59,282 nucleotides of DNA, taken from Oscillospiraceae bacterium (GTDB lineage: Bacteria; Bacillota; Clostridia; Oscillospirales; CAG-272). The first letter of the stretch is position 1, and every line of letters starts with the position of its first letter. The position numbers were made by a program, and so were the translations under genes. Under the pieces are notes generated by a model. That model had not been told where the DNA came from, ran no database searches, and saw only the letters and a program-made list of their open reading frames with translations. Below are positions 1 through 59,282 of this stretch, piece after piece. The stretch is taken from the NCBI GenBank assembly GCA_015063895.1, contig SVTG01000010.1, positions 1-59,282 on the forward strand, written 5' to 3'.

Positions 1-137
1 AGACACCGCTTCAGCGGTAGCCCGTAGAAGCGGTGCGGTTGGCAGATCCTTCGAGCACGAAAGTGCTGCCGGTAATGGCCCCTTATAGGGGCGGTGCAAG
101 CCACCGGCTAAGCCGGTGGTCCTGACTGATTGCGCTA
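1..137. other. Intergenic hairpin-rich sequence at window edge
   Basis: No gene is visible here. Short palindromes stand at 78-92 (GCCCC/GGGGC) and 101-119 (CCACCGGC/GCCGGTGG). The second lies just past the 3' end of the leftward flavoprotein gene and may stop its transcript, but it has no clear T-run. Confidence 0.4.
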
Positions 138-875
138 TTATTTTATGATCTTTTCAAAATCTTCCTTGGGGTGCTTGCACAAGGGACAGGTAAAATCGTC
201 GGGCAGTGTGTCGGCCTCTACCTCATAGCCGCAGATCTTGCAGCGCCACACGGTCTTGCCTGCCACCGTCACTTTTTCAAAATCCTCCTTGGGGTGCTTG
301 CACAAGGGACAGGTAAAATCGTCGGGCAGCGTGTCGGCCTCTACCTCATAGCCGCAGATCTTGCAGCGCCACACGGTCTTGCCCGCAGGCTTTGTGTCCC
401 CCTGCTTTGGCTTGATATGTGCGTGGTAGTAGGCGTAGGTCGCAGCAGGCGCATCGGAGAGCACCAGCGCGTCGGTGACGTCGGCGATAAAGAGCGTGTG
501 GGTGCCCAGGTCAAGCGTTTGCCACACCTTTGCCATCAGCACGGCGTTTGTGCCGCGCGTCACGTACAGCACGCCGTTGTCAGCGCGCTTGCAATCGGTG
601 AAATCGGCAAATTTATTCACCTCGCGCCCACTCTGAAAGCCGAAGTGCGTAAAGAGATCAAACGTGGCCTCCTCGGAGAGGATCGATACGTTAAACACGC
701 CGCTGTTTACGATCTGGTCGTGCGTGTAATTCTGCTTGTTGACCGCCAGCGTGATGCGGTTGGGGGTGGTGGTTACCTGCATGGCGGTATTGGTGATACA
801 GCCGTTATCCTTGCCGTCGTTGGCGGTGACAACAAACAGACCGTACGACAGCTTATACATTGCCTTGTTATCCAT
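138..875 (-). CDS. Flavin reductase-like protein with two tandem rubredoxin-like domains
   Basis: The first 160 or so residues resemble the FMN-binding flavin reductase/split-barrel family that forms the N-terminal half of clostridial high-molecular-weight rubredoxin. Two copies of a short rubredoxin-like domain follow (WRCKICGYEVEADTLPDD then FTCPLCKHPKEDFEK), each with a CxxCG and a CPLC iron ligand pair. The expected role is electron transfer from NAD(P)H or reduced flavin to oxygen- or NO-reducing flavoproteins, in the cytoplasm. Each rubredoxin unit has only about 35 residues, because the usual loop between the two knuckles is missing. The second unit is a near-exact 123-bp tandem duplication. 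The start lies 2 bp after the stop of the upstream reductase gene, so the two are co-transcribed. The electron partner is unknown. Confidence 0.88.
   Translation of the reverse strand: MDNKAMYKLSYGLFVVTANDGKDNGCITNTAMQVTTTPNRITLAVNKQNYTHDQIVNSGVFNVSILSEEATFDLFTHFGFQSGREVNKFADFTDCKRADNGVLYVTRGTNAVLMAKVWQTLDLGTHTLFIADVTDALVLSDAPAATYAYYHAHIKPKQGDTKPAGKTVWRCKICGYEVEADTLPDDFTCPLCKHPKEDFEKVTVAGKTVWRCKICGYEVEADTLPDDFTCPLCKHPKEDFEKIIK
151..388 (-). repeat. 123-bp tandem duplication encoding the rubredoxin-like domain
   Basis: The sequence from 151 recurs from 274 with only a few mismatches over about 110 bp. It is in frame, so the protein gains one extra iron-binding domain. Confidence 0.9.
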
Positions 876-877
876 GC

Positions 878-1624
878 TTATGCCCTCATCAGACCGTCAA
901 CCGACAGCACCACACCCGAGATATAGGAGGCCTCGTCGGAGGCGAGGAACAGGAAGGCGTTGGCAATATCCTCGGGGGTGCCGAGACGGCGCAGGGGAAT
1001 GCGCGCGATCATGGGCTCGATCACTTCCTTCGGCACAGCCTTCATCATATCGGTTTCGGTGATGCCGGGGGCCACGGCGTTGACGCGAATGCCGCGCGGA
1101 CCCAGCTCGCGTGCCAGCGACAGGGTAAAGCCGTTGACGGCAAACTTGGAGGTGGGGTAGGCAACGCCTGACGGCTGGCCCGAAATGCTGACCATGGAGG
1201 AGGTGTTGAGGATCACGCCCGTGCCCTGTGCCGTCATGTGGTCGCACACAGCCTTCGAGCAGTTGAATACGCCCGTGACGTTGAGGTCGATGACCTTATC
1301 AAAAATATCCTTGGTGTACTTGTCAATGGGCGTGCTTTCGGAAATGCCTGCGTTGTTTACCAGTACGTCGATCCTGCCGTATTTTGCGGCAACGGCGTCA
1401 AAGGCGCCCTTGACTGCATCGTAGTCGGCAAGGTCGGGCCAGATGCCCTCAACCGTCGAGGTGGGGTAGGCGGCCTTCAGCGCATTGACAGCCTTAACGG
1501 CGGTCTCCTCGCGGCTGGCGCACAGCACAACGGTAGCGCCCTCGCGCAAAAAGCCCTCAACGGTGGCGTAGCCGATGCCGCGGCTACCGCCCGTTACGAT
1601 CACAACCTTATTTTCAAATCTCAT
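878..1624 (-). CDS. Short-chain dehydrogenase/reductase, FabG-like
   Basis: A 248-residue classical SDR. It shows the NAD(P) motif VTGGSRGIGYA near the N-terminus, NNAGIS, the catalytic Ser of the STSSMVS-like stretch, YPTSK (Tyr and Lys of the YxxxK catalytic pair) and the PG..ETDM segment after the active site. It ends with the usual DGG-type tail (SVDGLMRA). It would reduce a ketone or oxidise an alcohol with NAD(P)H in the cytoplasm; the substrate is not clear, and 3-oxoacyl-ACP is only one option. The start at 1624 is chosen over an upstream ATG because GAAAGGAG stands 8 bp before it and the SDR homology begins there. It is the first gene of a two-gene operon with the flavoprotein. Confidence 0.9.
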   Translation of the reverse strand: MRFENKVVIVTGGSRGIGYATVEGFLREGATVVLCASREETAVKAVNALKAAYPTSTVEGIWPDLADYDAVKGAFDAVAAKYGRIDVLVNNAGISESTPIDKYTKDIFDKVIDLNVTGVFNCSKAVCDHMTAQGTGVILNTSSMVSISGQPSGVAYPTSKFAVNGFTLSLARELGPRGIRVNAVAPGITETDMMKAVPKEVIEPMIARIPLRRLGTPEDIANAFLFLASDEASYISGVVLSVDGLMRA

Positions 1625-1660
1625 AGCTTTGCTCCTTTCGCAAAACAAAATTTCAATTAT

Positions 1661-1689
1661 ATTATAAAGCATTATGGCGCTAATTGCAA
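1661..1689 (-). promoter_or_regulatory. Sigma-A type promoter of the SDR/flavoprotein operon
   Basis: Read on the minus strand: TTGCAA, 17 bp, TATAAT, about 37 bp upstream of the SDR start codon. Confidence 0.75.
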
Positions 1690-1703
1690 GTGTTTATAAA
1701 TAC

Positions 1704-1732
1704 TTGACACACTTTTTTTCATGTGATACAAT
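1704..1732 (+). promoter_or_regulatory. Sigma-A type promoter of glycerate kinase
   Basis: TTGACA, 17 bp, TACAAT, ending 29 bp before the ATG. It is divergent from the SDR promoter, so the two -35 boxes lie about 14 bp apart. Confidence 0.8.
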
Positions 1733-1761
1733 AAGAGCAATAAGCTTGGCGGAGGTGCCGT

Positions 1762-2898
1762 ATGAAGATCGTGATCGCAATGGATAGCTTTAAGGGGAGT
1801 GTGGATAGCCGCGCAGCGGGCGAGGCTGTGGAAAGAGGACTGCATGCAGCCCTGCCCTCGGTCAAAACCGTGGTGGTGCCCTTTGCCGATGGGGGAGAGG
1901 GCACGGTTGATGCTATCATTGCCGCGGGCGGCACGCTGCTGCAAAAGCAGGTCACAGGTCCGCTCGGCACGCCCGTGACGGCCGCTTACGGCATCAAGGG
2001 CGATACAGCCGTGATCGAAATGGCGGCCGCCGCAGGTCTTGCCCTTGTGCCAAAGGACAAGCGCGATCCGCGCGTTACCACCACGTATGGCGTGGGTGAG
2101 CTGATCAAGGACGCCCTTGACAGGGGCACGCGCCGCCTGATCGTGGGTATCGGCGGTTCGTCCACCAATGACGGTGGCACGGGCATGCTTGCTGCCCTTG
2201 GCGTGCGCTTTTTGGGCGCTGACGGTAAGGCTGTGGCGTGGGGCGCGCAGGGGCTTGGAGAGATCGCCGTGATCGACGTATCGGGCCTGGATCGCCGTCT
2301 TGACGGGTGCCAAATCTTCGTCGCCTGTGACGTGACGAACCCTCTGTGCGGCCCGAAGGGCTGCAGCGCGGTTTACGGCCCTCAGAAGGGCGCCACCCCC
2401 GATATGGTGAGTGAGATGGATGCTGCCATGGCGCATTATGCCGCCAAGACCGCCGCTGTGATCACGGGTGCCGATGAAAACGCCAAGGGGGCAGGGGCCG
2501 CGGGCGGCCTTGGCTTTGCCTTTGCCGCGTATCTTGGCGCCACGCTCACCCCGGGCGCACCGCTGGTCATTGCCGAAACGGGGCTTGAGGAAAAGATCCG
2601 GGATGCCGATCTTGTCATCACGGGCGAGGGGCGCCTGGATGGGCAGAGTGCTATGGGTAAGGCACCCGTGTCGGTGGCGACGCTTGCCAAAAAATATCAA
2701 AAGCCGGTGCTCGCGCTGTGTGGCTGTGCCACCCCCGATGCCACCGCCTGTCACGCCTTTGGCATCGATGCCTTTTTCCCCGTTCTGCGAGCGCCCATGA
2801 GCGTCGGTGAAGCCATGGAGCTGACCACCGCCTCTTACAATATCGCCGCCACCGCCGAGCAGGTACTGCGCCTGTGGTTAGCCGCACGGGAATATTGA
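1762..2898 (+). CDS. glxK: Glycerate kinase (GlxK/GarK family)
   Basis: The protein has 378 residues, the normal family length. It opens with MKIVIAMDSFKGSVDS, the family signature, and has the PFADGGEGTVDA stretch, GIGGSSTNDGGTGML, DVTNPLCG and TGEGRLDGQS near the C-terminal third. Members phosphorylate D-glycerate with ATP to 2- or 3-phosphoglycerate, feeding glycolysis. It stands alone with its own promoter and a terminator 19 bp after the stop. GGCGGAGGTG precedes the ATG. Whether the product is 2- or 3-phosphoglycerate cannot be read from the sequence. Confidence 0.95.
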   Translation: MKIVIAMDSFKGSVDSRAAGEAVERGLHAALPSVKTVVVPFADGGEGTVDAIIAAGGTLLQKQVTGPLGTPVTAAYGIKGDTAVIEMAAAAGLALVPKDKRDPRVTTTYGVGELIKDALDRGTRRLIVGIGGSSTNDGGTGMLAALGVRFLGADGKAVAWGAQGLGEIAVIDVSGLDRRLDGCQIFVACDVTNPLCGPKGCSAVYGPQKGATPDMVSEMDAAMAHYAAKTAAVITGADENAKGAGAAGGLGFAFAAYLGATLTPGAPLVIAETGLEEKIRDADLVITGEGRLDGQSAMGKAPVSVATLAKKYQKPVLALCGCATPDATACHAFGIDAFFPVLRAPMSVGEAMELTTASYNIAATAEQVLRLWLAAREY

Positions 2899-2916
2899 TC
2901 ATATTAAGCAAGACGA

Positions 2917-2942
2917 AACCCCGCCATAGTGGCGGGGTTCTA
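2917..2942 (+). terminator. Intrinsic terminator of glycerate kinase
   Basis: Perfect stem AACCCCGCC/GGCGGGGTT with a short loop, followed by a weak T-rich tail. Confidence 0.75.
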
Positions 2943-2994
2943 TAAAGGCTTTGCCGATGAGCAGAAAGCAAATAAAAATTCAGCGTAGAATGAT

Positions 2995-3165
2995 CTTGTG
3001 TCAAAGGCTCCCTCCGGGAGGGAGCTGGCGCCGTAGGCGACTGAGGGAGAGTGCGTAACTTGGGAAAAGCAGTTGTAATAAAGCAAGCGAAAAAGTGAGG
3101 GTCACGCAGGCTCCTTCCGTCACGCATTCGCGTGCCACCTTCCTCTCGGAGGAAGGCATTGAAGA
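2995..3165. repeat. Dispersed clostridial hairpin repeats
   Basis: Two related palindromic stretches: GGCTCCCTCC/GGGAGGGAGC near 3007-3026, followed by GGCGCCGTAGGCG and CTGAGGGAG; and GGCTCCTTCC with CCTCTCGGAGGAAGG near 3110-3157. The same vocabulary recurs at 10408-10456, 54104-54232 and 59208-59232. No gene lies in 2899-3411. Confidence 0.6.
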
Positions 3166-3194
3166 GAGCGTTTGACTTGAGAAGGGCGAAAATT

Positions 3195-3390
3195 TTCACA
3201 ACCCGTTGACGGGTAGCAAGTATTCTTTGCATGGCTGTCAGGTCAACCTAAAACGCACTTGTGCGTAGCCATGTAATACCGGCAAAATCGATTTGCGATT
3301 TTGCCACAAAGAATGCGTAATGTATTCTTTGGATTAGGGCTATGCCCGAAACTGAAATCCCCCCCGCTATATGCGGGGGGGGGATTATTA
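3195..3390. repeat. Dispersed repeat, inverted copy of the 53648-54100 block
   Basis: ACGGGTAGCAAGTATTCTTT, CGCACTTGTGCGTAGCC, ATGTAATACC, GATTTGCGATTTTGCCACAA and GGGCTATGCCCGAAACTGAA follow in this order. They appear in the same order on the opposite strand at 54090 down to 53648, where the block is interrupted by an extra segment of about 275 bp. The block ends in a GC-rich hairpin (CCCCCCGC/GCGGGGGG, 3358-3382) that can also close transcription of the leftward lipoprotein gene. Confidence 0.75.
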
Positions 3391-3411
3391 TTTTTTGCGC
3401 GCTAAAGCGGA

Positions 3412-4941
3412 TCAGTCGAACGTGCAGGTGCCGTCCTGATTCAGGGTAATGCCCATACCCATAAAGTCAAGCTTGTTGTTTTCAATGGCGCTGGCAGACA
3501 TGGTGCATACGGGCATCTTCATTTCGGGGTTGGTACCCTCGGCAGGCATATAGTAGCTGATCACCACGTAATCAGCATACACCTCAACCTTCAAATTTTC
3601 GCCGGGATTGGCGTAGGTGTTCGTGGGTGTGCCTGTGGGCTGGAAGATGTTGTAGGTGTGGTTCGTGGTGTCAAGCGCCAGGTAAATCATGGAGCCACGC
3701 ATGGAGAGAGTAAGCGTGGTGCCGCTCAGCGTGTAGGATGCCTGGGCCATGCCGTTGCCGTAGGTAGCAACGCCGTTGTTGTAAAGGGCGATGGCGCCAA
3801 ACATGTCGTCAAGCATTGGCGCGGCGGGGTCTGCCCCGTAGGAGCCGAGCAGGGTAGCACTCGTGAGGTCGGCTTCAACGGAAATGGCGATCTCCTCCTG
3901 GTAGGTGCCCTGACCCTCAACGGTGTAGTTGATATACAGGAACTGCACACCGACAGCGGAGGTGTCGATCTTGGAGACGTCGATCATGTCAGCGGTGACC
4001 TTTATCGTCAGCATGTCGGTGCCGATCCGAGGAGCGTACTCAAACAAGTAAACGTTGGCTTCTTTGCCGACCAGGCTTGTAGCCAGCGCCTGAATGGCAG
4101 TGGCGTTTGCATTGAGTGGCAGGGTTTCGTCCACGCTGTCATTCAGCCAGGCATAACGGATGTTGGATACGGCAGGGTCGTAAACCTCAACGTAGGTGTT
4201 GTCGGAAACACCCTTGTAGGTGAGATTTACGTTGATGTCGCCTACCTTATCGAATGCGCTGACGCTGATGGCAGAGCACGCGGTAAGCGGTACTGTGTAA
4301 GAGCCGCGGTCGTTTTCCTCGCCGTCGGTAAATTGGACGTGAAGACCAACCTCGGAAAGGGGTGTGCCAACGCGTACGGCATCGTTGCTGATATAGAAGT
4401 AATCAACCTCAATGCCGGTGCCGTCCACAACCTCAAGTACCACTTGCGTGTAGTGGCCGCCGTAAGCGATATGCAGGGGATATTCACCGGGGGTCGTGAA
4501 ATCGGGCAGGGGGGTTACCAGCATATTCTCGGTAACGGGAAGGTAGTCGTAGGAACCGTTTGTGTATTGAACGCACAGGGTCAGCATGGGGGCAAAGCCC
4601 GTGTAATAGGTATCCAGTGACTCTAACCAGATCTCCTCAACAACCGTAGAAACGTAGGTCTTTTCACTCTTGGTGGTGCCGTCGTTGTAGGTCACGGTCG
4701 TTTCGGTGTAGGAAAGGCCGTATTCGTCAATGCCGGCCGCGGTCTTCACGTCAACAATGTACTTGTCGGTGAGCGAGGTGCCGTCCTTGCCCTCTGCCTT
4801 TACACCGGTGTCCTCACCGTTGATGAACCAGTTACCGTTTTCGCCGATCTTGATTTCGGGTGTCTCACCGCACGAAGCCAGCAAAACGGCCATCATGCAG
4901 ATCACCAGAACCAAAGACAAAATGGTTGCGATTTTTTTCAT
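3412..4941 (-). CDS. Secreted lipoprotein with Ig-like repeats
   Basis: A 509-residue protein with a lipoprotein signal peptide: a basic MKK start, a hydrophobic core, and the lipobox LLASC, so it is probably anchored outside the membrane through the cysteine. After a low-complexity linker (GENGNWFINGEDTGVKAEGKDG-like) come at least two all-beta segments in the style of bacterial Ig-like domains (for example FTTPGEYPLHIAYGG and VGDINVNLTYKG). The C-terminal 100 residues form another beta-rich unit. No catalytic motif is visible; a role in surface binding is possible. The start at 4941 is chosen because AAAGGAG lies 10 bp upstream and the signal peptide begins there. A TATAAT promoter lies further upstream. 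Confidence 0.8.
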   Translation of the reverse strand: MKKIATILSLVLVICMMAVLLASCGETPEIKIGENGNWFINGEDTGVKAEGKDGTSLTDKYIVDVKTAAGIDEYGLSYTETTVTYNDGTTKSEKTYVSTVVEEIWLESLDTYYTGFAPMLTLCVQYTNGSYDYLPVTENMLVTPLPDFTTPGEYPLHIAYGGHYTQVVLEVVDGTGIEVDYFYISNDAVRVGTPLSEVGLHVQFTDGEENDRGSYTVPLTACSAISVSAFDKVGDINVNLTYKGVSDNTYVEVYDPAVSNIRYAWLNDSVDETLPLNANATAIQALATSLVGKEANVYLFEYAPRIGTDMLTIKVTADMIDVSKIDTSAVGVQFLYINYTVEGQGTYQEEIAISVEADLTSATLLGSYGADPAAPMLDDMFGAIALYNNGVATYGNGMAQASYTLSGTTLTLSMRGSMIYLALDTTNHTYNIFQPTGTPTNTYANPGENLKVEVYADYVVISYYMPAEGTNPEMKMPVCTMSASAIENNKLDFMGMGITLNQDGTCTFD

Positions 4942-5008
4942 AACTTGTACTCCTTTGATGTTATTAAGGTCCTTACTCTTGCCTAAGCAGGAAGGGCTCC
5001 TTACTGCC

Positions 5009-5037
5009 ATTATAGCAAAAAGCATTTGAAAAATCAA
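5009..5037 (-). promoter_or_regulatory. Promoter of the Ig-like lipoprotein gene
   Basis: Minus strand TTGATT, 17 bp, TATAAT, about 68 bp upstream of the start codon. Confidence 0.7.
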
Positions 5038-5289
5038 TGTTTTTGCCCAAATTTTTTCAGCCTACGGCCTCACAGTATATCAAAAAAGTCCGCTGAGGCC
5101 GTTGCAGCGCATGCCGCCTCCCACCGCGCCGCGTGTTATTTTTGTCGCATTTCAGCGTGAGCCCCCCTCGGCAAGGCGAAACAGCAATGCAAAACAGCAA
5201 TGCAAAAAAGCCTGCCGCAAGGGTGTGCAAAATTAGCGGAAAATTATGATCAGTTATTTAATAATTGCTCCGCTGTAAACAAATAAGTA

Positions 5290-5325
5290 ACCCCGACAGA
5301 TTTAAAGTCTGTCGGGGATTGCTTA
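5290..5325 (-). terminator. Terminator hairpin after the LRR lipoprotein gene
   Basis: Perfect 11-bp stem CCCCGACAGAC-type (5291-5318) just beyond the stop of the leftward LRR gene. The rest of 5038-5343 shows no gene. Confidence 0.7.
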
Positions 5326-5343
5326 TTATGTATGAAACATATA

Positions 5344-6981
5344 TTACCAGATTTCAGTCCCGTACCTGTGCCAATCTTCTCCTTCGGTAAATCCTTGTGC
5401 ACCTCTGTGGAAATATACCTTATAGTAAACACCATAGCCCGGGCCGTACATGACATCTGCTGCGGGGTTTGCGTAAGCGGTTGGCGCATCACCTTCAAAT
5501 TTAACAGCCTGCATCGCCGTGCAGGATTTAAATGCAGATTCGTTGATGTCAGTTACAGAGGCGGGAATGATAATTTCGGTTAAGGCGTCCGAATTTTCAA
5601 ATGCATAGTCTCCAATGGATTGAAGCCCGTTGTTTAATGTTACAGAGATTAAGTTTCGGCAGGATGCGAATGATTTTTCACTAATGCTGATAACCGTTGA
5701 AGGGAGTGTAATGGCGGTAAGGCCCGAATTTTCAAATGCGCCTGCCTCAAGAATGGTTAATCCTTCATTCAAGGTGATGGTTTTTAAGCTGTGGCAACTG
5801 GAAAATGCATCTGCATCGATGACCTTTATGCTGTCGGGCAAGGTAATATGCTCCAGCTCAGAAGCCCAGAAGGCAGAGTTGCCAATCGTGGTAAGTCCGT
5901 CTTCAAACACAACGCTTTTAAGTGCAGTATAGGCAAAAGCACAATCTCCCCAATCGGTAATACTGTTGGGAATGGTAATGGATTTTAACGCTGTGCAATA
6001 ATGGAAGGTATAATCACCCAGCGTTTGTAACGTGTTAGGTAAGTTGATGGTGGATAGTTCTCGGCAAGAGGCAAAGGCAAAGGCTCCGATTTCGGTTAAG
6101 CCGTTGGATAGTGCGACGGTGGTTAATGCAGAGCAAGAGAAGAAAGCATAGGTTTGAATGGATATAACGGTATTGGGAATTGTAACCGTGCGCATCGTGC
6201 TATTTTTCTTAAATGCATATACGCCAATTTCGGTGACATTCTTACCTTGAATGGTTTGCGGAATAATAACGTTTTCGGCAGAGCCAAGGTAGGCAAGCAC
6301 AGTGATACCACCCGTTTCATTTTCGCTATACTCAAAGTTTTCAAATACGGGCACATCCATTTCTGTTTCAATGACGCGTGTGGGATATCCGTTCCAACGC
6401 GGAAAGGTAAAGCCTTTTGCATTTTGGTGATAGTAGATCGTGAAATTACCATCGTAGTACGTAGGCGCGGGGGCCAGGAAATTCTGAGGCGCGTCACCCT
6501 CAAAAATAACCTTTTTCAGGGTGCTTGATGCGTACACACCCAAAGATGAGGCAAAGGCTTGTTCGTCAATGTTAACCACTGTTTTGGGAATGCTGATTTC
6601 GGTTAATTTGGATTCGCCCGCAAAAGCACCGTGATCAATAGTGAGCAACCCTTCGTTCAAGGTGATTTTTTCCAGATTGCTACAAGCAGCAAAGGCGCAC
6701 CAACCAATCTTTCTAATGGTTGCGGGCAACACGCATTCGGTGATAATAGACATAGTAAAGGCCTGGTCCCCAATTGTGGTTACGATTTTTCCATCAATGG
6801 TTTCGGGAATTCTAACGGTTTTGTCCTTGCCGATATATTTTGTGATAGTAATCTGCTCACCATCGACTTTATACTCAAAATCAGAAGCAGGATTCGGCTT
6901 TTTTGTGCTATTTAATCCGCAAGAAGCAAGGAAAACTGTGGTTAAACAAAACAGAATGAACAGGGCAATCAATCGTTTCAT
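5344..6981 (-). CDS. BspA-type leucine-rich-repeat lipoprotein
   Basis: A 545-residue lipoprotein: MKRLIALFILFCLTTVFLAS is the signal sequence, with the lipidated Cys in ASCG at about residue 21. The rest is a long run of BspA-like LRR_5 repeats of about 23 residues with the pattern I-x-x-x-A-F-x-x-C-x-x-L-x-x-I-x-L-P-x-x-(V/I) (for example FASCRELSTINLPNTLQTLG, SSCHSLKTITLNEGL). Proteins of this type sit on the surface of gut and oral anaerobes and bind host or bacterial ligands. Two copies of an EGDAP.....P.YY...YYH motif, near residues 180 and 515, flank the solenoid and may be a linked module. AAGGAG precedes the ATG, and a consensus promoter lies upstream. Base composition is more AT-rich than the housekeeping genes. 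Confidence 0.92.
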   Translation of the reverse strand: MKRLIALFILFCLTTVFLASCGLNSTKKPNPASDFEYKVDGEQITITKYIGKDKTVRIPETIDGKIVTTIGDQAFTMSIITECVLPATIRKIGWCAFAACSNLEKITLNEGLLTIDHGAFAGESKLTEISIPKTVVNIDEQAFASSLGVYASSTLKKVIFEGDAPQNFLAPAPTYYDGNFTIYYHQNAKGFTFPRWNGYPTRVIETEMDVPVFENFEYSENETGGITVLAYLGSAENVIIPQTIQGKNVTEIGVYAFKKNSTMRTVTIPNTVISIQTYAFFSCSALTTVALSNGLTEIGAFAFASCRELSTINLPNTLQTLGDYTFHYCTALKSITIPNSITDWGDCAFAYTALKSVVFEDGLTTIGNSAFWASELEHITLPDSIKVIDADAFSSCHSLKTITLNEGLTILEAGAFENSGLTAITLPSTVISISEKSFASCRNLISVTLNNGLQSIGDYAFENSDALTEIIIPASVTDINESAFKSCTAMQAVKFEGDAPTAYANPAADVMYGPGYGVYYKVYFHRGAQGFTEGEDWHRYGTEIW

Positions 6982-7009
6982 AAAAAAACTCCTTACATTT
7001 GATACTTTG

Positions 7010-7038
7010 ATTATATATTAGACATATTGCTTTGTCAA
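7010..7038 (-). promoter_or_regulatory. Consensus promoter of the LRR lipoprotein gene
   Basis: Minus strand TTGACA, exactly 17 bp, TATAAT. Confidence 0.85.
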
Positions 7039-7181
7039 TAGTTTCCAAATGCAAATCGCTCGACAGAGATTGCGCAGTATCAAGTTGCCTGCGTATCCTT
7101 GGGTTGCACGGTTACCGGATTATATTAAAGTGGACAGAAACTGTCAGCTTTAAAATTTATACTGTGCTCGATATGTGTTGT

Positions 7182-7210
7182 TTCACATATCAAAATCATT
7201 GAAATACAAT
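7182..7210 (+). promoter_or_regulatory. Likely promoter of the small RHS gene
   Basis: TTCACA, 17 bp, TACAAT, 16 bp before the ATG of the RHS fragment gene. The remainder of 6982-7226 shows nothing recognisable. Confidence 0.5.
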
Positions 7211-7226
7211 ACGAAAAGGAGTAAAA

Positions 7227-7643
7227 ATGTGTACTTGTGATAAAGAATACTTGGGCACTTGTGATGAGGGCTCATGTGATGATCCCTATAATGATTGGGA
7301 TGAAGATGATATGGTAGGAGATGACATAGATAACGAAACGTGTCTTGCAAATTCTACCAAGTTGTGCTATACTTATGATGAACTCTCCCGCGTAACGTCC
7401 CGCATCGAAAAAACCTTGAGTGGTACGGTGCTGCATACCGAGCGTTTTACCTACGACCTGGCAGGTAACATCACGGCAGAGGCTGACGAAAGCAGCTTTA
7501 CGTATGATGCACAAAATCGTTTGGTTTCGTATCAGGGTAAGGGAGTAACCTACGATTTTGACGGCAACATGGTAGACGACGGGCAGACTGCTTATGTATA
7601 TGATTCCGCCAACCGTCTGATTGCAGCAGGGGAAACCAAATAG
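7227..7643 (+). CDS. Small RHS/YD-repeat protein (fragment of a polymorphic toxin)
   Basis: 138 residues. The first 45 are Cys- and Asp-rich (CTCDKEYLGTCDEGSCDD) with no match I recognise. From CYTYDELSRV the protein is RHS/YD repeat: FTYDLAGNITAEADES, FTYDAQNRLVSYQGKGVTYD, YVYDSANRLIAAGETK. A full RHS toxin has over a thousand residues, a core barrel and a C-terminal toxin; here only about four repeats remain. Right after the stop, another frame reads DTVKSIWNKIKGA and then stops, which could be the remains of a toxin tip. AAAAGGAG stands 6 bp before the ATG and a promoter is present, so this truncated form may still be made. It is either an orphan tip cassette or decay of a larger gene. Confidence 0.65.
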   Translation: MCTCDKEYLGTCDEGSCDDPYNDWDEDDMVGDDIDNETCLANSTKLCYTYDELSRVTSRIEKTLSGTVLHTERFTYDLAGNITAEADESSFTYDAQNRLVSYQGKGVTYDFDGNMVDDGQTAYVYDSANRLIAAGETK

Positions 7644-7717
7644 AAAAATCAAAATTCAATTTATTTGATACTGTGAAATCAATTTGGAATAAAATCAAAG
7701 GGGCGTAATTACATACA

Positions 7718-8530
7718 ATGAAAAAACATATCTTTTTAAATTTTTTCATCATTGCTTTGATATTGGCGACGCAGCTTTCGGCTTTTGCGATCGGCTTTGA
7801 AACGGAAAGCGTTTCGGTAAATGAAGGAAAAAGAGTGGAAAACAGAATCTCTTTTTCAACCTATAATGCGAAAAAAAGACCGTTTTCGAATTTTGACGTA
7901 AGCGAGGAAGGAATGATAGCTCTTGTGTCAGAATCGGGAACTGTAAATCCTGTGATTTACGTGTATGATAGAGAAGGGAAATTTCAATACAAGTATACCG
8001 TAGATACCGACGGCGTGATCTATGCCGAGTGGGAAGGGGAAGATCTTTGGATATATATCGTTCGTGGCGACCACGCGGTTTTGGTGGATAACAAGGGAAC
8101 GGTATTAAAAGTAGAGTCAATTTTAAACACCCCGAATAACACTTCCCATTGGTCAAACGTGTGGAAAAAGAAAAAGGCCGTGGGAGATGAAACGTACGCT
8201 GCCAAAACGGGCTTGGGCGTGCTGGGGCTTGTGGTCAACGAGTACGGTCAAATCGTTGTAACCAACACGAGCGGTGAAGCACAGGTTTTGTATGACGTAA
8301 GCTCTGCATTGTGGAAAAAAGCACTGATCACAATACCCTTGATCGCGCTTCTCATATTTGTTGTTGTCAGCGTGATTATATTGGTCGTGAAAAACGCGAC
8401 CCGTTACCAAAATAAAATTCATTTTGGCTCTCCTTACAGGGAAGGGGACAAAAAGAATTTTTATGACCGCATTTTAGATACATTGGAGAAAAAAGAAGAG
8501 CCATCTGAAACGGATGATGAGAATTTTTAA
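7718..8530 (+). CDS. Membrane-anchored protein of unknown function, possible immunity protein
   Basis: I do not recognise a family. The 270 residues begin with a signal peptide (KKHIFLNFFIIALILATQLSAFA). An extracytoplasmic beta-rich domain of about 170 residues follows, with repeats in the style of beta-propeller blades (VIYVYDREGKFQYKYTVD; AEWEGEDLWIYIVRGDHAV). Then comes one membrane span near 205-230 (ALITIPLIALLIFVVVSVII) and a charged cytoplasmic tail. It sits directly behind an RHS fragment and is followed by its own terminator, which is the position of immunity genes in polymorphic-toxin cassettes; that role is inferred from position only. The ribosome binding site (AAAGGGG, 7698-7704) is rather far from the ATG. 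Confidence 0.6.
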   Translation: MKKHIFLNFFIIALILATQLSAFAIGFETESVSVNEGKRVENRISFSTYNAKKRPFSNFDVSEEGMIALVSESGTVNPVIYVYDREGKFQYKYTVDTDGVIYAEWEGEDLWIYIVRGDHAVLVDNKGTVLKVESILNTPNNTSHWSNVWKKKKAVGDETYAAKTGLGVLGLVVNEYGQIVVTNTSGEAQVLYDVSSALWKKALITIPLIALLIFVVVSVIILVVKNATRYQNKIHFGSPYREGDKKNFYDRILDTLEKKEEPSETDDENF

Positions 8531-8540
8531 AAAATTGTTT

Positions 8541-8569
8541 CAGCCGCACCTACGGGTGCGGCTGTTTTT
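8541..8569 (+). terminator. Intrinsic terminator
   Basis: Stem CAGCCGCACC/GGGTGCGGCTG followed by TTTTT. Confidence 0.85.
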
Positions 8570-8573
8570 GTTG

Positions 8574-8638
8574 ATGCTTGCAAATTCTACCAAGTTGTGC
8601 TATACTTATGATAAACTCTCACGTGTAAACGAACATAA
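8574..8638 (+). pseudogene. RHS/YD-repeat remnant, duplicate of 7346-7400
   Basis: Reads LANSTKLCYTYDKLSRV and then runs into stop codons. The DNA is nearly identical to the LANSTKLCYTYDELSRV segment of the RHS gene at 7227. It stands immediately ahead of the next small membrane-protein gene, so the arrangement fragment-plus-candidate-immunity gene is repeated. Confidence 0.8.
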
Positions 8639-8661
8639 AATTTAATCAAAGGAGATACGTA

Positions 8662-9102
8662 ATGTGCCAGCAAAAATTTGTAGCTTCTAAATTTAAGCTA
8701 TATTTATTTGTGATTTTGTTAAGTGCTTTATGTTTTGGAATTGTGATTCAAACAATATTTATTTTTGCATGGAAGAATTGGGGCTATATATTTGTTATTG
8801 TCCTTTATGCTTTAGCTCTTATTCCAGTAATTTTTGCGCTTGGTAAAGTTATCTATTTTGTGAATGTTTTTGATAACGGATTGGTGTTTAAAAACATTTT
8901 TAAGAAACAATATTATCTATTTTTTGCTGATATAATTAACGTGCACAAACTGCACCTAGCACGTGAAGGCACGTTTTTCCTCATTGAGGTAAAAGGAAAT
9001 GGAAAAGCAATGTCATGGAACTATCCTTTTAAATTTGATTGCACCCCAACTACTTGCAGGGTGGTCGATTTTATAATGACGCACAAAAACACGGAAGATT
9101 GA
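8662..9102 (+). CDS. Small two-span membrane protein, possible immunity protein
   Basis: 146 residues, AAAGGAG 6 bp before the ATG. Two hydrophobic segments (about 12-38 and 43-70) are followed by a cytoplasmic beta-rich domain (NGLVFKNIFKKQYYLFFADI, FFLIEVKGNGKAMSWNYPF). The architecture of two helices plus a PH-like/YcxB-like domain is common among immunity proteins next to RHS or WXG toxins. I cannot assign a family. It follows the second RHS remnant, and its base composition is strongly AT-rich. Confidence 0.6.
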   Translation: MCQQKFVASKFKLYLFVILLSALCFGIVIQTIFIFAWKNWGYIFVIVLYALALIPVIFALGKVIYFVNVFDNGLVFKNIFKKQYYLFFADIINVHKLHLAREGTFFLIEVKGNGKAMSWNYPFKFDCTPTTCRVVDFIMTHKNTED

Positions 9103-9295
9103 CACAAAAAGCAGCTTATATTTTGAAATTAATTCAAAGTGCAAAATAAGATTTCTTAGGATAACAGTGAAGAACAGGGATGTTAGCGTGAAACTAACTC
9201 CTAAAATGTGCAAAAAGAGCACTGAAACAAAATCCAAATAGATTTAAACATAATGCAAGGCACAGTTCTTTATGTAAAAACGAACTAAGGTTTTC

Positions 9296-9331
9296 CGAGG
9301 TGGTTGGTGATACCGACCACCTCGTTTTTTA
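9296..9331 (+). terminator. Intrinsic terminator, cassette copy 1
   Basis: Stem CGAGGTGGTTGGT/ACCGACCACCTCG followed by TTTTTT. It is a sequence relative of the terminator at 10279-10315. Nothing else is recognisable in 9103-9295. Confidence 0.85.
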
Positions 9332-9334
9332 TTG

Positions 9335-9363
9335 TTGACACAATCTTGAAACAATGATATAAT
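9335..9363 (+). promoter_or_regulatory. Consensus promoter in front of the toxin-like remnant
   Basis: TTGACA, 17 bp, TATAAT, starting 4 bp after the previous terminator. Confidence 0.8.
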
Positions 9364-9400
9364 TAAATTAGAATATAGCGACCATGCTACAATATAGTGA

Positions 9401-9709
9401 GGGCACGCTATACGAGCAGGAGTTAATGGATTATCAAAAGCAGCAGTTACGTATGTAATAGGATATCAAGGTGGCAAATCAGGCACTTTTGACAAATTGT
9501 TCCTACAAGATATCCTTGGAAAACGACTCATGTCAGACTCCGTTTCATATGGACTTGCCAAAGGAATTTTAGCTGCATTGCATCCGAGCACAAGCCGTAT
9601 TTTTATTACCAAGGCTACTTGGTATATTGGAGAACCACTAGCAAAATTGATCTTTACAAGTTTGTTTGCAACGGGAGCTCGTTGGATTATTGATAAATTT
9701 TTTGATTAG
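9401..9709 (+). pseudogene. C-terminal remnant of a toxin-like protein
   Basis: After a stop at 9398 the frame is open to 9709 and reads GHAIRAGVNGLSKAAVTYVI, then GYQGGKSGTFDKLF, and ends in RWIIDKFFD. The Gly/Ala-rich amphipathic start resembles the pre-toxin linkers of RHS and WXG proteins. No ATG with a ribosome binding site exists in this frame; only a TTG at 9497 is available. A second frame (9382-9456, MLQYSEGTLYEQELMDYQ and so on) is open in the same place, so the region has suffered frameshifts. I treat it as a broken gene. Confidence 0.45.
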
Positions 9710-9720
9710 TAGGTGATTGT

Positions 9721-10199
9721 ATGATTACATTTTCAGGTCCAGTGTCTGAAGTTGTACAAAAAAAGTTTTAAAAAAATCACAGCAACAGTTAGGATTATTG
9801 TTATTTGCGATTTCCATGAGTGCCTTCGTATCCATTCTTATTATGAATATTTTTATTCCTAATGTATTGGATAAGAATACCTTGCTATGGTGTATAATTG
9901 CAATTTCTGTTTCTATTTTTACTGCCTTTGCGCCAATTTCAAAAAAACAAACTAGATTCACGTGGAATTTTACAATCCAAATAGATCATACACATATCCA
10001 CAAAAAAGTTTGCAATGGACGCCAAGAACTGGAGCAATCAATCCCTCTATCCAAAATAAAAAAAGTAATAGATGCTGGAGAGTTTTACTATGTTATATGG
10101 AAAGATATCAGCACCGCTTATATCTGTCAAAAAAATTTATTGATTAACGGTAGCATTGATGAATTTGAGGCTATGTTTACATTAATTTTAAAAAAGTGA
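9721..10199 (+). pseudogene. YcxB-like membrane protein gene, split by a -1 frameshift
   Basis: ATG at 9721 (after GTAGGTGATTGT) reads MITFSGPVSEVVQKKF and stops at 9771. From the A-run at 9758-9764 the -1 frame continues without a break to 10199: two membrane spans (about residues 23-40 and 48-66), then a C-terminal domain with the YcxB-like pattern (IQIDHTHIHKKV, IPLSKIKKVIDAGEFYYVI, FEAMFTLILKK). The shift point is A-AAA-AAG in the zero frame (9759-9765). It is therefore either one A lost from an A8 run or a programmed frameshift. The position behind a toxin remnant and before a cassette terminator again suggests immunity-type use. Confidence 0.6.
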
Positions 10200-10278
10200 A
10201 CACCAATTCTTTTTCACAAAATAAAATCGACAAGGAACAATTCCGTGTGTTAAAATAAAAATTCAAAACAGGTTTTTT

Positions 10279-10315
10279 CTAGGTGGTTGGCTATGCCAAT
10301 CACCTAGTTTTTTTG
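10279..10315 (+). terminator. Intrinsic terminator, cassette copy 2
   Basis: Stem CTAGGTGGTTGGC/GCCAATCACCTAG followed by TTTTTTT. It matches the terminator at 9296-9331 in stem sequence and in the preceding GGTTTT. Confidence 0.85.
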
Positions 10316-10323
10316 TAATTCAC

Positions 10324-10407
10324 ACCGCCTACGGCTACCATCATCTGACAGACGAGTCGCTCTCTATGACCGCCGATGCAAACGGCTTGGAGCACACCAA
10401 CCGTAAC
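10324..10407 (+). pseudogene. RHS-type remnant
   Basis: Open frame reading TAYGYHHLTDESLSMTADAN then GLEHTNRN, in the style of an RHS core repeat. It runs straight into an intergenic hairpin repeat (CCCTCAGCCGCCTACGGCG). No start signal. Confidence 0.5.
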
Positions 10408-10460
10408 AATCCCTCAGCCGCCTACGGCGTCAGCTCCCTTTACACAAGGGAGCCTTACGA
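10408..10460. repeat. Dispersed clostridial hairpin repeat (half copy)
   Basis: CAATCCCTCAG, a small hairpin, then AGCTCCCTTTACACAAGGGAGCC; the same as the right half of the palindrome at 54104-54232. Confidence 0.7.
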
Positions 10461-10479
10461 TAGTTTCCGTTATACTTAT

Positions 10480-10534
10480 AAAAAAGCGGTCTACAAATGT
10501 TATGTAGACCGCTCGTGGCACCCCCAACAGGAAT
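10480..10534 (-). repeat. Duplicated tRNA-Arg 3' end with its own terminator
   Basis: TGGCACCCCCAACAGGAAT (10516-10534) repeats the last 19 bases of the tRNA-Arg gene at 10722-10740. On the minus strand it is followed by a hairpin GCGGTCTACA/TGTAGACCGC and a T-run, as an intact tRNA gene would be. It looks like an attachment-site duplicate left by an integrated element. A third, inverted fragment (TGGGGGTACCAACGC) stands at 10676-10690. Confidence 0.7.
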
Positions 10535-10721
10535 TTGCCGCGCCCTGCAAGGCTTCCCACGGGGAAGCGGCGCGCCAATGTGGCGAACCCAATTCCGCGG
10601 GCAGCGGGGTTTTCAAGCACTGTGCAAACAAATAGGGTGGTTGCTATAACAGTGCCGCGGAGCAGGTTCGTTCCGTGGGGGTACCAACGCAAAAAGGCCT
10701 GCCATTCGGCAGACCTCGCGT

Positions 10722-10796
10722 TGGCACCCCCAACAGGAATCGAACCTGTAACTACCCCTTAGGAGGGGGCTATTATATCCATTTAACTATGGGGGC
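10722..10796 (-). tRNA. tRNA-Arg (anticodon CCT)
   Basis: Minus-strand cloverleaf: acceptor GCCCCCA/TGGGGGT (one G-U), D-arm segment TAGTTAAATGGATATAA, anticodon stem-loop GCCCC-CTCCTAA-GGGGT with anticodon CCT, T-arm ACAGG-TTCGATT-CCTGT, discriminator G and an encoded CCA (10722-10724). A hairpin GGCCTGCC..GGCAGACC with a T-run follows on the minus strand. Confidence 0.93.
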
Positions 10797-10879
10797 GTGT
10801 GATATAGCGTATGTAGTATAGCATATATTCTCCAAAAAGGCAAGAACTTTTGCAAAAGTGGTGCACAAAAAACTCATGG

Positions 10880-10909
10880 TTGCATTTTGTGGGCAAAGTA
10901 TGCTACAAT
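10880..10909 (+). promoter_or_regulatory. Promoter of the VanZ-like gene
   Basis: TTGCAT, 18 bp, TACAAT. Confidence 0.65.
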
Positions 10910-10964
10910 AATACAAGAGAGTTTGGCGTGGCGCGTGGTGCGCGGCGCGAGGGGAGGGGAGCGT

Positions 10965-11435
10965 GTGCGAAAATACGGCAAATGGCTGGCGCTGGCGGCG
11001 TGCCTTTTGTGGTGCGCGGTGATCTGGCAGTTTTCGCTGTCTGCCGGCAGCAGCTCCGCTGCGACCAGCACTCACGTGCGTGCGTTTTGCAACAGCGTGC
11101 TGGAAAGGCTGAACGCGCCTTTTACGCTGAGTGCGCACACGGTGCGCAAAATGGCGCATTTTGCCGAGTTTTTTGTGCTGGGCGTGTTGAGTGCGCAAGC
11201 GCTTTTGCTGCACGGCTTCGGGCACCCCTTTTTGCAATCGCCCCTGCTTTGCTTGCTTGTCGGCACCGTTGACGAGCTGATCCAGTGCTTCGTGCCCGAT
11301 CGCGGGCCGCACGTGCTTGACGTGCTGCTGGATCTTTTGGGCGGCGTTTGCGGGGTTCTCGCGTTTTGGGGGCTTTATTTGCTCCTATTATATATAAAGA
11401 AAAAAAGATTTGAAAAAAGTGTAAAAACCACTTGA
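10965..11435 (+). CDS. VanZ-like family membrane protein
   Basis: 156 residues from a GTG start that follows AGGGGAGGGG by 5 bp. A hydrophobic span opens the protein (WLALAACLLWCAVIWQFS). The central stretch VRKMAHFAEFFVLGVLSAQ and the later DELIQCFVPDRGPHVLDVLLDLLGG are the family signature (KxxHfxeyfiLg; DE.hQ.fvpgR...D...D..G). Four membrane segments are expected. The family name comes from a teicoplanin-resistance accessory gene, but most members have no known function. There are no van genes nearby. Confidence 0.88.
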   Translation: MRKYGKWLALAACLLWCAVIWQFSLSAGSSSAATSTHVRAFCNSVLERLNAPFTLSAHTVRKMAHFAEFFVLGVLSAQALLLHGFGHPFLQSPLLCLLVGTVDELIQCFVPDRGPHVLDVLLDLLGGVCGVLAFWGLYLLLLYIKKKRFEKSVKTT

Positions 11436-11461
11436 CAAGCACTGTCTTACCGTGTTATAAT
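11432..11461 (+). promoter_or_regulatory. Promoter of the rplU-prp-rpmA operon
   Basis: TTGACA, 18 bp, TATAAT, overlapping the end of the VanZ-like gene. Confidence 0.8.
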
Positions 11462-11464
11462 AAT

Positions 11465-11537
11465 CTGCCGCATGTAAAGGGCTCCCGAAGTTTATCGCAA
11501 GATAACGCCCCCGTCAGCGAGTCTTAAAAGAAAGAGA
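11465..11537 (+). ncRNA. L21 leader (ribosomal protein autoregulatory 5' UTR)
   Basis: Between the promoter and the L21 ribosome binding site lies a structured leader with GGGCTCCCGAAG, the hairpin TTTATCGCAAGATAA and CGCCCCCGTCAGCGAG. This layout matches the Firmicute L21 leader, thought to bind L21 and regulate the operon. The call is by eye. Confidence 0.65.
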
Positions 11538-11547
11538 GGTGCTTTTC

Positions 11548-11859
11548 GTGTTTGCAATTATCGAAACCGGCGGAAAGCAGTACAAGGTCTGCGAAGGCGA
11601 CACCATTTTTGTGGAAAAACTCACTGCTGAAGAAGGCGCAACCGTTGTATTTGATTGCGTAAAGGCTCTTTCCCGTGAGGGTGAGCTCAAGGTTGGCACG
11701 CCCAACGTTGAAGGCGCAAAGGTCAGCGCAACCGTTCTGAAGAACGGCAAGGGCAAGAAGATCGTTGTTCTCAAGTACAAGTCCAAGAAGGACTCCAAGA
11801 AGAAGCTCGGTCACCGTCAGCCCTACACCAAGGTGCAGATTAACACCATTGAGGGCTAA
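11548..11859 (+). CDS. rplU: Ribosomal protein L21
   Basis: 103 residues from a GTG start: [18 protein letters not shown] is the L21 opening. The C-terminus has [19 protein letters not shown], the rRNA-binding tail. The protein binds 23S rRNA in the large subunit. The GTG at 11548 is chosen since L21 starts exactly there and AGAGAGG lies 8 bp upstream. It is first in the conserved order L21, Prp, L27. Confidence 0.97.
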
Positions 11860-11864
11860 TCTAC

Positions 11865-12245
11865 ATGACGACCATCACTTTTTTCAGAAGCGACGGAATT
11901 TTTTACGGATTTGAGGAAAAGGGGCACGTCGGCTTTGCCGAATACGGCAACGACCCGTTTTGTGCCATGCTTTCTTCTCTCACAATGTATATCGTCAACG
12001 CGGTTGAGGACGTATATCACGGCAAAGTGATCTACGACATTCGCGACGACGAGGCTGTGATATCCGTTCGCTCTCCCTCCGCGCTCCCCGCCTTTGAGCA
12101 GGACGAACGCGTGCGCTTTGCCGTATCGGGGCTGTTCCTCACGTATTACACGATGCTGGAGGATATGCAGCTGCACGGTGATCTGTACGAGTTCACGGGC
12201 GATAGCGGCTTTCAGATTAAGGTTGAAAACAGGGAATTTGAATAA
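11865..12245 (+). CDS. prp: Ribosomal-processing cysteine protease Prp
   Basis: 126 residues, slightly longer than the usual 105-115. The active-site His lies in [12 protein letters not shown] and the nucleophile Cys in [13 protein letters not shown], in the family spacing. Prp removes the N-terminal extension of L27 in Firmicutes. It sits 5 bp after rplU and 53 bp before rpmA, whose product has the matching cleavage site. The usual GHA is GHV here, a mild change. Confidence 0.93.
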
Positions 12246-12298
12246 TCCGTAAAGCTCTCTTACGAGAACAACAAATTTTACAAGGAGGATACACCACA

Positions 12299-12577
12299 AT
12301 GTTGAGAATTAGCTTGCAGTTCTTTGCTCACAAAAAAGGCGTAGGTTCTACCAAGAACGGCCGTGACAGTGAGTCGAAGCGTCTTGGCGTAAAGGCCGCT
12401 GACGGTCAGACTGTTTCTGCCGGCAGCATCATCGTGCGCCAGAGAGGCACTGCCATTCTCCCCGGCAACAACGTGGGACTTGGCAAGGACCACACCCTCT
12501 TTGCTTTGATCGAGGGCAAGGTTCGTTTTGAGCAGAAAACCAAAGATAAGAAGCAGGTTAGCGTTTACGCCGACTAA
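12299..12577 (+). CDS. rpmA: Ribosomal protein L27 (with Prp-cleaved extension)
   Basis: 92 residues. MLRISLQFF is the Firmicute extension that Prp removes before AHKKGVGST; the new N-terminus then reaches the peptidyl-transferase centre. The rest ([37 protein letters not shown]) is standard L27. AAGGAGG precedes the ATG. The gene ends the operon before a strong terminator. Confidence 0.97.
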
Positions 12578-12587
12578 TGCTACGAAA

Positions 12588-12622
12588 TAAAAAAGGAACA
12601 GCCGACGGCTGTTCCTTTTTTG
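12588..12622. terminator. Bidirectional terminator between rpmA and the EamA transporter gene
   Basis: AAAAAAGGAACAGCC/GGCTGTTCCTTTTTT: a perfect stem with A-run and T-run on the two sides, serving both convergent genes. Confidence 0.92.
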
Positions 12623-12635
12623 TTGCTGTAATTTT

Positions 12636-13517
12636 TCAAGCCGCGTCCTTTGGTGCTTTTTTATCCTTTAGCTGAATGAAAATGCCCAAGACGATCACAG
12701 CCAGACCAATGAGGGACCAGGGGGTGATCGGCTCCTTTAAGATAAAAAACGTCCACACAAGCGAAAGGAAGGGTGTGATATAGGCGAGGTTTGAAATTCT
12801 TGCCGTGTCACCCGATTTCAGCGCCAGTGCCCAGGTGACGGTGGCAACGGCCATGACAAAGATGCCGTTCCAGGCAAAGCCTAAGAGGTGCGGCACGCCG
12901 ATGGCAGCCCAGTCGCCCGTCAGGGCGTTGAAAAGCAGGGAGAGCAAAAACGACACGAAGAACGCCAGCATCAGGGAAACCTGCTCGTTATAGTGCCATT
13001 TTTGATTGAGTGCCGTGAACGCGCCGTAGGAAACGGCGGCAAGCATACAAAGCACCGCACCAAGCAGGGTGTCCACGTTAAAGCTGAGCAGGTCGGCCCC
13101 TGCCACGGTCAGCACACCGAGGAAGGAGAGCACAAAGGCAATGCCCTTGCGTGCGGTCAGCTTTTCCTTTAAGATGATGCACGCGAAAAGCACGCTCATG
13201 ATCGGCCACAGGTAGTTGATGATAAAGGCCTGTGAGGCAGACATTCTTGCTGTGCCGAGATACAAAAAGATATAGTAAATAAAGGTGCCGGGCAGGCAGA
13301 TAAAGAGCGTGAGGAGATAGTCCTTGACGCGGTAGCCCTGAAGGAACTTGATATTGCCGTTTATCACGTTGACAACAAGCAGGGCAAGCGCGGCAAAGAG
13401 CGAGCTCCACATCAGTACCTGATAGCTGCTCATGGAGCCCAGCAAAAGCTTTGAAACAGTAGCAAGGGTAGACCAGATGAAAATGGCGATCCCTGCATAT
13501 ACGTAGGTTCTTTTCAT
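12636..13517 (-). CDS. EamA/DMT-family transporter
   Basis: 293 residues and ten predicted membrane spans in two repeated EamA halves, each with the family pattern (FIWSTLATVSKLLLG at the start; SQAFIINYLWPIMSVLFA..LKEKLT in half one; ARISNLAYITPFLSLVW..LKEPIT in half two). Members export amino acids or other metabolites or take up nucleotide sugars; the substrate cannot be read. The start at 13517 follows GAGGT and begins at the first span; the longer upstream frame overlaps the neighbour. It lies 26 bp after the AEC-family gene, so the two probably share a transcript. Confidence 0.9.
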   Translation of the reverse strand: MKRTYVYAGIAIFIWSTLATVSKLLLGSMSSYQVLMWSSLFAALALLVVNVINGNIKFLQGYRVKDYLLTLFICLPGTFIYYIFLYLGTARMSASQAFIINYLWPIMSVLFACIILKEKLTARKGIAFVLSFLGVLTVAGADLLSFNVDTLLGAVLCMLAAVSYGAFTALNQKWHYNEQVSLMLAFFVSFLLSLLFNALTGDWAAIGVPHLLGFAWNGIFVMAVATVTWALALKSGDTARISNLAYITPFLSLVWTFFILKEPITPWSLIGLAVIVLGIFIQLKDKKAPKDAA

Positions 13518-13543
13518 AAGTACCTCAAAAGCGTGCGATCGGA

Positions 13544-14533
13544 TCACAATGCACCCGCAAGGCGCAGTAAAAACGATGCGATAAAGATAGAAAGGGCTGA
13601 GAGTAGGGTGGTGAACACCACAAACTGTCCCGCTAGGGGCGTGTTCCCGCCCATTTCCTGCGTCATCGGTACGCTGGAGACCGCCACAGGGGTGGCAAAA
13701 AGCGACACAAACGCCGCAAAATGCGCGCCGCTGAAGTGATCGCGGAAACACAAAAACGCCACGCCGATGCCGAGCAGGGGGGCAATCAGAATACGCACTG
13801 CGGTGCCGAATACGATCTCGCGGCGCATTTCCTTTGCGGTGGAAAACTCAAATTGCATACCGAGCACCAGGAGCGCCAAGGGGGTAGCCACCGACGCGAG
13901 GTAGGAAAGCACCTCGTAAACGGGCCCCACGTCCGTGAGGCGCCAGGCGATCTCGCCGCGCACCAGCAGGGCGCGTACGGCCAGCGCGAGAATGGCTGCG
14001 GCAATGCTGATGATGAGCGGATTTTTGAGAATATCCAACAGGATCTTTTTTACGCTCGGCTTTTGTGTGCCGCCCGAAAAGAGCGACAGACTTACGACCG
14101 CGAGAATATTGAATAAGGGGATCACGGCGGCGGATAACAGGCTCGCGATCATCATGCCCTCGGTGCCGAACAGCGCCCCCGCCAGGGGAATGCCCACCAG
14201 CGCAAAGTTGGAGCGGAAGGTGGCCTGAAGCGTGGGGCCGCGGCGGTCGTTATGCTTGGTGAAAAAATAAACCGCAGGAATGCCCAGTAAAAATATCACG
14301 AGTATCACGGCCAGGGCGTAGATGATATAGCCGATCTCAAGATCGCCGATATCGGGGATACGGTAGACGTTTAAAAACAGGCTTGCAGGCAAAAACAGGC
14401 GAAAAACCAGCTTGTTGGCGATCCTGCAAAAGCCCTTGTCCACCATGCCGATGCGCTTGACGATATAACCGATCACCACCAGCGCAATGATCGGGGCGAT
14501 CGCCTCGGCGGCAAATTGCAGAGCAGTAAGCAT
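13544..14533 (-). CDS. AEC-family (auxin efflux carrier-type) transporter
   Basis: 329 residues with about ten membrane spans in two blocks of five: MLTALQFAAEAIAPIIALVVIGYIV at the N-terminus, a charged loop near 145-165, and a C-terminal half with PLALLVLGMQ and SLFATPVAVSSVPMTQEMGG. These match the Mem_trans (PF03547) family of malate, malonate or auxin-type permeases. AGAGGAGGG precedes the ATG. Substrate unknown. Confidence 0.9.
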   Translation of the reverse strand: MLTALQFAAEAIAPIIALVVIGYIVKRIGMVDKGFCRIANKLVFRLFLPASLFLNVYRIPDIGDLEIGYIIYALAVILVIFLLGIPAVYFFTKHNDRRGPTLQATFRSNFALVGIPLAGALFGTEGMMIASLLSAAVIPLFNILAVVSLSLFSGGTQKPSVKKILLDILKNPLIISIAAAILALAVRALLVRGEIAWRLTDVGPVYEVLSYLASVATPLALLVLGMQFEFSTAKEMRREIVFGTAVRILIAPLLGIGVAFLCFRDHFSGAHFAAFVSLFATPVAVSSVPMTQEMGGNTPLAGQFVVFTTLLSALSIFIASFLLRLAGAL

Positions 14534-14558
14534 AAGACCCTCCTCTCAGGACACGGGG

Positions 14559-14596
14559 AACGCCACACCGACCGCGGTCGGTGTGGCGTTTTTTTT
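14559..14596. terminator. Strong hairpin with T-run at the end of the ior operon
   Basis: AACGCCACACCGACC/GGTCGGTGTGGCGTT then eight T on the plus strand. The T-run points rightward, into the 3' end of the ACT gene, so as an intrinsic terminator it would act on antisense transcripts. For the leftward operon only the stem is available. Confidence 0.7.
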
Positions 14597-15026
14597 ACAG
14601 CTTTTTGATATCCTCCTCGGATACCATGTGGAAGCCTGCCCCCTCCAGCACGGCGCTGGCGGCGGCGTTATCAGCCACACGCAGCACCACGTAGGCGTGG
14701 CGCGGGGTACGCGCGAGGAAGGCGTAAAGATATTCAACGTTGATACCCGACACGTTGAGGGCGTGCAGGGCGGCGGAAAGCTTGCCGGGTGCATCGGAGA
14801 TCTTGACGGCAATGACGTCGGTGGCCTGTACGAGGTGGCCGCGCGTGTGAAGGATACGCAGTGCCTCATCGGTGTCGTTCACGATGATGCGCAGAATACC
14901 GAAGTCCTGCGTGTCTGCGATCGAGAGCGCGCGCATATCGATGCGGTTGGCGGCAAACAGGTCGGTGATCTCAACCAAAGCGCCTTGACGGTTTTCTACA
15001 AATACGGTCAGTTGTTTGATAGCCAT
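14595..15026 (-). CDS. Tandem ACT-domain protein
   Basis: 143 residues: two ACT domains of about 70 residues (IKQLTVFVENRQGALVEITDL and VIAVKISDAPGKLSAALHAL), which bind amino acids as allosteric sensors. Stand-alone ACT proteins of this type commonly follow paaK-like ligases and iorAB in anaerobes, as here (16 bp after the ligase). It likely senses an aromatic or branched amino acid; this is inference. The start at 15026 follows AAAGGAG by 7 bp. Confidence 0.88.
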   Translation of the reverse strand: MAIKQLTVFVENRQGALVEITDLFAANRIDMRALSIADTQDFGILRIIVNDTDEALRILHTRGHLVQATDVIAVKISDAPGKLSAALHALNVSGINVEYLYAFLARTPRHAYVVLRVADNAAASAVLEGAGFHMVSEEDIKKL

Positions 15027-15042
15027 GATAGGATCTCCTTTC

Positions 15043-16353
15043 TTAGTCGTGCAGCTTACGCTTGTCAACCACGCGTACGGCCTTACCCTCGCTGCGGGCG
15101 ATCGATTTGGGGGCCACTAAGTGAATGACGGCACCGATGCCAAGCATGGTGCGCATGGCGGCCGCCAGCGATTTTTCGCGTGCCGTAACGGCAGAAACGG
15201 TATCGCTGAACTGCTCGGGCGAGAGCTCTACGTATACGTCAAGCGTATCGTTGTTCTTGGCGCGGTCGACCACGATCTGGTAGTTGGGGGCATAGCCCTC
15301 ACTCAGCAGCACGGTTTCGATCTGGCTCGGGAATACGTTGACGCCGCGAATGATCATCATATCGTCGCTGCGGCCCATGGGCTTGGACATGCGTACGTGC
15401 GTACGTCCGCAGGCACAGGGGGTGCGATCGAGCACGCAGATATCGCGCGTGCGGTAACGGAGCAGGGGAAACGCCTCCTTGTCAAGCGAGGTGAACACCA
15501 GCTCACCGCGGCTGCCGTCGGGCAAGACCTCGCCCGTTTCGGGGTCAATGATCTCGGCTAAGAAGTGGTCCTCGTTGATATGCATACCCTTTTGGGCCTT
15601 GCACTCAAAGGCAACACCGGGGCCGGAGGTCTCCGTGAGACCGTAAATGTCAAAGGCCTTGATGCCAAGTGATTTTTCAATATCGTGGCGCATCTCCTCG
15701 GTCCAGGGCTCGGCGCCGAAGATGCCCGCCTTCAGGCAGTTGTCCTGCGGCTTGTAGCCCATTTCCTTCAGTGCCTCACCGATATAGGCGGCGTAGGAGG
15801 GGGTGCAGCAAAGAATGGTGGACTTCAGGTCCATCATAAACTGGATCTGTCGCTCGGTATTGCCGCTTGACATGGGGAGCGTAAGGCACCCCACCTTGTG
15901 AGAGCCGCCGTTCAGACCGGGGCCCCCCGTAAACAGGCCGTAGCCGTAGCATACCTGCACCACGTCCTCCTTGGTGCCGCCCACGGCCATAATGGCACGG
16001 GCACAGCAATCCTCCCACAGATCCACGTCGTGCTGGGTGTAATAGGCGATCACGCGCTTGCCCGTGGTGCCCGAGGTCGACTGAATGCGCACGCATTCGC
16101 TAAGGGGCTTGGCAAGCATGCCGTAGGGGTAGGTGTCGCGCAGGTCGCTCTTGGTGACGAAGGGGAGCTTGTGAAGATCCTCAATTCCCTTGATATCGTC
16201 CGGGGTGAGGCCCTTTTCCTCCATCTTTTTACGGTAGGGGGGGCAGTTTTCCCATACGTGCTTTACCTGCTTTACCAGCTTTTCGGATTGCAGCGCGCGC
16301 AGGGCCTCGGGGGCCATTGTTTCAATTTCTTTTTGATAATAGCGCTCTTCCAT
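15043..16353 (-). CDS. paaK: Phenylacetate--CoA ligase (PaaK-like, AMP-forming)
   Basis: 436 residues, the normal length. Motifs: TSGTTGKRVIAYYTQHD (ATP-binding loop), YGLTETSGPGVAFEC, LRYRTRDICVLD and CGRTHVRMSKPMGRSDDMMIIRGVNVFPSQIE, all typical of the PaaK family. It joins arylacetates to CoA with ATP or, beside an indolepyruvate oxidoreductase, may run in the direction that releases the acid. It sits 21 bp after iorB in a five-gene operon. The exact aryl group is unknown. Confidence 0.93.
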   Translation of the reverse strand: MEERYYQKEIETMAPEALRALQSEKLVKQVKHVWENCPPYRKKMEEKGLTPDDIKGIEDLHKLPFVTKSDLRDTYPYGMLAKPLSECVRIQSTSGTTGKRVIAYYTQHDVDLWEDCCARAIMAVGGTKEDVVQVCYGYGLFTGGPGLNGGSHKVGCLTLPMSSGNTERQIQFMMDLKSTILCCTPSYAAYIGEALKEMGYKPQDNCLKAGIFGAEPWTEEMRHDIEKSLGIKAFDIYGLTETSGPGVAFECKAQKGMHINEDHFLAEIIDPETGEVLPDGSRGELVFTSLDKEAFPLLRYRTRDICVLDRTPCACGRTHVRMSKPMGRSDDMMIIRGVNVFPSQIETVLLSEGYAPNYQIVVDRAKNNDTLDVYVELSPEQFSDTVSAVTAREKSLAAAMRTMLGIGAVIHLVAPKSIARSEGKAVRVVDKRKLHD

Positions 16354-16374
16354 GGTTTTTCTCCGTTTGTGAGT

Positions 16375-16947
16375 TTATTTGCGATAGCTTATTTCAAAGG
16401 CCGTTTTGTTCAGGTCAACAAAGCGGGGCTTGACGTTTTTTTCAATGGCAGCGAGCCATTTTTCGTACGGGATATCAAGGAGCTTGGCAAGGCGTGCCAG
16501 CAGCACGATATTCACGGCCCTGGCGCTGCCTGCGGCGGTGGCAATCGAAAGCGCGTCAATGGCGTCGACCGAGAGCCCCTTTGCCTGCAGCTCCTCCAGC
16601 ACGCCTTCGGGGTAGGTGGCCTTACCGATCAGCACAGGCATCGGATCGATCTCCTGCGTGTTGACGATCAGGCGCCCGTTTTTGGCAAGGCAGGGAGCCC
16701 AGCGTGCGGCCTCTAATTTTTCAAAGCTTAAAATATAGTCGGCCTCACCCTCCCCGATAATGGGGGAGTAGACCTTGTCGCCAAAGCGCACGTAGGTGAC
16801 AACGCTGCCGCCGCGCTGGCTCATGCCGTGCACCTCGGAAACTTTTACGTCATAGCCCTCGTCAAGCAAAAGAGAGCCCAGTAACTTGGAGGCAAGCAGG
16901 CTACCCTGACCGCCCACGCCCACGATCATGATATTGGTGGTCTTCAT
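16375..16947 (-). CDS. iorB: Indolepyruvate:ferredoxin oxidoreductase, beta subunit
   Basis: 190 residues: NIMIVGVGGQGSLLASKLLG at the N-terminus is the gamma-domain signature of 2-oxoacid:ferredoxin oxidoreductases, with EVHGMSQRGGSVVTYVRFGD next. It works with IorA to convert arylpyruvates plus CoA to aryl-acetyl-CoA, CO2 and reduced ferredoxin. Its ATG overlaps the iorA stop (ATGA), so translation is coupled; AAAGGAGG lies inside the iorA end. Confidence 0.95.
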   Translation of the reverse strand: MKTTNIMIVGVGGQGSLLASKLLGSLLLDEGYDVKVSEVHGMSQRGGSVVTYVRFGDKVYSPIIGEGEADYILSFEKLEAARWAPCLAKNGRLIVNTQEIDPMPVLIGKATYPEGVLEELQAKGLSVDAIDALSIATAAGSARAVNIVLLARLAKLLDIPYEKWLAAIEKNVKPRFVDLNKTAFEISYRK

Positions 16948-18686
16948 TTGGCGGCACCTCCTTTTTCAATGGCGTTGAATTTGCAAAGCGAAACGCAGAC
17001 CTCGCACCCTACGCAAAGCGTCTTGTCAATGGTGGCCTTGCCATTCTTGATGCTGATGGCAGGGCAGCCGAGCGAAGCGCATTTTTTGCACTTTTTGCAC
17101 TTGTCCTCGTTGACGGTGAGGGGCGGTGCGGCCTTCACGGATTTCAGCAGCACGCAGGGGCGGCGCGAAATGATCACCGAGGGCTCCTCGGCGGCCAGCT
17201 CCTCCTTCAGCGCCGCGTCGCAGGCGGCAAGATCGTAGGGGTCGACCACGCGCACGCGCGCAATGCCAAGGGCGTGGCAAAGTGCCTCAAGGTCTACCTT
17301 TGCGGCAGGGTCGCCCTTGATATTGTAGCCCGTGGTGGGGTTATGCTGATGACCCGTCATACCCGTGATGGAGTTATCCAGGATAATGACGGTTGAATTA
17401 GAATTGTTATAGGCAATGTTGACAAGGCCCGTCATGCCCGAATGCATAAAGGTCGAGTCGCCGATCACGGCCACCGACTTGCCCTCGGCCGACTTGCCCA
17501 TGGCAAGGTTGAAGCCGTGCAGACCCGATACCGACGCACCCATGCAAAGCGTGCTGTCAAGGGCGGAAAGCGGGGGCACCGCACCCAGGGTGTAGCACCC
17601 GATATCGCCAAGCACCGTCACCTTGTTTTTGGCAAGCGTGTAGAAAAGCCCGCGGTGCGGACACCCCGCGCACATCATCGGGGGGCGCTGGGGCAGGGGC
17701 GCCTCAAGTGAAACGCAGTCGAGCGCGGCAAGACCGAAGGCCGCGCGGATCGAGGCCTGTGAGTATTCGCCGATCGGGGAAAAGAGCTCCTTGCCGATGG
17801 GGGAAAGGCCGAGGCTGCGGCAATGCTGCTCGATGATGCCGTCAAGCTCCTCAATCACGTAAAGCTTTTCTACCTTGGCGGCAAAATCCGTGAAAAGCTT
17901 TTCGGGCAGCGGGTAGGGCATACCGATCTTTAATACCGATACGTTATCGCCAAATACCTCTTTTACGTACTGATAGCAGGTGCCCGAGGTGATAATGCCG
18001 ATCTTGGTGCCGCCCATCTCCACGCGGTTGAAGGGGCAATCCTCGGCGTATGCGGCCAGTGCCTTGGTGCGCGCCTCCACCACGGGGTGACGCTTTTTGG
18101 CATTGGCAGGCATCATAATATATTTTTCGGGGTTCTTTTCGTAGGGCTTTTTGGGGGCCTCGGCACGCTCACCCACCTCCACCACCGACTGGCTGTGTGC
18201 CACACGCGTGCAAACACGCAGTAAAACGGGGGTGTCAAATTGCTCCGAGAGCAGGAAGGCATCGCGTGCAAAGGCGTGCGCCTCGGCGGAGTCGGCAGGC
18301 TCCAGCATCGGCACCTTGGCGGCAATGGCATAGTGGCGGCTGTCCTGCTCGTTTTGCGAGGAGTGCATGGCAGGGTCGTCAGCGACGCACACGACAAGTC
18401 CGCCCGTGACACCCGTATAAGAGAGGGTAAAGAGCGGGTCGGCGGCGACGTTCAGGCCTACGTGCTTCATCGCGCAAGCGGCGCGCACACCGCCAAGCGA
18501 GGCGCCGAAGGCGACCTCGGCGGCCACCTTTTCGTTGGGGGCCCATTCGCTGTGAATATCGTCGTACAGAGAAAGAAATTCGGTAATTTCGGTCGAGGGC
18601 GTGCCGGGGTAGCTCGATACCAGCGAGAGGCCACCCTCGTAAAGCCCGCGGGCAACTGCCTCGTTGCCAATCATCAGTTTTTTCAT
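16944..18686 (-). CDS. iorA: Indolepyruvate:ferredoxin oxidoreductase, alpha subunit
   Basis: 580 residues, in the usual range for IorA. Order: pyrimidine-binding domain (SSYPGTPSTEITEF), linker domain, CAGCPHRGLFY, TPP-binding domain (GDIGCYTLGAVPP, IGDSTFMHSGMTGLVNIAYN), and a C-terminal two-cluster ferredoxin domain (CKKCKKCASLGCP and CVGCEVCVSLC, eight cysteines). It transfers electrons from aryl-2-oxoacid decarboxylation to ferredoxin. The start at 18686 is taken from the family start MKKLMIGNEAVARG and AAAGGA upstream; the longer frame is unlikely. Confidence 0.96.
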   Translation of the reverse strand: MKKLMIGNEAVARGLYEGGLSLVSSYPGTPSTEITEFLSLYDDIHSEWAPNEKVAAEVAFGASLGGVRAACAMKHVGLNVAADPLFTLSYTGVTGGLVVCVADDPAMHSSQNEQDSRHYAIAAKVPMLEPADSAEAHAFARDAFLLSEQFDTPVLLRVCTRVAHSQSVVEVGERAEAPKKPYEKNPEKYIMMPANAKKRHPVVEARTKALAAYAEDCPFNRVEMGGTKIGIITSGTCYQYVKEVFGDNVSVLKIGMPYPLPEKLFTDFAAKVEKLYVIEELDGIIEQHCRSLGLSPIGKELFSPIGEYSQASIRAAFGLAALDCVSLEAPLPQRPPMMCAGCPHRGLFYTLAKNKVTVLGDIGCYTLGAVPPLSALDSTLCMGASVSGLHGFNLAMGKSAEGKSVAVIGDSTFMHSGMTGLVNIAYNNSNSTVIILDNSITGMTGHQHNPTTGYNIKGDPAAKVDLEALCHALGIARVRVVDPYDLAACDAALKEELAAEEPSVIISRRPCVLLKSVKAAPPLTVNEDKCKKCKKCASLGCPAISIKNGKATIDKTLCVGCEVCVSLCKFNAIEKGGAAK

Positions 18687-18726
18687 AGTATGTATCCTTT
18701 TTGTGGAATTTGTAGGATCGTGAGGA

Positions 18727-20364
18727 TCAGGCGTTATTCTGTGCCGCAACCAAGCGCTCGGCGCCGTAGATCTGACGGAGCTTCGGCTTTTCGATCTTGC
18801 CCGTGGGGTTGCGGGGGACCTTCGCAAAGATCAGGCGGCGCGGACGCTTGTAGCGCGGCATGCCCTGGCAAAATTCCATGACCTCCTCCTCGGTGCAGGT
18901 CATACCCTCGTGCACCTCAATGACAGCAACGGCGATCTCGCCCAGTCGCGCGTCGGGCAGACCGATCACGGCCACGTCCTTGATCTTGGGGTGCGCGGAG
19001 AGGAAGTCCTCGATCTGTACGGGATACAGGTTCTCACCGCCCGTAATAATGACGTCCTTTTTGCGGTCAACGAGGAAGATAAAGCCGTCCTCGTCCTCCA
19101 TGGCCATATCGCCCGTGCAAAGCCAACCGTCACGCAGCGTGGCGGCGGTAGCGGCCTCGTCATTGTAGTAGCATTTCATCACGCCGGGGCCCTTGAGGCA
19201 AAGCTCACCGACCTCACCGCGACGAACCAGCTTACCCTCGGCATCGGTGATCTTCAGCTGCCAGCCAAAGCCGGCCTTGCCGATGGCGCCGACCTTGTGC
19301 AGGTTCTCTACGCCCAGGTGCACGGCACCGGGACCGATCGACTCGGAAAGACCGTAGTTGGTGTCGTAATCGTGATGGGGGAAGATCTCCTTCCAGTGCT
19401 TAATCAGGCTCTTGGGTACGGGCTGTGCGCCGATATGCATCAGGCGCCACTGGTCAAGGCAGTAGTCGTCCTTACTCAGCTTTCCGCTGTCAAGGGCGGC
19501 AAGGATATCCTGCGCCCACGGCACAAGCAGCCACACGATGGTGCACTTTTCCTCGGAAACAGCGCGCAGGATCGTTTCGGGCGAGGTGCCCTTCAGGATC
19601 ACGGCCTTCGAGCAGGAGGCAAGGCTCCCGAACCAGTGCATCTTGGCGCCCGTGTGATACAGGGGCGGAATGCAGAGAAAGACGTCGTCGCGCGTCTGGC
19701 TGTGGTGGTTTTGCTCCACGCGGCAGGCGTGAATGAGTGCGCGGTGCGTATGTAAGATCGCCTTGGGGAAGCCCGTCGTGCCCGACGAGAAGTAAATGGC
19801 GGCATCGTCGTCCTCGGTGATATGCGGCATGCGGTACACGCCCGAGCACTCGGCGGTCATCTCGGCGTAATCCTCGGCAAAGGAGGGGCAGCCCGTGCCC
19901 TGGTAGATCAGCAGGCGGTGCTCGCTGATCTTGTCGGCGATCTCCTCTACGCGTCCGATAAATTCAGCGCCGAACACAAGCGCGTCGGCCTCGGCAAGAT
20001 TTAAGCAATAGGTGATCTCGCTGGCGGCGTAGCGGTAATTGAGGGGCACGGCCAGCGCGCCGGTCTTGAGAATACCGAAGTAGATCGGCAGCCATTCAAT
20101 GCAGTTCATCAGCAATACGGCCACCTTGTCGCCCTTGCCGATGCCGCGTGCCGAGAGGGCGTTGGCAAAGCGGTTTGCCTTTTCGTCAAATACGCGCCAG
20201 GTGATCTCACGGCGGTAGTAGGGCGCACGGGGCGTGGGCTCAACCAGCTCGTAATCGCGCCAGGTCATGCGGCGCGTTTCCTTTTCGGTGGGGTTGATCT
20301 CCACCAGCGCCACGTCGTCGGGGAACTGGCGGGCATTGTTTTCAAGTAAGTCGGTGATAATCAT
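18727..20364 (-). CDS. AMP-forming acyl-CoA synthetase
   Basis: 545 residues, a full ANL-family enzyme: IYFSSGTTGFPKAILHTHR (P-loop), YGLSESIGPGAVH, GWLCTGDMAMEDEDGFIFLVDRKKD, GGENLYPVQIEDFL and the C-terminal Lys region NPTGKIEKPKLR. The insertion WRDYELVEP after the first 25 residues is slightly unusual. It activates a fatty or aryl acid to its CoA ester. It leads the operon with iorA 40 bp downstream, so it may handle the arylacetates or branched acids that the pathway makes. The start at 20364 follows AAAGAGG by 6 bp. Confidence 0.92.
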   Translation of the reverse strand: MIITDLLENNARQFPDDVALVEINPTEKETRRMTWRDYELVEPTPRAPYYRREITWRVFDEKANRFANALSARGIGKGDKVAVLLMNCIEWLPIYFGILKTGALAVPLNYRYAASEITYCLNLAEADALVFGAEFIGRVEEIADKISEHRLLIYQGTGCPSFAEDYAEMTAECSGVYRMPHITEDDDAAIYFSSGTTGFPKAILHTHRALIHACRVEQNHHSQTRDDVFLCIPPLYHTGAKMHWFGSLASCSKAVILKGTSPETILRAVSEEKCTIVWLLVPWAQDILAALDSGKLSKDDYCLDQWRLMHIGAQPVPKSLIKHWKEIFPHHDYDTNYGLSESIGPGAVHLGVENLHKVGAIGKAGFGWQLKITDAEGKLVRRGEVGELCLKGPGVMKCYYNDEAATAATLRDGWLCTGDMAMEDEDGFIFLVDRKKDVIITGGENLYPVQIEDFLSAHPKIKDVAVIGLPDARLGEIAVAVIEVHEGMTCTEEEVMEFCQGMPRYKRPRRLIFAKVPRNPTGKIEKPKLRQIYGAERLVAAQNNA

Positions 20365-20508
20365 GGAAACCTCTTTAATAAAATTATAATAAGAGTATAG
20401 CACTTCCGCGCGCGCGTGTCAACAGCCTTTTTGTCACACTTGCAGAGCTTTTTTGAATAATTTTTACATTCTTCGCGCATACGATGAATTTTTATAAGAA
20501 TACACTTT

Positions 20509-21276
20509 TCATTGCTCGGATCGTTTTTTGCATGTGCCGGCAAAGCAACCCGGCGTTTGCCCTGTCTGCTTTTTAAAGATACGTGAAAAATAATGCTCGT
20601 CAAAATAGCCGCACGCGGCACCGATCTCGGCCACCGAAAGCCCTGATTCCTTTTGCCGCGAAAGTAGATTTTTGGCATTTTCAATGCGCAGCTCGGTGAT
20701 GTATGCTACGGGTGTGATGCCGTAAGCGGCAATAAAGCGGCGACGGATGTGATCCTTGTTGTAGCCCGTCGCTGTCAATAACCGATCAAGTGAAAAATCC
20801 AAGTCGTTAAAGTGCAAGGTCAGCTGCTGGCGCAGATCCTCAAGCACGGCATCCTGCGGCAACGCGGTGCATTTTTCGGCCAGTAGCTGCATAATAAGCT
20901 CGATCATCACCCCCAGCGTGTGATCCTCCCGCTTTGCGTTGTGATATCGGAAAAGGGCCATCTTCATCAGGTGGAAGATCCCGTCGCTTTCATTGCACGT
21001 CAATGTGGTAAAGCCTTGCGTGGCAACGGATCTCAGTACGGGGCTCAATTCATCCACTTGAATATAAATATCCTTAAAACAGGTGTGGGCGCGTTTGGTG
21101 TGCGGTACGTGCGGTGCAATGATCTCAATGCTCCCCACGTCAAAGGCGACCTCGTGCTCGCCGATCAGACTGGTCCCCTCGCCTTCTATGTTTAAGGTGA
21201 TTTCCCAAACGGGATGGGCGTGTGTGGCAGATCTGGTTAGTGCTCTTGAGGATGTTCCGATAAATAAAAACGGCAT
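20509..21276 (-). CDS. AraC-family transcriptional regulator
   Basis: 255 residues: an N-terminal cupin-like sensing domain (HAHPVWEITLNIEGEGTSLI, FDVGSIEIIAPHVPH) and a C-terminal double helix-turn-helix (LDRLLTATGYNKDHIRRRFIAAYG; VAEIGAACGYFDEHYFSRIFKKQTGQTP). It is divergent from the dehydrogenase operon at 21431 and probably activates it through the direct repeats in between. The ligand is likely a sugar. AAAAGGAG precedes the ATG at 21276. Confidence 0.92.
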   Translation of the reverse strand: MPFLFIGTSSRALTRSATHAHPVWEITLNIEGEGTSLIGEHEVAFDVGSIEIIAPHVPHTKRAHTCFKDIYIQVDELSPVLRSVATQGFTTLTCNESDGIFHLMKMALFRYHNAKREDHTLGVMIELIMQLLAEKCTALPQDAVLEDLRQQLTLHFNDLDFSLDRLLTATGYNKDHIRRRFIAAYGITPVAYITELRIENAKNLLSRQKESGLSVAEIGAACGYFDEHYFSRIFKKQTGQTPGCFAGTCKKRSEQ

Positions 21277-21320
21277 GCAAAAGCTCCTTTTAGATGTTTT
21301 TGAGTTTATTTTAACACAAA

Positions 21321-21386
21321 AAGTCGTTTTTGTCCACATTAAAAATCGTTTTTGTCCTTAAAAAAATAAGCAAAAAAATATATAAT
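21321..21386 (+). promoter_or_regulatory. AraC-type direct-repeat operator and promoter
   Basis: AAGTCGTTTTTGTCC (21321-21335) and AAATCGTTTTTGTCC (21343-21357) differ at one base and are offset by 22 bp, about two helical turns. TATAAT stands at 21381-21386 with no good -35, and the second repeat ends where the -35 would begin. This is the layout of a class II activator site. Confidence 0.75.
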
Positions 21387-21430
21387 GGAGGCAGATCCCA
21401 CCAAATGGGATAACGAAAGGAGCATGAAAA

Positions 21431-22423
21431 ATGAAAAGAGTGATGAAAAGAATGATCTGTACAGGTCCGCGTAAAACCGCGATCGTAGAAGAGCCGATGC
21501 CTATTATCAATGATGATCAGATGTTGGTGCGCGTCACGCTGACGGGTATGTGCCACTCTGAGCTTTACACGTGGCAGACTGCTAAGGGCGGTGAGCATCT
21601 GGGGCATGAGTCTGTGGGTGTGGTAGAGCAGATCGGTAAAAATGTAAAGGGCTTTGCCGTGGGTGACCGTGTGACGGGCCTTGGCGGCGGTGCTTACAAG
21701 GAATATATTGTAGCAGAACCGCACAAGATGGCACACGTGCCTGATAGCCTTGCCGATGAGGATGCCATTTCCGAGCCGCTTGCCTGTCTGTTATCCGCTG
21801 CGATGAAGTTGCCCTGCCAAACGCTTGGCGACCGTGTGGCGGTGGTTGGATGCGGTTATATGGGGCTTGGTGCGATCTCGCTGTTTAAGGCAATGGGCTA
21901 CGGCGATATCATTGCTATTGATAAGCGTCCCGAGGCGTTGGAAAACGCCAAGCGCTTCGGTGCGACCGAGACCTATCTGCCCGAAGAGATCCCCACCTAT
22001 TATTATCTTACCTTTGAAACGATGGGCAAGGTGAGCTTAACGCGTGACGGCGATAATTATAATATTTTAAACGGCGGCATTCCCACCGTTATGGAATTTA
22101 CGGGCACGGAAGACGGATTGCGTCTGGCGGGTGACCTTGTGCAGGGGCATGGCCGTCTTGGTATCGGTGGCTATCACAACGACGGCGGACGCTGTATTGA
22201 TTACAAGCTTTGGAATTTTAAGGCCATCACCACGATCAACTGCCACGAGCGCCGCATTGACTACGAGGCAGATCTTTGCCGTCGTTGCATGAAGCTGCTG
22301 GAAAGCGGGATCTGGCAATTTAAGGGCGTGACAAAAATTTTTGATATGAAGGATTTTGATAAGGTCAGCGAGATGATGGAAAATCACACCGATAACTTTA
22401 TCAAGGGTGCTTTCCGATGCTGA
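21431..22423 (+). CDS. Zinc-dependent MDR dehydrogenase
   Basis: 330 residues of the medium-chain dehydrogenase superfamily. TGMCHSELYTWQ carries the catalytic zinc Cys, GEHLGHESVGVVEQIG the zinc His/Glu, and VAVVGCGYMGLGAISLFKAMG the NAD(P) fold; the structural-zinc Cys cluster is absent. Between the Rossmann fold and the C-terminus lies YYYLTFETMGKVSLTRDGDN, which I do not know from close relatives. It probably oxidises a sugar or polyol hydroxyl, given its Gfo/Idh and GH99-like neighbours. CGAAAGGAG precedes the ATG. Its stop overlaps the start of the next gene by 7 bp. Confidence 0.88.
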   Translation: MKRVMKRMICTGPRKTAIVEEPMPIINDDQMLVRVTLTGMCHSELYTWQTAKGGEHLGHESVGVVEQIGKNVKGFAVGDRVTGLGGGAYKEYIVAEPHKMAHVPDSLADEDAISEPLACLLSAAMKLPCQTLGDRVAVVGCGYMGLGAISLFKAMGYGDIIAIDKRPEALENAKRFGATETYLPEEIPTYYYLTFETMGKVSLTRDGDNYNILNGGIPTVMEFTGTEDGLRLAGDLVQGHGRLGIGGYHNDGGRCIDYKLWNFKAITTINCHERRIDYEADLCRRCMKLLESGIWQFKGVTKIFDMKDFDKVSEMMENHTDNFIKGAFRC

Positions 22424-23439
22424 AAACACGGTTGCGAATCGGTGTGCTTGGGTGCGGCAAGATCGCACAGGTCAGGCATATTCCCGAATATGCCGCCAAT
22501 CCGTCGGTAGAGCTGGTTGGTTTTTATGATTTTGTCGACTCGCGTGCGGCGGAAATGGCACAGCGTTATGGCGGCAGGGCATTTGCAAGTGCGCAGGAGC
22601 TGCTTGCCTGTAAGGATATTGATGCTGTCAGCATTTGCACGCCGAATTATACACACGCTTCGCTGGCAATTGAGGCGTTGCGCGGGGGCAAGCATGTGCT
22701 GTGTGAAAAGCCGATGGCTACGACACCTGCGGAATGTGAGCTTATGGTGCGTGAGGCCGATGCTTGCGGTAAAATGCTGTTGGTGGCGCATAACCAGCGC
22801 TTATGGCAGGTACATCAACGTGCAAGGGCCCTGCTGGAGGAGGGCGTTATCGGCAAGCCGCTTAGCTTTAAGGCTTGCTTCGGTCATAGCGGCCCCGATC
22901 ATTGGGGGATCGAGCAAGGCACGGGAAATTGGTTTTTTGATCGATCCAAAAGCGCATTTGGTGTGATGGCGGATCTTGGCATACATAAGCTTGATCTGGT
23001 GCAGTATCTGCTCGGCGAGGAAATGAAGGAGGTACAAGCGGTACGCGCGGTGCTTGATAAGATCGATGCTGCGGGCAAGCCCGTGCGCGTTGAGGATAAC
23101 GCTGTGGTGCTTTGCCGTATGGCAAGCGGCGTGATCGGAACCGTTACGGTCAGCTGGACCTACTACGGTGAAGAGGATAACGACACGGTAATTTACGGCA
23201 GCAAGGGCACGCTTGAGATCCTTTCGGCACAAGATCTTGTACGTGTGCGCCGTCAAGACGGTGAGGTGTGTGAATACCGTTTGCCGCCAAAGACGACCTC
23301 AGGCGTGATAGACGACTTTGTGAATGCGGTGCTGCGCGGCGCGCCATCTGCAATTACGGTGAAAGCGGTATTGCCGGCTATGCGCGCGTTGTTTGCAGCC
23401 GTTGAGGCGGCCGATACGGGTAAAAAAATTTGTTTGTAA
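22417..23439 (+). CDS. Gfo/Idh/MocA-family oxidoreductase
   Basis: 340 residues: GVLGCGKIAQVRHIPEYA is the N-terminal NAD(P) motif, CTPNYTHASLAIEAL and GKHVLCEKPMATTPAEC (with the EKP catalytic Lys) follow, and DLGIHKLDLVQYLLG holds the DxxxH active-site pair of the C-terminal domain. It oxidises or reduces a sugar, sugar acid or inositol. It is translationally coupled to the dehydrogenase before it and followed after 13 bp by the GH99-like gene. Confidence 0.93.
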   Translation: MLKTRLRIGVLGCGKIAQVRHIPEYAANPSVELVGFYDFVDSRAAEMAQRYGGRAFASAQELLACKDIDAVSICTPNYTHASLAIEALRGGKHVLCEKPMATTPAECELMVREADACGKMLLVAHNQRLWQVHQRARALLEEGVIGKPLSFKACFGHSGPDHWGIEQGTGNWFFDRSKSAFGVMADLGIHKLDLVQYLLGEEMKEVQAVRAVLDKIDAAGKPVRVEDNAVVLCRMASGVIGTVTVSWTYYGEEDNDTVIYGSKGTLEILSAQDLVRVRRQDGEVCEYRLPPKTTSGVIDDFVNAVLRGAPSAITVKAVLPAMRALFAAVEAADTGKKICL

Positions 23440-23452
23440 AGGGGAGGTAGCA

Positions 23453-24562
23453 ATGAAAAAATACGACGTTGCAGCATTTGTGTGGCCTTCGTATACAGGC
23501 GATGAGCCGCGCACGCGTATGTTCTGGCCAAAGGGCGAGGGTGAATGGCAGACCGTGAAGGAGGCAACCAAGATCTACGATGAGCACGAGTGGCCGCGTA
23601 AGCCTCTGTGGGGTTACGTCAACGAGGCAGATCCTGCCGTAATGGAAATGCAGATCGAGGAGGCGGCAAAGCACGGCATCAACGTGTTTTTGTATGATTG
23701 GTATTGGTATGACAACCGTCCGTTTTTGGCGCAATGCCTGGAAAACGGTTATATGCAGGCACGTAACAACGATAAGGTAAAGTTTTATCTGATGTGGGCA
23801 AATCATACCGCCACCACACTTTGGTATAAGCAGCTTGCGCACGAGGATATCCCTATTTGGAACGGCGCTGTTGATAAAAAGACCTTTGCGTACATTGTAG
23901 CGCTTACCATAGAAAAATATTTTTCGTACCCCTCGTATTATAAGATTGGCGGCAAGCCTGCGTATATGATCTTCAGTATTCCTCAGTTTGTCAAGGGGCT
24001 GGGGGGCGTCGATGAGGCGCTTGAGGCACTGCGGTATTTTCGCGAGGAAACCAAAAGGGCAGGCTTTCCCGGCCTTTCGTTGCAGGCCTGTATTTTTAAT
24101 GAAAAGCACCGTGCTGAAATGCTGGATGAAAAGACCGACGTGCTTGATTTTATTGCGTTGGCAGAGCTTGACGGCGTCACATACTATAATTTTGAAAACT
24201 TTGCCCCGATGAACCGCACCTACCCAGAGATCTTAGAGGATGTGAAGCGTGAGTGGCACAAGATCGAGCAGAGCGTAAAAGCCCCCTTTATCCCGCAGGT
24301 ATCCCTCGGGTGGGATAACACCTTGCGCTTTGCGGTGCAGCAAAAGAAGTGGCTTTGCTATGAAAATACACCCGAAAACGTGGAAAAGGGCTTTCGTTTA
24401 GCACGCGACTATATTGACGCGCACCCCGAAGCAGAAGCACCGCTTGTGGTGGTCAATAGCTGGAATGAGTGGACCGAGGGCAGTTATCTTGAGCCTGATG
24501 ATCTCAATGGCTACGGCTATTTAGAAGCGGCCAAGCGCGTGTTTGTGGATGAAAATATTTGA
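23453..24562 (+). CDS. GH99-like (WbsX-type) glycosidase domain protein
   Basis: 369 residues. VAAFVWPSYTGDEPRTRMFW, GINVFLYDWYWYDNRPFLAQ, KVKFYLMWANHT, YFSYPSYYKIGGKPAYMIF and VNSWNEWTEGSYLEPD are the successive signatures of the WbsX/GH99-like TIM-barrel family, in which the NEWxE motif lies at the active site. Members are linked to polysaccharide turnover or surface glycans; activity is rarely shown. No signal peptide, so it acts in the cytoplasm on an imported glycoside. GGGGAGG precedes the ATG at 23453. Confidence 0.85.
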   Translation: MKKYDVAAFVWPSYTGDEPRTRMFWPKGEGEWQTVKEATKIYDEHEWPRKPLWGYVNEADPAVMEMQIEEAAKHGINVFLYDWYWYDNRPFLAQCLENGYMQARNNDKVKFYLMWANHTATTLWYKQLAHEDIPIWNGAVDKKTFAYIVALTIEKYFSYPSYYKIGGKPAYMIFSIPQFVKGLGGVDEALEALRYFREETKRAGFPGLSLQACIFNEKHRAEMLDEKTDVLDFIALAELDGVTYYNFENFAPMNRTYPEILEDVKREWHKIEQSVKAPFIPQVSLGWDNTLRFAVQQKKWLCYENTPENVEKGFRLARDYIDAHPEAEAPLVVVNSWNEWTEGSYLEPDDLNGYGYLEAAKRVFVDENI

Positions 24563-24689
24563 GCGCTGTTCATTTTGTGCCGTAATAAAAAGCGTTGTCG
24601 CTCAGCGCAAACGTATCTCGTAAAATATCAATACTGTAGGGGGCGAAATGTACGCGCAAAACAAAAACCACACGCAATGAAACGACACC

Positions 24690-24722
24690 TCGTAGGGGAG
24701 GGGCAAGCCCCTCCCCTACACA
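24690..24722. repeat. Palindrome in intergenic repeat tract
   Basis: CGTAGGGGAGGGGC/GCCCCTCCCCTAC forms a near-perfect stem. It shares the GTAGGGGCG-like edge with the repeats at 30 kb and 36-38 kb. The surrounding 24563-24759 has no gene. Confidence 0.6.
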
Positions 24723-24759
24723 CCGCACCGAAAACGGTAACGCATACTGCGTTTTTGAC

Positions 24760-25051
24760 AAGGCATCGTTCGCATCGACCCTCTTTGCCACATAAAAAAG
24801 CCCGCCGTTTGGCGGGCTTAATGCTTTATTTTATCAAAAGAGAGGTATTCAAGCCCACGGCTTGAAGATTCGCGCGCCCTGCGCCTGCCAAATGCCTTGC
24901 TTTGCAAGGCGCTTGCCGATCTTCGGGCGGCGAATGCGAACTCTGCCTTGCCCCACCGCGCGGCAAAAGGGGAAAGCACGGCATTTTTGGTAAGGCATCG
25001 TTCGCATCGACCCTCTTTGCCACATAAAAAAGCCCGCCGTTTGGCGGGCTT
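24760..25051. repeat. 60-bp direct repeat carrying a terminator, two copies
   Basis: Copies at 24760-24819 and 24992-25051 appear identical, from AAGGCATCGTTCGCATCGAC through the hairpin AAGCCCGCCGTTTGGCGGGCTT. The right copy serves as the terminator of tRNA-Ser (minus strand). The 172 bp between hold only a hairpin-rich sequence. Confidence 0.85.
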
Positions 25052-25058
25052 TTTTATG

Positions 25059-25150
25059 TGGCGGAGAGAGAGAGATTCGAACTCTCGGAAGGGTATTAGC
25101 CTTCACACGATTTCCAGTCGTGCGCCTTAGACCAACTCAGCCATCTCTCC
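25059..25150 (-). tRNA. tRNA-Ser (anticodon GGA)
   Basis: Minus-strand class II tRNA: acceptor GGAGAGA/TCTCTCC, D-arm TGGCTGAGTTGGTCTAAGGC, anticodon stem CACGA-CTGGAAA-TCGTG with anticodon GGA, long variable arm (GAAGGCTAATACCCTTC), T-arm GAGAG-TTCGAAT-CTCTC, discriminator G and encoded CCA. Confidence 0.96.
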
Positions 25151-25163
25151 GTGCGACCTATAT

Positions 25164-25192
25164 ATGATAGCAAAAAAGAGGGCGCTTGTCAA
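25164..25192 (-). promoter_or_regulatory. Promoter of tRNA-Ser
   Basis: Minus strand TTGACA, 17 bp, TATCAT, 14 bp before the tRNA. Confidence 0.85.
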
Positions 25193-25431
25193 GAGGTTTT
25201 TGAAAAAATTTGCCGCTTTTTGAAAAAATCGCGCCGCATTCTCGTCGCGCGCGGCTGTTTTGGCGCGCGCTGTTTTTTGCGTATTTTTTAAAAAGTTCGG
25301 CAAACGTCGGGGGGCGACAAGAGCTGCAGGGGCAAAATACATCGCCAAAAGGAAAAATCGCCCTGCTTTTTTGCATATCATCGCCGCGCGAAACACGTTG
25401 GTAAAAAATGTCATTTTGACCGCCGCGCTTC

Positions 25432-25461
25432 TTGACAAATGGGGCGTTGGTATGGTACTCT
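25432..25461 (+). promoter_or_regulatory. Likely promoter of the ABC transporter gene
   Basis: TTGACA, 18 bp, TACTCT. The rest of 25193-25431 has no feature I can support. Confidence 0.5.
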
Positions 25462-25511
25462 TAAAGCAGAAGATATATGCGATATTTTAATTTGTGAAGG
25501 GAGGTGGCGCC

Positions 25512-28127
25512 GTGATTGAGATCAAGCACGTCAGCAAGCTGTATCATACGCGCCGTCGGCGTCGTGTAGCGGCACTGCGCGATATCAATCTGACGTTTGG
25601 TAAGACCGGCATGGTCTTTATCGTTGGCAAGAGCGGCAGCGGCAAATCAACGCTCTTGAATATGCTCAGCGGCCTGGATACGCCAAGCGAGGGGCAGGTG
25701 CTGGTGAACGGTCGTGACGTGGCCGAGCTGTCTCCCTGCGAAACAGCGGCCTATCGCGCCACGCGCTTAGGCTTTATTTTTCAGGATTTTCACCTCATTG
25801 ACCACCTGACGGTAGCGGAAAACGTGGCTTTTTCGCTCTCCTTACAGGCGCGGGAGGACCCCGATGCCGTCGCGCAGATCCTGGCGGACGTGGGGCTGGC
25901 GGGCTACGGTGAGCGAAGGATCTGCGAGCTCAGCGGCGGGGAATGCCAGCGTGTGGCGATCGCACGCGCACTGATCAAATCCCCCGACATGATTCTTGCC
26001 GACGAGCCGACGGGCAATCTTGACAGCAAGACCTCGGCGGCCGTTTTGCAGATCTTAAAGACCGTATCCGAGAAAAGCCTTGTTGTGATCGTATCTCACA
26101 ATATCAGCGATGCCTACCGCTACGGCGACCGTATCGTGGAGCTGCGCGACGGTGAGGTGATCGTCAACAAGCAGCGCTGTGAGGGATACCGAAACGCTTT
26201 TTCGATCGAAAACGGTAGGGTAGTGCTACCCTACAACAAGCAGCTGAGCGAGGAGGAGCTGACGCGCTTTGAGCATGCTGCTGTCAGCGGCTCTGTGCGT
26301 GAGATCATACAGCTAAACGACGGCTTTGCCGACGTGCCGGACCCATGCTCGCTGCCGACGGCCGTGCAAAGCGACATTGGGCGAGGCAAAAACATGCCGT
26401 TTCGGGCTTTGTGGGGGCTTTTGTGGCGCTTTATGAGGCATCAAAAGGCTGTATGTACCGTAACGGTGCTGCTTTCTGCGCTTCTGGTCACGCTGTTTGC
26501 CCTGGTGCAGTCCTTTTTGCTCTTTGACGAGGCGGGCATATACACGACCGTCTTTCAAAGCAACGAGCGTCCGTCGGCCGTGCTTTACAAGGGTGTGTAT
26601 GACACCTATGCGCGGGAACTGAAGACCGACTATTTGGTGCCGCTCTCACCCACCGAGGAGGAGGGGTTGTTGGCTGCGGGCTATGAGGGGAACATCTATC
26701 GCTTGAATAATTTTTCCATTCCCGTATCCTCCAATTCCTATCGCATGATGCACGGTGAGCAGATCAGAAGCAGTGACAATCTGGCCAATTTTTATTTGCG
26801 TGAGACCTATGGCACGCTGATCTGCGACAGCGCCTATTTGCAGCGCGCCTTCGGCGGCGAGGGTGAGATCGAGGTGTTGGCGGGCGACCTTACCGATACT
26901 GACGGCATCGTGATCACCGATTACGTGGCGGATTCGCTGATCTATTATCAAAAGGAACTGAATACCTACTCAGATCTGATCGGTGAGCTGACGATCGCCT
27001 CCTACTTGCGTGCGCGCGTGACGGCAGTCGTCAAGACCGATTACCATGAGCGCTACGATATTTTTCATCAGCAGCTGATCAACGCCAAGAAAACGCAAAA
27101 CGATGAGCTGTTATATTCGCTGATCAGAAGCGAGGCGTGCACCGCCTTTTTTGCCGACGTCACCGAGCGCCTTGGCGTTTGCTATACGCTTGACCCTGAT
27201 TTTCTTGTCAATGCTAAAACGCACAAGGAGGTTGTGCGCCTTGGCAACAGCTGTTTTTACGCGGGTGATACCTGCCTGCGCAAGCACGAGGATACCTATG
27301 TGCTCCTGAGCGAAGAGGCACTGCCCGAAAACGGCGTGGTGATGGACTACACCCTTTACAACCGCCTTTACGGCACGCAATATACCACCAAAAATTTAGA
27401 GGAGTTTACCCCTCATACCGTCACGCTGAGCCGCCTGCGGCCTTATGCGGATATTGACAGCCGGCCGATCTTTGAAAAGGAGATCGAGATCACGGCTCTT
27501 AGCAAGGATAAGGGGCTTCGGGCGGGGCAGGCGCTATATCAATTTTTTGCCGATCACGAGCTGCTTGAATACGCACTCTGTCTGCCCGATAGCGAAACGC
27601 TGGGTGCCGCCTACGAGAGTATTGCCGCGCAGCACCTGTACACGGGTGTCGAGGGCTATGAGCTGGCGACCAATATTACCAAGATCGTGTCGGTCTTTGA
27701 GGAGTTTTTTGCCCTGATCGTCGTTTTTGTGGTGCTGGTTTCCTTGCTGGTCGTTTTCTTCTTTGCCAATACCATCGTGCGTAAAAACCGCAAGAGCATT
27801 GGTATTATGCAAGCGCTCGGTCAACGCACCGCCGATGCTTTGAGGGCCTTTGCCTATCAGATCCTGCTTGTCCTCGGCATCTCTGCCGCGCTCACGGTCG
27901 GCACGTATTTTTGGCTTGTTCGCTGGGGCAACGGCGTGCTGCAAAGCACCTTTTATCGCCTGTTTGGCAACGAGATGGTTTATGACTTTACGCTTCTGCG
28001 CGCCGGCGCGGGCGTGATCTTGATCGATCTTGCCGTTTTGCTGCTGGTGGCCGCCTGCTCGGTTGGCGTTGAAATGCTGCTTTTGAAGCGCATCAACGTG
28101 ATCGAGGTCATTCGCTCAACCGATTGA
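25512..28127 (+). CDS. ABC transporter, ATPase and FtsX-type permease in one chain
   Basis: 871 residues from GTG at 25512 (GGGAGGT upstream). The first 230 residues are a MacB/LolD-type ATPase: [12 protein letters not shown] (Walker A, about 38-49), FIFQDFHL, the signature [27 protein letters not shown] (Walker B) and IVSHN. One membrane span follows near 305-325, then a large extracytoplasmic domain of about 380 residues, then three spans ([51 protein letters not shown]) typical of FtsX permeases, ending [10 protein letters not shown]. Such fused proteins act as mechanotransmitters or exporters of peptides or lipids rather than importers. No separate partner or two-component system is next to it, so the substrate is unknown. 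Confidence 0.9.
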
Positions 28128-28165
28128 AAAAAGCTTGGTTGTAATATTTGGAAAGGAATTATGCT

Positions 28166-28984
28166 ATGAAGCTCGGTTTACTGGTATCTCTGAGTGCCAC
28201 CCCCACGATTGAGGAAAAGCTGAAGGCATTGGCCGATATGGGCTTTTCTTCGTGTCAGATCACCTGCTGGGATATGTCGCTTTATACCGATGAGATGGCT
28301 GTGCGCGTTAAAAATGCGCTGGCCGAAAACGGCGTTGAGATCTCCACGCTCTGGTGCGGCTGGTCGGGGAGAAAAAAGTGGAATTTTTACGATGGGCAAT
28401 TAACTCTCGGGCTGGTGCCCGAGGCCTACCGCGCGCTGCGCATTGAGGAGCTGAAGCGCGGCTCGGATTTTGCCCAAAGGATCGGCGCCACGCAGATCGC
28501 CACGCACGCGGGGTTCCTGCCCGAAAACCCTTACAGCTATGCGTACCACGGCGTCATTGCCGCCTTGCGTGAGGTGGCGGAATACGCAAAGGCAAACGGT
28601 CAGTACTTTTTGCTTGAAACGGGTCAGGAAACGCCCACCACTCTTTTGCGTGCCATTGAGGACATAGGCACCGATAATCTTGGTATCAATCTTGATCCGG
28701 CCAATTTTATTCTTTACGGCAAGGCTAACCCTGTCGATGCGCTGGATACGCTCGGCGGGTACGTGCGCGACGTACACGGTAAGGACGGCCTGTATCCCAC
28801 CAACGGGCGTGATCTCGGGCGGGAAACGCCGCTTGGGGAAGGCAAGGTGAATATTCCGTTGTTGATCAAAAGGCTCAAGGAATGCGGCTATGACGGCCCC
28901 ATTACCATTGAGCGTGAGATCAGCGGTGCAAGGCAGATCGCCGATATCAAGGCAGGAAAGGCCTTGCTGGAACGGTATATTTGA
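28166..28984 (+). CDS. Sugar phosphate isomerase/epimerase-like TIM-barrel protein
   Basis: 272 residues of the AP_endonuc_2/xylose-isomerase-like family. KLGLLVSLSATPTIEEKLKA opens it, GATQIATHAGFLPENP and FLLETGQETPTTLLRAIED carry metal-site residues, and NLGINLDPANFILYGKANP, GYVRDVHGKDGLYP, GEGKVNIPLLIKRLKECGYD and ITIEREISG complete the barrel. It probably isomerises or eliminates a ketosugar. The start at 28166 follows GGAAAGGA. It lies 38 bp after the ABC gene, probably on one transcript, but no direct functional link is evident. Confidence 0.88.
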   Translation: MKLGLLVSLSATPTIEEKLKALADMGFSSCQITCWDMSLYTDEMAVRVKNALAENGVEISTLWCGWSGRKKWNFYDGQLTLGLVPEAYRALRIEELKRGSDFAQRIGATQIATHAGFLPENPYSYAYHGVIAALREVAEYAKANGQYFLLETGQETPTTLLRAIEDIGTDNLGINLDPANFILYGKANPVDALDTLGGYVRDVHGKDGLYPTNGRDLGRETPLGEGKVNIPLLIKRLKECGYDGPITIEREISGARQIADIKAGKALLERYI

Positions 28985-29125
28985 GCGCACTGCACGCAAC
29001 CTCTTGCCTATAGAGATGGGTGGCACACGGCAAAAGTGAAAAAACAGCCGGCGTCTGCGCTTTTGTTTTGGAAATTATTTTATTAAAATTGGAATTTTGT
29101 CAAAATAAAATGGAAAATGTCAAAA

Positions 29126-29161
29126 AGCGGCGAGCATCACGCTCGCCGCTTGGCTTTTTTT
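29126..29161 (+). terminator. Intrinsic terminator after the isomerase gene
   Basis: AGCGGCGAGC/GCTCGCCGCT then TTTTTTTT; it also faces the convergent ribF end. Confidence 0.9.
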
Positions 29162-29169
29162 GTTTCATA

Positions 29170-30096
29170 TCAGAAATAGGATCTGGCGCGCTCCACGTCA
29201 AGGCGGATCTGCGCCTCGAGCTCGTCAAGCCCCTCAAATTTGCGCTCCTCGCGCAGAAAATGCAAAAAGCTGACCGTCATTTCCTTGCCGTAAAGATTGC
29301 CGTCAAAATCAAACAAAAAGGTTTCGCAGTTGACGTCGCGCCCGTCGTTCACGGTGGGGCGCACGCCCACGTTGCAAATACCGCAGTAGCAGGCGCCGTC
29401 AACGCTTACCTGCACCGCGTAAACGCCGTGCATCGGCACAAGCATACCGGTGGGAAAGGTGAGATTGGCGGTCGGAAAGCCCATCGCGCGCCCGATACGG
29501 CGCCCGTCCGTGACGTGCCCCGTCAGCGCATAGGGGCGCCCGAGGAGCCTTGCCGCATCATCGGGCTGACCGCCCGTGAGCATGGCGCGTACCAGACTGG
29601 AGCTGACGGTATAAGGGCCGTCAAGCACGGGTGACATGACCGATACGGTGCGGCCGTTTTTGGCAAAGCGTTGCAAAAGGTCGGTGGGTGTGCCCTTGCC
29701 GCGTGCGCCAAAGCTGTAATTAAAGCCGCATACCAGCAGCTCTGCGTGACATTCGCCGATCAAAACGTCGTCGATAAAGGCCTCGGGCGTGAGGTCCTTG
29801 ATGGCGGGGAAATCGTAAAGCACGGCAAAATCAAGGCCCGCCGCCTTGATCAGCGCCAGCTTTTCCTCAAGCGAGGTCAGCTGAGGGGTGGGGCGTTTGG
29901 AAAGCGTTGCCGTGGGCGGCGTTGTAAAAAGCAGTACGCCAAGAGGGAGGTCGGCATGGCGCAGGCGCGCTTGCTGCTGCAATTCGTCAAAAAGTGCGCG
30001 GTGGCCGACGTGCACACCGTCAAAATGGCCAAGGCAAAGCCCACAGCCCCCCGCAAGCGTTACGGGCTGTTTTTCACAAAAGCTGACCAGTTGCAT
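29170..30096 (-). CDS. ribF: Bifunctional riboflavin kinase/FAD synthetase
   Basis: 308 residues, standard for RibF. The nucleotidyltransferase half has LCLGHFDGVHVGHRALFDEL (HxGH-type motif) and VCGFNYSFGARGKG; SSSLVRAMLTGGQPDDAARLLGRPY leads into the kinase half with GRAMGFPTANLTFP and GVYAVQVSVDG, and ends NCETFLFDFDGNLYGKEMTVSFLHFLR. It makes FMN and FAD. GAAGGAGG precedes the ATG. Single gene, no riboswitch visible upstream. Confidence 0.96.
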   Translation of the reverse strand: MQLVSFCEKQPVTLAGGCGLCLGHFDGVHVGHRALFDELQQQARLRHADLPLGVLLFTTPPTATLSKRPTPQLTSLEEKLALIKAAGLDFAVLYDFPAIKDLTPEAFIDDVLIGECHAELLVCGFNYSFGARGKGTPTDLLQRFAKNGRTVSVMSPVLDGPYTVSSSLVRAMLTGGQPDDAARLLGRPYALTGHVTDGRRIGRAMGFPTANLTFPTGMLVPMHGVYAVQVSVDGACYCGICNVGVRPTVNDGRDVNCETFLFDFDGNLYGKEMTVSFLHFLREERKFEGLDELEAQIRLDVERARSYF

Positions 30097-30176
30097 AGCG
30101 GCACCTCCTTCCGTCTTTGCTTATTATACTGCATCGCAGCGCAAAATGCAACCCCCAAGCGCAATTTATTCGTATA

Positions 30177-30450
30177 ACGCCCTCTACAAGGAAACGTGCG
30201 TCGCTCGCAAAAATTAAAAAATTCACGCACAATGTAACGCCAACCTGTAGGGACAGGCGCCCTCGACTGTCCGTGATGTGTTTGCACGGAATAACGGGTC
30301 GCCGAGGGCGTCGACCCCTACAAGGAAACGTGCTTCGCTCGCAAAAACAAAAAAATTTACGCACAATGTACCGCCCACCTGTAGGGACAGGCGCCCTCGA
30401 CTGTCCGCGATGTGTTTGCACGGAATAACGGGTCGCCGAAGGCTCGCAAC
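30177..30450. repeat. Two tandem copies of a 134-bp intergenic repeat
   Basis: CTACAAGGAAACGTGC at 30184 recurs at 30318. Each unit holds CCTGTAGGGACAGGCGCCCT, CGACTGTCCG, GTTTGCACGGAATAACGGGT and CGCCGA(G/A)GGC. The head and tail (GTAGGG..., ...CCCCTAC) are built like the REP units at 36.6-38 kb but with another core. No gene in 30097-30623. Confidence 0.8.
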
Positions 30451-30623
30451 CGCCGCCACGCGTCGGGAACTACGAGGAGAGGCGTCGGTGCGTCGGTATA
30501 AATGGTATGAATTCCCATCAATTCCATCAAAGAGTGGTGGGCAATACTTGACATATGAACTCTTTCATAGTATAATAGAATATTACAAGCAAACCGCAAA
30601 AAACGGGGAAAGGGGGGTGCTGA

Positions 30624-32960
30624 ATGTCACAGGAAAAGAAAAGACCAACGGGCGTGCCTTCGGACTTTTGGGATATTGCCGCCTTGGTGCCGCCGCGCGC
30701 GAAACGCGGCACGTACCGTGAGCCGCCCCGCCGCCAAACCGATACCCGAGCGGTGCCCGTCAGCGTGCCGCAGCCGCAGGGTAAGAGGCAGACCGCCCCC
30801 GTCGCAGGCACAGCCGATATCCGTATGGAAGCCGTCCCCGTGGCCGCGCAGCACCCCCTCGCGCCCCCTCAAGGAGAGCAGGGCGCCACAAGGGGGAACG
30901 CGCCACTCCTTTTTGACGATATCACCCAAAACGGTGCAGAAAAAATCGCTGTGTCGCAACCCCAAAATGTCGCGCAGCAGCTGCAAAGCACCGCACCGCA
31001 ACCCCAAAACGGTGCAGAAAAAATCGCTGTGCCGCAACCCCAAAATGTCGCACAGCAAACCACGGTTACCGTGGAGGCGGTGGCGACCGCGCCCACCGTG
31101 CATCTGATGTCGCAAACGGGCACGGTGATGGCGGGTGACGTGCCTTTGCCGCGCCGCGAGCTTGTGCCCGCGGCGCCGACCGAAGCGCCACGCCCCGAGC
31201 GTGTTTACCGCCCCGAGGGCGGGTTTTTGCGTGAGGTGCGCGTGTTTTTGTTCGGTCGCCCGCATACCTACTATGCGGCCTTTGCCAATCACGCGAAAAA
31301 GCTTAAGGATTTTGAGGGCAAGGAGGTGCCCCACGTTCCCTTTTTCTCCTATATGCCGCAATATACGCAGTTGACACGCCCACAGCTTGCCTACTATTTT
31401 TGGTGGCGGACCTCCTTTCGGCGCGGCGTGGCACTGGAAGCCGATTATTCCTATCTTTTGCTGTATATATTTGAGATCATCAATCTTGGTGATGAAATTG
31501 ACCCCCAAACGGGGCAGGAAAGCCTGCAAAGGCTCTGGCTTTCCTATCGCGGTCAATATCCGCGCCTTGACGGTGTTTTGCGTGAGTGGCTTTGCGATTA
31601 TGCACTTGTGCACGGCCTCGCCCCCCTGCCATTGCCCGCGGGGCAGCTTCGCGCACTTGTCACAGATGCACGCTTAAAGGAATTTTATCTGGGGGCGGGC
31701 AAGGGTGAGAGCTTGCTGGATGCCGTTTTGGCCTTTTCCAGCAATTACGACTACCGCAAAAGCAAGTTTTACCGCGGCGAGCACGTGGCACTCTTTGACC
31801 GCGTGCTGCGTGGGGCCGCCAAGCTGGCGCTGGAGGCCCTGATGCGCGAAAACAGTGAAGGGGAAATGCCCTTGGGGCATTCCACCGTGACGCGTGAAAG
31901 CTTTTCGGGGGCGCTTTGCACCAGCCGCCAAAAAAAGCGTATCGAGGTGGATTTTGTATCCTTTTCGCATACCTATCGCCTGCGTTACGTGCTCAGCGAC
32001 GTCTTGAAATACGCGGAGAATGCGGTAAGAGCTCACCTCGGTATCAAATCGCGTCTGTCGGTGTACGAGGTGCCAAACGATCTGCGCGAGGCGCTTGAGT
32101 GCTATCTTGCTACCGCCTTGCCGCCCAAGTCCGTACGTGCAGTCGGCAAAACCCCCGCGCCGATGCCCGACTATGAAAAGCGCTATGAGCTGCCGCAGCT
32201 TGCACTCTCACTTGACCGCGCCGCCACCATTGAGGCAGAATCCTGGCAGACCACCAGGCGCTTGGTGGAGGCCTTTGGCGGTATACAAGCCGATGCCGAT
32301 CCGCTGCCCGCGGTACCCGTTGGCAGAGAAAAAAACGAAAAATACCCCGAAACGGTATCAAAAACCGACACTTTGCATGAAAACGGCAGCGCTTTGCATG
32401 CAACGCGCCCTCAAGAGGACGTCGCACCCACGAGCCCCCAAGAGCCTGCCGCACCCACGCGCCCCGGAGAGTGCGTCGCGCCCACGCGCCCCCAAGAGGG
32501 TGTCATGTCCACGCGCCCTCAACAGGGTGTCATGTCCACGCGCCCCGGAGAGTGCGTCGCGCCCACGCGCCCCCAAGAGGGTGTCATGTCCACGCGCCCT
32601 CAACAGGGTGTCATGTCCACGCGCCCCGAAGAGGGTGTCGCGTCCACGCGCCCCCAAGAGGGTGTTCCGTCCACGTGCCCCACAGACTCGCGCTGCACGC
32701 AGGGTGGGGCACACGGCAAGGGGCCGCTTGCCGAGGCGCTGGGTGACCTTGCTGCCTTTTTGCCGCTTGTGGCAAGAGGAGATACAGCGGCCATGCGCGC
32801 GTTCTCGGGGCAGAGGGGGCTGATGGTAGACGCCGTTTGCGATCGCATCAACACCGTGGCAGTAGATCTGCTCGGTGACGTTATATTGGAAGAAAGTATG
32901 GGTACGTGGCAAATTATCGAGGATTACCGTACCGATTTAGAGGAGGGACTGTTATCATGA
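30624..32960 (+). CDS. TerB_N/TerB_C-domain protein of a three-gene ATPase-helicase module
   Basis: 778 residues. Residues 1-190 are Pro/Gln-rich and disordered, with repeats of PQPQN(V/G)A. From about 198 a TerB_N domain starts (GFLREVRVFLFGRPHTYYAA, MPQYTQLTRPQLAYYFWWRT, YLLLYIFEIINLG). A TerB_C-like part follows from about 515 (LSLDRAATIEAESWQTTRRL). It is interrupted at about 590-690 by ten or so 10-residue repeats (RPQEGVMST type) and resumes as INTVAVDLLGDVILEESMGTWQIIEDY. TerB-type proteins are tied to stress and phage-related systems, but the molecular role is unknown. Its stop overlaps the ATPase start (ATGA), so production is coupled. No signal peptide or membrane span. Confidence 0.82.
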   Translation: MSQEKKRPTGVPSDFWDIAALVPPRAKRGTYREPPRRQTDTRAVPVSVPQPQGKRQTAPVAGTADIRMEAVPVAAQHPLAPPQGEQGATRGNAPLLFDDITQNGAEKIAVSQPQNVAQQLQSTAPQPQNGAEKIAVPQPQNVAQQTTVTVEAVATAPTVHLMSQTGTVMAGDVPLPRRELVPAAPTEAPRPERVYRPEGGFLREVRVFLFGRPHTYYAAFANHAKKLKDFEGKEVPHVPFFSYMPQYTQLTRPQLAYYFWWRTSFRRGVALEADYSYLLLYIFEIINLGDEIDPQTGQESLQRLWLSYRGQYPRLDGVLREWLCDYALVHGLAPLPLPAGQLRALVTDARLKEFYLGAGKGESLLDAVLAFSSNYDYRKSKFYRGEHVALFDRVLRGAAKLALEALMRENSEGEMPLGHSTVTRESFSGALCTSRQKKRIEVDFVSFSHTYRLRYVLSDVLKYAENAVRAHLGIKSRLSVYEVPNDLREALECYLATALPPKSVRAVGKTPAPMPDYEKRYELPQLALSLDRAATIEAESWQTTRRLVEAFGGIQADADPLPAVPVGREKNEKYPETVSKTDTLHENGSALHATRPQEDVAPTSPQEPAAPTRPGECVAPTRPQEGVMSTRPQQGVMSTRPGECVAPTRPQEGVMSTRPQQGVMSTRPEEGVASTRPQEGVPSTCPTDSRCTQGGAHGKGPLAEALGDLAAFLPLVARGDTAAMRAFSGQRGLMVDAVCDRINTVAVDLLGDVILEESMGTWQIIEDYRTDLEEGLLS
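32395..32690 (+). repeat. 30-bp coding minisatellite in the TerB protein gene
   Basis: About ten units of the type CCCACGCGCCCCCAAGAGGG plus TGTCATGT. A larger repeat of three units is itself duplicated (RPGECVAP-TRPQEGVMS-TRPQQGVMS twice). It lies in a linker inside the TerB_C-like part and is likely variable between strains. Confidence 0.9.
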
Positions 32961-34303
32961 GTGAAACCAAGCAAGGGGCGGTGCGTGTACCGCGCCGCAT
33001 ATTGAACGCGCTGATGGCCTCGCTTGCCGCAGGCGTGGTGCCGCGCACAGGTGCCCCGTACGTGGCGATCGGCCGAAGGGAGGAGATCGGTGCCTTTTTG
33101 TCCGACCTTGAAAATATCAGCGAGGGCGGTGCCGCCATGCGCTTCCTGATCGGTCGCTACGGCAGCGGTAAAAGCTTTTTGATGCAGCTGGTGCGCGGCT
33201 ACGCGCTTGAGCGCGATTTTCTTACGGCCGATGCCGATCTTACCCCCGAACGGCGACTGTACGGCACGGGCGGCACAGGCGTTGCCACCTATCGCGAGCT
33301 GATGAAAAATCTTGCCTCCAAGGCCTCGCCCGACGGTGGGGCGCTCCCGAAGATCATTGCCAGATGGCTGGGGCAATTACAGGCCGAGGTCGGTGAGGAC
33401 GCCACGGGCGAAAAGCTGCGCGTGCGTGTGAGTGAAGCGCTCAGCGACGTGGAATTTATGGTGGGCGGCTTTGATTTTGCACGTGTGATCGTGGCGTATT
33501 ACCGCGCGTATCTTGACGGAAACGACGAAAAAATGTCGGCCTGCCTTTGCTGGCTGCGCGGCGAATTTTCCTCTAAGACCGAGGCAAGAAGCGCCCTCGG
33601 CATACAGGTCTCGGTGATCATCAACGACGAAAACTGGTACGATTTTATCAAGCTTTTTGCGGTGCTGGCGCGCCGCATCGGCTATCGGGGGCTGGTGGTG
33701 TTCGTTGACGAATGCGTCAATCTTTATAAGATCGTACACCGTGTCAGCCGCGAAAACAATTACGAAAAGATCCTTTCTATGTTCAACGACGCCCTGCAGG
33801 GCAAGGCCGAGGGGCTTTTGCTCTGCCTTGGCGGCACACCCCAGTTTTTGGAGGATACGCGCCGTGGGCTCTTCAGCTACGAGGCCTTGCGCTCCCGCCT
33901 TTGTGACAGCCGCTTTTTCGCGCCCGAATTTAAAAATCTTATCGGGCCCGTCATTCGCCTGCGGCGCCTTTCCGATGACGAGCTGTATGCCTTGATCGTG
34001 CGCGTGAGCGCCCTTTATGCCGAGTGCTACGGCACAGCGCCGCGCATAACAAGCGAGCAGCAGGTGCGCTTTTTGCGCTTTTGCCTTTCCCGTGCGGGTG
34101 CTGACAGCCTGATGACGCCGCGTGAGATCCTGCGCGACTATATGACGGTTTTGAATATTTTAATGCAAAATCCCGATACCGATTTTGATGCGCTGCTGGC
34201 GCGTGTCGGCGGTGAAGGGGAGAGCGGTGTGCAGGAAAGTGCCGAAACGGGTAGCGAAAACGGCACTCCTTCTCCCTTTGACCCCAGTGATATCGTTTTG
34301 TAA
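32957..34303 (+). CDS. BrxD-like P-loop ATPase (DUF2791 family)
   Basis: 448 residues. Opening VRVPRRILNALMASLAAGVVPRTGAPYVAIGR with GRYGSGKSFLMQLVRGYALE (Walker A, residues 66-73), and GLVVFVDECVNLYKI (Walker B near 240-250), match the DUF2791/BREX ATP-binding protein BrxD family. The downstream LLLCLGGTPQFLEDTRRGLFSYEALRSRL is also typical. Such ATPases are thought to load or drive DNA-acting partners; here the partner is the helicase 9 bp downstream. The start at 32957 follows GGAGGG by 8 bp and overlaps the TerB gene by 4 bp. Confidence 0.85.
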   Translation: MSETKQGAVRVPRRILNALMASLAAGVVPRTGAPYVAIGRREEIGAFLSDLENISEGGAAMRFLIGRYGSGKSFLMQLVRGYALERDFLTADADLTPERRLYGTGGTGVATYRELMKNLASKASPDGGALPKIIARWLGQLQAEVGEDATGEKLRVRVSEALSDVEFMVGGFDFARVIVAYYRAYLDGNDEKMSACLCWLRGEFSSKTEARSALGIQVSVIINDENWYDFIKLFAVLARRIGYRGLVVFVDECVNLYKIVHRVSRENNYEKILSMFNDALQGKAEGLLLCLGGTPQFLEDTRRGLFSYEALRSRLCDSRFFAPEFKNLIGPVIRLRRLSDDELYALIVRVSALYAECYGTAPRITSEQQVRFLRFCLSRAGADSLMTPREILRDYMTVLNILMQNPDTDFDALLARVGGEGESGVQESAETGSENGTPSPFDPSDIVL

Positions 34304-34312
34304 GGTGACGCG

Positions 34313-36553
34313 ATGCAGGAGATAACCGTTTTTGATCGCTTTGCGCCCTTTGTGCGCGAATATATCTGGTCGCACGGGTGGGAAAGCCTGCGTGCCGTAC
34401 AGGTGGCGGCGGCACAGGTGATCTTTGATACCGATCACCATCTTTTGCTCACCAGCACGACGGCCAGCGGCAAGACCGAGGCCGCGTTCTTTCCGATCCT
34501 GACCGAGCTTTACGAGCGCCCCGCACGGGGCATTGCCGTTTTGTACGTGGCGCCCCTCAAGAGCCTCATTAACGACCAGTTTGGCCGTATGGAGGAGCTG
34601 CTGCGCGAAAGCGGTATTCCCGTGACGCACTGGCACGGGGACGTTGCCGCCTCGCACAAGAAAAAGCTCCTTGCATGCCCTGAGGGCATCTTGCAGATCA
34701 CGCCCGAGTCGCTTGAAAGCATGCTCATCAACCGCTCAAACGATATACCGCGCCTGTTTGGCGATCTGCGCTTTGTGGTGATCGACGAGGTGCATACCCT
34801 CACGGGTGCCGATCGCGGCAATCAGATACAGTGCCAGCTTTCGCGCATCGCGCGTCTGATCGGGCATCAGCCGCGCCGCGTGGGGCTTTCCGCCACCGTG
34901 GGCGATCCGCAGCAGGCGGCCGAGTGGCTGTCGGGCGACAGCGGCATTCTCTGTGAGGTGCCCACCCTGCCGCCTGCGGCGCTTCGCTGGCGTCTGGGGC
35001 TTGAGCATTTTTTCTTTGCCAATGCCGACCCCGACCAAAGCGACGACAAAAAGCCCCTTGACGGGGGCGAAAACAGCCCGCTTGACGCAGGATATGAATA
35101 TATGTACGATTGCGTGAAGGATAAAAAGGCGTTGGTGTTTTCAAACTCGCGTGAGGAGACCGAGTATCTGACGGCTACCTTCCGTCAGATCGCCGCGCGC
35201 CGCCACGACAAGGATAGGTTTTATATCCACCACGGCAATCTCTCCGCCGCCCTGCGTGAGGACGCCGAGCGCCGTATGAAAAGTGACGAGGAGCACGCCG
35301 TTACGTGCGCCACGGTCACCATGGAGCTGGGCATTGATATCGGGCGCCTTGAGCGCGTGCTGCAAAGCGACGCGCCGACGTCGGTGTGCAGCTTTTTACA
35401 GCGCCTGGGGCGCTCGGGCAGGCGCGATGCACCGCCCGAGATGATGATGGTCTTTCGCGAGGAGGACCCCTTGCCAAACACCCCCCTGCCGCAGCTGCTG
35501 CCCTGGGGGCTGCTGCGCGCCATTGCCATTGTGCAGCTCTATCTGGAGGAGCGCTTTATCGAGCCGCCGCGCCGCAAAAAAATGCCGATGAGCCTCTTGT
35601 TTCATCAGACCTTAAGCGTGCTCGCTGCCTCGGGTGAGCGCACGCCGAGGGCACTCGCGGAGCAGATCCTGAAAATGCCCCCCTTTACGGCGGTGGCGCG
35701 TGAGGATTATCGCGCGCTGCTCGTGCACATGGTGACCGACGGCTTTTTGGAGCTGACCGAGCAAAAGGGGCTGATCGTGGGGCTTGCGGGTGAGCGCTTA
35801 CTGCGCAGCTTTCAGTTTTACGCCGTTTTTAAGGACAGTGAGGACTTTACCGTACGCGCCACGGGCGAGCATGGCACCGCCGAGGAGATCGGCACCATCA
35901 CGACGCCACCCCCCGTCGGTGACCGCTTTGCGCTGGCAGGGCGCGTATGGGAGGTGGAGGAGCTGGATATTGCGCGGCGCCTCGTTTACGTGCACGCGGT
36001 GGCAGGAAAGATGGAGGTATCGTGGCCGGGCGATTACGGTGAAATTCACACCAGGATCTTACAGCGTATGCGCCGTGTGCTGGCGGAGGATACCGACTAT
36101 CCGTATCTGAAGCCAAACGCCAAGCACCGTCTTGACGTGGCAAGGCATCTGGCGCGCAACACGGGTGTGACTGAAAAAATGCTTCTGCATCTCGGGGGGC
36201 GCACGTGGTGCCTTTTCCCGTGGCTGGGCACGCGTGGCTTTCGCACGCTGCGCCGCACGCTGACGGCAAATGCCGCCGCACTTGGTGTGTCGGGCATCGA
36301 ATATGAGGGGTGCTGTTATTTGAAATTCCATCTTGACGGCGACGGCGCCACCCTGGCTGCCCGTCTTTCGGTACTCGGGGAGGAGGGGATCCATGCCGCC
36401 GAGCTTGTCGGTGCCGCCGAGCTGCCCCTGTTTGATAAATTTGATGCGCTGCTGCCGCGCGAGCTCTTGCAAAAGGCCTTTGCTACCGACCGCCTGGATA
36501 CCGTCGAGGCGGCAGGCGTGCTCCGCGCCCTTGGGAACGAATGGGGCGTGTAA
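34313..36553 (+). CDS. Lhr/BrxHI-like superfamily 2 DEAD/DEAH-box helicase
   Basis: 746 residues with the SF2 motifs in order: Q-like VQVAAAQ, TTASGKTEAAF (I, residues 49-56), VAPLKSLINDQ (Ia), TPESLE (Ib), DEVH (II, 158-161), GLSATVGDP (III, 193), LVFSNSREETEYL (IV), ATVTMELGIDIG (V) and FLQRLGRSGRRD (VI). The remaining 370 residues include Lhr-like winged-helix and beta domains. BrxHI of some BREX types is the nearest functional relative I can name. It translocates on nucleic acid with ATP. It ends the three-gene operon; no nuclease or methylase domain is visible in it. Confidence 0.9.
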   Translation: MQEITVFDRFAPFVREYIWSHGWESLRAVQVAAAQVIFDTDHHLLLTSTTASGKTEAAFFPILTELYERPARGIAVLYVAPLKSLINDQFGRMEELLRESGIPVTHWHGDVAASHKKKLLACPEGILQITPESLESMLINRSNDIPRLFGDLRFVVIDEVHTLTGADRGNQIQCQLSRIARLIGHQPRRVGLSATVGDPQQAAEWLSGDSGILCEVPTLPPAALRWRLGLEHFFFANADPDQSDDKKPLDGGENSPLDAGYEYMYDCVKDKKALVFSNSREETEYLTATFRQIAARRHDKDRFYIHHGNLSAALREDAERRMKSDEEHAVTCATVTMELGIDIGRLERVLQSDAPTSVCSFLQRLGRSGRRDAPPEMMMVFREEDPLPNTPLPQLLPWGLLRAIAIVQLYLEERFIEPPRRKKMPMSLLFHQTLSVLAASGERTPRALAEQILKMPPFTAVAREDYRALLVHMVTDGFLELTEQKGLIVGLAGERLLRSFQFYAVFKDSEDFTVRATGEHGTAEEIGTITTPPPVGDRFALAGRVWEVEELDIARRLVYVHAVAGKMEVSWPGDYGEIHTRILQRMRRVLAEDTDYPYLKPNAKHRLDVARHLARNTGVTEKMLLHLGGRTWCLFPWLGTRGFRTLRRTLTANAAALGVSGIEYEGCCYLKFHLDGDGATLAARLSVLGEEGIHAAELVGAAELPLFDKFDALLPRELLQKAFATDRLDTVEAAGVLRALGNEWGV

Positions 36554-37010
36554 GGGCGTTTGTTTGTGGCACGTCCGGGAATAGACGATAAACGGACGAC
36601 CGATGGTCGCCCCTACAAGCGTAGGTTTTCTTTTGTCGTGTATGCCATGTAAAAGGTTTACATTCGTAGGGGCGTGCATTGCACGTCCGAAAACGACCGA
36701 TGCGGACGACCGATCAACGGACGACCGATGGTCGCCCCTACAAGCGTAGGTTTTCTTTTGTCGCGTATGCCGTGTAAAAGTTTACATTCGTAGGGGCGTG
36801 CATTGCACGTCCGAAAACGACCGATGAATGCCTTGCCGCAAACGGACGACCGATGGTCGCCCCTACAAGGGATAACGATGCCCACACGAACGGCGTAAAA
36901 AATTGACCGTAGGGGCGTGCATGGCACGTCCGAAAACGACCGATGCGGACGCCCGATGCGGACGCCCGATGCGGACGACCGATAAACGGACGACCGATGG
37001 TCGCCCCTAC
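36554..37010. repeat. REP-type palindrome array, left part (about 125-bp period)
   Basis: Heads GTAGGGGCGTGCATTGCACG start at 36666 and 36790, with a variant (ATGGCACG) at 36909. Tails CGACCGATGGTCGCCCCTAC end at 36616, 36741, 36866 and 37010. A spacer AAGCGTAGGTTTTCTTTTGT lies between units. Head and tail are near inverted complements and each has an internal palindrome. No gene. Confidence 0.88.
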
Positions 37011-37040
37011 ACGCTCGGCATTCACCCCTATAAACAAATT

Positions 37041-37081
37041 ACGGCAGAGGAATTGCTTACTCTGCCGTTTTGTGTTATAAT
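37041..37081 (+). promoter_or_regulatory. Hairpin overlapping the RAYT promoter
   Basis: TTGCTT (37053), 17 bp, TATAAT (37076-37081) is a good promoter directly before the transposase start. The -35 lies in the loop of ACGGCAGAG/CTCTGCCGT, a terminator-like hairpin with a short T-run (37041-37071). Confidence 0.6.
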
Positions 37082-37091
37082 GATTTGGGTG

Positions 37092-37598
37092 ATGAAAATG
37101 AATGATGAAAAAAATTGGCCACGGCGTAAGCATATCCGCCTTGAAAATTATGATTACAGCGCATCAGGGGGGTATTTTCTCACAATATGTACGTCGCAAC
37201 GGCGTAATTATTTTTGGGAGAATGTAGGGGCGACCATTGGTCGTCCGAGTGACGTTGTTTTGTCGCATTATGGAAAAATTGTGGATGAAGCTATCCATAA
37301 TATTTCGTCGATCTATCCTGCGATAGAGCTTGATTGCTACGTGATCATGCCCGATCATATCCATTTATTGCTGATTGTTCATTCTGATGAATACGGACGA
37401 CCGATGGTCGCCCCTACCATGTCAAGAGTGGTGCAGCAATTAAAGGGCTATGTGACAAAACGCATTGGTTGTGTTATTTGGCAGAAGCTTTTTGTTGATC
37501 ATGTTATCAGAAACCGAAAGGATTATGAAGAACATGTCAGGTATATTGCCGAAAATCCTATGCGGTGGCGTTGTGATGACTTGCACGCAATGGAATAA
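37092..37598 (+). CDS. REP-associated tyrosine transposase (RAYT, Y1-HUH)
   Basis: 168 residues of the Y1_Tnp/IS200-like family, RAYT branch. KHIRLENYDYSASGGYFLTI opens the fold, the HUH motif is MPDHIHLLL (His 89 and 91), a candidate catalytic Tyr is in LKGYVTK (120), and WQKLFVDHVIRNRKDYEEHV and YIAENPMRW are the family tail. RAYTs nick and move flanking palindromic REP sequences as single strands. Here REP arrays stand on both sides, and two REP palindromes lie inside the gene itself (37224-37247 and 37394-37417, in opposite orientation), read in frame as VGATIGRP and GRPMVAPT. The upstream in-frame extension is only translated repeat, so I start at 37092 (37098 is also possible). Confidence 0.9.
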   Translation: MKMNDEKNWPRRKHIRLENYDYSASGGYFLTICTSQRRNYFWENVGATIGRPSDVVLSHYGKIVDEAIHNISSIYPAIELDCYVIMPDHIHLLLIVHSDEYGRPMVAPTMSRVVQQLKGYVTKRIGCVIWQKLFVDHVIRNRKDYEEHVRYIAENPMRWRCDDLHAME

Positions 37599-37618
37599 CG
37601 AGGCGGTACACCATGTAA

Positions 37619-38083
37619 AAGGTTTACCTTCGTAGGGGCGTGCATTGCACGTCCGCGAATAGACGATAAACGGACGCCCGATGCGGACGACCGATGGTCG
37701 CCCCTACAAGCGTAGATTTTCTTTTGTCGTGTACGCCATGTAAAAGGTGTATATTCGTAGGGGCGTGCATTGCACGTCCGAAAACGACCGATGAATGCCT
37801 TGCCGCAAACGGACGACCGATGGTCGCCCCTACAAGCGTAGATTTTCTTTTGTCGTGTATGCCATGTAAAAGGTTTACCTTCGTAGGGGCGTGCATTGCA
37901 CGTCCGCGAATAGACGATAGGCGACGACCAATAAACGGACGACCGATGGTCGCCCCTACAAGCGTAGGTTTTCTTTTGTCGTGTATGCCATGTAAAGGTT
38001 TACATTCGTAGGGGCGTGCATTGCACGTCCGGAACGACCGATGAATGCCTTGTCGCAAACGGACGACCGATGGTCGCCCCTAC
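37619..38083. repeat. REP-type palindrome array, right part
   Basis: Heads start at 37632, 37757, 37883 and 38008 (period 125-126 bp); tails end at 37707, 37833, 37959 and 38083. Between units the spacer ACAAGCGTAG(A/G)TTTTCTTTT and GCCATGTAAA is kept. No gene. Confidence 0.9.
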
Positions 38084-38111
38084 ATAGAAGATCCCCTGCG
38101 CAAACAAATAA

Positions 38112-38158
38112 AAAGAGAGCAGATCGGTCAAAAAACCGAAGCGCTCTCTTTTTTTATT
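38112..38158. terminator. Hairpin with T-run after the REP array
   Basis: AAAGAGAGC and GCTCTCTTTTTTT pair around an inner stem (CGGT/ACCG). It lies just past the stop of the leftward small membrane-protein gene and carries A-run and T-run on the two sides. Confidence 0.75.
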
Positions 38159-38161
38159 CTC

Positions 38162-38422
38162 TTATTTCCTATGTAGCTTGTTGTGCTGATAGCGCAGCAG
38201 CAGGGCGGTCACGGTTGCAATGGTAATGCCTGCGGCGGGGTATTCAAGCAATGCCCCGTAATAGGCCGCCTCGGCGACGGTCAGCACCCCCTCGCGCTGT
38301 ACCAAAAACAAAATACCGCACAGCACCAGTAAAACAAGCGGCAGGGAGATCCATAGCATCAGCTCGGGTGCCCGCGCGCGCCACCGTCGCCGCCATGCGG
38401 CCATATATTCCTTTTTTCTCAT
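38162..38422 (-). CDS. Small membrane protein of unknown function
   Basis: 86 residues. A basic head (RKKEYMAAWRRRWRARAPE) is followed by two membrane spans (LMLWISLPLVLLVLCGILFLV and YPAAGITIATVTALLL). No family recognised. GGAAAG lies about 13 bp before the ATG, a weak site. The terminator at its end and the uninterrupted membrane pattern support a real gene. Confidence 0.6.
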   Translation of the reverse strand: MRKKEYMAAWRRRWRARAPELMLWISLPLVLLVLCGILFLVQREGVLTVAEAAYYGALLEYPAAGITIATVTALLLRYQHNKLHRK

Positions 38423-38456
38423 ATTTATACAATTCTTTCCAAAATGAATATTTTCA

Positions 38457-38481
38457 GCCCCGATACTGTATCGGGGCTTCT
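38457..38481. other. Short GC-rich hairpin, function unclear
   Basis: AGCCCCGATAC/GTATCGGGGCT is a perfect stem between the small membrane-protein gene and 38784. There is no gene on either strand whose end it would mark. The remaining 38482-38783 shows no gene. Confidence 0.5.
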
Positions 38482-38783
38482 TACATTATATAATACGGGC
38501 TCTTTTCTTGCAATACAAAGATTTTTCCGTATCTGACACACTTTGGCAGATGATATAAATTTTCGCACCGCGCCATGCGATTTTGCATATTTGCTGAATG
38601 TTTTTTGCTAAAAATGCATAAATGTCGCGCGCCGCGCTCGGCCAAAAGAAAATTCTCCCGCTTTTTGTGGTAATATTGCACAAAATCCACCCAAAGCAGC
38701 ACGAATACACCGCAAGAGCCTGCCCCTTTGCGCGATATAGTAGAAGGACGGCAGAATTTTTGACAATGAAAAGGAAATCGCCT

Positions 38784-39059
38784 ATGAAAGTTTGTTTGCT
38801 TCACAAGCGTCAAAGCACGCCCGTCATCTTGGAGAAACGCGATGCGTACGTGGGTGGGCATCGCATCATCTATACACTTGTTTTTTCACCCCGTTCGGGT
38901 GTTTTTGAGGTCAGCGCCGCGCAGGAGGGTGGCACCGCCGTGACGGAGCCCCTCGGGCAAGGTGCGGCTGCGGCCACCGCGCTTTTTGAAGCGCTTGTCA
39001 CCCACGGGGTGGCGCCTTGCCACGTGTCTGACGTCATTTTGGACCTCTTGTGCGAATAA
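38784..39059 (+). CDS. Small conserved-looking protein, possibly DUF6514-like
   Basis: 91 residues starting MKVCLLHKRQSTPVILEKRD, with a Tyr/Phe-rich beta segment (HRIIYTLVFSPRSGVFEVSA) and a tail ALFEALVTHGVAPCHVSDVI. The tail pattern (L...LV...V.P.H..DV..D) recalls the clostridial DUF6514 family, but I hold this weakly. AAAGGA precedes the ATG by 8 bp. It stands 123 bp before nrdR, which has its own promoter. Confidence 0.55.
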   Translation: MKVCLLHKRQSTPVILEKRDAYVGGHRIIYTLVFSPRSGVFEVSAAQEGGTAVTEPLGQGAAAATALFEALVTHGVAPCHVSDVILDLLCE

Positions 39060-39105
39060 AGTGCTGTATGGGGGCGACTTTTCGCGTTTTTTTGCAAAAA
39101 TATAC

Positions 39106-39134
39106 TTTACAAATCGCATCTTTTATGCTATAAT
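39106..39134 (+). promoter_or_regulatory. Promoter of nrdR
   Basis: TTTACA, 17 bp, TATAAT. Confidence 0.8.
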
Positions 39135-39182
39135 ATCGCTAATATTTTAAAGAAAGGTGCGCGTGTAGCGCAAGGAACCGAA

Positions 39183-39629
39183 ATGAAGTGTCCCAACTGC
39201 GGTTTTCAAGATAGCAAGGTGATCGATTCCCGCCCCATTGAGGAGGGGAACAGCATTCGCCGCCGTCGTGAGTGTCTTTGCTGTCAGAAACGCTTTACCA
39301 CCTTTGAGGTGATCGAGTCTATGCAAATTTTAGTGGTCAAAAAGAGTGGCAAAAAGGAGCTCTTTGACCGTTCCAAGATGCTTTCGGGCATTATGAAGGC
39401 CTGCCAGAAGCGCCCCGTCAACGGTGAGGAGATCGCCGCCGAGATCGAGGCTGAATTGCAAAATTCGCTGGTTCAGGAGGTCACCTCGCGCGAGCTGGGT
39501 GAAATGATCATGAAAAAGCTCAAGGAGCGCGACGACGTTGCCTACGTGCGCTTTGCGTCGGTTTACCGCGAGTTTAAGGATCTTGATACCTTCTTGGCCG
39601 AATTGAAGGAACTGAAGGAACGCAAATAA
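39183..39629 (+). CDS. nrdR: Transcriptional repressor NrdR
   Basis: 148 residues, the family length. The zinc ribbon is MKCPNCGFQDSKVIDSRP with CLCCQKRFTTFE (four Cys). The ATP-cone follows (VVKKSGKKELFDRSKMLSGI, KACQKRPV) with VTSRELGEMIMKKL and DDVAYVRFASVYREF. It senses ATP/dATP and represses ribonucleotide reductase genes. Monocistronic, with a terminator 28 bp downstream. Confidence 0.97.
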   Translation: MKCPNCGFQDSKVIDSRPIEEGNSIRRRRECLCCQKRFTTFEVIESMQILVVKKSGKKELFDRSKMLSGIMKACQKRPVNGEEIAAEIEAELQNSLVQEVTSRELGEMIMKKLKERDDVAYVRFASVYREFKDLDTFLAELKELKERK

Positions 39630-39653
39630 AACAGGGCAGCTCCGTCTGCCATC

Positions 39654-39687
39654 AAAGAGCCGCCGTGCATCGCACGGCGGCTCTTTT
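39654..39687 (+). terminator. Intrinsic terminator of nrdR
   Basis: AAAGAGCCGCCGTGC/GCACGGCGGCTCTTTT, a perfect long stem with T-run. Confidence 0.92.
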
Positions 39688-39775
39688 GCTCGTGTGGCAG
39701 CTGCGGATCACACGGGTGGCGAAGTGCCTTACGGTGGCGCTGCGCGGGGTAGCGTTACACGTTACGCATTACACG

Positions 39776-41092
<1,317 letters not shown>

Positions 41093-41144
41093 TTATGTTT
41101 TGCCAAAAAGCGTGCATTTATGCCAAGGAAATCGCAAAAAAGGG

Positions 41145-41173
41145 TGTACAAACACGTTTTTATATGTTATAAT
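41145..41173 (+). promoter_or_regulatory. Promoter of the rlmB gene cluster
   Basis: TGTACA, 17 bp, TATAAT, 58 bp before the rlmB start. Confidence 0.7.
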
Positions 41174-41230
41174 AAAGTTTAAAAGACATAATGCGCGCAA
41201 GAGTGCGCGCCCGATACGTGAGGTTAAAAA

Positions 41231-42094
41231 ATGCAAAAGGATTATAGCACCAAGAAAAAACGCGAAAATTTTGACAAGGGCAAGGGCTTTGCACGTGCCA
41301 ACCCTGCCCGTGTGCCCCGTGAGGGGGCGCGAGCGGGTGCTTGTGACGCGGCACCCCTTGAGGGAGGCGCCGTCATCGGCCGTAACGCCGTGCGCGAGCT
41401 CCTGAGATCCGGGCGTGCCGTGGATAAGCTGCTGGTGCAAAGCGGTGAGCGCGAGGGGGCGCTGGTGCCCCTGGTCGGCGAGGCGATCGCACGCGGTATC
41501 CCCGTGGTGGAGACCGAGCGCCGCAAAATGGATATGCTGGCAGGTCACGTGCCTCATCAGGGCATTATCGCGATGGCAGCCGAAAAGGAATACGTGTCGG
41601 TAGAGGATATTTTAAAGATCGCGGCCGCCCGTGGCGAAAAGCCGCTTGTGGTGATCGCCGACGGCATAGCCGACCCTCACAATCTCGGTGCCGTCATTCG
41701 CTGTGCCGAGGGGTGCGGCGCACACGGCCTGATTATCCCCAAGCGCCACGCCGTGGGTCTTACCCCCGTGGTCACCAAGGCCTCTGCCGGTGCTATTGAG
41801 CATCTGGCGATCGCTAAGGTCACCAATATTGCCGCAACCGTGGAAAAATTGAAGGAGGCAGGACTCTGGATCTTTGCCGCCGAGGCAGGGGGCAGTGATT
41901 TCAGAGAAACCGATATGAACGTGCCCGCCGCCATCGTGCTTGGCAGCGAGGGATCGGGCGTGTCGGAGCTGGTGCGAAAAAAGAGCGATTTTATCGTGTC
42001 TATCCCCATGTACGGCAGGGTAAATTCCTTTAACGTATCGACCGCGGCCGCGGTCCTGCTGTGCGAAGCGGCCTATCAGCAGCGTAAGGGCTGA
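41231..42094 (+). CDS. rlmB: SpoU/TrmH-family 2'-O-methyltransferase, RlmB-type
   Basis: 287 residues. A basic, disordered N-terminus of about 45 residues precedes the L30e-like substrate-binding domain (VIGRNAVRELLRSGRAVDKL, HQGIIAMAAEKEYVSV). The SPOUT domain has the three family motifs: ADGIADPHNLGAVIRCAEG, AAIVLGSEGSGVSELVRKK and IPMYGRVNSFNVSTAAAVLL. It methylates a ribose in 23S rRNA (G2251 type) or tRNA. First gene of a run that continues with the P-type-ATPase-like protein 44 bp on. Confidence 0.94.
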   Translation: MQKDYSTKKKRENFDKGKGFARANPARVPREGARAGACDAAPLEGGAVIGRNAVRELLRSGRAVDKLLVQSGEREGALVPLVGEAIARGIPVVETERRKMDMLAGHVPHQGIIAMAAEKEYVSVEDILKIAAARGEKPLVVIADGIADPHNLGAVIRCAEGCGAHGLIIPKRHAVGLTPVVTKASAGAIEHLAIAKVTNIAATVEKLKEAGLWIFAAEAGGSDFRETDMNVPAAIVLGSEGSGVSELVRKKSDFIVSIPMYGRVNSFNVSTAAAVLLCEAAYQQRKG

Positions 42095-42138
42095 TCCCGA
42101 CCCACTTGAAAAATGAAAGCAAAGGAGGCGTGAATTTG

Positions 42139-45100
42139 ATGGCAGAGGAAAGAAAGACCGATTTTTCGGAGGCCGATCTCGTGATGCAGCAGCTGCGTGC
42201 ACAGTTAGAGGCGGACCGTGGCCTCTCTGCCGAGGTCGCCCCTGCTGAGGTGCCTTTGTCGGCACCGACGCATGACAAGGAAGAACGACAACCGCAGGAA
42301 CCGGAACAGGAACAAGAACAAAAACAAGAAACAAATATAGAAGAAAACGCACCCGTTGAGGCAGATACGCCCGTTGAGGAGGTTGCTGCCGAGGCAGAGG
42401 AGCCCGTAGAGGCAAATACGCCCGTAGAGGAGGCTGCTACCGAGGCAGAGGTGTCCGTTGAGGCCGCAGCGCCCGTTGAGGAGGTTGCTGCCGAGGCGGA
42501 GGCGCCCGTAGAGGCCGCAGCGCCCGTTGAGGAGGTCGCTGCCGAGGCGGAGGAGCCTGTTGAGGCCGCAGTGCCCGTTGAGGAGGTTGCTGCCGAGGCA
42601 GAGGCGCCCGTTTCTGCCGAGCCCGAGATCATATTGATCGAGGACGATACGCCCCTTGAGGTGGTGGAGGCCGAGGTGGAGGCCGCCGTGGCGCAAGCAC
42701 CGCAAAAGCGCAAGAAGCGTCTGCGTATACCGCGCTTTGACAGCATCTCGCGCATGGAGGCACCCGTGCCCCTTGACAGCACGGCAAGAGAAGAGAAGAA
42801 AAAACGCGCCGCAGCCCTTGCAGGCGAGGCCGAGGATAGCCTGTTCTGGCAGCAAACGCCCGTGGGGCAAGCGCCGCGCTATGCACCGCAACGCGGTGCC
42901 TCGGTGGTGGCTGCCGCCGCCGCAAAGGATCGCGGCAAGACGCATAGGCACCGTCCTGCGCCCAAGCCCAAAAACCCCGACGTGATCGAGGAGGAGGTGC
43001 TGGGGCTTACTCCCGATGCCGCGGTGCCTACGCCTGCCGTGAGGGGTGCGGCATTTGCAAAAGCCTCTCCCGTCGGAAAGAGCGCACCCGTGGCGGAAAA
43101 GGCCGCACCTGTGGTAGAAAAGACCGCACCCGTGGCGGAAAAGGCCACACCTGTGGCGAAAAAATCCGCTTTTGCAACAGAAAACGATCCTATTACCATA
43201 CCGAAAACGCCCCCCGTTTCGGCGCGTGCGCCGCAGCAAGCGGTAAGTGAAGTGTCCAAGCCCGTCGCGGACGTAACACCCGTCGCGGACGTGGCACCCG
43301 TCGCGGACGTGCCACCCGCCAAGGACGTAACACCCGTCGCGGACGTAACACCCGTCGCGGACGTAACACCCGTCGCGGACGTGGCACCCGTTGAGGAGGC
43401 GGCATCGGTGACGGCTGCGCCTGCTTTTGAGCAGCCCACGCCCGATACGGGCGCCGAAGCCGCACACGGTATGGATTTTCTGCATGCCTCACGCCGTCGC
43501 GGCTTACGCGGTCGCGCCATGCGCGAAAAAATGGCGCGCAAGAGCGAGGAAAATGCAGGCCTCACGGTAGAGCAGCTGCTCAGCGACATTTTTGGCGAGG
43601 GGCAGGGGCCTGCGGGGCACGCGTGGCTCTCGGCACAGGGCAAGGAGCCCACAGCGCCGACCGACAAGCAAGGTGCTCCCGTTGCCGTCGCGCCCGCTGC
43701 CGACCCGAACACCGCGGCCGCCCCCGACGTCGACGCACCGACGGTGGTGCTGGGCGGTCAGGCGCTGGTGCTGCCCGACGAGGCTGCGCTGGCCAAGGGA
43801 CAGCACCTGCCCGATACCCCCGATAGCGCGCAGGAGCGTGCGCCACAGGGCACTGACCCCGCCGAGGGTGAGCCCTCCCTTGCCGCTGAGGGTGAGGGTG
43901 AGGTGCCGCTGTTCTCCGCCTTTTCGGTACACAGAAGGCGCGATGGCGCTCTGCCGCGCCCGAAGCTCACCCGACGCTCAGCCGATCAGCTTGCCTTTAA
44001 GCGTCAGCTGGAGGAAAGTGAGCAGGAGCTCGAATTGCTGGTCGACCTCGATTACGAGGAGGAGCTTGGCGAGGTCATTGGCTTTGAAAAAATAAAGGCC
44101 TACCACGAGCGGCGCCTGAACGGTAAGCTTGAGCGCCGTGCCTCGAGCCGCCGTCACAGGCAAAAATATGAATATACCGCCCATGCACACGATATCGGGC
44201 TGTCTAAGTTTTATGCCAAGCAGCGCCGCACGCATATCATCAGTCTTACTGTGATGGCATTTTTGCTGCTCGTGCTCTTTATGTTTGAGCGCTCGGCGGT
44301 GATCCGCTCCTTCTTTGGCGAGACCGCAGGCGATCTGCACGAGCCGCTGTATCTGGCTGTCGGACTTTTGCTCTTTTTGGTCGGCGTGTTTATGCTGCGC
44401 CGTCACCTGGTGGACGGTCTGTGGCAGCTGCTTTGTCTTACCCCGAACGACAATTCGCTTTGCGCCCTGGTGGTGCTGGTCACGCTTTGCTATCACGCGG
44501 TGCTCTTTTTCGTGCCGCTTGACGGCGCCATGACGCTTTTCCTCTCACCCGCGATGGCTAGCCTTTGCCTGCTGTCGCTTTCCGAGTTCTTTAACTGGTA
44601 TCGCGAGTTTTCAGCCTTCCGTGTGGTGTCCTCCAAGCAGCAAAAATACGCGCTTTTGCCCCGTGTATCGGTCGGCAGTAAGGAGAGCAGCGCGCGCCGA
44701 CGCTTGTTTGAAAACGAAACGCACACGCGCGTGTGGTACGTGCGCCCCGTCGGCTTTATCCGAAATTATTTTGCCAATACGAGGAAAAAGACAAACCATC
44801 AGCGCGCACTCGGCGCGCAGTTGTTGCTGCTCGCGGCCCTGTCGGTGGCGCTGGCGCTCTTCAAGCTGGCCATGGGCGGCAGTCTGCCCGACGCCGTACA
44901 TACCGCCTTCGTTTGCTTTTTGATCTCGGTGCCCGCCGTGTCGGTCCTGCTGACCTCCTTGCCCATGTTCTGCGGTGCCTGCCTTTGCCTTGGGCGCCGC
45001 GGCGCCATCATCGGGGAGCAGGCCGTGTACGAATCCGAGGGCAGCACCGAGCTGGTTCTGCCCGACAGCGCCTGCTTCAAGCAGATGCCCCACGAGCAGT

Positions 45101-45891
45101 TTGAGCTCGTCAAGGGGTGCGACGCGCAGGAGGCCACGCTGATGATCCGCGCGCTGCTCGATAAGCTGGGCAGCGCCCTTGCCCCCACCGTAGAGGTGCC
45201 CGAGGAGATGCGCTTGTCCCCCGATACGGTCACGCTGACCGACGTGTCGGAACGCGGTGTCGCCGCGGTCATCTCGGGTGAACGCAAGACCCCAATTCTG
45301 CTCGGTGACGTCAGCTATTTGCAGCGCTACGGCATTCACGTCAGCCCCAAGAAGGACGGTCGCTATGAGGAGATCCGTCGCAATATGCTTTGCGTTGCCA
45401 TCGGCAATCGCCTCACGGCCCTCTTTATTGCCCGTTACCGTCCCGAGGCAGGTATGCTTTCGCTCAGCGAGGCGCTGGAGAGCGAGGGCGTGCGTCTGGT
45501 CATTCGCTCGGCAGACCCCGGTATTCACGACGAGCTCCTGCAGGAGCTGTTTGCCGATGCCGATCAGCCCCCTCGCGTGATGAAGCCGCTGGCTACCGAA
45601 AGCGATCTTTCGGCCGAGCGCGTAGATGCCACCGTGGTGGCCGTCGGCTCCGCCCGTGAGGCGGCGCACACCTTTGTCACGTGCCGCCGTATTCGCCGTG
45701 CTGTGCGCTTGGGACGCGTATGGCAGGTGCTTTCCCTGGTGCTGGGTGCAGGGCTGTCTACGCTCTTGACCTTCCTTGGGGTGCTTGACGCATTGCCTGC
45801 CTACGCCGTGGCCCTTTATGCCTTTTTGTGGAGTGGCACCCACGCGATGAGCTCTTACTTCACGCTGCGTGAAAAGGGCGAAATGGAATGA
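42139..45891 (+). CDS. Degenerate P-type-ATPase-like membrane protein with long repetitive N-terminus
   Basis: 1250 residues from ATG at 42139 (AAAGGAGG 10 bp upstream). Residues 1-690 are disordered, with two repeat tracts: about five 20-residue units of the type APVEEVAAEAEAPVEA, and later VADV(T/A)P units. About six membrane spans lie between residues 697 and 955. The rest follows a P-type ATPase: GRRGAIIGEQAVYE (after span 6), VAAVISGERKTPILLGDVSY (N-domain), LCVAIGNRLTALFIARYRPE, GVRLVIRSADPGIHDELLQE (P-domain) and a final helical hairpin. The phosphorylated DKTGT is replaced by LVLPDSACF, and the TGD and GDGxND motifs are missing, so transport by phosphoenzyme is not expected. A scaffold or regulator role is inference. 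It sits between rlmB and a radical SAM gene. Confidence 0.7.
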   Translation: MAEERKTDFSEADLVMQQLRAQLEADRGLSAEVAPAEVPLSAPTHDKEERQPQEPEQEQEQKQETNIEENAPVEADTPVEEVAAEAEEPVEANTPVEEAATEAEVSVEAAAPVEEVAAEAEAPVEAAAPVEEVAAEAEEPVEAAVPVEEVAAEAEAPVSAEPEIILIEDDTPLEVVEAEVEAAVAQAPQKRKKRLRIPRFDSISRMEAPVPLDSTAREEKKKRAAALAGEAEDSLFWQQTPVGQAPRYAPQRGASVVAAAAAKDRGKTHRHRPAPKPKNPDVIEEEVLGLTPDAAVPTPAVRGAAFAKASPVGKSAPVAEKAAPVVEKTAPVAEKATPVAKKSAFATENDPITIPKTPPVSARAPQQAVSEVSKPVADVTPVADVAPVADVPPAKDVTPVADVTPVADVTPVADVAPVEEAASVTAAPAFEQPTPDTGAEAAHGMDFLHASRRRGLRGRAMREKMARKSEENAGLTVEQLLSDIFGEGQGPAGHAWLSAQGKEPTAPTDKQGAPVAVAPAADPNTAAAPDVDAPTVVLGGQALVLPDEAALAKGQHLPDTPDSAQERAPQGTDPAEGEPSLAAEGEGEVPLFSAFSVHRRRDGALPRPKLTRRSADQLAFKRQLEESEQELELLVDLDYEEELGEVIGFEKIKAYHERRLNGKLERRASSRRHRQKYEYTAHAHDIGLSKFYAKQRRTHIISLTVMAFLLLVLFMFERSAVIRSFFGETAGDLHEPLYLAVGLLLFLVGVFMLRRHLVDGLWQLLCLTPNDNSLCALVVLVTLCYHAVLFFVPLDGAMTLFLSPAMASLCLLSLSEFFNWYREFSAFRVVSSKQQKYALLPRVSVGSKESSARRRLFENETHTRVWYVRPVGFIRNYFANTRKKTNHQRALGAQLLLLAALSVALALFKLAMGGSLPDAVHTAFVCFLISVPAVSVLLTSLPMFCGACLCLGRRGAIIGEQAVYESEGSTELVLPDSACFKQMPHEQFELVKGCDAQEATLMIRALLDKLGSALAPTVEVPEEMRLSPDTVTLTDVSERGVAAVISGERKTPILLGDVSYLQRYGIHVSPKKDGRYEEIRRNMLCVAIGNRLTALFIARYRPEAGMLSLSEALESEGVRLVIRSADPGIHDELLQELFADADQPPRVMKPLATESDLSAERVDATVVAVGSAREAAHTFVTCRRIRRAVRLGRVWQVLSLVLGAGLSTLLTFLGVLDALPAYAVALYAFLWSGTHAMSSYFTLREKGEME
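42343..42612 (+). repeat. 60-bp coding tandem repeat (Glu/Ala/Pro-rich)
   Basis: About four and a half units built from GAGGCCGCAGCGCCCGTTGA plus GGAGGTTGCTGCCGAGGCGG. A second tract of 18-bp units (CCCGTCGCGGACGTAACA) lies at 43261-43395. Confidence 0.9.
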
Positions 45892-45931
45892 TATACGCCG
45901 CGCCCACGGCGTTAGGAACAAGGAATTTGCT

Positions 45932-47794
45932 ATGAACGAAACAATCAGCTCACTGTTAAAGACCGTGGAAAAGCCCGGACGCTATTCGGGCGGTGAATAC
46001 GGCGCCATACTTAAGGATAAGGCGCGTGTGAAGGCACGCTTTGCCTTCTGCTTTCCCGACACCTATGAGATCGGTATGTCAAACCTCGGCATGCGGATCC
46101 TTTACGGGTGTCTGAACAGGGAACAGGATATCTGGTGTGAGCGCGTGTTTGCCCCGTGGGTCGATATGCAACAAAAAATGCGCGAGCACGGCGTGCCGCT
46201 CTGGGCGCACGAGTCGGGTGATCCCGTGAAGGATTTTGATATTCTCGGCATCACGCTGCAATACGAAATGTGCTACACCACCGCCTTGCAGGTGCTGGCG
46301 CTTTCGGAGATCCCACTCCTCGCCGCCGAGCGCGGCGAGGATATGCCGATCGTCATCGGCGGCGGTCCCTGTGCCTATAATCCCGAGCCCGTAGCAGACT
46401 TTTTTGACTGCTTTTCGATCGGCGAGGGCGAGGATAACCTCGTGGAGTTTACGAGGCTTTATATCAAAATGAAGGAGGAGGGCACCTATACGCGTGCTGC
46501 CTTCCTGCATCGCGCCGCAGCGACGATCAAGGGCATCTACGTGCCCTCGCTTTACACCGTCACCTACCACGCCGACGGCACCATTGCCGCCATCACGCCC
46601 AAATACGACGACGTGCCAAAGCAGGTAGAGAAGTGTATTATGGCCGATATGGACAAGGCCTTTTTTCCCGAAAAGCCCGTTATGCCCTATATCGAGGCCG
46701 TGCACGACCGCATTATGCTGGAGGTCTACCGTGGGTGTATCCGCGGCTGTCGCTTCTGCCAGGCGGGTATGATCTATCGCCCCGTGCGCGAAAAAACGCA
46801 CGAGGTCCTCAACCGCCAGGCAAGATGCCTTTACGATAACACGGGCTATGAGGAGATTTCTCTCACGTCTTTGTCGATCAGCGACTACACCGAGCTTGAG
46901 CCCCTGACGCGCGCTCTGCTTGACTGGACCGATAAAAATATGGTCAGTCTTTCCTTGCCCTCGCTGCGCGTTGACAGCTTCAGCCGTGAGCTGATGGACC
47001 GCATTGCCTCGGTACGCACCTCCTCCCTCACCTTTGCCCCCGAGGCGGGCACGCAGCGTCTGCGTGACGTCATCAACAAAAACGTCACCGAGGAGGATCT
47101 GCTGCGCGCCACACGTGTGGCGTTTGCGGGCGGCAAGACCAACGTCAAGCTGTATTTTATGAACGGTCTGCCCACCGAAACAGCCGATGATATCGAGGGG
47201 ATCGCAACCCTGAGTTCGCGCGTGGTGCACGAGTATTATCAGACCGAGGGGCGCCCCAAGGGACGCTCGCCGCAGGTCACCATCAGCGTTGCCTGCTTTA
47301 TCCCCAAGCCCTTTACGCCCTTCCAATGGGAGGCGCAGGATACCATGGAGGTCCTTAAGGAAAAGCAGGAATATCTGTATGAAAAGATCACCGACCGCAA
47401 GGTGCGCTACACGCACCACGATGCACGCGTCAGCCACATTGAGGCGGTGCTGGCACGCGGTAACCGCACGCTCGGCCGCGCGCTTTTGCTGGCCGTGCAG
47501 CGCGGCTTTTGCTTTGACGCGTGGGACGAGTTCTTTGACTACGACAAGTGGCTTGCCGTGTTTGACGAATGCGGCATAGACCCCGCGTTCTTTGCCAACC
47601 GACAAATGGGGCTTGACGAGATCTTGCCCTGGGACGTGATCGATATTGGCGTGAGCAAGTCCTTCTTCAAGCGCGAGCGCGAAAAGGCGTATGCCGCCAC
47701 CACCACACCCTCCTGCCGTGAGGCCTGCTCGGGGTGCGGCGCCAACCGATTGGGGGGTCTGCGTACCCCTTGCCCCGATTGCAAGGAGGTGTGA
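45932..47794 (+). CDS. B12-binding-type radical SAM protein (TIGR03960 family)
   Basis: 620 residues. The N-terminal half holds a cobalamin-binding-like fold (CFPDTYEIGMSNLGMRILYG, DILGITLQYEMCYTTALQVL, PIVIGGGPCAYNPEPVADFF). The radical SAM core has CIRGCRFC (CX3CX2C) inside LEVYRGCIRGCRFCQAGM, then SLPSLRVDSFSRELMD and TFAPEAGTQRLRDVINKN. The tail has six Cys (CREACSGCG, CPDC). In Firmicutes this family is linked to TIGR03936 and the rng-rplU region; the reaction is unknown, probably RNA modification. The start at 45932 follows AAGGAA. The next gene starts just after its stop. Confidence 0.92.
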   Translation: MNETISSLLKTVEKPGRYSGGEYGAILKDKARVKARFAFCFPDTYEIGMSNLGMRILYGCLNREQDIWCERVFAPWVDMQQKMREHGVPLWAHESGDPVKDFDILGITLQYEMCYTTALQVLALSEIPLLAAERGEDMPIVIGGGPCAYNPEPVADFFDCFSIGEGEDNLVEFTRLYIKMKEEGTYTRAAFLHRAAATIKGIYVPSLYTVTYHADGTIAAITPKYDDVPKQVEKCIMADMDKAFFPEKPVMPYIEAVHDRIMLEVYRGCIRGCRFCQAGMIYRPVREKTHEVLNRQARCLYDNTGYEEISLTSLSISDYTELEPLTRALLDWTDKNMVSLSLPSLRVDSFSRELMDRIASVRTSSLTFAPEAGTQRLRDVINKNVTEEDLLRATRVAFAGGKTNVKLYFMNGLPTETADDIEGIATLSSRVVHEYYQTEGRPKGRSPQVTISVACFIPKPFTPFQWEAQDTMEVLKEKQEYLYEKITDRKVRYTHHDARVSHIEAVLARGNRTLGRALLLAVQRGFCFDAWDEFFDYDKWLAVFDECGIDPAFFANRQMGLDEILPWDVIDIGVSKSFFKREREKAYAATTTPSCREACSGCGANRLGGLRTPCPDCKEV

Positions 47795-47799
47795 CGGAC

Positions 47800-48516
47800 G
47801 TGAAAAACAACGACGTAAAATTTACCCTGCCGATGCTGGAGGCACCGCGCACGCTGCGCCTGCGCTTTTGTAAGCTCGGCAATCTGCAATACATTTCGCA
47901 CCTTGACCTGCAACGCACCTTCAGCCGCGTGCTGGTCAGGGCAGGCCTGCCGCTTTGGTATACCAAGGGCTTTAATCCCCATATCAAAATGGTTTTCGGG
48001 CTGCCGCTGCCCGTCGGGTCGGAGAGCGTTTGTGAGCTTTTGGATATCCGCATTGAGCGCGATATGCAGGAGAGTGAGGTGCTGGCGCGCCTGAACGCGG
48101 AATTGACCGACGAGCTTGCGGTCACGGCCGTATATCCCGCCGCACGCAAATTTGCTGAGATCGCCTTTGCCGAGTATGAATATACTGTGGGTACGGGCGG
48201 CGCCGACGAGGCGCTTGCCGCGCGTGTGCGCGAGGCCCTGCAAGGGCCCTTGCCCGCTCTCAAAAGGACGAAGTCGGGCGAGCGCGAGGTCGATCTTGCC
48301 GAGGGGCTTTTGCGCGCCGACGTGCGCTTTGAAAACGGCGTGATCTCGATCGTTGCCGTAATGGCGGCAGGCGAGGGCAGATATCTCTCGCCCGAGGCGC
48401 TACTAGGCGCACTGCGCCAAAAAACGGGGATCCTCACGGGTGACCCCACGACCGAGCATTACCGCATTTTGCGCCGCCGCGTTTTGCTGGCGGACGGTGA
48501 AACGGAGTTTGAATAA
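47800..48516 (+). CDS. TIGR03936-family radical-SAM-associated protein (DUF2344)
   Basis: 238 residues: LRLRFCKLGNLQYISHLDLQ, RTFSRVLVRAGLPLWYTKGF, NPHIKMVFGLPLPVGSESV are the family opening. It normally occurs next to or fused to the TIGR03960 protein, as here. Function unknown. The start is GTG at 47800, set by AAGGAGGT at 47783-47790; an ATG-like alternative is absent. In many relatives rng, rplU, prp and rpmA come next; here rplU-prp-rpmA lies 36 kb away and no rng is in the window. Confidence 0.88.
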   Translation: MKNNDVKFTLPMLEAPRTLRLRFCKLGNLQYISHLDLQRTFSRVLVRAGLPLWYTKGFNPHIKMVFGLPLPVGSESVCELLDIRIERDMQESEVLARLNAELTDELAVTAVYPAARKFAEIAFAEYEYTVGTGGADEALAARVREALQGPLPALKRTKSGEREVDLAEGLLRADVRFENGVISIVAVMAAGEGRYLSPEALLGALRQKTGILTGDPTTEHYRILRRRVLLADGETEFE

Positions 48517-48517
48517 G

Positions 48518-49270
48518 ATGCAGATCAAGGATGGAATCAAAGAAAGTGAGCAGATCTTTTCATTTTTGCTGATCGGTCAATCCAATATGGCGGGGCGCGG
48601 TGAGCTGGGCGACGTGCCCCCGATCGTCAACCCCGATTGCCGCATGCTCCGTATGGGGCGCTGGCAGCGTATGGCTGAGCCCGTCAACCCCGACCGTGAT
48701 ATTTTTTCGGGCCGCTTTCACAGCGGCATCGGGCCGCAGGCAAGCTTTGCCGATGCCGTGGCACGCACCTGTGGCGTACGCGTGGGCATCATTCCGTGTG
48801 CCGACGGCGGCACCTCGCTTGACGAGTGGCGGGAGGGAAGCGTGCTTTACGACCACGCCTTGATGATGTCGCGCCTTGCTATGCGCACCTCGCGCCTTTG
48901 CGGTATTTTGTGGCATCAGGGTGAAAGTGATTGCCGCCATGGCGGTGTGGAGACTTATTTTGAAAAATTTACCGCCATGATCACCGCACTGCGCCGTGAT
49001 CTCGGGCAGGGGGATCTCCCCTTGCTGATCGGTGAGCTGTCGGCCCATTATGCGCCCGAATGGCAGATGGGCGATATGCCGCTTGAGATGAATGCGGTCT
49101 TTGCCCGCCTTGCCGCAACGCTGCCGAGCACCGCCGTGGTGCCCGCAGCCGACCTGCCTCTGAAGGAGGACGGGCTGCACTTTAACGCGCACGCCCAGCG
49201 CGAGCTCGGGCGTCGGTATGCTGCGGTCTATACCTCGTTGGCGGGGGCCCTGCCGTCGGTGTCGCATTGA
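48518..49270 (+). CDS. SASA-domain (sialate O-acetylesterase-like) SGNH esterase
   Basis: 250 residues. FSFLLIGQSNMAGRGELGD holds the block I Ser, GIIPCADGGTSLDEW follows, GILWHQGESDCRHG is the family block III-like motif, and DGLHFNAHAQRELGRRYA holds the Asp/His pair. CE6/SASA enzymes remove acetyl groups from xylan or sialic acid. No signal peptide is seen, so it would act in the cytoplasm. It starts 1 bp after the previous stop (CGGAG upstream) and is probably co-transcribed though unrelated in function. Confidence 0.85.
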   Translation: MQIKDGIKESEQIFSFLLIGQSNMAGRGELGDVPPIVNPDCRMLRMGRWQRMAEPVNPDRDIFSGRFHSGIGPQASFADAVARTCGVRVGIIPCADGGTSLDEWREGSVLYDHALMMSRLAMRTSRLCGILWHQGESDCRHGGVETYFEKFTAMITALRRDLGQGDLPLLIGELSAHYAPEWQMGDMPLEMNAVFARLAATLPSTAVVPAADLPLKEDGLHFNAHAQRELGRRYAAVYTSLAGALPSVSH

Positions 49271-50163
49271 TAGGTCTTTGCCAGCATCATGGCAAAGACC
49301 TCGTCTGCATCAAAGCTGCTGTCGCTGCTGCTTGACAGATTGCCGCGCCGCTGTACCCTTGCTTTATCCTGCGCCCACCATTCAAGCAAAACGCTGTATG
49401 CGCGCTTTTTGGTTTTGGCCGCCCATTCGGCGGCGCGGGGCAGGCGGTCATTGAGATACTCGCTCGGCACCCCCGCCTCCAAAAGCGCACCGCGCTCCTC
49501 ATAGGAAAGCGCACCCACGGTGCTATGTACCTCATCAAGGGGGAGGGCGCTTACACCCTGCGGCAAGGTCACGCCCGCGTTGGTGGGGGCGTGTGAGAGG
49601 GAATTATATTTACCGTTCTTTTCCTCGGGGGCGGAGCCCGTGGGGGAGAGAGCTGCCACCGCGTTTTGATTTGTTTCCTTTGGGGCGGAGCCCGTGGGGG
49701 AGAGAGCTACCCCTGCGTTTTGATTTGTTTCCTTTGGGGCGGAGCCCGTGGGGGAGAGAGCTACCCCTGCGTTTTGATTTGTTTCCTTTGGGGCGGAGCC
49801 CGTGGGGGAGAGGGACTTGTAAATTTCCTCTCGCCTTCTCTCAAATAGGCTTATTTTTTCTTTTTCTGCACTCTCCTCCTCTTCTCTTTGGGGTGCAGTA
49901 ACAGGGGGTAGCACCTCACCCCCCTCGTGCCCCTTTTTGCCGCCTGCCTGTCCGTCCAGCCTGCGCTTGATCACAGGCTCGATCATCAGGGCAAAGCTGT
50001 TGGTCATTCTATTTTTAAAAATAGGTAGGGGCTTGCCCTCGCGCTGGCGCTCGATCAGGGCGATCAGCAGGGCCTTGACCTCCTTGGCGGGGAGCTCGTA
50101 AACGGCGGGCAGCCAGTCGTAAAGCAATAAAAAGCCAAGATTTAAATTTGTTTTTTTGGGCAT
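49228..50163 (-). CDS. Phage-replication-like protein (DUF6291-like N-terminus) with 18-residue repeats
   Basis: 311 residues. The first 70 (GFLLLYDWLPAVYELPAKEV, KALLIALIERQREGKPLPIF, NSFALMIEPVIKRRL) recall the N-terminal domain of phage replication or DUF6291 proteins, a tentative match. Residues 117-175 are three 18-residue repeats (LSPTGSAPKETNQNAGVA) plus a partial fourth. The last 90 residues (LSYEERGALLEAGVPSEYLN, RAYSVLLEWWAQDKARVQ) resemble the C-terminal helical part of such proteins. No phage genes are near, so it may be a relic taken into use. It overlaps the 3' end of the esterase gene by 43 bp. AAAGGAGG precedes the ATG. Confidence 0.65.
   Translation of the reverse strand: MPKKTNLNLGFLLLYDWLPAVYELPAKEVKALLIALIERQREGKPLPIFKNRMTNSFALMIEPVIKRRLDGQAGGKKGHEGGEVLPPVTAPQREEEESAEKEKISLFERRREEIYKSLSPTGSAPKETNQNAGVALSPTGSAPKETNQNAGVALSPTGSAPKETNQNAVAALSPTGSAPEEKNGKYNSLSHAPTNAGVTLPQGVSALPLDEVHSTVGALSYEERGALLEAGVPSEYLNDRLPRAAEWAAKTKKRAYSVLLEWWAQDKARVQRRGNLSSSSDSSFDADEVFAMMLAKTYQCDTDGRAPANEV
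49628..49815 (-). repeat. 54-bp coding tandem repeat
   Basis: Three full and one partial copy of GGGGCGGAGCCCGTGGGGGA plus GAGAGCTACC..CCTTT, almost identical to each other. Confidence 0.92.
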
Positions 50164-50322
50164 TTGTTGTCCTCCTTTTTGTTTTGTTTGACTCTATTGT
50201 AGCAGAGGTCGCGCGATTTGTCGTCAACCGCACCCGAAAAATGTGCAGGAGCTGCCACGGGTGTGCGCCTCGCTTTATTTTTTGAAGGTAGTACGTCGGA
50301 AAATGACGGGAAAGAGGTTCTT

Positions 50323-51474
50323 GTGTCGGTAGAAATTTTATATCGGGATAGCGATATTGCCGTGGTCGTCAAGCCGGCGGGGCTCCTGTCGGAGGACGTG
50401 GGCGAGGGCTCCTTGCCGCACGCGCTTTCGGGCACCCTCGGCACCCTGTATCCCGTGCACCGTCTTGACCGCGTGGTGGGTGGCGTGATGGTATACGCCC
50501 GTCACAAAAAAGCGGCGGCCGCCTTGTCCTTGGCGGTGACAGAAAATCGCCTTGGCAAGGTCTATCTTGCCGTTTGTGAGGGGGTGCCCGAGGCACCCGA
50601 GGCGCGGCTTTGCGACCTTTTGTTTAAGGATAGCCGCCAGAATAAGAGCTTTGTCGTCAGCACACCGCGCCGCGGTGCGCGTGAGGCGGTGCTTTCGTAC
50701 AAGACCGAGGGCGTGGCGCTTTTCGGTGAGCAGCGCCTTGCGCGCCTTTGTGTGACGCTGGAAACGGGGCGCTCGCATCAGATCCGCGTGCAGCTTGCGT
50801 CGCGTGCGCTGCCGCTTGTCGGTGACGGCAAATACGGCGCGCGCGTAAAGGCAAAGGCCCCCGCGCTTTTTGCCAAGGCCCTCTCCTTTCCGCACCCGAA
50901 AACGGGTGAGGTGATGCGCTTTGAGGCGTCGCCCCCCGATGAATTTCCCTGGTCGCTGTTTGCGGCGCCGCTGGAGATCGAGCATAAATATCTGGTAAAA
51001 ATGCCCGACTTGGCGTGGGTCGCCTCGCGCCCGTCGTGTCGTATTTTGTCAATGGTGCAGACCTATCTTTTGGCCCCTGCGGGCGAAACGCACCGCGTGC
51101 GCCGCATACAGGAGGGGGCTTGTGTGCGCTACGTGGAAACGCGTAAGCGCCGCATCAGTGCCCTCAGCGCCACCGAGGAGGAGCGGGAAGTGACACTTGC
51201 CGAGTACGAGGCACTGTTGCTCCGCGCCGATCCCACGCGCCGCCCGATTGAAAAAACACGCTATCAATGGCCGTACGAGGGGCACGTGATGGAGCTTGAC
51301 GTCTATCCCTTCTGGCAGGATCGCGCTATTTTGGAAATTGAGGTGAAAAGCGAGGGCGAGGGCGTGCTGCTGCCCCCCGAGCTTGCCGTGATCGCCGAGG
51401 TGACGGCTGACAAGCGCTATAAAAATGTAAATTTGGCAAAAAGTGTGCCGAATGACGATATTTCGGGGAAATAA
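50323..51474 (+). CDS. RluA-type pseudouridine synthase fused to a CYTH domain
   Basis: 383 residues from GTG at 50323 (AAAGAGG 6 bp upstream). Residues 1-210 are a pseudouridine synthase: VVVKPAGLLSED, YPVHRLDRVVGGVMVYAR (catalytic Asp in HRLDR), TLETGRSHQIRVQLAS and LPLVGDGKYG. From 217 the chain continues in frame as a CYTH/triphosphate tunnel domain: LEIEHKYLVK (the ExExK motif), THRVRRIQEG, YVETRKRR, TRYQWPYEGHVMELDVY, ILEIEVKSEGEG and EVTADKRYKNVNLAK. CYTH enzymes bind triphosphates or make cAMP with metal. The fusion would combine RNA modification with triphosphate or RNA 5'-end chemistry; the true role is unknown. Confidence 0.88.
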   Translation: MSVEILYRDSDIAVVVKPAGLLSEDVGEGSLPHALSGTLGTLYPVHRLDRVVGGVMVYARHKKAAAALSLAVTENRLGKVYLAVCEGVPEAPEARLCDLLFKDSRQNKSFVVSTPRRGAREAVLSYKTEGVALFGEQRLARLCVTLETGRSHQIRVQLASRALPLVGDGKYGARVKAKAPALFAKALSFPHPKTGEVMRFEASPPDEFPWSLFAAPLEIEHKYLVKMPDLAWVASRPSCRILSMVQTYLLAPAGETHRVRRIQEGACVRYVETRKRRISALSATEEEREVTLAEYEALLLRADPTRRPIEKTRYQWPYEGHVMELDVYPFWQDRAILEIEVKSEGEGVLLPPELAVIAEVTADKRYKNVNLAKSVPNDDISGK

Positions 51475-51624
51475 GACAGCATTTTCAAAGAAAAGCTGCG
51501 GCATTTTTTGTCGGAAGTGCCGCTTCCTCCACGATACGACAAAGCCCGCAAAAAAGGTCGAAGTCAGGGGGAAGTACTGCTTCCGACAGGCTCCGACCTT
51601 TTCCGTTTCCGAAAAATTATCCAA

Positions 51625-51699
51625 AAACGGAAAAATATTTTGCAAAAGTACTTTACAAAACGGAAAAAGTGTGCTAAAATGAAGCCAAAGACGGAAAAG
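51625..51699 (+). promoter_or_regulatory. Promoter with three repressor-operator-like repeats
   Basis: TTTACA (51652-51657), 17 bp, TAAAAT (51675-51680). AAACGGAAAAA at 51625-51635 and 51658-51668, and a variant AGACGGAAAAG at 51689-51699, are spaced 33 and 31 bp, about three helical turns. The second lies between -35 and -10. An inverted partner TTTTCCGTTTCC lies at 51599-51610. Confidence 0.65.
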
Positions 51700-51711
51700 C
51701 GAGGTGCTTTT

Positions 51712-52503
51712 ATGGATTACATTAAGAGAATTAAGCAGCTGAAGAGCGAAAAAAAGATGACAAATGATGAGCTGGCCGAGAAAACAGGCATTGCGGTCGG
51801 CACGCTGTCTAAGATCCTGGCGGGTATCAGTGAGTCGCCCAAGCTTTCCAATTTTGTGGCGATCTGCGAGGCGCTGAATTGCTCGCTTGATTACATTATG
51901 TACGGCATTGAGGAAAACAGCAATAACTACACGCTTGACGATGAGGAGATCACCATGATCGAGCGCTACCGTACCCTTGACGCACGCGGTAAGGAAACGG
52001 TGGAGGCGCTGATCGCGAAGGAGGCGAGCTTCGCCCCTGCCGCCGAGGTGCCGCATACCACGCGCCGCGCGGTGCAGCAGCCCTTGTCCGCCCGCCTGAC
52101 GGCGGCGTATGCCGACAACAAAAACGGCTTTGCCCGTCGTGCGCTGCCACTCTTTGACCTGCCCGTTTCGGCAGGGGTCGGCGTGCTGCTGGATGGGGAG
52201 AGCACCGAGGAGATCACGGTCAGCGACAACTCGCGCACGCGCGAGGCAGATTTTGCCCTGCGCATCAGCGGCAACTCTATGGAGCCGCGCTACCGCGACG
52301 GCGATATTCTGCTGGTGCAGGAGACCGACACGGTGGAGTTTGGTGAGCTTGGCATCTTTATTCTTGACGGGTGCGGCTTCTTCAAGGTCTTCGGCGGTGA
52401 CCGCCTGTATTCCCTGAACCCCGAATACGGCGATATTCTGTTAAAGGATTTCAGCGACGTGCGCGTGGCAGGTCGCGTCATCGGCAAGCTGAAGAAAAGA
52501 TAA
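51712..52503 (+). CDS. XRE/LexA-like repressor with S24 peptidase domain
   Basis: 263 residues. The N-terminal HTH (MTNDELAEKTGIAVGTLSKILAGISESP) spans about 16-45, followed by LSNFVAICEALNCSLDYIMYG. The C-terminal S24 self-cleavage domain has FDLPVSAGVGVLL (Ala-Gly-like cleavage region), ISGNSMEPRYRDGDILLVQ (catalytic Ser) and the Lys region GELGIFILDGCGFFKVF. In the last motif the usual catalytic Lys may be shifted, so cleavage ability should be treated as likely, not sure. Such proteins are phage-type or SOS-linked repressors. It probably controls itself through the upstream repeats. GCGAGGTG precedes the ATG. Confidence 0.88.
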   Translation: MDYIKRIKQLKSEKKMTNDELAEKTGIAVGTLSKILAGISESPKLSNFVAICEALNCSLDYIMYGIEENSNNYTLDDEEITMIERYRTLDARGKETVEALIAKEASFAPAAEVPHTTRRAVQQPLSARLTAAYADNKNGFARRALPLFDLPVSAGVGVLLDGESTEEITVSDNSRTREADFALRISGNSMEPRYRDGDILLVQETDTVEFGELGIFILDGCGFFKVFGGDRLYSLNPEYGDILLKDFSDVRVAGRVIGKLKKR

Positions 52504-52507
52504 CGGC

Positions 52508-52925
52508 TAAAAACAAAAAAGGAACAGCAGATAGCGTGATACTCCAAACGGAGTATCACGCAATGAATTGCAACCTTGCGGTTGCATGAATTGAAAGCCG
52601 TGCTTTCGTGAATTGCCTGCGGCATGAATTGTGCCTTGCGGCACATTGGTTGCAATTCAATTCATGTGAGCGACGAATTGCGTGGCAATTCCGCGAGCAA
52701 TTCATGGCAAGGCCAATTCATGATGCGTCAGCATCAATTCATCCATAAAACAAACAGAGCAAGAATAGAAGGATTTTCTCCTTGTACTCTTGCTCTGTTT
52801 CTGTTTGTAAAGGGGTTTGGGCTTAGCCCGATTGCATTTGACCAGTCAAATGCGATGCTTGCACTTTTGTCAAGCTGCAAATTCTCCGCTAAGAGGCTCA
52901 CCCTATGCTGTTCCTTTTTTTTGCG
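52508..52925. repeat. Hairpin-rich element inserted between the arms of a terminator
   Basis: AAAAAAGGAACAGCA (52508-52522) and TGCTGTTCCTTTTTT (52904-52919) are perfect inverted arms, like the intact terminators at 12588 and 54290. About 380 bp stand between. First comes GTGATACTCC/GGAGTATCAC, then a chain of small hairpins separated by AATTCAT or ATGAATT (52560-52745), then a long palindrome ACAAACAGAGCAAGA/TCTTGCTCTGTTTCTG (52748-52808) and GCATTTGACC/GTCAAATGC. No gene. Confidence 0.75.
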
Positions 52926-52960
52926 TGAAAATTGCTTTGAGCGTTATGGCTCCCGTGCGG

Positions 52961-53191
52961 CTAGACGTCATCGGGGTGTATAGGAGCCTCGTCCTTCACG
53001 TACTCCATAACGTCATTGATTGAGCACTCCAGTGCCGCACAAATGCGGTCTAAAATATAGCTGTCATAACGGACAACGCGATTTTTATAATAACGGTCTA
53101 TGGTTTGAAATTTAACCTCGGTTCTCTTGGCTAATTCGTACCGTGTGATGCCGCATGCTTTCAAATATTTATCTATTGTCAATCTTACCAT
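52961..53191 (-). CDS. Small XRE/Cro-type HTH regulator
   Basis: 76 residues: VRLTIDKYLKACGITRYELA, KRTEVKFQTIDRYYKN and ILDRICAALECSINDVMEYV form a complete Cro/C1-type HTH with a short tail. AAGGGAGGG precedes the ATG at 53191 by 6 bp. It is divergent from the SLOG gene, with the shared control region carrying repeated GGTATATAC sites that it probably binds. No toxin motif is visible in either gene. Confidence 0.85.
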   Translation of the reverse strand: MVRLTIDKYLKACGITRYELAKRTEVKFQTIDRYYKNRVVRYDSYILDRICAALECSINDVMEYVKDEAPIHPDDV

Positions 53192-53222
53192 AGCTATCCC
53201 TCCCTTGATATGTATTCTATCG

Positions 53223-53279
53223 GATATATACCTAGTTGACAATTTCTCCATTTAGGTATATACTTATATAGGTATATAC
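53223..53279 (+). promoter_or_regulatory. Divergent control region with GGTATATAC operators
   Basis: GATATATACC (53223-53232, inverted), TTAGGTATATAC (53252-53263) and ATAGGTATATAC (53268-53279). The rightward promoter TTGACA (53236-53241), 17 bp, TATACT (53259-53264) overlaps the middle site, so a bound regulator would block it. Confidence 0.75.
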
Positions 53280-53300
53280 GAGAAGGGAAGGTATTATGTT

Positions 53301-53642
53301 ATGAAATTGTTGATCGTTGGATCAAGGAGCATAAAGGATTTTGATCTGTGGCCATATATTTCTGCGGACGTTGATACGGTGATCAGCGGCGGTGCGGTGG
53401 GGATTGACAGCGTTGCCGAACGATATGCGGATTCGCATGGCCTATCCAAATATATCTTGCGACCGCGATATGATCTTTACGGGCGGGCGGCGCCTCTTAA
53501 GAGAAATGAGCAAATGGTTGATATGGCCGATGCTGTGCTTGTGATATGGGACGGTAGATCTAAGGGAGCACAATATACCTTGAAATATGCTCAAAAAATG
53601 CATAAGCCGTTTGTGGTTGTCACTCCTTTTTCAAAAAAATAA
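53301..53642 (+). CDS. SLOG-fold nucleotide-binding protein (DUF2493/YpsA_SMF type)
   Basis: 113 residues. MKLLIVGSRSIKDFDLWPYI opens it, VDTVISGGAVGIDSVAERYA is the SLOG glycine-rich nucleotide loop, and ADAVLVIWDGRSKGAQYTLK with KPFVVVTPF completes the Rossmann-like fold. Relatives bind nucleotides or nucleotide signals; several SLOG proteins serve as sensors in phage-defence or conflict systems, but this single-domain form has no known effector. It is controlled by the divergent HTH. Confidence 0.85.
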   Translation: MKLLIVGSRSIKDFDLWPYISADVDTVISGGAVGIDSVAERYADSHGLSKYILRPRYDLYGRAAPLKRNEQMVDMADAVLVIWDGRSKGAQYTLKYAQKMHKPFVVVTPFSKK

Positions 53643-53647
53643 TAAAA

Positions 53648-54100
53648 ATGCGGGGGGTATTTCAGTTTCGGGCATAGCCCTGATCCAAAGAATGCGTAAC
53701 GCTCTCTTTGTGGCAAAATCGCAAATCGATTTTGTTGGTATTACATGCCTAGCCGCACGGGAGTCGAACCCACAAGCCCTGCGGCAATAAATTTTCGCGT
53801 CTTTTGACGCGTCAAGGCTTGAAAAGTCCGCACTTGTCTGCACCTTGCCACGGCAAAATCCATCAAAAATTGATTTGCCGCAGGGTGCCTTTGGCAGTCC
53901 CACAGGAATAGATTTTTTGCAAGACAAGTTGAGTTTTTTGAGAAATATACAGATATTTAAGAAAAACTCAATGAAGTATTGCGGAAAATATATCCTGTCG
54001 GACCTTATGTGTTCGATTCCCGTGCGGCTACGCACAAGTGCGCTAAAGATTGGCCTACCAGCTATGCAACTGTTACCTGCTACCCGTAAACGGACTTGCT
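53648..54100. repeat. Inverted copy of the 3195-3390 repeat, interrupted by a 275-bp segment
   Basis: 53648-53749 matches 3390 back to about 3265, and 54028-54095 matches 3261 back to about 3195. The junction in the left copy is GTGCGTAGCC-ATGTAATACC; here the two halves are separated by 53750-54027. Confidence 0.75.
53750..54030. mobile_element. Nested element with tRNA-T-arm-like terminal inverted repeats
   Basis: AGCCGCACGGGAGTCGAACC at 53752 and its inverted partner ending GATTCCCGTGCGGCT at 54028 agree at about 19 of 22 positions. Each end looks like the T-arm and acceptor 3' side of a tRNA (GGTTCGACTCCC + GTGCGGCT) pointing outward. The inside has hairpins (GACGCGTC; TTGCAAG) and no ORF of note. 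No complete tRNA can be folded. Confidence 0.5.
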
Positions 54101-54103
54101 GTC

Positions 54104-54232
54104 TTGAAGCCTCCCTTGTGTAAAGGGAGGTGGCACGGCTTGCCGTGGCGGAGGGATTGTAAAAAGCGATAATCTACACAAAACAATCCCTCAGTCAGCT
54201 TCGCTGACAGCTCCCTTTACACAAGGGAGCCT
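54104..54232. repeat. Large palindromic clostridial repeat
   Basis: CTCCCTTGTGTAAAGGGAGG with GGAGGGATTG pairs with CAATCCCTCAG and AGCTCCCTTTACACAAGGGAG across a 30-bp centre. Related half copies are at 10408-10460, 2995-3050 and 59208-59232. Confidence 0.85.
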
Positions 54233-54289
54233 TTTACACAAGAACACTCTGCGCTTACTCTTTGTGTGCTTTCTGCTCATCGGCATAGC

Positions 54290-54321
54290 AAAAAAGGAAC
54301 AGCGGCTGCTGTTCCTTTTTT
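54290..54321. terminator. Bidirectional terminator hairpin
   Basis: AAAAAAGGAACAGC/GCTGTTCCTTTTTT. It follows the leftward AraC gene. Sequence relative of those at 12588 and 52508/52904. Confidence 0.85.
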
Positions 54322-54401
54322 ACGTAGCTAAAATATGCGCGTGCCTCGGAGGGGATCGTATGCCTCACAGGCACGGGGGAATATGCGCCGCGGTGCGGCT
54401 T

Positions 54402-55157
54402 TTATGATGACAGATCTCCAAGGACCGTTTTTTTGTAGGCAGTGGGGGTGTAGCCTGTGCGCTTTTTGAAGACGCGCGAAAAATAATTGCTATCCTCAAA
54501 GCCCGTCAGGCGCGCGATCTCGGAAAGGGTGTTCGTGCCCTCAATGAGAAGGCGCTTGGCGGCGTTCACACGCTGGGTCAGCAGATAGTCAATGATCGAC
54601 ACCCCCATATCCTTTTTAAAGACCGTATCGCAGTAAACGGGGGAAAAATAGGTCAATTTTCCGATATCGCCAAGGGTGATCCTTTCTGCGAAATGCTTGC
54701 CGATATAGCGCACGATCTTGGCCGTGAGCGGGCGCACCTTTTCACGGCTGTTGTCGCCCTCCAGCACCAGCAGCATGGCGGCCAGCAAATGCGCCGCCGC
54801 TTTTTCGTTTCCCAAGGGGTCGTGCCTGACGATCTCGTCGCACGCGGCGATGATCAGCTTGATCTCGTTGCGCGCGGCGCCGCGCATCACCGTGGGTAGG
54901 GAGGGGGGCGCTTCGGTGTAAAAGTTAAAGCTGATATAATCCACGCGCTCGGTGCCCGCCTCGCGTGCGCGCAGCGTGCCCTTGCCGAGCAGCAGCACGT
55001 CACCTGCCGAAAGTGAAAGGGGCGTGCCGTCAATACGGTATTGCAGCGTGCCCTCCAGCACGACCGTGAGATCGCAGTAGCCGATCACGTTTTCGTGAAT
55101 GATGGGGGCGGGCGCGCCGTGATTGTGCCTGACATAAAATAAGGAAAGATCACTCAT
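54402..55157 (-). CDS. AraC-family transcriptional regulator
   Basis: 251 residues: a cupin-type sensor domain (GYCDLTVVLEGTLQYRIDGT, LSLSAGDVLLLGKGTLRARE) and two C-terminal HTHs (ITLGDIGKLTYFSPVYCDTV; LSEIARLTGFEDSNYFSRVF followed by KKRTGYTPTAYKK). It is divergent from the four-gene carbohydrate operon starting at 55272 and likely activates it. AAAAGGA precedes the ATG at some distance, so translation may be weak. Confidence 0.92.
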   Translation of the reverse strand: MSDLSLFYVRHNHGAPAPIIHENVIGYCDLTVVLEGTLQYRIDGTPLSLSAGDVLLLGKGTLRAREAGTERVDYISFNFYTEAPPSLPTVMRGAARNEIKLIIAACDEIVRHDPLGNEKAAAHLLAAMLLVLEGDNSREKVRPLTAKIVRYIGKHFAERITLGDIGKLTYFSPVYCDTVFKKDMGVSIIDYLLTQRVNAAKRLLIEGTNTLSEIARLTGFEDSNYFSRVFKKRTGYTPTAYKKTVLGDLSS

Positions 55158-55271
55158 GTTAAAATAATCCTTTTTTGATGCTCAAAAATAAAGATTTTGC
55201 TATAAATGGATATAAAATTGTGCTAAAATGAGAATAGCATAAAAAAGCTCTGCTGTCAAGGGGGAATGGCA

Positions 55272-56144
55272 ATGATCCGACTTTGTGCCTTCGCAGACGA
55301 GGCGGGAGAGGCGCTGGATACACAGATCGCAGCGCTGCAAAACAATCATATTTCTTTGATCGAGGTGCGCGGCGTCAACGGCAAAAACGTGGCCGATCTT
55401 ACCGACGATGAGGCCCGTGCCGCCTATCGGGCGCTGCGTGCGGCCGATATTACCGTGTGGTCGGTGGGCTCGCCGCTCGGCAAGGTGCCGCTTCAAGAGG
55501 CACAGGCGCATCTGGATCGGGTGCGCCGCGTTTGCGAGATCGCCCGCTTACTGCACGCCGAGCGCGTGCGCGTGTTCAGCTTTTTTGAGAGTGAGGGCAG
55601 GGGGGCCGAGGTAAAGTCCTATCTTGCGCGCATGTGCGAGATCGCGGGTGAGCACGGCGTCGTGTTCTGCCACGAAAATGAAAAGGAGATCTACGGCGAT
55701 ACGCTCCCCCACGTTTTGGAGCTGGTGCAGGCCGAGATCAAGGGGCTGCAATTTGTCTTTGACCCTGCCAACTACGTGCAGTGCGGCGTGGATACGGCGG
55801 CGGCGCTGGAGGCGCTGTTTGATCAGAGCGCGTATTTTCATATCAAGGACGTGATCGCGGCAACGGGGCAGCTGGTGCCTGCGGGGTGCGGTGACGGGTC
55901 TGTGCCCAAAATGATCGAGATGATCGCCGCATCGGGGCGCGATGCGGTCCTCACGCTTGAGCCGCACCTGAAGGTGTTTGCGGGCTACGGTGAGATCGAC
56001 AACACCGAAATGCAGACCAAATACGCATACAAGACCAATGAGGAAAGCTTTGCCGCGGCCGCCGACGCCTTAAAGGCGCTGCTGGTGGCGTGCGGTTATT
56101 CCGAGATCAAAAAGGAGGGTGCATGGATATGGAAAAAGGCATGA
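55272..56144 (+). CDS. Sugar phosphate isomerase/epimerase-like TIM-barrel protein
   Basis: 290 residues starting MIRLCAFADEAGEALDTQIA; AAGGGGG about 7 bp upstream favours 55272 over the ATG at 55266. Barrel motifs with metal ligands: HISLIEVRGVNGKNVADLTD, VFCHENEKEIYGDTLPHVLE, LQFVFDPANYVQCG, YFHIKDVIAATGQLVPAGCG and VLTLEPHLKVF. The family covers isomerases, epimerases and keto-sugar lyases. Its end overlaps the next gene by 22 bp, so translation is coupled. Confidence 0.9.
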   Translation: MIRLCAFADEAGEALDTQIAALQNNHISLIEVRGVNGKNVADLTDDEARAAYRALRAADITVWSVGSPLGKVPLQEAQAHLDRVRRVCEIARLLHAERVRVFSFFESEGRGAEVKSYLARMCEIAGEHGVVFCHENEKEIYGDTLPHVLELVQAEIKGLQFVFDPANYVQCGVDTAAALEALFDQSAYFHIKDVIAATGQLVPAGCGDGSVPKMIEMIAASGRDAVLTLEPHLKVFAGYGEIDNTEMQTKYAYKTNEESFAAAADALKALLVACGYSEIKKEGAWIWKKA

Positions 56145-56920
56145 GGTGTGGTCTTAATCTTTTTTCACTGCGCAAGCAGATCGATACCAAGGAGAAGTTT
56201 TTGGCAACCGCCAAGGCCTTAAAGGAAATGGGCTACGATTATCTGCAATATTCGGGCGGCCCGTGGGAGCCAAACACCGTGAAGGAGGTCAGTGAGGCAG
56301 TGGGGCTGCCCGTGGTGCTCACGCACGTGAAGCTTGATAGGATGCTAAACGATCCCGAAAAGCTGGTGGCGGAGCACAAGCTCTTCGGGTGCGAAAACGT
56401 GGGGCTCGGTGCCTTTGATTTCCGCGGTGCCGATGAGGCAACGCGGCGTGAGGGTATTGCCAAGATCGGCCGGGCGGCAGAAAAGATCTCCAAGGCAGGC
56501 GCAAATTTCTTTTACCACAACCACAACTTTGAGTTTGTGAAGATGGAAAGCGGCAAGACCGTGTTTGACACGATCGTCACGGAGTGCCCCGCGGTGAATT
56601 TTATTCTGGATACCTTCTGGCTGCAATCGGGCGGCGTGTCGATCATTGAGTATATCGAAAAGCTGAAGGGGCGCATCGGGTGCGTACACCTGAAGGACTT
56701 TTTGCCCTTCTTTGTCAAGAACGAGGAAACGGGCAAGTACGAATCCAAGCCGAAATTCGCCCCCGTGGGTGACGGTAATATCAACTGGCACAGCGTGATC
56801 CCCGCCTTCGTGGAGGCAGGGGCACAGTATTTCCTTGTTGAGCAGGACGACGCAACCGACTATGAGGAGCCGCTCTCTCAGGTGGCGCGCAGCATACAAT
56901 ATCTAAAGGAGAATTTTTAA
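56123..56920 (+). CDS. Sugar phosphate isomerase/epimerase-like TIM-barrel protein, second copy type
   Basis: 265 residues. MRCGLNLFSLRKQIDTKEKF, YDYLQYSGGPWEPNTVKEVS, FFYHNHNFEFVKMESGKTVF, PAVNFILDTFWLQSGGVSII, IGCVHLKDFLPFF and FAPVGDGNINWHSVIPAFVE show the AP_endonuc_2 fold with the usual Glu/Asp/His metal set. It is not a recent duplicate of the gene before it. AAAGGAGGG lies 3 bp before the ATG at 56123. It may act on the product of the Gfo/Idh enzymes. Confidence 0.91.
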   Translation: MDMEKGMRCGLNLFSLRKQIDTKEKFLATAKALKEMGYDYLQYSGGPWEPNTVKEVSEAVGLPVVLTHVKLDRMLNDPEKLVAEHKLFGCENVGLGAFDFRGADEATRREGIAKIGRAAEKISKAGANFFYHNHNFEFVKMESGKTVFDTIVTECPAVNFILDTFWLQSGGVSIIEYIEKLKGRIGCVHLKDFLPFFVKNEETGKYESKPKFAPVGDGNINWHSVIPAFVEAGAQYFLVEQDDATDYEEPLSQVARSIQYLKENF

Positions 56921-56921
56921 C

Positions 56922-58052
56922 ATGAAAAAGGTAAGATTTGGTATTATCGGTGTCGGTAATCAAGGCAGAAAGTACATTACGCGGATCTTTAACGAAGGGC
57001 AGGTCGAGAACGGCGAGGTCGTGGCGATCTGCGATATCGACCAAAAGGCGATCGACCGCGTGGTAGAGGAGGCCGACTTCAAGGGTGCTGTCTTTACCGA
57101 TTATAAGGAGATGATCGACAGCGGCACGGTAGATGCCGTGATGATCGAGGTGCCCCATTACAGCCACCCCGAAATGACGATCTATGCCCTGACGCACGGC
57201 GTGCACGTGCTGTGCGAAAAGCCTGCGGGCGTTTACACCAAGCAGGTCAAGGAAATGAACGAGGTTGCGAAAAAATCCGACAAGCTCTTCGGGCTGATGT
57301 TCAATCAGCGCACCAACTGCCTTTACCGTAAAATGCGCGAGATGATCGCGGCAGGCGAGATCGGCGAGGTCAGACGCGTCAACTGGATCATCACCAGCTG
57401 GTTCCGCTCCGAGTTTTATTATAACGCTTGCGACTGGCGTGCCACCTGGGCAGGCGAGGGCGGCGGCGTGCTGCTCAATCAGTGCCCCCACCAGCTTGAC
57501 CTGGTGCAATGGGTCGTCGGCATGATGCCGAAAAAGATCCATTCCTTCTGTGGCTTTGGCAAGGGGCACGACATTGAGGTGGAGGACGAGGTCACGGCGT
57601 ATTTTGAATATGCCAACGGCGCCACGGGCGTGTTTGTGACCACCACCTGCGAGGCGGGCGGCACCAACCGTTTTGAGGTTGTTGGCAACAACGGTAAGCT
57701 GGTAGCAGAGAACGATACCCTTACGTTCACCAAGCTGGCAGAGGGCTCTCGCGAGTTCTCAAAAACCACCGACAAGCAGTTCGGCGAGCCCGAGAAGACG
57801 GTCATGGAGGTCGAAACCGACGGCAAAAACGACCAGCACAAGGGGATCATTAACAACTTTGCCAACGCCGTGCTGGGGCTGGAGCCGCTTTACGTGGACG
57901 GCACCGAGGGCCTCAACGGTGTTGAAATTATGGACGGTATTCTGCTGTCCTCCTTCCTTGGTCGCGCCGTAGAGGTGCCGATCGACGACGAGCTTTATTA
58001 CAGTGAGCTGAAAAAGCGCATTGCCACCGGCAAGCCCAAGGGAGGGGCCTGA
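56922..58052 (+). CDS. Gfo/Idh/MocA-family oxidoreductase
   Basis: 376 residues. VRFGIIGVGNQGRKYITRIF (NAD motif), VPHYSHPEMTIYALTHGVHV with LCEKPAGVYTKQVKEMN (catalytic Lys), NQRTNCLYRKMREMIAAGEIG and GVLLNQCPHQLDLVQWVVGM (active-site His). The fold and length agree with glycoside 3-dehydrogenases and inositol-type dehydrogenases; substrate not certain. CTAAAGGAG precedes the ATG. Confidence 0.94.
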   Translation: MKKVRFGIIGVGNQGRKYITRIFNEGQVENGEVVAICDIDQKAIDRVVEEADFKGAVFTDYKEMIDSGTVDAVMIEVPHYSHPEMTIYALTHGVHVLCEKPAGVYTKQVKEMNEVAKKSDKLFGLMFNQRTNCLYRKMREMIAAGEIGEVRRVNWIITSWFRSEFYYNACDWRATWAGEGGGVLLNQCPHQLDLVQWVVGMMPKKIHSFCGFGKGHDIEVEDEVTAYFEYANGATGVFVTTTCEAGGTNRFEVVGNNGKLVAENDTLTFTKLAEGSREFSKTTDKQFGEPEKTVMEVETDGKNDQHKGIINNFANAVLGLEPLYVDGTEGLNGVEIMDGILLSSFLGRAVEVPIDDELYYSELKKRIATGKPKGGA

Positions 58053-58056
58053 GGCC

Positions 58057-59031
58057 ATGCGGATCGTCATTGTCGGTATGGGCGTGATCGGCCGTGTGCA
58101 TTTGAAATCACTTTGCGCGCTCGGCACACCTCCCGTGGCGGTTTGCGACGTGGACGTTGAAAAGGCACGGGCGGCGCTCCTTGAGGCGGGGCTGGATCTG
58201 CCCGTGTACGGGGATTATCAGGCGGTGCTGTGCGATCTTGCGCCCGACGCCGTACATATCTGCACGCCGCATTACTGCCACGCCGATATGGTGGTGGCGG
58301 CGCTTGAAAAAAACGTGCACGTGCTTTGCGAAAAGCCGCTTGCAATCAGTGAGCAAGGGCTTTCGCGCGTGCTGGCTGCCGAGGCGAGCAGCACGGCGCA
58401 GCTTGGCGTTTGCCAGCAAAACCGTTATAATGCCGCCACGCTCTTTTTTAAGGATTATATCAAGGATAAGCCCGTGCTGGCCGCACACGGGTCCGTCGTG
58501 TGGCATCGCTCGCGGGACTATTATCGGTCGGGTGCGTGGCGCGGCAAGTGGAAGACCGAGGGCGGCGGCGTGATGATCAATCAGGCGCTGCACACCCTTG
58601 ACCTTTGCCAGTGGCTGCTGGGCACCCCCACGGCTGTCACGGGGCAGATCGCCACGATGGCGCTTGGTGACACCGTTGAGGTGGAGGATACGGTCATGGC
58701 GCACTTTGAGGGGCCTGTGCCCTTCAGCTTTTTCGCTACCGTAGGGGCAACGGCCAGTATGTCAGCCACCGTGAGCGTAAAATTAGAGCAGGGGGAGCTG
58801 TGCCTGTGGCCGCATCGCGTGACCCTCAACGGTCAGGCGCTTTTTGAGGAGCCGCAGACCGTGGTGATGGGCAAGCCCTGCTACGGTATCGGGCACGTGG
58901 CGCTGATGCGGGATTTTTATGCCGCCATCGGGGAAAAGCGTCCCTTTGCCGTCAACGGCGCCACCGCCGCCACCGTGATCCGCCTCATTTTGGCGCTTTA
59001 CAGGAGCCACGGCGCGCGCGTTGTGATCTGA
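58057..59031 (+). CDS. Gfo/Idh/MocA-family oxidoreductase, second
   Basis: 324 residues starting MRIVIVGMGVIGRVHLKSLC. VHICTPHYCHADMVVAALEK, VHVLCEKPLAISEQGLSRVL, QNRYNAATLFFKDYI and GGVMINQALHTLDLCQWLLG carry the same active-site set as the gene before it. GGGAGGGGCC precedes the ATG at 58057, 4 bp after the previous stop. Having two such oxidoreductases fits a pathway that oxidises and later re-reduces one sugar position with shared NAD(P). A terminator follows. Confidence 0.93.
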   Translation: MRIVIVGMGVIGRVHLKSLCALGTPPVAVCDVDVEKARAALLEAGLDLPVYGDYQAVLCDLAPDAVHICTPHYCHADMVVAALEKNVHVLCEKPLAISEQGLSRVLAAEASSTAQLGVCQQNRYNAATLFFKDYIKDKPVLAAHGSVVWHRSRDYYRSGAWRGKWKTEGGGVMINQALHTLDLCQWLLGTPTAVTGQIATMALGDTVEVEDTVMAHFEGPVPFSFFATVGATASMSATVSVKLEQGELCLWPHRVTLNGQALFEEPQTVVMGKPCYGIGHVALMRDFYAAIGEKRPFAVNGATAATVIRLILALYRSHGARVVI

Positions 59032-59061
59032 GTGCTTTTGTAAAAGAGATTTTTAAAAAGG

Positions 59062-59097
59062 AAAACCGCGCGATGCCGTTTGGCGTCGCGCGGTTTT
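59062..59097 (+). terminator. Intrinsic terminator of the carbohydrate operon
   Basis: AAAACCGCGCGATGCC/GGCGTCGCGCGGTTTTA, near-perfect stem. Confidence 0.88.
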
Positions 59098-59099
59098 AT

Positions 59100-59282
59100 T
59101 GTAACAGAAAACCACGCGATATGTCGCCTCACGCTTCGCGTGGTTTAAAAGAGGTTATTGCCGGTGAGGAGAAGCAAACAAGGGGTAGAGGCAGGATGTG
59201 TTTTGTGAAAGGCTCCCTCCAGGGAGCGAAAGAAACCTTTGGTTTCTTTCTAAAGAACGCATAGCGTTCTTTGTGGAGCATG
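59100..59282. repeat. Intergenic repeat tract at the window end
   Basis: ACCACGCGATATGT/ACGCTTCGCGTGGT forms a second hairpin, then AAGGCTCCCTCCAGGGAGC at 59208-59232 and AAAGAACGCATAGCGTTCTTT. No gene can be supported. Confidence 0.55.

Follow-up and report, generated by a model that had tools for sequence, protein, structure and literature searches.

A Shango-type gene trio, near-core and mostly vertically inherited in one family of Clostridia

The sngABC locus and its proteins

Three coupled genes in the order sngA-sngB-sngC span positions 30624-36553 on the plus strand of the window (the whole 59,282-nucleotide stretch analysed, contig SVTG01000010.1 of the Oscillospiraceae assembly GCA_015063895.1). 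According to Pfam and PADLOC profiles, sngA (30624-32960, plus strand; 778 aa) encodes a protein with TerB_N and TerB_C domains, and sngB (32957-34303, plus strand; 448 aa from the ATG at 32957) a BrxC/BrxD-type AAA+ ATPase; by the same profiles and a fold match, sngC (34313-36553, plus strand; 746 aa) encodes an Lhr-like superfamily 2 helicase with further C-terminal domains. The mechanical sngB reading frame in the ORF listing (32906-34303) opens at the GTG at 32906; because the ATG at 32957 overlaps the sngA stop codon TGA as ATGA (sequence 32950-32960), this ATG is most likely the actual start. Only 9 bp separate sngB from sngC, and the coupling of the three genes by an overlap and a short gap, as described in the initial annotation, is evident in the sequence. 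The site is bordered on the left by ribF (FAD synthetase/riboflavin kinase; 29170-30096, minus strand), which lies outside the system, and on the right by nrdR (39183-39629, plus strand). The window also contains a REP array (17 sites, 0.25 expected) that had been taken to fit an accessory locus; the array is indeed present, and it is uninformative about the trio.

In the Pfam comparison, SngA matches TerB_N (68 bits, residues 213-334) and TerB_C (27 bits), SngB matches BrxC_BrxD (PF10923, 489 bits), and SngC matches DEAD (95 bits) and Helicase_C (61 bits). The PADLOC profiles of Shango yield 168 bits for SngA (residues 192-774 on profile positions 75-525 of 528), 528 bits for SngB and 798 bits for SngC, with the SngB and SngC profiles ranking first among all PADLOC models, compared to 154 bits for BrxD on SngB and 438 bits for BrxHI on SngC. 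Given that the Shango profiles outscore those for BrxD and BrxHI, the trio is identified, by profile, as the SngA, SngB and SngC proteins of Shango, a published anti-phage system, rather than as BREX or a new machine. Both sets of profiles agree with the domain assignments made at the outset (a TerB_N/TerB_C protein, a BrxD-like ATPase and an Lhr-like helicase); of the suggestion that these form a compact defense machine, the defense type stands, and the system turns out to be one that already bears a name. SngC scores far below the NCBIfam equivalog cut-offs for Lhr and ligase-associated DEXH helicases (217 of 850 bits for TIGR04121 and 120 of 1496 bits for NF007284), and no nuclease family matches within the trio.

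It is highly improbable that the locus is left over from BREX, or a fragment of it standing alone (BrxD plus BrxHI), accompanied by a TerB passenger. These two proteins do have homologs in SngB and SngC; however, the Shango profiles are ahead by hundreds of bits, SngB reaches 153 bits with the NCBIfam BrxD equivalog (cut-off 350 bits), and none of the 48 other ORFs in the window matches PglX, PglZ, BrxC, PglW or another BREX model (E 1e-5), as the initial annotation held in setting the locus apart from BREX. Furthermore, BrxD-like proteins seem to be absent from the family to which the window belongs, because the lower-scoring SngB matches in its genomes (45-313 bits) are all partial stretches and the 41 genomes that lack SngB show no match at all. 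Accordingly, we reject this explanation on the scores and the missing partners. The only matches to defense models among the 48 ORFs are mad3 and mad8 (PADLOC, E 1e-5).

In the passages cited here, Shango of Pseudomonas aeruginosa PA14 is described as an operon of TerB, ATPase and helicase genes that is located in a defense hotspot and, when expressed in PAO1, reduces the plating of many but not all phages by a modest 10-100-fold; phage inhibition by a Shango copy of E. coli is cited there from another report (PMC10250203). The assignment of the trio to Shango by PADLOC, together with this inhibition of phages in PAO1, bears out the early description of the locus as a defense module. A bovine rumen survey also places Shango among the systems identified by DefenseFinder (PMC13356809).

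The structural model of SngA consists of an ordered core (residues ~180-555), disordered linkers and a predicted TerB_C domain (~700-778). The second linker, between two conserved parts of the protein, is encoded by a 27-bp (9-codon) tandem repeat of about 10 copies (32403-32681, plus strand, within sngA), and it is mostly gapped in the relatives (median 80%), in accord with the variable linker noticed initially. The TerB core domain (PF05099), which a review table assigns to Shango (PMC10952713), is matched by none of 43 SngA proteins of the family. Among the three plasmid SngA proteins tested, PF05099 is present in that of Klebsiella and absent from those of Aeromonas and Paenibacillus; because the latter two still match the SngA profile, we do not treat this domain as a defining trait of Shango. 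The absence of PF05099 from the 43 family proteins also led us to reject a role of TerB as a metal sensor, and for the same reason the broader proposal of a metal- or membrane-related sensor is unsupported for this protein. The C-terminal domain (residues 699-778) instead shows a weak resemblance mainly to winged helices in a second look at the model with VIA on a restricted list of structures.

Within the same restricted list, the N-terminal body of SngA had no convincing match; a Foldseek search with the SngA model returned nothing significant (best E 0.33), and neither the SngA profile nor SngB found a usable match among solved structures by sequence search. BLASTP detects no similarity between the window SngA and that of Klebsiella. 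Profile alignment of the family SngA proteins was unsuccessful with the Klebsiella and Aeromonas proteins and extended end to end with the Paenibacillus protein.

The catalytic motifs of the other two proteins are strongly conserved. The predicted Walker A motif of SngB, GRYGSGKS (33152-33175, plus strand), takes the form G-x-[FY]-GSGKS in 79 of 79 relatives, and in the predicted Walker B motif, VVFVDE (33695-33712, plus strand), the D and E are at least 95% conserved across 79 sequences. Helicase motifs I, Ia, II, III and VI are found in all 30 SngC proteins and motif V in 29; in fold, the SngC model comes closest to the Lhr structure 5v9x (E 2.7e-19).

We compared 81 loci, comprising the window and the best 80 of 148 SngB relatives from an SngB scan of genome contigs; the relatives come from MAGs titled Clostridia, Clostridiales, Oscillospiraceae or Ruminococcus, mainly from herbivore guts. 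They were picked by likeness to the window, are non-independent samples and partially overlap the genomes of the prevalence counts below. Loci were called by tblastn; a greedy ORF caller, which overlooked some sngB genes, was used for flanks and start codons. The complete trio is present in 68 of the 81 loci, window included. Among the 13 incomplete loci, six are explained solely by gene loss at a contig end, and seven lack a detectable sngA (five loci, one of them also truncated on its sngC side) or sngC (two loci) within the contig. In some relatives, genes are interposed between sngB and sngC; by eye, these look metabolic and do not resemble a fourth subunit. The dN/dS ratios for 12 close pairs are in the range of 0.04 to 0.14 for sngB and sngC and, where computable, 0.11 to 0.40 for sngA, some of the comparisons being saturated or incomplete. 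With such low values, all three are real genes under purifying selection.

The promoter upstream of sngA

A perfect match to a sigma-70/sigma-A-type promoter, TTGACA-N17-TATAAT, is located at 30548-30576 on the plus strand, 47 bp upstream of the sngA start codon. The window contains three perfect matches altogether, so close matches to the consensus are not uncommon in this genome. Of the 73 family loci with sngA, 70 were scored, the window among them: 64 have a match of at least 11 of 12 positions before sngA and 52 have all 12; the other six score 8-10. The spacer is 17 bp long in 64 of the 64 promoter loci, an extended -10 element (TGn) is found in 57 of the 64, and in 10 of the 64 the promoter is enclosed by the called ORF, within its first 60 bases. 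A score of 11 is reached in 2 of 350 shuffled controls and in 51 of 266 cases for conserved flanking genes, 24 of them with TGn; one cluster of neighbors (RNase Y by eye) reaches it in 8 of 10 cases, so Shango is not alone in this respect.

The spacers themselves are on average only 39% identical among relatives, which suggests that selection maintains the hexamers. The spacer in the window contains TATGAA-CTCT-TTCATA; a conserved operator at this position was considered and rejected on account of the same low identity. A second family with SngB, denoted f54 and described below, lacks the promoter, with best scores of 7-10 of 12 in 20 loci. From the sequence of the promoter, strong constitutive expression of sngABC would be expected in the family of the window.

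Distribution, inheritance and chromosomal site

SngB is present in 17 of the 21 genomes of the genus to which the window belongs and in 105 of the 146 genomes of the family (77 of the 104 good-quality genomes and 55 of the 71 genera), counts that are depressed by MAG incompleteness. SngA also matches 105 of the 146 genomes, and the two are found together in 104. In the same genomes, ribF is detected in 142 and hsdR in 41, of which 21 are over the cut-off. Among the 105 positive genomes, 101 have a single SngB match; in three of the remaining four, the matches are pieces of one gene, and the fourth has an extra partial match (read by hand). This near-core status is not general across the order, where SngB is found in 56 of 245 genomes, or in 44 of 227 by a hand count after removal of two weak matches and 18 genomes of the same family; another family of the order has it in 5 of 20 genomes, all in a single genus (g100, 5 of 10). 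At the level of the phylum, SngB matches 50 of 398 genomes, 23 of them with at least 350 bits (a hand count that includes the genome of the window), and the weak matches are probably BREX-type proteins. In the literature searched, at the level of listings, abstract openings and passages, we found no statement of Shango being core or vertically inherited in such a lineage.

Among the 45 genera of the family with at least two genomes, the trio is present in all genomes of 29 and absent from all genomes of 8; the 8 mixed genera compare with 24.3 expected, and none of 5000 shuffles reached this number. For hsdR, 18 genera are mixed, itself fewer than expected by chance (1.7% of shuffles), so some clustering by genus is general. 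To assess vertical descent, phylogenetic trees were built from 79 SngB and 72 rpoB sequences. In the 70 genomes with both, 24 of 67 splits are common to the two trees, compared to an expectation of 0.2 after label shuffling, with a Mantel r of 0.64, and 4 of 25 well-supported SngB splits clash with well-supported rpoB splits. In the 61 genomes that also have ribF, SngB shares 24 of 58 rpoB splits and ribF 13, with Mantel r of 0.52 and 0.27 and with 1 of 21 and 1 of 12 well-supported splits clashing, respectively; ribF is a lenient control, being shorter and faster evolving (mean distance 3.1 vs 1.5). A few transfers of SngB are possible judging from the clashing splits, and the inheritance of the trio in the family is mostly vertical and congruent with the rpoB tree.

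Within the genus of the window, ribF lies no more than ~4.2 kb from SngB in 14 of the 15 genomes that have both; in the fifteenth, the two are on different contigs (hand comparison). Of the four genomes of the genus that have no SngB, three are also missing ribF, an indication of an assembly gap. In the fourth, the congener G017, nrdR and ribF are ~160 bp apart with no trio between them, that is, the site is empty. Because this genome and 8 of the 45 multi-genome genera do without it, the trio is not essential. Across the loci compared, ribF is the commonest upstream neighbor (20 of the 76 loci with an upstream flank), nrdR is near 11 loci, in 10 of them downstream (66 loci have a downstream flank), and two further clusters of neighbors, RNase Y and RadA by eye, are found at 10 loci each. 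Since the site differs elsewhere in the family, either the trio relocated between genera or its neighborhood was reorganized.

The two nearest ORFs of at least 150 aa on each side were scanned at 29 loci, drawn from 40 with sufficient flank, giving 116 proteins, some of them spurious products of the ORF caller. These matched 16 PADLOC models with at most two proteins each (E 1e-10), some generic (RecD, dGTPase, HIT), and included one match each to reverse-transcriptase-type defense models and to several candidate (PDC) models. In the 25 of 113 Pfam families listed, domains of ribF (11 proteins) and nrdR (4 proteins) lead, along with metabolic enzymes; the neighbors also include two phage-integrase domains and, at a single locus (L044), one plasmid Rep domain. 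The neighbors of the trio are thus mostly housekeeping genes. The initial characterization as an accessory locus is at odds with these neighbors, the near-core and mostly vertical distribution and the fixed position within the genus. Conservation at a fixed housekeeping position, which had been set as an argument against a defense role, applies in part, at the genus and family levels, but not to Clostridia as a whole.

In f54, which, by the 65-79% identity of its SngB to a Paenibacillus plasmid copy (48% for the window SngB), is taken to be Paenibacillus-like, SngB is present in 40 of 98 genomes, in one of them weakly. All or nearly all genomes carry it in g214 (9/9), g254 (8/8), g284 (7/7), g450 (3/3) and g459 (7/8); it is absent from g445, g446, g447, g448, g454, g457 and g458, and g449 (3/8) and g451 (1/7) are mixed. 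The trio has the same gene order in 20 of 20 fetched loci. The site is fixed in some of these genera and variable in others: the flanks are conserved on both sides in g254 (5/5 loci), upstream in 5/5 and downstream in 3-4 of 5 loci in g214, and in 2/2 loci in g450, compared to only 2/3 in g284 and one downstream gene in 3/3 loci in g459, and only one gene cluster spans two genera.

The sngA-sngB-sngC order is also found in plasmid copies from Aeromonas, Klebsiella and Paenibacillus. SngB matches 691 of 72,556 plasmids, 542 of which are typed as conjugative, and at least 80% of a Klebsiella sngBC query is recovered in 469 of 5426 E. coli genomes; phage records show no SngB match. The prevalence of conjugative plasmids among the carriers, the few reverse-transcriptase-type, PDC, phage-integrase and plasmid Rep matches among the 116 neighbors and the defense hotspot reported, in the passage cited, for the P. 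aeruginosa copy (PMC10250203) are the features to be expected if the locus were an ordinary, horizontally acquired defense-island Shango lying here by chance. We consider this very unlikely, given that the defense matches are few and partly generic, only mad3 and mad8 are found in the window, and the SngB tree is congruent with that of rpoB.

Possible functions and relation to known systems

The most probable interpretation, held with fair though far from complete confidence, is that the locus encodes an anti-phage Shango system, which became a near-core, mostly vertically inherited chromosomal element with a strong, always-on promoter and a loader-helicase mechanism. Under this scenario, SngA would be a recognition or adaptor subunit, with a TerB_N body, flexible tethers and a C-terminal, winged-helix-like TerB_C domain; SngB, an ORC/Cdc6-like AAA+ ATPase, would act as an ATP switch that loads SngC; and SngC, an Lhr-like helicase, would unwind or strip intermediates of invader DNA such that replication stalls. 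We know of no phage phenotype for any copy of this clade; the anti-phage action here, the order of loader and helicase and the binding of DNA by SngA are inferred. BrxD is said, in the text cited, to possibly load or activate BrxHI (PMC12839542), and SngC has been grouped with the helicases BrxHI, DruE and DpdJ (PMC12278908).

The fixed position, housekeeping neighbors and single-copy inheritance are unusual for a defense system and also fit a cellular role. The trio could then be a genome-maintenance machine composed of an AAA+ loader, an Lhr-like helicase and an adaptor, with stalled replication or recombination intermediates as substrates; it would either be the ancestor of the mobile defense version or have been co-opted from that version. 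This possibility, which we deem unlikely but deserving of serious attention, is compatible with the near-core, rpoB-congruent distribution with mostly one match per genome, the location beside ribF in the genus and mostly next to core genes elsewhere, the genus-core presence in five f54 genera with conserved flanks in some, and the near-perfect promoter; a precedent is PcdA, an AAA+ protein of restriction type that was recruited to cell division (PMC10602043). Conversely, whole genera lack the trio and G017 does without it, its presence is patchy in g449, g451 and g100, and the SngB matches on the 691 plasmids and sngBC in the 469 E. coli genomes display accessory behavior. A bolder version, which appears less likely still, posits that the trio is an ancient chromosomal core complex for genome integrity, without a TerB core and with a near-perfect promoter, and that the mobile Shango of plasmids and proteobacterial islands are its exported, partly TerB-equipped descendants or sisters.

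If the preferred interpretation as a near-core Shango holds, this strongly promoted clade indicates that a named defense system can persist as a stable part of the genome across entire genera, and metagenome surveys that score such operons as mobile defense may mislead. In the passages cited here, Shango has a published phage phenotype and no worked-out mechanism; the clade makes two questions testable, namely, whether the system performs cellular DNA work and on which part of SngA sensing depends. The SngA proteins without a detectable TerB core suggest that this domain is dispensable to the machine.

Among known systems, the BrxD-BrxHI pair of type 2 BREX consists of homologous, adjacent ATPase and helicase genes; the window differs in having no matches to PglX, PglZ, BrxC or PglW, in the SngB score below the BrxD equivalog cut-off and in the presence of a TerB-type protein. 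The Lhr and Lhr-core helicases, to which the SngC model is closest in fold, are stand-alone enzymes not known to have SngA or SngB partners. The Ter-dependent stress systems that Anantharaman and colleagues reportedly described in 2012 are said to have the TerB_N and TerB_C domains in common with SngA. For Shango itself, we take the E. coli report cited by Johnson and colleagues to be that of Millman and colleagues. The window shares with this system (Millman et al. 2022; Johnson et al. 2023, PMC10250203) the gene order of the annotated plasmid copies and the combination of a TerB-type protein, a BrxC/D-type ATPase and a DEAD/DEAH helicase, each matched by the respective PADLOC profile. It differs in an SngA that has a repetitive linker and no detectable TerB core, in the sequences of SngB and SngC, which are 39% and 31% identical, respectively, to those of a Klebsiella plasmid copy, in the near-perfect promoter, and in being near-core, instead of patchy, in its family.

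The trio site in relatives and its flanking repeat

In a congeneric genome that lacks the Shango operon sngA-sngB-sngC, the genes nrdR and ribF, which border the trio in the window, are separated by only about 160 bp, that is, the site is empty (locus L154, 7941-9520). In some relatives, metabolic-looking genes separate sngB from sngC (locus L057, 8529-10450, and loci L060, L065, L074 and L111); judged by eye, these encode an EutH-like transporter, a PHP phosphatase, an acetyltransferase and an esterase. In the window itself, a two-copy direct repeat (30178-30443; 132 nt, 92% alike), distinct from the REP-like element described below, lies a short way 5' of the sngA promoter.

Repeat-rich elements downstream of the trio

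In a REP-like array (36593-38083), a 24-bp element occurs 17 times, some copies forward and others inverted, compared to 0.25 occurrences expected. The array surrounds an ORF (36903-37598) that resembles REP-associated tyrosine transposases (NF047646, 65 bits, short of the cut-off of 80) and itself includes copies of the element at 36909, 36987, 37224 and 37394. Further downstream, a 1261-aa ORF (42106-45891) carries long Ala/Pro/Glu/Val repeats followed by a membrane-like part and showed no match in an NCBIfam search; in the congener with the empty site, by visual inspection, a similar ORF adjoins a trmH-like gene.

A restriction gene on another contig and plasmid-borne SngB

The genome of the window also encodes a type I restriction subunit, HsdR (contig 30, 2406-4361; 425 bits), on a contig separate from that of the trio. 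Among 72,556 plasmids searched with SngB, the BrxC/BrxD-type ATPase of the operon, the matches include 449 records from Klebsiella and 144 from Salmonella, and 542 of all 691 SngB-matching plasmids were typed as conjugative.
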